The notes under the pieces are model-generated. The model made no database searches. It was not told the origin of the DNA and saw only the letters and a list, made by a program, of their open reading frames with translations. 22,962 nt of DNA from a virus. Made by a program: the position numbers and the translations under genes. The stretch spans positions 1-22,962 of IMG/VR virus record IMGVR_UViG_3300024346_000544. One strand, given 5' to 3'. Shown here in pieces: positions 1-22,962 of the stretch. The stretch's first letter is position 1. Each line of letters opens with the position of its first letter.

Positions 1-2730
1 TGGAAGGTTTAAGTATTCATATAAGTTCTCTTTAATATCCTGATCATTTCTAGGATTATCATTGAATGTTGCAGCACCAATTACTCTTAGTGCTTGTAGG
101 GCACGACTGTTTACTCCGTTACCCTTGGTAAATGTAAACTCTTCAAGTTCTTTGTAAGAACTAAATGGTCGTGCTGCAATATATCTTTCTGCAATCTTGT
201 CAGATATGAACTTGATAGCAGTGAGCCCAAACCGAATACCCTTACCCTCAATTTTAAAATCGATATCCGAATCGTTAATGTGAGGTAACTTAACGCTAAT
301 ACCCATTCTCTTTGCTTCAATAAGATATTCAGTTCTTGCATCCTTGTCCTTTTCATTCTTTAGCACTGAGTACATAAACTCAAGTGGGTAATAATACTTT
401 AACCATGCTGTCCAATAGGATAGCGTTGAGTATGCTACTGCGTGTGACTTGTTAAATGAGTACCCTGCGTGAGCCTCAAAATCATGCCATAGATCTAAAG
501 CAGCATGAGGAGTAATGAATTTAGATGCTCCCTCTACGAATTTTTCTTTAAACTGATCAAATTCTTTAGCATCCTTTTTCTTTCCAATGATCTTTCTAAC
601 TTTATCTGCTTCCGACATGGACATACCGCCAAGGTGTACGCATGCTTGCATAACTTGTTCCTGGTAAAGAATACAGCCATAAGTGTCCTCCGTAAATTGT
701 TTTAATACTTGGTGTGTATAAGAAATATTTTGACGACCATGCTTGCGATCAACATAGTCCTTTCCGATAGTGTTCATTGCACCTGGCCGAACAAGAGCGT
801 TAGAGGCTGCAAGTTCATTTAGGTTCTTGACACCCATCTTAACAAGAAGGTTTGTATATGGTGCTGCTTCACACTGGAATACACCCTTTGTATATCCATC
901 AGATAGCATCTGATAAACATTTGCATCGTCCATCTTAATCTTAAGAAGGTCAATCTTCTTGCCGTCTCGCTCTTTAATTATATCAATTGTATTCTTAAGA
1001 ACAGAAAGAGTCTTAAGGCCCAAAGCATCAATCTTGATTAGTCCAATTCTTTCAGCCTCTTCCATGTCAACACCTACAACAGGAATTCTTTCATCAGAGC
1101 CAGTAGATGATCTTGTTTCAAGTGGCGCATATCTAAATATTGGTTCTTTTGCAGTTACAACACCTGCTGCGTGAATTCCTGTACCACGAATACGACCACG
1201 AAGTTGTTCTCCATAAATCTCTACCTCTGGATACTTTTCACGAAACTCATATGTTGACTTAGATGTACAGAAGTCATCCCATGTATCTACAGTTTTTAAA
1301 ACCTTATTAACATCTGAAAGAGGAATATTTAATACTCGTGCAACATCTCTAACAATTCCCTTACCTGTAAACTCAAGGAAGGTGGCAATGGATGCAACAT
1401 GTCGATACTGCCTAACAAGATAGTCTTTAACTTCTTCACGACGAGTATCCTGAATATCTGTATCAATATCTGGAAAGTCATTACGTTCTGGATTAATAAA
1501 GCGGAAGAACAAAAGGTTGTGCTCAATAGGATCAATGTCTGTAATCTTTAGTGCATAACAAACAAGAGAACCAGCAGATGAACCACGGCCTGGACCAACC
1601 ATGATCTCTTCTTTCTTAGCCCAGTTGATCATGTTACTCACAACAAGGAAGTATGGAGCAAACTTCTTATCTTTAATAATCTGCAATTCTTCTTCAAGTC
1701 TATCAAGATACTCTTTGTTCTCTGATAAACCTCGCTCTGCCAAACCCTCTAATGCAACCTTAGCAAGTTCCTTATCAGGACTCTTGTACTGTACTGGTAG
1801 TAGGTTTAAGCCTTCTTGAATTCCATAGTCTCCTACTGTCTCTGCTAATAGCAGTGTGTTTGAGTAGATGTCTGGTCGATCAATACCCTGCGCTTCCATG
1901 GCTGCTTTAATCTCTTCGTATGAGAGCAGGTGGATATCAAACTTATTAAATGTTATCTGACGGTCTTCGCCATAAAGATAGTCAAGGCGTTCCATCATGT
2001 TGCCTTTTTTCTTTGACTTTTCGTATGTCGCATCTTTTACAAACTTGCCATGTGTATTCATAAGCAACTTAAACTCTTGAACTTCTTTTTGAGATGCATC
2101 AACATGGTGGCAGTCTGGAGTTACAATAACCTTAATGTCGAACTCGTCAGCAAGTTCTATAAGATACTTATTAATATGTGCTTCGTTATGAGGCATAACC
2201 TCAACATAATAGTCATCACCAAAGCGCTCTTTAAACCAAGACAAATACTTCTTGGCAAGTGCAAACTCTTCTTCTTCAAGTGCTTTAACTAAAACGCTAC
2301 TTGGACAAGCAGACGAAACAATAATTCCTTCTTTATACTTTTCAAGAATACTGAAATCAAATCGTGGCTTCTTAAAGAAACCGTCTGTCCAAGATAGTTC
2401 ACTAATCTTATTTAGATTTTCTAAACCAATTTGATTCTTGGCTAGAAGGATAATGTGATTATAGACAAGATCCTGTTGACCTTCTCTTTCAGACTTATCT
2501 CGTGTATCAGATATGTCTGCACACATGTATCCCTCTAGCCCAAGAATTGGCTTAATGCCCTTTGCTTTTGCAATACGGTGCAGTTCCCTATGCCCAGATA
2601 AAGTACCGTGGTCAGTGATGGCAATTGCTGGCATCCCTAACTCAACTGCACGGTCAACGTATTCTTCTGGAGTAGCAATCCCATCAAATAAACTAAAATG
2701 GGTGTGGACATGTAAGCCGACGTAGTTCAT
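1..2730 (-). CDS. dnaE: DNA polymerase III alpha subunit (DnaE, C family), partial at 3' end
   Basis: Catalytic replicative polymerase; 910 codons are present and the reading frame runs off the left edge without a stop. The N-terminus is a PHP domain: H7-x-H9-T-x-F-S, D16, the ITDHG motif, GLEGY, YNHIILLAKN, SSAC and PDCHH follow in the order of active PHP metal ligands. The palm shows GPGRGSSAGSL, the PDIDTD motif (catalytic D423 and D425, matching E. coli D401/D403) and LIKIDALG (D568, matching D555). Later come GVFQCE, VRPGAM, YGCILYQEQVMQ and FNKSHAVAYS, all standard DnaE blocks. The ATG at 2730 lies one base after the TAA of the upstream single-strand binding gene, so translation is probably coupled; I see no strong Shine-Dalgarno sequence. 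The missing C-terminus would hold the rest of the fingers, the OB fold and any beta-clamp motif. Identification is near certain. Confidence 0.95.
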   Translation of the reverse strand, partial: MNYVGLHVHTHFSLFDGIATPEEYVDRAVELGMPAIAITDHGTLSGHRELHRIAKAKGIKPILGLEGYMCADISDTRDKSEREGQQDLVYNHIILLAKNQIGLENLNKISELSWTDGFFKKPRFDFSILEKYKEGIIVSSACPSSVLVKALEEEEFALAKKYLSWFKERFGDDYYVEVMPHNEAHINKYLIELADEFDIKVIVTPDCHHVDASQKEVQEFKLLMNTHGKFVKDATYEKSKKKGNMMERLDYLYGEDRQITFNKFDIHLLSYEEIKAAMEAQGIDRPDIYSNTLLLAETVGDYGIQEGLNLLPVQYKSPDKELAKVALEGLAERGLSENKEYLDRLEEELQIIKDKKFAPYFLVVSNMINWAKKEEIMVGPGRGSSAGSLVCYALKITDIDPIEHNLLFFRFINPERNDFPDIDTDIQDTRREEVKDYLVRQYRHVASIATFLEFTGKGIVRDVARVLNIPLSDVNKVLKTVDTWDDFCTSKSTYEFREKYPEVEIYGEQLRGRIRGTGIHAAGVVTAKEPIFRYAPLETRSSTGSDERIPVVGVDMEEAERIGLIKIDALGLKTLSVLKNTIDIIKERDGKKIDLLKIKMDDANVYQMLSDGYTKGVFQCEAAPYTNLLVKMGVKNLNELAASNALVRPGAMNTIGKDYVDRKHGRQNISYTHQVLKQFTEDTYGCILYQEQVMQACVHLGGMSMSEADKVRKIIGKKKDAKEFDQFKEKFVEGASKFITPHAALDLWHDFEAHAGYSFNKSHAVAYSTLSYWTAWLKYYYPLEFMYSVLKNEKDKDARTEYLIEAKRMGISVKLPHINDSDIDFKIEGKGIRFGLTAIKFISDKIAERYIAARPFSSYKELEEFTFTKGNGVNSRALQALRVIGAATFNDNPRNDQDIKENLYEYLNLP

Positions 2731-2731
2731 A

Positions 2732-3388
2732 TTACCAATCTGCGTTGGTAGATGAAGTTACAGATGGGCCATCAAAGCCCAAATAGTATGCTTCTTGCTC
2801 GGCATAAGGAATCTTCTTAAGTGCTGACTCAAGAGGATAAGGCTCAATGTCCTTCCAATCAAATGGTTCCTTGTCTGGTGCTGATGGAATAAGTGTGTAA
2901 TTTGTTTCAGTTCCCTGACCATTACGCTTTAACTTCCATAGTACGTTTGAGATGCTACCTGTTTCTAGTGCATACTCACGAATTGTATTGAATGATGACT
3001 GCTTGCTGATACCCATTGACCAGATTGCAACATATGGTGCTTCGATTCCATCGTCAACTAGTACGTTGCAGTAGAAGCGAAGACGGCCACGCCATCCTGC
3101 CTTTGGATCCTTGCGGTGCATTTCTTCTGCCCAGTCACGACCTTCTGATTCCATTGTATCTACAGCCTTGCGCTTGTAGTCCTTTGGATTTACGTGTTCC
3201 TTAACAACAAGTGCTAGTCCACGCTTTTCATTATAATTTGCAGAGTCTTCATCTAGTTCTTCGATGAAACGAATCTTTACTGATTGACCGTCTGCAAGTT
3301 TTAGCCACTTTACCTTTGGCCCATCGTTTTCATACTTTGGCTTGTCGAGCAGGGCATTAATGTTCTTGAGTCCCTTTACTACGCTCAT
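2732..3388 (-). CDS. probable phage single-stranded DNA-binding protein
   Basis: A 218-residue protein between primase and polymerase. It has an excellent ribosome binding site (AAGGAG, six bases before ATG), which suggests high expression as expected for a DNA-coating protein. The N-terminal part is lysine-rich (MSVVKGLKNINALLD), followed by a segment around residues 26 to 45 (KVKWLKLADGQSVKIRFIEEL) with an OB-fold-like alternating strand pattern. A central region rich in aromatic and basic residues (WRGRLRFYCNVLV; NVLWKLKRNGQGTETNYTLIP) would suit base stacking on single strands. It lacks the acidic DDDIPF-type tail of bacterial SSB and the zinc site of T4 gp32. The call rests on position and overall style, not on a signature motif; another replication accessory factor is possible. 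Confidence 0.6.
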   Translation of the reverse strand: MSVVKGLKNINALLDKPKYENDGPKVKWLKLADGQSVKIRFIEELDEDSANYNEKRGLALVVKEHVNPKDYKRKAVDTMESEGRDWAEEMHRKDPKAGWRGRLRFYCNVLVDDGIEAPYVAIWSMGISKQSSFNTIREYALETGSISNVLWKLKRNGQGTETNYTLIPSAPDKEPFDWKDIEPYPLESALKKIPYAEQEAYYLGFDGPSVTSSTNADW

Positions 3389-3394
3389 ATATTT

Positions 3395-3400
3395 CTCCTT
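3395..3400 (-). promoter_or_regulatory. strong ribosome binding site of the SSB-like gene
   Basis: Minus-strand AAGGAG lies six bases before the ATG at 3388, inside the 23-base gap after the primase stop. It is the best Shine-Dalgarno sequence in the window by match and spacing. It fixes the start of the SSB-like gene and suggests strong translation. Confidence 0.8.
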
Positions 3401-3411
3401 TGTTTGTTATA

Positions 3412-4356
3412 TTAGTTTAGCATAATTGATATTGATTTGTCAAACTGGAACTCTAAATTGCTAAGTTCTTCGTCTGGCATATCCCCAATATCCTTATACT
3501 GTGTGTTTAGTTTAATAACGGAAACACGACTAGATAGTTTCTCAACGATTCTGTCTTTCATGTTTCCTCCCGCTTCATCATTATCAGCAATAACAATAAT
3601 GTTATTGAAATACTTCTGAAGCAATTCTATTTGTGTGCTTGATACATTTGCACCAAGTGTTGCTACTGCTGGAAGTCCAACCTGATCAAGCCTGATTGCA
3701 TCAAACGATGATTCCACTACATATACTCTATCAGATTTTTTGACTCTATGCAAGTTAAAAAGAGTTTTACTCTTTGGCAGACCTGGTGTATTCTTAAAAT
3801 CTTTTCCTTCAATAGATCTACCAACAAATCCTAAAGGTATTCCATCTGGACTGTGAACTGGAACAGTAACCATATCTTGCTTTTCTGAGTAGCCCAAAGA
3901 AAACTTTATGCAAGAAGGCTTCTGAATTTTTCTATATGTAAAATAATTCTTTGCTCTTTCTGAAGCAATTAGATTGTTATGAAGCCTTTTAATAATTAAC
4001 TCATCAAAAGTTTTGTATTGCTCTTCTTTAACTAATGCCTTGTCTATTTCTACAGCAAGATTAGTTACTTTTTCTTTGCTCTTAATAAATCTAGCAGACT
4101 CAAAATATGTTCTTCCAGATGTATGCATCACTAACTCTATAAGGTCTGCAGATTTTTGACAAGAAAAGCAAAAGAACATTCCGCTATCTTTTTGTACTTC
4201 TCCTGCTGGGGTTCTGTGATTATTGTGAAATGGACAAAAGATCATAAAGTCTGCATCAAGTTCAGACTCTACCGTTATACCCGATCCTGTAAGGACTCGC
4301 TTGACTTGTTCTGCGGAATAAAGATTGGATTGGTTCCGTCTATTCCTGCTATCCAT
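3412..4356 (-). CDS. dnaG: DnaG-type DNA primase (zinc finger plus TOPRIM)
   Basis: 314 residues; makes RNA primers at the fork. The N-terminal CHC2-type zinc finger has C41-P-F-H44 and C63-F-S-C66. Residues 150 to 205 look like the primase core, with the PDGIPLGFVGRSI and FKNTPGLPKSKTLFNL blocks. The TOPRIM part shows VVESSFDAI (E215) and IADNDEAGG (D258, D260), the acidic metal-binding residues; the usual EG is ES here. The protein ends soon after TOPRIM, so it is shorter than bacterial DnaG (about 600) and lacks the C-terminal helicase-binding domain. It may therefore contact DnaB differently, possibly through one of the small neighbouring proteins. The ATG at 4356 is preceded by AAGGAAG five bases upstream, supporting this start even though it overlaps the upstream gene by 82 bases. 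Confidence 0.93.
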   Translation of the reverse strand: MDSRNRRNQSNLYSAEQVKRVLTGSGITVESELDADFMIFCPFHNNHRTPAGEVQKDSGMFFCFSCQKSADLIELVMHTSGRTYFESARFIKSKEKVTNLAVEIDKALVKEEQYKTFDELIIKRLHNNLIASERAKNYFTYRKIQKPSCIKFSLGYSEKQDMVTVPVHSPDGIPLGFVGRSIEGKDFKNTPGLPKSKTLFNLHRVKKSDRVYVVESSFDAIRLDQVGLPAVATLGANVSSTQIELLQKYFNNIIVIADNDEAGGNMKDRIVEKLSSRVSVIKLNTQYKDIGDMPDEELSNLEFQFDKSISIMLN

Positions 4357-4628
4357 GTGCTCTTCCTTTTCCCTGCGTAGACTGCCTGTACCGATAGTTC
4401 AAATTCAAAAAAGTTCTTTATCTCATTATACCTTATAGTGAAATCTGGGTCAAGATCAATTCTTGGCACATACCCACTAAGTTTCATCTCTGTTGTCAAT
4501 AATCTTATATACTCTTCTTTAAGTCTTCCAATCATTGAGTCGTCATAAATTATGCCATCAAGATAAAACCTTTTAATAGGCTTGTGATGGTAGAAGGTTG
4601 GTGACAAGTTCTTCTTAATTTCTGACAT
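4275..4628 (-). CDS. unknown 117-residue protein between helicase and primase
   Basis: I do not recognise this protein. It fills the gap between dnaB and primase, and its last 82 bases overlap the first 82 of primase in another frame. The sequence is soluble, mixed charge, with aromatic-rich strands (FYHHKPIKRFYLDGIIYDD near residues 12 to 30; NEIKNFFEFELSVQAVYAGKRK near 68 to 90) and no membrane segment. There is no Shine-Dalgarno sequence before the ATG at 4628; the dnaB stop is 12 bases upstream, and a TATAAT hexamer ends five bases before the ATG. Because the primase lacks a helicase-binding tail, a role linking helicase and primase is conceivable, but that is speculation from position only. 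It is probably real, since otherwise a 284-base gap would interrupt a tightly packed gene block. Confidence 0.6.
   Translation of the reverse strand: MSEIKKNLSPTFYHHKPIKRFYLDGIIYDDSMIGRLKEEYIRLLTTEMKLSGYVPRIDLDPDFTIRYNEIKNFFEFELSVQAVYAGKRKSTWIAGIDGTNPIFIPQNKSSESLQDRV
4362..4368 (-). promoter_or_regulatory. ribosome binding site of primase, inside the upstream gene
   Basis: Minus-strand AAGGAAG lies five bases before the primase ATG at 4356. It sits within the coding sequence of the 117-residue upstream gene and supports the long overlapping arrangement. Confidence 0.6.
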
Positions 4629-4633
4629 ACCAT

Positions 4634-4639
4634 ATTATA
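4634..4639 (-). promoter_or_regulatory. possible -10 element (TATAAT) just before the 117-residue gene
   Basis: Perfect minus-strand TATAAT, five bases before the ATG at 4628, a gene that lacks a Shine-Dalgarno sequence. I see no convincing -35. It could be a leaderless promoter inside the replication operon, or chance in AT-rich DNA. Confidence 0.25.
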
Positions 4640-4640
4640 A

Positions 4641-5861
4641 CTACTTATCTTCAAAGTCTTTGTACCTGTAGTATCCCTTATCAAAGTCACACTGTACCAA
4701 AAAGTCTCCCATAAACCCATTACGGTTCTTTCTAAAGGCACACTCAATAATATCGCTGTTCGTACCACGACCTAGTGCAAGCACCCAGTCAGCATCGTAA
4801 GCAATCTGCCTTGACCATGCTGTTTGACCAAGTGTAGGGACTGTAGACAGATCATTAACATCGTCTGGAGTAGCAGATGAGATAGCAATGATAGGAACCT
4901 CTTCGCCAATAGCCATTAGTTTAAGTTCTCTTGAAAGGTTCTTCATTCGTACCGTTTCATTATCTGACTTCTGGTTAGGAGCCATTAACTGCAGGTAGTC
5001 AACGATTACAAAGTCTGGCTTATATTGATCAATCTTTCCACGAAGAACTGATGGGTTGATCTCTCCACCTTGATCGTTTGATATGATATGAAACTCTGGC
5101 TTGCCTGCAAGATTCTTTGCATGCCAATCCTTTAGCATATCAATTTCAATCTCACCATTACTAATCTTGCGGTGGGACCAACGGCCTTCGCCCATGATGG
5201 TAAACACACGATTGCGGACTTCAGTCTCAGACATTTCTAGAGATATTACCATTGGAGACTTACCTTGCTTCCATGCCTGCACTGCAAAGTACAATGCCAG
5301 CCATGACTTACCAATTCCTGGATAGGCAAGGAATACACCAAGTTGTCCTGGCATAATTCCAGATGGAAGGTAGTTGTCAAATCCTGGAAGGCCTGTCTTA
5401 ATTCCTGACAAACCAAGTGCTTGTTGCTTTTTTACATTTTCAAAGTAGGCAATGGCGGACTCTAGATCTGTAACATCAATATCACGAATTGCTGCAGTGT
5501 TCTTCTTTAACTCTGAAGTTTTTGTAATGAGTTCGTTTAGCGCACCAGTTCCATTATTGTTCTGAATCTCGCTTGCTGCAGATCTAATAATATCCTTTAG
5601 ACTATCTGTAAGATATTCTCCCTGAAGTTCTTCAAGGTGGTGCTTAGTTGCTCCAACTCCTGCTACTGGCTCAAAGTCTCTAAACTTTTCAGTAACTAAT
5701 TCTGCTGGAGGAAGTGTTGAGTTGTTTTCAAAGTAAAGTCTGACAAAGTTCCAAATGTCTCCATGCGTTCTTAGAAGGTTGTCAACATTGGCTTGAAGAA
5801 GCACATGGATTTGCTTATCATTTAAGACAGCCGTAAGTAGTTTTGCCTCTGTATTATTCAC
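4641..5861 (-). CDS. dnaB: replicative DNA helicase, DnaB family
   Basis: 406 residues; hexameric RecA-fold helicase that unwinds DNA ahead of the polymerase. Residues 1 to about 110 are a DnaB-like helical N-terminal part. The linker reaches GIKTGLPGFDNYL, then Walker A at 179 to 186 (AYPGIGKS, K185), the SLEMS motif near 207 to 211, Walker B at 283 to 292 (DFVIVDYLQL, D288), and the FRKNRNG arginine-finger and DNA-binding block at 376 to 382. Length is slightly below bacterial DnaB (about 450 to 470). The start is GTG at 5861, chosen because AAGGAG lies seven bases upstream and the frame then overlaps the preceding gene by only eight bases. Its neighbours are primase, SSB-like protein and DnaE, so it is clearly the fork helicase of the phage. 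Confidence 0.95.
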   Translation of the reverse strand: MNNTEAKLLTAVLNDKQIHVLLQANVDNLLRTHGDIWNFVRLYFENNSTLPPAELVTEKFRDFEPVAGVGATKHHLEELQGEYLTDSLKDIIRSAASEIQNNNGTGALNELITKTSELKKNTAAIRDIDVTDLESAIAYFENVKKQQALGLSGIKTGLPGFDNYLPSGIMPGQLGVFLAYPGIGKSWLALYFAVQAWKQGKSPMVISLEMSETEVRNRVFTIMGEGRWSHRKISNGEIEIDMLKDWHAKNLAGKPEFHIISNDQGGEINPSVLRGKIDQYKPDFVIVDYLQLMAPNQKSDNETVRMKNLSRELKLMAIGEEVPIIAISSATPDDVNDLSTVPTLGQTAWSRQIAYDADWVLALGRGTNSDIIECAFRKNRNGFMGDFLVQCDFDKGYYRYKDFEDK

Positions 5862-6162
5862 TTAACCACTCCTTTGCCATTCTTCTGCGCTCTGCTCTCT
5901 CTTCATCATCTTTAACTTTATCTTTTCTTGCCTGCAATATTTTTTCTGCGTTGTATGCAAAGTAGTTCCAAGACGGATTCTCTGCAACTGAAAAATAATA
6001 CTCAAGTATATCGTAGCACCCTGGCAATGTATATGACTCTACAAGGGCATCTGATGCCCACTGCTCTACATTTAGGTTAAGGGATGGCTTTGATTCGTAC
6101 CTTGCGGTATGATACTTGCTGTATCTTGAAAGCAAAGCCATACGGTCTTTGCGTTCTGCCAT
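5854..6162 (-). CDS. 102-residue protein, candidate helicase loader
   Basis: Small charged protein directly upstream of dnaB, overlapping it by eight bases, and starting at an ATG fused to the preceding stop (TAATG). The middle, residues 34 to 78 (WASDALVESYTL, CYDILEYYF, NPSWNYFAYNAEKILQ), is helical and aromatic; the W-N-Y-x-x-x-x-x-x-I-L pattern recalls the end of DnaD-type replication-initiation domains. The C-terminus is a strongly charged helix (KVKDDEERAERRRMAKEWL). Phage helicase loaders are commonly encoded next to the helicase, and position is the main argument here. The similarity to DnaD is by eye only, so the functional call is weak; existence of the gene is well supported by tight packing. 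Confidence 0.75.
   Translation of the reverse strand: MAERKDRMALLSRYSKYHTARYESKPSLNLNVEQWASDALVESYTLPGCYDILEYYFSVAENPSWNYFAYNAEKILQARKDKVKDDEERAERRRMAKEWLSE
5869..5874 (-). promoter_or_regulatory. ribosome binding site deciding the GTG start of dnaB
   Basis: Minus-strand AAGGAG, seven bases before GTG at 5861, within the last codons of the 102-residue gene. It supports GTG as the dnaB start. Confidence 0.7.
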
Positions 6163-6371
6163 TATCCTTCAGCAGCCTCCGATTGGGCTTCTAAAATCTT
6201 TGCGGTTAGTTTGTCTTCAACAAACTTATAAACACGCTCAAAAGCCTGATCAGTATTTTCTCCATCACGCTTTGAGTCTACAATACCAAGATCAAGTCTT
6301 AGTGACTGAAAGTTTCCTAGGTTGAGTGTGTATCCTAGTGTAACAGATACCTTTGTTGATTCGTTTTCCAT
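6162..6371 (-). CDS. small conserved-looking protein of unknown function, 69 residues
   Basis: The frame is open from 6455, but the better start is the ATG at 6371. GAAGGG stands six bases before it, and the longer version would overlap the upstream gene by 71 bases. The protein begins MENESTKVSVTLGYTLNLGN, with an alternating strand pattern (residues 7 to 31), followed by an acidic and basic helix (AFERVYKFVEDKL) and an Ala/Glu-rich tail. Small proteins of this style (VSVTLG...NLGN...SLRLDLG, then a helix with FERVYKFVE) are, from memory, seen near phage replication genes without known function. It ends TAA, sharing one base with the ATG of the next gene. Confidence 0.75.
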   Translation of the reverse strand: MENESTKVSVTLGYTLNLGNFQSLRLDLGIVDSKRDGENTDQAFERVYKFVEDKLTAKILEAQSEAAEG

Positions 6372-6377
6372 TTTATA

Positions 6378-6383
6378 CCCTTC
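6378..6383 (-). promoter_or_regulatory. ribosome binding site deciding the start at 6371
   Basis: Minus-strand GAAGGG, six bases before the ATG at 6371. It argues against the upstream in-frame ATG at 6455, which has no comparable signal. Confidence 0.65.
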
Positions 6384-6384
6384 G

Positions 6385-6927
6385 TTAAATAGATTCGTTC
6401 CAAATTGGAACAAACCGCCCATCTTCAGTTTTCCTATATGTAAGTATACCATCACCCATTCTGCGTGTCAACTCTTGTTTACTAGGCGTAATATCATTTG
6501 TAATTAATTTATCTTTTCTTGGTCTGCCAATATGATGTGTAGCAAGTATATCACGAATCTCTCTTACTTGCGATTCTGAATAATATGATCTTACCTGAAA
6601 GCCTCTTGCTCCACCCTTCTGAGATCCAGTAGGAAATGGTATAACTCCTCGTCTCATTAAAGATGGCATATATTTTTTGTGACGATTAACTAATTCAGCA
6701 GTCTGACCTACAGTGTATGCTCGTTCTCTTTTATTTTTAAACTCACTAATCAAACAACTTTCAATTTGATCTTTATTTATATTATAGACAGACATAATTC
6801 CGTTAGAATGATTATAGTGGTGAATTCTAACTAGGTCCCCGTTAAGAAACCAAACCTTTTTGTTGCCTGGTATTACAGGCGACTCATTGTATTTTTCGCT
6901 CTCAATTGTTCCTTTTTTAGTAACCAT
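6385..6927 (-). CDS. MerR-like helix-turn-helix DNA-binding protein
   Basis: 180 residues. The central part looks like a MerR/excisionase-type winged helix: YTVGQTAELVNRHKKYMPSL at 71 to 90 (helix-turn-helix with the typical start 'YTVGQTAELV'), MRRGVIPFPTG as the turn into the wing, GGARGFQVRSYYSESQVREI at 105 to 124, then a helix with RDILATHH. It is followed by GRPRKDK (134 to 140), which resembles an AT-hook. The N-terminal 65 residues (FLNGDLVRIHHYN, SVYNINKDQIES) look like a small beta domain of unknown role. AGGAGG stands four bases before the ATG. It sits at the junction of tail and replication modules, so a transcriptional regulator or an origin-binding protein are both reasonable. 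The target is unknown. Confidence 0.7.
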   Translation of the reverse strand: MVTKKGTIESEKYNESPVIPGNKKVWFLNGDLVRIHHYNHSNGIMSVYNINKDQIESCLISEFKNKRERAYTVGQTAELVNRHKKYMPSLMRRGVIPFPTGSQKGGARGFQVRSYYSESQVREIRDILATHHIGRPRKDKLITNDITPSKQELTRRMGDGILTYRKTEDGRFVPIWNESI

Positions 6928-7064
6928 TGGCCCTCCTGAGAATTACTAGGTGGATGAAAAAATTTTCTTGATCCGCAAAGAATGCAATATAATTCCAGAT
7001 TATTTATCTCTGTATATTGTCGATCTACAAACATTCTGCCATTGCATTTTATACACTTAATCAC
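6873..7064 (-). CDS. four-cysteine zinc-ribbon protein, 63 residues
   Basis: Begins with GTG at 7064, overlapping the TGA of the upstream gene as GTGA. Two CxxC pairs, C4-I-K-C7 and C27-I-L-C30, are spaced as in a treble-clef or zinc-ribbon fold (MIKCIKCNGRMFVDRQY ... LYCILCGSRKF). The C-terminal 30 residues are basic and polar with no motif. The last 55 bases overlap the start of the MerR-like gene. Such ribbons act as DNA or protein adaptors; here, next to a DNA-binding protein, a regulatory role is plausible but not shown. The cysteine pattern supports a real gene despite the length. Confidence 0.7.
   Translation of the reverse strand: MIKCIKCNGRMFVDRQYTEINNLELYCILCGSRKFFHPPSNSQEGQWLLKKEQLRAKNTMSRL
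6932..6937 (-). promoter_or_regulatory. ribosome binding site of the MerR-like gene
   Basis: Minus-strand AGGAGG, four bases before the ATG at 6927, embedded in the 3' part of the zinc-ribbon gene. Confidence 0.65.
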
Positions 7065-7507
7065 TGGTTTGGTAATCCAACTGCTATAATGTTGATACCC
7101 ATCGTGGTTTCTCCTCCAAGATTAAACTTTACTGTTCCTTCAACTTTGGATGGTGTTATGCTATTAATAGTTACTGTAACATCTTTGCCAGCATCGCTAT
7201 TTCCTTTGTTGTATGCTGTTGCAGTAACAATTGGCTCAAATGCAAACTCTTGTGGGAAACTATAACTCCAAGGCAATGAACTTCCTGCTGTCTGCAAAGA
7301 TGTTGTAGACACCTGCTCAAAACCTCCAATTATAAGAGACTCTGATGCCTTTACGGTTTGTGGGCCATTTTTATTTGTTGTGACCTTAAGGTATCCTTTT
7401 TTGGATACATCAACCTGGCTATACAACTCATTAATAGACTGAACAATTTTATATATATATGTTGTATCTAGTGGCTGGCCACGCTCAGGGATAGGAATAA
7501 TAGGCAT
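7061..7507 (-). CDS. probable minor tail or adhesin protein, 148 residues
   Basis: Begins MPIIPIPERGQPLDTTYIYKI, with a helix at residues 14 to 32 (DTTYIYKIVQSINELYSQV) that may trimerise. The C-terminal part (about 75 to 148) is beta-rich: SYSFPQEFAFEPIVTATAYN, then KDVTVTINSITPSKVEGTVKF, ending GINIIAVGLPNQ. This layout is like the H-type-lectin and receptor-binding tips of tail fibre proteins ('F...F...P.V...'). No Shine-Dalgarno sequence precedes the ATG, but an extended -10 element lies six bases upstream, so it may be translated from a leaderless message. Position at the end of the tail block supports a virion role; the exact function is unknown. Confidence 0.65.
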   Translation of the reverse strand: MPIIPIPERGQPLDTTYIYKIVQSINELYSQVDVSKKGYLKVTTNKNGPQTVKASESLIIGGFEQVSTTSLQTAGSSLPWSYSFPQEFAFEPIVTATAYNKGNSDAGKDVTVTINSITPSKVEGTVKFNLGGETTMGINIIAVGLPNQ

Positions 7508-7513
7508 ACTACA

Positions 7514-7522
7514 ATTATACCA
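7514..7522 (-). promoter_or_regulatory. extended -10 promoter element placed for a leaderless transcript
   Basis: Minus strand reads TGGTATAAT (TGnTATAAT) at 7522 to 7514, then exactly six bases, then the ATG at 7507. Initiation at the usual distance would start the RNA on the A of ATG. The gene has no Shine-Dalgarno sequence. A -35 at 17 bases (TGTTTC) is weak, as is common for extended -10 promoters. The element overlaps the stop codon of the upstream tail gene. Confidence 0.45.
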
Positions 7523-7943
7523 GACTAACTATTCCAGAAACATATACCTTCAGGGCATCTGTTAATTTTGGGTTTAATGAAGAGGCTTGGACTACAACGC
7601 TAACAGATTGTGTACCGTTTTTTAAAAAAGAATAATTTTGTGATGATGTTGAGCCTACATAGACTGGTGTTGCTCCATCAAACCCTGCAAAAATGTCGTA
7701 CACCATCTGAGTTGAGGCCTGACCAATTGACCAGTTTACAATAACAGTATTACCAATAAAGTTTACATCTCCTGGGCCAGGGAACAAAATTTCTGATCCA
7801 GTAATGAATATCTTAGAGTATGCAGACTTTCTATTTTTATCTTCTGATATAAGTCTAAATCTGACTACTCTTGAGTTTGAAGATGTTACCTTCCCAAGTA
7901 AATCCTTTTTAATAACAATATTCTTAATTCCTTTATCGACCAT
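7515..7943 (-). CDS. small beta-sandwich (FN3-like) tail protein, 142 residues
   Basis: The first 30 residues are basic (IKNIVIKKDLLGKV) and would attach it to the tail. Residues 25 to 142 alternate strands and loops as in an immunoglobulin or fibronectin type III fold: VVRFRLISEDKNRKSAYSK, then NTVIVNWSIGQ with the characteristic core tryptophan, VYDIFAGFDG, and TQSVSVVVQASS. Such domains are common ornaments of siphovirus tail tips, where they bind surfaces weakly. The ATG is two bases after the stop of the upstream gene and has no strong ribosome binding site, implying coupling. FN3-like fold by eye; function unknown. Confidence 0.65.
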   Translation of the reverse strand: MVDKGIKNIVIKKDLLGKVTSSNSRVVRFRLISEDKNRKSAYSKIFITGSEILFPGPGDVNFIGNTVIVNWSIGQASTQMVYDIFAGFDGATPVYVGSTSSQNYSFLKNGTQSVSVVVQASSLNPKLTDALKVYVSGIVSLV

Positions 7944-7945
7944 TG

Positions 7946-9097
7946 CTACACATCCAAAGCAAATCTAAACTCAATATAGTTAGTTGTGTTTGCTGACTTT
8001 ATGATTGGCTTTGATCCTACACTTTTGATTACTGAGTACCCAGTAAGTCCGTACAGAGAGTTTGTTGACGTAATATTTTCCAATCTCAAACCATCTAAGC
8101 ACACATAAAATAAATCAGATGGTGAGCCAGCCTCAGTTACGCAGGAATAAATTTTTGCAACATTAACCTCTCGCCAGTCAAAGTTGTCTGTTTTATTTAA
8201 ATCCTTAAGTGCTTTAGTGGCAACTATATATCTATTTGTTGCAAGGTCTCTTTTGTCTACTGCAGTTCCTGCAACGTATCCCTGGTGATCTATATCTACT
8301 TCAAACCTTGCATACTCTTGAACAGAATTAGCGCCTGTATAAGAAAACTCTAATAAAATTTTAACATTATCAGGAACTGTATTTGAATTTGCAACTTTAT
8401 TTACAACAGAAAATGCTAGTCTCAACTCATCTAGTGGGCTGTTCTTTGTAAAATCTACAGTTGTTTCATTAAGACGAATAAACTTAGAGCCACTGCCTAC
8501 TTGGATCTTTCCTGAAGAATTAAGCGTAAGTGTAGAATCGTTTCCAACTATAGCAATTATGTTATTTAAAAATCTACATCTTTCATTTCTTGATACTCTG
8601 TCAGACTGAGTAAAGAGTCTGTTATCTGCATTTGTTTGAAAAACATTTAAAGTTTGGTTTATAACTCCATTACCAGACTCGCCATCTAGTGGCTCATATA
8701 CAGGAAGGATTTCAATTGCTGCAGATCCAAACGGCTGATATAGCCAGTTATCAGTTTCTGCAAAAGAATATATAGTTTTGCTATCAAAAGAGCCAGCAAC
8801 TGGATTTGATGCTGCAGAGAAGACTCCTACCTCTGTAATCTCGTATCTTTCTTCTGTTGGCAGTTCTGCTGTTAGCACTACCTTATCTATACCGTCTTCA
8901 TTTACAAAGCCTCTAGAAATGATTGGGACACGAAACATTTCAAAATCTAATGACTTTTTTGATGAATAGTCGTTAAAAAATCCCCCATCAGAAGCCACTG
9001 GAGTAGGCCCACAGCCCACAGCAATGTGTGAGGCATATGATTGGGTCTGCCCTACAAGATACTTGGCTAAAAGATTTTTACCTATATTAGTTATCAT
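7946..9097 (-). CDS. minor tail protein with lectin-like C-terminus, 383 residues
   Basis: The N-terminal third resembles phage tail-tip or fibre attachment domains: ITNIGKNLLAKYLVGQ, then SHIAVGCGPTPVASDGG (about 23 to 40), and KVVLTAELPTEERYEITEVG (about 73 to 92), a pattern found in tail-collar and fibre N-termini. Residues about 190 to 383 form a beta-rich domain (LDELRLAFSVVN, VKILLEFSYTG, YARFEVDIDHQG, LFYVCLDGLRLENI, NYIEFRFALDV) that looks like a concanavalin-type or carbohydrate-binding jelly roll. It would bind a sugar receptor. GGGAG lies before the ATG, which shares a base with the stop of the upstream gene (TAATG). A receptor-binding protein is the best guess, moderately supported. 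Confidence 0.65.
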   Translation of the reverse strand: MITNIGKNLLAKYLVGQTQSYASHIAVGCGPTPVASDGGFFNDYSSKKSLDFEMFRVPIISRGFVNEDGIDKVVLTAELPTEERYEITEVGVFSAASNPVAGSFDSKTIYSFAETDNWLYQPFGSAAIEILPVYEPLDGESGNGVINQTLNVFQTNADNRLFTQSDRVSRNERCRFLNNIIAIVGNDSTLTLNSSGKIQVGSGSKFIRLNETTVDFTKNSPLDELRLAFSVVNKVANSNTVPDNVKILLEFSYTGANSVQEYARFEVDIDHQGYVAGTAVDKRDLATNRYIVATKALKDLNKTDNFDWREVNVAKIYSCVTEAGSPSDLFYVCLDGLRLENITSTNSLYGLTGYSVIKSVGSKPIIKSANTTNYIEFRFALDV

Positions 9098-9678
9098 TAA
9101 TTACTCCCATCATATATTGTATCACTAAAAATATCCCCACTTGTTAAAACCTGTACCTCTACCTGTTCATTTTCTTTAACATTAATTAAATTAATAACCA
9201 AGTCACCAGAGATTGGGTCTATGTATACAGCCTTGCAATTTGGGACTTTTGTCCATTTTGTCTTGTCTTGTTCGTTTGGGTTACTAACTGGTGGATATAT
9301 ATCGTATCCAGTTCCGCAGGTTGGCAAGTGATCAAAAATTGATAGAGACAAAGATTTAAAATATGAATCAGATGACTGCAGTCTTAGGACGTTGTTTGGA
9401 TTATACTGTAAATATAAGTCTGTTAGATTTTTAATTGGAGAGTATATTACCTTTTGACCATTTACTAAATCATGCCTTGATATGGTAGCAAGTTCATACC
9501 CACCAATATCTTCAAAAATAAGATCTGTCATTGTCTCGATAGACATTGCCTCTTCATCAAAAATTATTAGATCTGGAGTTGCAATTTTTACAGAGTCGTC
9601 AGCCTTTGCTACCATTGCTTTTGGTAGTGGTGCTGTAGCCTCTGGAGTTCCGCCTCCGCCTTCTATTTCATAATTCAC
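9097..9678 (-). CDS. tail-associated protein of unknown function, 193 residues
   Basis: Starts at GTG 9678, whose G is the last base of the TAG of the large tail protein (TAGTGA). The N-terminus is a flexible Gly/Ala/Pro stretch (EGGGGTPEATAPLPKAM), then a short acidic helix (EEAMSIETMTDLIFEDIGGYE, about 42 to 62). The remainder is beta-rich with two cysteines (C121 and C148 region: THLPTCGTGYDIYPPV... and VPNCKAVYIDP). No catalytic motif is visible. Residence between two receptor-type minor tail proteins and overlap on both sides indicates a structural tail component made in fixed ratio with them. I do not recognise the family. Confidence 0.65.
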   Translation of the reverse strand: MNYEIEGGGGTPEATAPLPKAMVAKADDSVKIATPDLIIFDEEAMSIETMTDLIFEDIGGYELATISRHDLVNGQKVIYSPIKNLTDLYLQYNPNNVLRLQSSDSYFKSLSLSIFDHLPTCGTGYDIYPPVSNPNEQDKTKWTKVPNCKAVYIDPISGDLVINLINVKENEQVEVQVLTSGDIFSDTIYDGSN

Positions 9679-12600
9679 TACAATACCTCGCTTAAAAATA
9701 ATGTCATATCTGGGCCATCTGGTCCTCTAGAAAAATCAATATTGTATACAACAAACCTGCTTGATGGATCTGATGCCATACTTACTCCGTTTTCTTTATA
9801 GTCTAAAGTAACGATGTCGCCAAGTTGAATTGTAGGTATTGAAAATATCTTAACTCCTATAGATTTTCTTGGCTTTGTTGTTTTTTCAACCATCCATTTC
9901 ATTAGGCTTGCTGCTTCGTCCTGTGATTGAATATATGGTGTATCTATAGCAAAATCTTTTTTGCCATATGTCATTCTGCTTAATTTGATATCTTGATAGT
10001 CTTGTTTAAACTTGTATGGGTTTGATATAAGTTTGTCTGCCACAAATTGTGGGTTTGACAAAGAACTGTTTTTGTTAAAGTATTCGTCAACTGTTAATGT
10101 GTTAGCGGATTGCTGTGTAAAGGTAATACCTTGTATTCTCAGGTAGTTGCCAGTTGTTTCGTCTAGGCTAAGTGCTGAATCTGTTGCATTAAATATTAAA
10201 AACTCAGCGCCATAGGATCCTGCTCTAAAACCAGAAACAACGTAACCTTTTATTTTATTAAAGGTGGGAGAAATTTTTGCAGTCAACGCTGGATATGCTT
10301 TATCATATTTAAAATTAAAAACTGCTGCCTCTCTCATAATGCTTCCAAATTCTTCAAAATACATACTATACCTTGGTGATTCTGCAGCACTTATTCCAGA
10401 CAAATATGTATTCTGAACTAATCCGCTCATGGCATACTTTCTAAATGACTCATTTGCATTTATTTCAGAGTCTCCAAAAACTGAGTTGACTGGAACATCC
10501 AAAGAGAATACTGTGTTTTGAGAATAGTTGTTAGATAGGGCATAAACATTTTCAAACATTGCTCGTGAAGAACCTCTTGTAAATAGGGCTATGTTTGAGT
10601 ATGCTGGTGTTGGATCTAAATCGTCAACTGTCTTTATCATTTTACCATTTATGTATAGATAAAATCTTCTTGTCTTTCCTATGTCTTCATATTCTACTGC
10701 TAGATCGTATACCGTTGGATTTTCTTCAGCAAACATTCTTGATTGTCCAGTGAATTTTCCATCATCTACAGTGATTTTAGCAAGTCCATCATACAAAGGA
10801 ATTGGGATAGCCTTTCCATTGTCAGACTTGATCTTATAAAAAAATACATTGCTAACACTTTGTCTGTCTTTTTCTGACAAACTTTCTAGACCAAGTGCAG
10901 CAATTTCAAAATAATATCCAACATTTGTTGAAGTGTTTAACAAAACAGATATTCCAGCAGTTCCACCAGACACATTGATATTCTTATCTGGTGTTGATCC
11001 ATTAACAACATACAAGTTAGAGGAGCCATTGGCTGTTTGACCTGAGTCTTTACTACTTTCTATTTTTCCAATTATTCTTACCCTTGTCCCAAAATGCTTA
11101 TACTTGCTATCTGGCAAAGACTTATGAACATATGAAATAAAATTTCTAGGCTTTTCTTTTGTTGTGAAGTTTGGTCCAGTAATTGATAAGGCAGAAGACT
11201 GTAAGGATCCTGGTCTTGGCTGTGTTGAGGTTGTTATTTCTCCGCTCATAACTGTTGACATAAAGTTTTTTATTAATCCAGTTCTAGAAGAGGTTCTAGC
11301 CAATGCATCTGATGAAACGTTCGTGTCTGTTGTTTTGCCAGCAGCAGCAATAGTTGTTGCTGGGATAGGTGTCTTTTTTTCAAACATATATTCTGCAGAC
11401 ATATAGCATCCCTTGACGTTATCGTCAGATTTCCAATAGTCTGATATTCCAGCAGAGTGTGCAACTACTGTTGTTCCAAACTGGCCACGACCATGCTTTT
11501 GTACTTCACCATTTTGTAACTTAATAACACCAGATTGCTCAAAATATTTTGGCTCAGCATAAATTCTTACAAGACCTGTTGGATATATTTTTCCGTTAAA
11601 TGGAAGTTTAGAAAAATAGTTTTGATAATCTTCTGTTGAAGTTATCCAAACATTTCCAAAACCACTAACATTATACTGAACTGCATCATATTTTATTATT
11701 TCACCTTGTGAATAAAAGTATCCATTATATCTTGTAATCCAGTATGCAGCCTCACCAAGACTAAATGTATTATTTATTAGCACATTATTTTTTACAACTG
11801 GGACATCTGCCGAAAGATTAGAGTTGAGAGGAATTGCACTTAGCACATACGCCGACTGAGTGTTTACTTCATTGTTAATTGATTTTGTATTTTCTGTTCC
11901 AGATACTTCCCAAAGAAGTACTGGCTTATATGTATAAATTCTTTCATCGTCCAAAAGGCTGGCCTGTCTAATGGATCCGACAGATCTTTGTATATGTCTT
12001 GTTGTATAGTTAATTACACCGTCGTTATAAACATTGTTTGCTTGCACGGAAACAGATATAACGTTTGCAAGTTTTGAGTTGTTAACGGTCTTATTTTTAA
12101 TTTCACCACTTTCAAACAAATCTTGAGTGCCTTTAAGTTGAAAAGTTGTTTCTCTTTGCTGTACTGTTGGCATTATATAGTCTTTGCTCATCATTACAAA
12201 GTTGTTATATTCATCAAAGAACATTGCTGTCTGAGTTGAAATTGCTAAATCTTGAAGAACTTCAGCAACACTTTTATCTGGACCAACAAAGAAGTATGGG
12301 ATTATGGTTTCTTTTTCATTTGCAACTCTTCTAAAAGTGTAGTTGGAGTAACCAATATGATCTAATAAGAGAGAGACTGCAGAACTAACTGAAACCTCTG
12401 TCATTAATATTTGTGGAGCAGTTATAGACTCAAGGTACCAGTACATATCTCTTAAAGATAATGACACAGTTTTGCCCATAAGATCTTGCTTTGGGAATGA
12501 TTCAGAATATAATGTTTTTATTGGAACCCAGTAGTCCCAACCTTTTACATCAACGATAACTTCGTAAAACTTAAACTGGACATGTCTGTTTATATATTTT

Positions 12601-14069
12601 GCAATTATACTTGTTTTATTGTTTTCATTAAATGCTTGATCATAATCAAATATTCTAATATTTCCATTAGAAGCAATTAACTGTCCGACTGGCAAACCAC
12701 TGAGCCCAAGGTCTGAAGCACTCTTGTTTACTGAGTAGTCTAGTGTTTTGTCTGATACATTCATTACAAGTCTTGGCGACATCTCTATAAGATCAAATGT
12801 TGAGTCTTTTACATTCATAGCATCTACAACAATTCTTATTCCAGAAAGATACTCAAACTCTCTATACTGTATTTTTCCATCCAAGGATCTTGTAAACACA
12901 TTTGGAGATGTTGCATCTACAACAAAGTTTGTTAGCCTATCAACTGTTTCATCCTGCACATACCATCCATATTTTGGTGTCAACTTTGTATAGTCTGTAC
13001 CGTTCCAAATATGAAACACTCCTATATCGTTTTCATTTTTCTTAATCAAGTATGCATACCCAACAACAGATTTTTCAGGAAGCAGCGATTCGCTAGTATA
13101 AACTTCTGCAAAAACAAAGTTTAGCCTCCACTCATCTGGAACTATTAGGCCGTAGGCAATTTCAACATACCCATCACTCTTAATAATTGCTGATCCGTCT
13201 GATCGTGTTGTTGATGGATTAAAAGACATTACATCTTCCCAATTGCCGTCCTTTAAGAATTGAATTTTCCATCTACTAGGAACCTTTTTGTTTAAATCTC
13301 CAAAGAATGGATCTGCCTTTGCGCCTGTTGGTGATGAAAATGGGCCTAAGTTTTCTGTTCCAACATGTGTTTGCATCTTAACTACAACCCTGTTTGCAGG
13401 AACTTTTTCTTTGTAAACAACAAAAGGACAAGCATCTTCTATAGAATTCTGAGAACCTCTTACCTTAGAAGCAATACCATACTCTGAAATGCTTTCAATT
13501 TTGCCTAACTTTTCTTTACCATCTCTATCCACAAATACCTGTGAGGATCCATATCCAAATGTTCCATTGTTATAGGTATACTTGTATGTCACTTCACTTC
13601 TGTATGAAGTCCAGTATTTAAACTTATCATTTTTATCTGGCATATAGTATCTTGGTCTATCTGCCATAAAAAGATTTGGATGATGTAGCGATCCACCATC
13701 AAAAAATACTGCCTTGTTGATTCCAGACCTAGGTCTAAACTGCTCAAAGCATGCTTCTAAAGAATACAAAGTATTTATTTTTTCTTTTTTTGTTAAAAAT
13801 GTTGTTGGTATATTGTCATTGTCAAAGGTTCCATCAACTACAACATCAGCATCTGTAGCGCCTGTATAAAAGTTTCCAGCATCATTAACATCAAAACTTG
13901 TAGGAAGGGATGCATAAATAGATCCAGTGTCTGTCGGTCTATACCTGTAATTTCCAATATGCTTTATATTGGTTGGTATATTCATATTCCATTCTGCTGT
14001 TATTATTGACTTATTGCGTACCGTCGGAGAAGTCTCTAAAAATGTTTGCAGGTCTTTGTCTTCAAACAT
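9678..14069 (-). CDS. large tail hub / minor tail protein with embedded lectin-like domain, 1463 residues
   Basis: Probably the tail-tip hub, which caps the tube and carries host-binding domains. The N-terminal 350 residues are beta-rich with many Tyr and Asn. Around residues 590 to 630, FVGPDKSVAEVLQDLAIS and MFFDEYNNFVMMS match the pattern of hub proteins of the gp27/late-control-D type. Residues about 980 to 1180 look like a concanavalin/LamG-type lectin, ending with the strands RRFYLYINGKMIKTVDD and NIALFTRGSSRAMFENVYAL. The C-terminus returns to hub style: IPTIQLGDIVTLDYKENG, then RFVVYNIDFSRGPDGPDMTL. So the lectin appears inserted inside the hub. ATG overlaps the preceding stop (TAATG) with AGAGG just upstream. 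Second gene after the tape measure, the usual hub position. Confidence 0.75.
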   Translation of the reverse strand: MFEDKDLQTFLETSPTVRNKSIITAEWNMNIPTNIKHIGNYRYRPTDTGSIYASLPTSFDVNDAGNFYTGATDADVVVDGTFDNDNIPTTFLTKKEKINTLYSLEACFEQFRPRSGINKAVFFDGGSLHHPNLFMADRPRYYMPDKNDKFKYWTSYRSEVTYKYTYNNGTFGYGSSQVFVDRDGKEKLGKIESISEYGIASKVRGSQNSIEDACPFVVYKEKVPANRVVVKMQTHVGTENLGPFSSPTGAKADPFFGDLNKKVPSRWKIQFLKDGNWEDVMSFNPSTTRSDGSAIIKSDGYVEIAYGLIVPDEWRLNFVFAEVYTSESLLPEKSVVGYAYLIKKNENDIGVFHIWNGTDYTKLTPKYGWYVQDETVDRLTNFVVDATSPNVFTRSLDGKIQYREFEYLSGIRIVVDAMNVKDSTFDLIEMSPRLVMNVSDKTLDYSVNKSASDLGLSGLPVGQLIASNGNIRIFDYDQAFNENNKTSIIAKYINRHVQFKFYEVIVDVKGWDYWVPIKTLYSESFPKQDLMGKTVSLSLRDMYWYLESITAPQILMTEVSVSSAVSLLLDHIGYSNYTFRRVANEKETIIPYFFVGPDKSVAEVLQDLAISTQTAMFFDEYNNFVMMSKDYIMPTVQQRETTFQLKGTQDLFESGEIKNKTVNNSKLANVISVSVQANNVYNDGVINYTTRHIQRSVGSIRQASLLDDERIYTYKPVLLWEVSGTENTKSINNEVNTQSAYVLSAIPLNSNLSADVPVVKNNVLINNTFSLGEAAYWITRYNGYFYSQGEIIKYDAVQYNVSGFGNVWITSTEDYQNYFSKLPFNGKIYPTGLVRIYAEPKYFEQSGVIKLQNGEVQKHGRGQFGTTVVAHSAGISDYWKSDDNVKGCYMSAEYMFEKKTPIPATTIAAAGKTTDTNVSSDALARTSSRTGLIKNFMSTVMSGEITTSTQPRPGSLQSSALSITGPNFTTKEKPRNFISYVHKSLPDSKYKHFGTRVRIIGKIESSKDSGQTANGSSNLYVVNGSTPDKNINVSGGTAGISVLLNTSTNVGYYFEIAALGLESLSEKDRQSVSNVFFYKIKSDNGKAIPIPLYDGLAKITVDDGKFTGQSRMFAEENPTVYDLAVEYEDIGKTRRFYLYINGKMIKTVDDLDPTPAYSNIALFTRGSSRAMFENVYALSNNYSQNTVFSLDVPVNSVFGDSEINANESFRKYAMSGLVQNTYLSGISAAESPRYSMYFEEFGSIMREAAVFNFKYDKAYPALTAKISPTFNKIKGYVVSGFRAGSYGAEFLIFNATDSALSLDETTGNYLRIQGITFTQQSANTLTVDEYFNKNSSLSNPQFVADKLISNPYKFKQDYQDIKLSRMTYGKKDFAIDTPYIQSQDEAASLMKWMVEKTTKPRKSIGVKIFSIPTIQLGDIVTLDYKENGVSMASDPSSRFVVYNIDFSRGPDGPDMTLFLSEVL

Positions 14070-14710
14070 TATACCTCTTCCAAACTTATTGAGACATTCC
14101 AGTAGTCAAAATTACTTCCTCGTTTTTCAACAGAGTATGAGAAATCACTAATGAACATTTCAATGAGTTGGTTATACTGTCCCAAATGATCGTACGGCTC
14201 TGGGGTGCCCTTAAAGATACCTTTTCTGTCATATGCAAGATAGACCCAGAAAGAGCCTTTGTGAGAGTCGTACCATTCCAACATATCTGCTCCACCTGCT
14301 CCACCATCAGTTGTATAAGACTTATATGGAGAGCGTCCAGTAATAGTATCAAATGTAGGGACATTTGCGTGAGATCTAGATGGAATTAAATTCCAACTTG
14401 TACTTAGTTTTAACTTATCTGCAATATGATATGATCTCATTCGACCATTAATCATTCTTTCACGCTTTTCAATTCTTTCTTCTGAAAAGTCTAATGGCTG
14501 TCTATTATCATCAGTAATCAATAAAAACTGATCTCTTAGTGATTCATCCTCAACATCTTCTGGATCTACGCCTATCTCATAGCCATTTGGTACATACAAA
14601 CCATTCTTAAGTGTGCCAGAGTTTTCAGACCAAAGCATACCACTAGGCCTGTTATATTTTTTACGACCCTGGATATAGGTTACCCTAGGATCTATCTCTT
14701 CATCGGCCAT
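14069..14710 (-). CDS. distal-tail-type minor tail protein, 213 residues
   Basis: First gene downstream of the tape measure, overlapping its end by 11 bases; the usual place for the distal tail protein that joins tube to tip. The N-terminus is acidic (MADEEIDPRVTYIQGRKKYN). The middle contains RMRSYHIADKLKLSTSWNLIPS and a Gly-rich loop (TTDGGAGGADMLEWYDSHKG). The last 60 residues (SFWVYLAYDRKG, YNQLIEMFISDFSYSV, FDYWNVSISLEEV) show a pattern common to baseplate and distal tail proteins, where a final strand 'W.VS.SLEE' closes a beta barrel. GAGGGG about nine bases before ATG serves as ribosome binding site. Structural role well supported by context; precise identity less so. Confidence 0.65.
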   Translation of the reverse strand: MADEEIDPRVTYIQGRKKYNRPSGMLWSENSGTLKNGLYVPNGYEIGVDPEDVEDESLRDQFLLITDDNRQPLDFSEERIEKRERMINGRMRSYHIADKLKLSTSWNLIPSRSHANVPTFDTITGRSPYKSYTTDGGAGGADMLEWYDSHKGSFWVYLAYDRKGIFKGTPEPYDHLGQYNQLIEMFISDFSYSVEKRGSNFDYWNVSISLEEV

Positions 14711-17700
14711 TTAGCGACACCCCTCTAATTCTTCTATCATCAACACGCTTAATGGTTGACATTACTGCCTGTGCAATATCGTTTGGATTTGCATCTGTCT
14801 TAGCATTAACTGTTAATGTATATGTATTATTATACACTGTACCGCCAATAGAATCGCCATTGTTAATCTTTCTCATATTATCTACACCGTAACTGTCTAC
14901 AGCATATTTACTCATAATAAATTCTCCTGGTGTTAACATTGCTGGAACAGTATCTGTTCCCTTTGCAAAACCACCCACAGCAAAGTACTTAGGAATTAGT
15001 CCACCTTTAGCCTTATACTTAGGCGGAATAAAAGTACTTCCGTTATATACACCAGTTCCTGGAACTAGTTTTGGTGGCTTTAACTGAATGTTATCTGGTA
15101 TTCCATTTTTATCTAAGTCTTTAGGCGCTGGAACAACCGTCTTCTTTGGTGCTTGAATGTTATCAGGTATTCCATTGCCATCTGAATCTTTAGGCTTTGG
15201 AATTACGGCTTTTGGAACCATCAGTGGTGGGAATGCTTTTGCAAGAGAACCTGTTCCTGGTATACCAGTTCCTGGAACGGGAGCCATAACCGTTGGCGGT
15301 GCCTGAATATAGTCTGGAATACCATTCTTGTCGTCATCTTTAAAACTAGGAGTAACTTGCTTTGGAGTTACTTTTGGAAGCAGGTCTGGGAATATATTGG
15401 TATCCCTGACACACTTTCCTTCTGCATTCATCTTAGTTCCTGGAGGACATGGTTTTGGTGTTACTTCTTCTTTAGAACCTCCAGTAGTCCCTCCTGTAGA
15501 TCCTCCTGTGGAGCCTCCTGTGGATCCGCCAGTAGAGCCTCCTGTAGATCCTCCTGTGGATCCGCCTGTATTAATCTCTATACATCTTCCTTCTTGATTC
15601 AAGAAATATCCAGGACCGCAAGGACTAGAGTCTTCTGCTGTTGCATTTCCAACTGCCCCACTATACTGTGGTAAAAGTTTTTCTCCCTTATAGAGTTTTA
15701 TTAAGTCTGCACTATAAGCAACTGCTCTTTGTAGAGATTCTTCATATCCCTTTACGCCAATTCTGGCCATCTCTACTTGGCTTTTTATCTGTTCCCATTG
15801 ATCTCTATTCATTCCAGCAACTTTTACATTATCCATTGCGGTCTTTAAATCAATTTCTGCCAACCTAATTAAATCTTGCTTTGGCTCTATTATGTCTTCT
15901 TCTTTATTAAATATTTCATCTTGAAGAGTTTTTATCTCTTCTTCAAGTTGCTTTCTAGTTTTTCTTTTCTTGTCTGTTTTATCAAACCCAGTAACTCTAG
16001 AAAGTTCAAACTCTCTAGACTGTTCTAGCGCTTCCTTCTCTTTGGTGACTGCATCTGTTGCTGCTTGTGCTCTCATGTCCTGAGCAGCCCTTGCTGCTGC
16101 AGCAATATCTCCAGAAGTTAATGCCTCTGCAAGTGTTAGTTGTCCCTTTTGTTGAGCAGAGATTGCAGCGTTTGCCTTTTCAACTTCATCAAGCGCCTCA
16201 ATTCTTTCATCATACTTATCATTAATTTTTTGCTCTTGATCTTCAATAGACTTAAGTGCTGCCTCTTTGTCATCAACATTATACTGAATTGCTGCTATTT
16301 CGTTTTGTGCTTTTTCAATTTCTTTATTTAATGAGTCAGTGCTTATTTCAAAGTCTATCTGTAATGCTTGTTCTTTTACATCAAAGGCATCCATTCCTTT
16401 GCTATACACTTCATTAAACATGTCTTCATACAGACCAATTGTGCTTTTTAGTTGTCCTAATCTTTCTTCAAATTGAGCAATTGACTCTGCCAAATCATCG
16501 CTTGCTTTTTGAATTGCAGCGGCTTTCATATCTTTTGTAAAGGTTTTGCTTATGCCTTTATTTCGCAATCTATTTAATGCACTAACCTGTGACGCAATAG
16601 AAGCATCTAGGGCTTTTAGATTCTCATCAGAGTTTACTGCAAATGCGCCTACCTCATCTAGAGGTTGTCCATCTCCTCTTTGTAGTTTCTTTAATCTATC
16701 TTCTTGTAACCTATCTTTTTTAAACTGAGCAGTATCTGTTTTAACATTTTGAACTGCTGCAGATCTTTCTTGTGCTACAGTCAAAACCTTATATTTAGCA
16801 ATTAATGTTTTTAATGACTTTTCGTTTACGCCATTAGCAATTGATGCTGCAATTGCTTTATCAGATATTAACTCATAAGCATCTGCTACTGGAACACCTA
16901 ACTTAGAAAGTCTATCAAAGGCAGTGCTTTGATCTTCAATAGACTTAAGTTGTGACTCCATGCTACTATTCCAGTCACCCATAGTTATGGAGTTTAGAGC
17001 CTCTTGAATATTTTTAGCATCTCTCTTTAGCGCTATGATGTTTCCCTTATTATCAAACTTAAACAAAGAGTCCTTCTTCTTCTCGTATTCTTTTGGATCC
17101 ATTCCAACTATAAACGAGATAAGATCTTCGCTTCCGCCCAGACCTCTTAAATCATTTTCAATTCCGCTAAAGACATCAATTGTCTTTTTCCCACCAAACA
17201 GATTGTCTAGTACCTTGCGTGATGCACTCCAACCTTCTGTAACCTTAATCTGGTTCTTTCTTACATCTCTTAATTTCTTTACTAGATCATCTAGCGGAGA
17301 AGACTCTACTTTTGATGCTCCGCCAGTTACACCAGACTTAGGTGCTTCTGGCTCAGACTTTGATGCCTCTGTTACAGCAAATGCAGATGCACGGTAGTAG
17401 TCTCCTTCAGTTTTTCCAGGGTTGGCTGCTAACCAGTCTTGTATTGCTTTCTTGTTATTACCCTCCATGTTTACCATCGTAGTAAGGGTCTGTAGATAAA
17501 CCTTCTGCTGCTCAGGTGGCAAAGAGTTAAAGTATTCTTGATCTGCCTTAAGGACTGCCATCTCTTCAGCACCAATAATGTTTGTTGCAATGTCTAAAGT
17601 GATCTTTCCCTTTTGTTTATTGATTTCATCAATTGTTGTTTGAAGCGCTGCTGCTGCAGTTGGGTTATTATTGTAATAGTCAAGGGCAACACTAATGTCT

Positions 17701-20700
17701 GGAATTGCAGCACCTAGTTGAGAAATTCTTTGGAATAGTTCAAGTTGTTTTGCTGCTTCGGCAGAACTCTTTACAGATATATCAGCAACAAACTTTGTGG
17801 CCTGCTTAGGATCTTTAAACATACCAACAATTCCCATCATCTGGTTTGCAAACTTTCCTCCAAACTTTCCTACAATAGAAACAACCTTTTCAATTGAGGC
17901 CTTGTCTTTACCAAATGTTTCAAATATTTCAATCATTTGCATTGGGTCAATAGCACCACTAGCCATTTCCATTTTTAATGTATACTTAAGTTCATCTGCC
18001 ACTCCAGAATCATTAATCTGCTGCTGTGCCAAAGGAACAACATCTTCTAAAGCAGTACCCTTATATTGCTTTGTAACAGCCTTATCTGCTCCAGTCATTA
18101 ATGCTTTTCTTGTTGCACCTTCTGAATTTTTATAACTATTCTGAATATCTGTTACAAGTTTTCCATTTTGCTCAAGAAGTCTAATTCTGTCCTTAACAAA
18201 AGTGTTTGTCAGTTCTTCTGCTTTTGCCTGATCTCCTGTTGCTTGAGCAGTTGCAAGTTTTGTCTGATACTCTAACTCTACAGAGTCCATCATTTCTTGT
18301 TGTTGCTGCAAAGCAATCTTTTGCATAGCAACACTTGCGCCCGATGCAGTTCCTATTCTTTTGTTTCTTTCTGCTCTTCCTATGAAATTTCCTGCAACAG
18401 TTCCAATAGTTGCTCCTATTTTTGCTCCAAGTATTGCTCCTGCTGCTGCACCTGGTGGGCCACCAATGGCTCCTAGTAATCCTCCAGCAATTGCTCCTCC
18501 AACTGCTCCTGCTGCTGCACCTACACCCATGCCTGCTGCAGTCTGTCCTAAATCTTTACCAGTCCATCCGCCAGCCTTTCTTGCTGCATCTGAAGAAAGA
18601 TTCATCTTGGTTCTAGTCTCTTCTAATATTTTTACTCTAATACCTATTGGATCTTTGAGAATGTTTTCTCCATTTGGCCCAAGCAATTGATTTAGTTTTC
18701 CATTTACTTCAATTCCAAAACTGTAATCTCCCAACTCTTGTCCAAGATTAGAAACAATGCTTCTTGCTTGTGCTGGACTTAGAGCACCCGTAGCAACTGC
18801 TGTTGCCATTTGATTTGCAACTTGGTCTTTTGCTACAGCCTTACCACTTGTCTTAACTGTTTGTCCAACATTCTTTGCCATCTCTTTGCCCTGCTCGCCA
18901 GCCATAAATGACTGACCAAAAGTTGTTTTTCCTGTTTTAATCTGGAATGGAGAGAAAGAATCTTTTCTTCGTCTGTCCATGATTTCTCCAGCAGAAACCT
19001 TTCCTGCAAATGTAGAAAGATTCTTCATTGCTGTAGTTCCAGATCCCATCGCATCTGCAAGTTCTAGTGCTGCATCTTGTGCTTTGTCAAATGCCATTCT
19101 CTGGTAAGCATATGCTGCTACTGCCAAACCAACGCCTACTGCAAGGGCTGAGAACTTACTCTGAAGCATTGGAAGTATCATAGAAATACCCATAAGTGGC
19201 ATCATTATTTTTGTTGCCATTTCTCCAACTTGCCCAGGAATCATAGAAGCCATCATTGCTACACCTGAAGCAGCCATTGCTCCACCAGCAAGACCTCCAC
19301 TAGTTACTCTTCTTGGAATCTTATTTCCGTCTGCATCATACTTTGGTCCAAATTTTGTTGTAGCATATTGCTTCATTCTTCCAGCAACAGTTTGCTTTCT
19401 TGCTGACTCTGCAGCACCAGCAGAAATTACTGATCCTGGCATGCCAACTCTGCCTTCTAAGCGACTTCTCTTTTCAGCGTTGCGTCTCTTGGATTTTGCA
19501 ACAGCATCGATTGTGCTATCGCCATATAACGCTTTTCTAGATGCTGCTGCTTTTGCTTGTGTCTTTGCTTCTATTCTTTGTCTTTTTTCTATTTGCCTTC
19601 TTACAGATTTAGCGTCAGCATCTATTGGTCCCGTGCCATATAGAGCATTTCTTGATGCAAGTGCTGCTGACTGAGATATTGTTTTTCCAATTAATTCGCC
19701 TACAGTTTTTGCTTTAGCAACAGAACCCTTTGCTCCATCAACTACTGCTGTAGAAGTTCTACCAACTCCGCTACCTGCTTCTGGAGCATCTGCGTGTCCA
19801 GTAACAACCATTCTACCTCTAGGACCTTGAACAACTCTTGTTCCACTCTTAGGCTTGTCTGTAATTCTAGTATCTTTTGGACTTCCAGAAGAAGACTTAA
19901 CTCCTCTAGGCTTTGGTTTGGTCTTTGGCTTAGTTAATTTTCCAGTTTTTTCATCTTCAATTACTTCATCTGGCTTTACTAAAATAGAAGAATGCTTTGC
20001 GTGAAGGGCTCTCCAGTCAACCTTCTTGCCTTCTTCTAGTCTGTCTATCATTGCCTGATAAACCTTTTGATCCTCTGGCCCTAGACCAAAACTCTTTATT
20101 GTTTCTTTTAACTTTGGAAGAACTCTATCAATTTCTTCAATCATTGACTTATGGTATTGATCTGCAGTCATGCTCTTTGCAATATCTGCAGTAGCATTAC
20201 CAAACCAGAATGGTGAGTTTCCAGCAGCAGCGCCCTTGACACCACTTAAATTCTTTTCTGCCATCTCCAACATTGATGGTAGTTTAGATGCATACTCTCT
20301 TGCACCAGAGGCTCTATCAAATACGCCAGCAGTTCCAACATCTGCAAGGATGTTTCCGCCTAGATTTCCTTTTTTAAGATCCTTATCTGCACGAAGATTT
20401 GCTGCAACTAGTTGCTTAAAGTATTGCTCTTTAGAGAAAGTCTTAGCCATTTGGTTTGGATCAAATCTTGAATCAAATGCAGACTCAAGAGCATACATTG
20501 TCTTACCAGTAAAAGGGTCCTTAATTATTCTTAATTCTTGTCTTGGAGCGTCAAGGCCATGAACATCTCTTGCGATCTGTGTTGCTCTTTGTTCTGCAAT
20601 TGCTGACTTTAAGTCAACCATTGGCTTAACATAAACCTTCTTTCCATCTAGAGTTTCAAACACTCCAGAGGCATCACGAGCAGCAACATTGCTGTATCCA

Positions 20701-22962
20701 GTTCCCTTTGATATCTGCTTGCCATAGGTAGTGACTGTCTTGCCATCTAAATCTTGTGCTGTCAAACCCTGCAATGCACCTCTTGCTGCCTCTAGCAATC
20801 TCTTTGGTGCTGTGTTTCCAATCTTTACTGCTCCAGAATCTCCTCCAGATCTACCAGAAACAAACCTATCTCCAACTAGTGCTCCGTTGTTTTTCTTGTC
20901 TGTAATCTTCCAATCATTTGGATCTCTAGATCTTTTCTTACCGCTAATTTCTGGTCTTTCGTATGCGACAATTTTTCCATCACTATCTGTTCTAACATCA
21001 AGCATCATTCCTGGTGCTTTTAGTTTTAGATCTTCTAATGCTGAAATAACTGCTTTGCTTGTGTTTGTCTTTTTTACATCTTCTATTACTTGCTCAATAC
21101 TTCTTTTTGCGTTATATTCAACCTTTGCTTTACCCTGGCTTCCAACTCCCATTGGTCCAAAGATTCTTTCAATTGCTGGAGCAAGTTTTGGATCTCTTGC
21201 AAGACCGCCCATAATTCCTGTCTTCAGATTTCCCATTCTGGAGTAGATTGTTCTATCTCCTATTTTTGTTCCATCTGGCAAAGCCTGTAGAGAAAGAATA
21301 AGGTTCTTTCTAATTCTGTTTGTTACCTTTGCAGCCTCATCTGCAGTCATGTTTGTTGGTGGCTTCATTAGGTTCGTAGTCATTGTTTCGACTGCACGAG
21401 CCTTTCTAATTTCTGCTTCGTACTCTCTTACATCTACTTTGTTTTCTCTAAGTCTTGTGTGCAACTCTTCTGGAATATCAAACCCTAAACCACTATAGAT
21501 ATTGGCCTTCTCTATTCCTCTTCCCTTAAATCCTTCAATCTTATCTCTGAACTCTTCTGGAATGCTGTCTACAGGAATAATTCTTTTATCTGTTGCGTGT
21601 GCAAAAACTGTCTCTGGCTTTTTCCTCTTACCACTCTTTGTTACTTCTTCTGTTCCCCCATTAAATCCCTGAACAGTTTCTCCAGCAACCATTCTTGCAA
21701 TTACTGGTCTATTTGCTGGATCTTGTGCTGCCTGTGCTGGAATAACTGCTTCTCCAGGAGTAAGCATTGTTGGAACAGTATCTTGGTTACCAGTTCCTGG
21801 AACTCTAGTTGTTCCTGATGAGTACTTCTTTAGGCCCTTGCCACCTCCGCCCTTCCTTGCTGGACCAGTGAAGCCTGCTTGTGCTGCTATGGCTCTCTGG
21901 TAGGCTGCTGCAAGGGAGTTTACTGCTGTTGCTTCAGATGTAAATGTTTGCTTAAGTTTTTGATGAACCTGATCAAGAGATGCTGCGACTGCAGATGCCT
22001 CAAGTTGTTGCTGAGTCAAGTAGTCTGTTTGCTGACCAAGTATCTGAGTTGATGATCCAGCCTTTTGGAATCCTGATCTCATTGCTGCAAAAAGTTTAAT
22101 TATATTAGCAACACCATTGGCAAGCAAACCAAAAGCCATCAGCGCAACAGGACCAACTGCACCAAGCGCAACTGTTAAAATAGTTAAGAACTTTTTGCTT
22201 CCATCTCCAAGGTCATTAAACTTATCTAGTATCTTTGCAGCAAATTCCACAATTGGTGTTAATGCTTTTAAGAACTGCTCTCCAACTGGAGCAAGCGTAA
22301 CCTTTAGATCTTCAATTGCTTTCTTAAACTTGTATGTTGTTGTATTCTCAATCTTTGATAATTCTCGTTCAGACAGAATTGCAAGTTCTTCTGTTGTTGC
22401 TTTTGTAAGTCCAAGAACTCTTGCTGCCTGTGTTCCTTCTGCTGTAACATTTTGAAACAGTGTAGAGAGTCTTGAGAACTGGAACTTTCCAAACAACTGC
22501 TCGATAGCACGAGCACGATTTAGTGGATCTAAAGTATCTAAAGCATTTGCAAAGTCTATTACTGTTGACTTAACATCTCCAGCATTTCCCTCTACAATAC
22601 CCTTGATATTAATACCAAGACCCTGTAGCATCTTTGATGCTTTTTCAGAAGGGTTAATTAAAGATGCAAGACCAGACTTAAGTGCGTTAGCACCCTCTGA
22701 TGCATTAATTCCACCTTCCTTCATTGCTGTTAGGAAGAATGCAAGGTCTTCTACATCTCCACCAAGTTGCTGAACAACTGGTCCAGCCTTTGGAATTGCT
22801 ATTGTTAAATCTTCAATAGATACAACGGTCTGGTTTTCAACTGCGTTAAGGAAGTCAATCTTTTTTGCAAGATCTTCTGTTGCAACACCAAATGCATTTG
22901 TTACAGAGATTGTTGTCTCTAATGCTTGTGCTTGTTCAACACCACCAAGAACAGCCAGACCA
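14700..22962 (-). CDS. giant tape measure protein, partial at 5' end (2753 residues in window)
   Basis: Sets tail length and is ejected before the DNA. Numbering below starts at the first whole codon (22961). Residues 1 to 300 match the TP901-type core (SIEDLTIAIPKAGPVVQQLG; MKEGGINASEGANALKSGL), with a hydrophobic stretch at about 258 to 293. DTVPTMLTPGE is at 394 to 404. Then come a kinase-like region (about 765 to 890), a Lys/Pro-rich linker, a repeated basic motif, hydrophobic segments near 1226 to 1287, a glycine zipper at about 1467 to 1534, a coiled coil at about 2161 to 2420, two Cys hairpins flanking a TGGS tract (2465 to 2496), three DxDxNGIPDxIQ repeats, a second DTVPAMLTPGE (2670 to 2680) and a C-terminus ending in RRIRGVSLNGR. 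Very long for the family and unusually rich in inserted modules. The 5' end lies beyond the right edge. Confidence 0.95.
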   Translation of the reverse strand, partial: GLAVLGGVEQAQALETTISVTNAFGVATEDLAKKIDFLNAVENQTVVSIEDLTIAIPKAGPVVQQLGGDVEDLAFFLTAMKEGGINASEGANALKSGLASLINPSEKASKMLQGLGINIKGIVEGNAGDVKSTVIDFANALDTLDPLNRARAIEQLFGKFQFSRLSTLFQNVTAEGTQAARVLGLTKATTEELAILSERELSKIENTTTYKFKKAIEDLKVTLAPVGEQFLKALTPIVEFAAKILDKFNDLGDGSKKFLTILTVALGAVGPVALMAFGLLANGVANIIKLFAAMRSGFQKAGSSTQILGQQTDYLTQQQLEASAVAASLDQVHQKLKQTFTSEATAVNSLAAAYQRAIAAQAGFTGPARKGGGGKGLKKYSSGTTRVPGTGNQDTVPTMLTPGEAVIPAQAAQDPANRPVIARMVAGETVQGFNGGTEEVTKSGKRKKPETVFAHATDKRIIPVDSIPEEFRDKIEGFKGRGIEKANIYSGLGFDIPEELHTRLRENKVDVREYEAEIRKARAVETMTTNLMKPPTNMTADEAAKVTNRIRKNLILSLQALPDGTKIGDRTIYSRMGNLKTGIMGGLARDPKLAPAIERIFGPMGVGSQGKAKVEYNAKRSIEQVIEDVKKTNTSKAVISALEDLKLKAPGMMLDVRTDSDGKIVAYERPEISGKKRSRDPNDWKITDKKNNGALVGDRFVSGRSGGDSGAVKIGNTAPKRLLEAARGALQGLTAQDLDGKTVTTYGKQISKGTGYSNVAARDASGVFETLDGKKVYVKPMVDLKSAIAEQRATQIARDVHGLDAPRQELRIIKDPFTGKTMYALESAFDSRFDPNQMAKTFSKEQYFKQLVAANLRADKDLKKGNLGGNILADVGTAGVFDRASGAREYASKLPSMLEMAEKNLSGVKGAAAGNSPFWFGNATADIAKSMTADQYHKSMIEEIDRVLPKLKETIKSFGLGPEDQKVYQAMIDRLEEGKKVDWRALHAKHSSILVKPDEVIEDEKTGKLTKPKTKPKPRGVKSSSGSPKDTRITDKPKSGTRVVQGPRGRMVVTGHADAPEAGSGVGRTSTAVVDGAKGSVAKAKTVGELIGKTISQSAALASRNALYGTGPIDADAKSVRRQIEKRQRIEAKTQAKAAASRKALYGDSTIDAVAKSKRRNAEKRSRLEGRVGMPGSVISAGAAESARKQTVAGRMKQYATTKFGPKYDADGNKIPRRVTSGGLAGGAMAASGVAMMASMIPGQVGEMATKIMMPLMGISMILPMLQSKFSALAVGVGLAVAAYAYQRMAFDKAQDAALELADAMGSGTTAMKNLSTFAGKVSAGEIMDRRRKDSFSPFQIKTGKTTFGQSFMAGEQGKEMAKNVGQTVKTSGKAVAKDQVANQMATAVATGALSPAQARSIVSNLGQELGDYSFGIEVNGKLNQLLGPNGENILKDPIGIRVKILEETRTKMNLSSDAARKAGGWTGKDLGQTAAGMGVGAAAGAVGGAIAGGLLGAIGGPPGAAAGAILGAKIGATIGTVAGNFIGRAERNKRIGTASGASVAMQKIALQQQQEMMDSVELEYQTKLATAQATGDQAKAEELTNTFVKDRIRLLEQNGKLVTDIQNSYKNSEGATRKALMTGADKAVTKQYKGTALEDVVPLAQQQINDSGVADELKYTLKMEMASGAIDPMQMIEIFETFGKDKASIEKVVSIVGKFGGKFANQMMGIVGMFKDPKQATKFVADISVKSSAEAAKQLELFQRISQLGAAIPDISVALDYYNNNPTAAAALQTTIDEINKQKGKITLDIATNIIGAEEMAVLKADQEYFNSLPPEQQKVYLQTLTTMVNMEGNNKKAIQDWLAANPGKTEGDYYRASAFAVTEASKSEPEAPKSGVTGGASKVESSPLDDLVKKLRDVRKNQIKVTEGWSASRKVLDNLFGGKKTIDVFSGIENDLRGLGGSEDLISFIVGMDPKEYEKKKDSLFKFDNKGNIIALKRDAKNIQEALNSITMGDWNSSMESQLKSIEDQSTAFDRLSKLGVPVADAYELISDKAIAASIANGVNEKSLKTLIAKYKVLTVAQERSAAVQNVKTDTAQFKKDRLQEDRLKKLQRGDGQPLDEVGAFAVNSDENLKALDASIASQVSALNRLRNKGISKTFTKDMKAAAIQKASDDLAESIAQFEERLGQLKSTIGLYEDMFNEVYSKGMDAFDVKEQALQIDFEISTDSLNKEIEKAQNEIAAIQYNVDDKEAALKSIEDQEQKINDKYDERIEALDEVEKANAAISAQQKGQLTLAEALTSGDIAAAARAAQDMRAQAATDAVTKEKEALEQSREFELSRVTGFDKTDKKRKTRKQLEEEIKTLQDEIFNKEEDIIEPKQDLIRLAEIDLKTAMDNVKVAGMNRDQWEQIKSQVEMARIGVKGYEESLQRAVAYSADLIKLYKGEKLLPQYSGAVGNATAEDSSPCGPGYFLNQEGRCIEINTGGSTGGSTGGSTGGSTGGSTGGSTGGTTGGSKEEVTPKPCPPGTKMNAEGKCVRDTNIFPDLLPKVTPKQVTPSFKDDDKNGIPDYIQAPPTVMAPVPGTGIPGTGSLAKAFPPLMVPKAVIPKPKDSDGNGIPDNIQAPKKTVVPAPKDLDKNGIPDNIQLKPPKLVPGTGVYNGSTFIPPKYKAKGGLIPKYFAVGGFAKGTDTVPAMLTPGEFIMSKYAVDSYGVDNMRKINNGDSIGGTVYNNTYTLTVNAKTDANPNDIAQAVMSTIKRVDDRRIRGVSLNGR
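14904..14966 (-). other. C-terminal DTVPxMLTPGE motif of the tape measure protein
   Basis: Encodes GFAKGTDTVPAMLTPGEFIM, a motif common near the C-termini of phage tape measure proteins. Here it is the second copy in the same protein. Confidence 0.85.
15084..15338 (-). repeat. three thrombospondin-3-like calcium-binding repeats
   Basis: Units at 15303-15338 (DDDKNGIPDYIQ), 15153-15188 (DSDGNGIPDNIQ) and 15084-15119 (DLDKNGIPDNIQ), each 36 bases, separated by Pro/Lys-rich and Gly-rich linkers. The D-x-D-x-N-G-x-P-D pattern is the calcium-binding loop of thrombospondin type 3 and related bacterial repeats. Confidence 0.75.
15411..15449 (-). other. Cys hairpin motif, copy 2
   Basis: Encodes CPPGTKMNAEGKC, 13 residues with Cys at both ends. 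Same spacing and pattern (C-x-P-G-x3-N-x-E-G-x-C) as the copy at 15582-15620, on the other side of the TGGS tract. Confidence 0.7.
15474..15569 (-). repeat. 12-bp tandem repeat encoding eight TGGS units
   Basis: Ninety-six bases, eight units of 12 bases, coding (T-G-G-S) repeats with one S-to-T change in the seventh unit. Third-position differences (TCC/TCT, GGA/GGC, ACA/ACT) show the array is not brand new. It forms a flexible linker in the tape measure protein and could change in copy number by slippage. Confidence 0.9.
15582..15620 (-). other. Cys hairpin motif, copy 1
   Basis: Encodes CGPGYFLNQEGRC, a 13-residue loop bounded by Cys, of the same pattern as the copy at 15411-15449. Possibly a small disulphide loop as found in surface proteins. 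Confidence 0.7.
18345..18565 (-). other. glycine-zipper membrane segment of the tape measure protein
   Basis: Encodes a run of Gly/Ala at small-residue spacing (AAGMGVGAAAGAVGGAIAGG, then GAAAGAILGAKIGATIGTVAG), typical of glycine-zipper membrane helices. Probably inserts in the host membrane during DNA entry. Confidence 0.7.
19455..19658 (-). repeat. tandem duplication in the tape measure protein, 38-residue period
   Basis: Two copies of ASRxALYGxxxIDAxAKSxRRxxEKRxRxE begin at 19658 and 19544, exactly 114 bases apart. By eye 20 of the first 30 residues are identical. Strongly basic. Confidence 0.85.
20290..20680 (-). other. kinase-like signature embedded in the tape measure protein
   Basis: Reads like a compact protein- or lipid-kinase fold (HipA or PI-kinase style). 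GVFETLDGKKVYVKP carries the putative ATP-binding lysine K779; AIAEQRATQIAR the helix-C glutamate E790; MYALES a possible hinge; KDLKKGN the catalytic D861 and N866 with the D-x4-N spacing of RDLKPxN and of HipA; AGVFDRASG the metal aspartate D882. The lysine-to-glutamate spacing (11) is short for a classical kinase. Pattern recognition by eye only; activity is not shown. Confidence 0.35.
21735..21800 (-). other. internal DTVPxMLTPGE motif of the tape measure protein
   Basis: Encodes RVPGTGNQDTVPTMLTPGEA, the first copy of a motif that is usually found once, near a tape measure C-terminus. It lies 2276 residues before the second copy. Confidence 0.8.

Follow-up and report, generated by a model that had tools for sequence, protein, structure and literature searches.

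Can a gene at the end of a phage tail cluster be served by a promoter so close to its ATG that the messenger has no leader? The question is raised by a site in IMG/VR record IMGVR_UViG_3300024346_000544, of which positions 1 to 22,962 (22,962 nt) make up the window, the whole stretch of DNA analysed here. On the minus strand the site reads TAGTCTGGTATAATTGTAGT, then ATG: TG (7522-7521) and G (7520), together the extended -10 motif TGG (7520..7522); the -10 hexamer TATAAT (7519-7514), which occupies -12 to -7 relative to the ATG; a six-base spacer, TGTAGT (7513-7508); and the start codon ATG (7507-7505), whose A at 7507 is the predicted +1, judging from the spacing. A sequence-only reading of this DNA had described a TG-extended -10 element, exactly six bases and the ATG of a gene that lacks a Shine-Dalgarno (SD) sequence. 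Both points hold, with the coordinates confirmed on the minus strand: GGAG, GAGG, AGGA, AAGG, GGGG and GAGA are all absent from the 20 bases before the ATG. Furthermore, the best -35 match at spacers of 15-19 bases is 2/6, and the site is missing from the window's list of two-hexamer (-35/-10) sequences.

The TAA within TATAAT (7517-7515) doubles as the stop codon of the upstream gene (7515..7943, minus strand), which ends CTG GTA TAA. The element thus overlaps coding sequence, and the intergenic gap between this gene and the ATG at 7507 is 7 bases. Because of the overlap, an origin through coding or chance was the first thing to test. The window has a single match to TGNTATAATN6ATG, where shuffled sequence has 0.03 on average (100 shuffles, 3 of them with one match).

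Conservation of the element in relatives

A search of IMG/VR with the downstream protein returned 8 loci, and a further search with its alignment returned 80. The junction table took in 79 of these 80 (L087, whose match starts at residue 92, was omitted); L079 was too short, and the result was 71 loci at six bases plus 7 distant ones. Motif and spacing are unchanged in 71/71 loci, down to 53% protein identity. Together with the window and one further record, the 71 loci give 73 rows and 33 distinct 90-base contexts. Neither TCTGGTATAATT (bases -17 to -6) nor the ATG varies among the 33, while an ungapped comparison of bases -60 to -18 gives pairwise identities that average 0.61 and fall as low as 0.14. 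The sequence-only reading had pointed to relatives as the place to check the element and its spacing, and these relatives agree in both.

The upstream stop lies at the same position in 32 of the 33 contexts; L044, whose longest upstream ORF ends as early as -21, still has the complete element. Among the distant relatives (L080-L086, about 41% protein identity), TGGTATAAT is kept in all seven that are readable. Their gap to the ATG, where we took as start codon the ATG directly before the aligned part, is 9 bases in six loci and 14 in L080, which carries AGGAG in the gap; on this reading of their sequences, the site is not strictly leaderless there.

Codons were compared in 31 rows (the window and 30 loci, giving 30 different gene sequences after exclusion of loci with indels and of many duplicates). 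In the downstream gene, 1/26 fourfold-degenerate third positions is invariant, whereas the element's codons CTG, GTA and TAA are the same in 31/31 rows. Hence, the constraint is on DNA or RNA and not on protein alone. Given this contrast, and given that the stop is shifted in L044, coding constraint was rejected as the origin of the element.

Recurrence of the motif and the type of promoter

In a first count covering two related records and the window, 19 of 58 occurrences of TGNTATAAT had an ATG 5-7 bases on, an ATG being counted if it starts an ORF of at least 40 codons. Over five related records and the window, the count is 46/126, with 38 at exactly six bases, and each of the 19 other hexamer permutations reaches at most 1 at six bases and 2 at 5-7; the 46 sites include related copies, since the five records are akin, and hence are not independent. 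The window itself contributes one of its three occurrences, namely the 7507 site. TGNTATAAT is commoner than its reversed control in 6/6 records, and strict motif sites number 10-17 in each of the five. The spacings have secondary peaks at 18 and at 25-26 bases, where some of the genes behind this -10 are SD-led.

The architecture is kept for orthologues of the 7507 gene in the five records and the window, and for a gene of 225-226 aa with TGGTATACT in 5/5 records. A MAFPATYDF gene and a MAKISI/MAKVSI gene have the leaderless architecture in 4 records each, and an SSSNYP-type gene has a 7-base site in 4; further orthologous groups likewise keep the architecture, and 42 further sites were found in one record only. 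Before the 226-aa gene, a UUCG hairpin (-21.3 to -24.5 kcal/mol) with a T-rich run abuts TGGTATACT-N6-ATG in 5/5 records. This terminator-like hairpin and its TGGTATACT partner lie at about 4735-4795 in G002 (L156), with orthologues in G001, G003, G004 and G005, an arrangement that is as expected if transcription ended and then restarted there.

Ten products of one record were compared with PHROGs. Among the nine encoded behind spacings of 6-7 bases, one gave a weak tail match, five matched only families of unknown function and three had no match; the tenth, behind an 18-base spacing, gave a weak tail-fibre match. Pfam returned no family above its cut-off for nine products, and the structure of another leaderless gene product (138 aa), modelled with no alignment, was too poor for use (mean pLDDT 44). 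The leaderless class is weakly linked to virion genes.

Extended -10 promoters function without a -35 in many bacteria. Across 51 non-redundant strict sites, the best -35 match stays near the background level, 5/6 matches being slightly commoner (6% versus 2%). Single-column base counts at 39 sites with a spacing of six reveal no position with strong bias further upstream than -16, where counts of this kind would miss a gapped box. When leaderless TATA[AC]T sites with 6-7 bases are sorted, 59 have the TG only, 9 a good -35 only, 3 both and 22 neither. The sites with a good -35 and no TG form a second leaderless class in G001-G005, all nine of them before ORFs shorter than 100 aa, as against 10/59 such ORFs behind the TG-only sites. 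The split between TG-only and -35-only sites, and the accompanying split in ORF size, suggest a broader reading, speculative and rather unlikely as a whole: there may be two leaderless promoter classes, -35/-10 before very small genes and TG-extended, -35-less before larger ones, fibre-like genes included, with some start signals inside a neighbouring gene's end; the second class would be a late regulon whose modules could be exchanged as blocks that include promoter and start codon, with leaderless translation in infection.

Sigma-70 region 2 (PF04542) was found in 0/5 related records, which would make the host sigma factor the simplest reader of these sites; the records are possibly incomplete, and a phage sigma factor outside them or too diverged for PF04542 would be missed.

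Gene neighbourhood and phage group

The first gene of the predicted unit (7061..7507, minus strand) encodes a 148-aa protein that is tail-fibre-like and has an H-type-lectin fold according to AlphaFold2 and fold comparison. The model (mean pLDDT 77) matches the R1 pyocin fibre (6cxb, C-terminal part; Z 10.5, 85 residues, rmsd 1.8) and Helix pomatia agglutinin (2ccv; Z 9.4), and the H-type-lectin fold is also named among the viral structure matches of this product. The protein has no PHROGs or Pfam family match, and tblastn gave no match to relatives in named phages. Given the fibre and lectin fold matches, the predicted unit probably opens with an adsorption protein, and not with a regulator.

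The next gene (6873..7064, minus strand) overlaps the fibre-like gene by 4 bases and belongs to phrog_12850 (function unknown), with sub-threshold zinc-ribbon similarity. It is followed by a gene with an SD-like AGGAGGG (6385..6927, minus strand; phrog_9440, function unknown) and sub-threshold similarity to HTH_17. The earlier placement of the site at the boundary between tail and replication genes is therefore half right: the first gene is fibre-like, the two genes with zinc-ribbon and HTH similarity come after it, and the replication genes have a separate promoter-like sequence about 1 kb further on.

That sequence, TTGACA-17-TATACT with TGG before the second hexamer (6443..6471, minus strand), lies inside the gene 6927..6385 and before the gene at 6371. 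Both hexamers and their spacing are identical in 52/52 distinct contexts, which come from the 78 of 81 rows that were long enough, drawn from the best 80 of 594 relatives. The evidence is weaker than for the main site, because the proteins compared are 91-100% identical. In the most distant relatives the first hexamer is TTGACG (G005) or TTGACT (L081, L083 and L086), and one group of five rows (L105) has other sequence after the promoter. TTGACA-17-TATACT precedes the helicase and primase genes and is perhaps the start of a replication unit. In G004, two gene ends with TTGACA/TATACT stand about 800 bases apart (19796-20608, minus strand), as if the gene of the 6927..6385 type had been duplicated there.

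Another site lies right after the helicase stop (4629-4639, minus strand): TATAAT, five bases and the SD-less ATG of gene 4628..4275. Its TAGTTATAATATGRTATG is shared by the window, G001-G004, L011 and L019; G005, L081, L083 and L086 lack it, as do L015 and L078, which may end before the site. It is a candidate for a second leaderless site, this one without TG. The helicase itself (4641-5861, minus strand) shares 98-99.5% identity with its counterparts in G001, G002 and G003, whereas their versions of the fibre-like gene (7061-7507) reach only 52-62%, a contrast suggesting that the fibre region has been exchanged.

Against Streptomyces phage Evy the helicase has 39.5% identity, and against Comrade a 549-base stretch of DnaE DNA has 70.8%. 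PHROGs matches in the window comprise tape measure, minor tail, helicase, primase and SSB proteins, and the Stanwilliamsviridae (Comrade and Evy, both Streptomyces phages) share the order tape measure, minor tail, helicase, primase, SSB, DnaE. Judged from gene order and sequence identity, the window belongs to a phage group allied to the Stanwilliamsviridae; this is a statement of relatedness, family rank apart. Streptomyces is the host of the named phages that come closest in helicase and DnaE, and WhiB, described as exclusive to Actinobacteriota (PMC10202952), is found in 3/5 related records. Both observations support an actinobacterial setting, and the phage probably infects an actinobacterium. 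A search of genome contigs with two phage proteins found no relatives that would name a host.

Comrade differs from the window's group in having no TG-extended leaderless class in the 100 of 129 kb that were scanned: 0/4 occurrences of TGNTATAAT have ATG or GTG at 5-7 bases, and for TATAAT alone the count is 3/40, within the range of scrambled hexamers. Within its first 50 kb, Comrade (L185) has TTGACT-17-TATAAT-N7-ATG before tail-region gene 42 (34484-34522), a candidate leaderless site in the nearest named family.

Preferred reading, alternatives and significance

Because it is conserved in relatives and recurs at the same spacing in related records, TGGTATAAT at 7522-7514 is very probably a -35-less extended -10 promoter, from which we infer the following course of events. 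The host's housekeeping RNA polymerase, with its own sigma factor, would read the element without a -35; RNA would begin at the A of the ATG at 7507, giving a leaderless mRNA of the tail-fibre-like gene; and translation would proceed from the 5'-terminal AUG. The promoter, built into the upstream gene's end and stop, would thereby begin a fresh transcript where the tail cluster ends, and would belong to a set of leaderless promoters, most of them -35-less, that are predicted for this phage group. A separate transcription unit with a leaderless mRNA had been proposed before; its promoter is now predicted with strong support from conservation and from recurrence at the same spacing, and its RNA start is placed by inference.

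Other origins for the element have to be weighed against this reading. An AT-rich genome in which a TAA stop follows GTA will yield an occasional TATAAT, and the hexamer does overlap GTA-TAA-T of the upstream gene; but with 0.03 matches expected per window, 33/33 contexts identical and scrambled hexamers reaching at most 2 each, chance is negligibly probable and was rejected. It is also very unlikely that the conserved stretch is no promoter and acts as an A/U-rich signal at the RNA level, for termination and reinitiation between two genes of one operon. The 7-base gap, the SD-less ATG and the fixed stop in 32/33 contexts would suit such a signal, and the gene could also be translated from a read-through mRNA by ribosomes that reinitiate after the stop 7 bases upstream. 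Nevertheless, TGGTATAAT is kept in L044, where the stop is at -21, and in L080-L086, where the gaps are different; the motif turns up again ahead of other genes, in one case directly past the terminator-like hairpin; the neighbouring SD-less starts at 7943 and 7064 have no TATAAT-like block in relatives; and TG before TATAAT is a promoter feature.

Two further alternatives accept a promoter. RNA might start 1-3 bases away or further, so that translation would not be strictly leaderless, and we consider this decidedly unlikely. Start-site choice in bacteria does vary by a few bases, 13/64 strict sites have 7 bases to the ATG, and the distant relatives have 9 or 14. However, 38 of the 46 sites in the 5-7 range stand at exactly six, which would place +1 on the A, and since there is no SD at 7507, a longer leader would have no ribosome site. 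Alternatively, a polymerase modified by the phage for late or middle regulation might be at work, with a phage activator replacing the -35, as in T4, at whose middle promoters a phage activator makes up for the missing -35. The rarity of TG and a good -35 together (3 sites), and the small ORFs behind all of the -35-only sites but few of the TG-only ones, as if each of two gene classes had its own promoter type, speak for it; the lack of a strongly biased column upstream of -16, which a gapped box would escape, and the ability of extended -10 elements to work without a -35 make it unlikely.

The preferred reading, a leaderless extended -10 promoter, has counterparts in well-described systems. 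Sequence-based classification puts over twenty percent of actinobacterial genes in the leaderless category (PMC3160421). Among M. smegmatis transcripts, 24% have no leader when leaders of up to 5 bases are counted as none, and a -10 of the form ANNNT occupies positions -13 to -6 relative to start sites (PMC6448022); in mycobacteria, a 5'-end ATG or GTG is reported to be necessary and sufficient for leaderless translation (PMC4633059). As portrayed in these three sources, the TA-led genes of Actinobacteria share with our site a -10-like signal about 10 bases 5' of the ATG, no SD and a start codon at the predicted RNA 5' end. They differ from the sites here, which are in phage records, have the consensus TATAAT with the TG extension and are predicted from sequence. 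Corndog and other cluster O mycobacteriophages are described as having eight or nine SigA-like promoters per genome, of which three, PL1, PR2 and PL2, are predicted to be leaderless, and PL6 lies inside coding sequence (PMC4351075). Cluster O thus resembles the present case both in its predicted leaderless promoters and in a promoter within coding sequence (PMC4351075), while the five records here hold 10-17 strict sites each, mostly TG-extended and -35-less, with the one at 7507 kept in 71/71 closer loci. In the literature that we searched, which leaves most subscription journals outside, no account of the motif in these phages was found. Leaderless genes and predicted leaderless actinophage promoters were already known, and the addition of a new set is well supported.

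Taken together, these results provide a sequence rule, TGNTATAAT followed by six bases and ATG, for locating likely promoters and transcript starts, and for picking the right start codons, in an uncultured phage group present in many IMG/VR contigs. They also point to a natural set of -35-less leaderless promoters, the one at 7507 being embedded in coding sequence, that would be useful for asking how actinobacterial polymerase and ribosomes handle such starts in infection.
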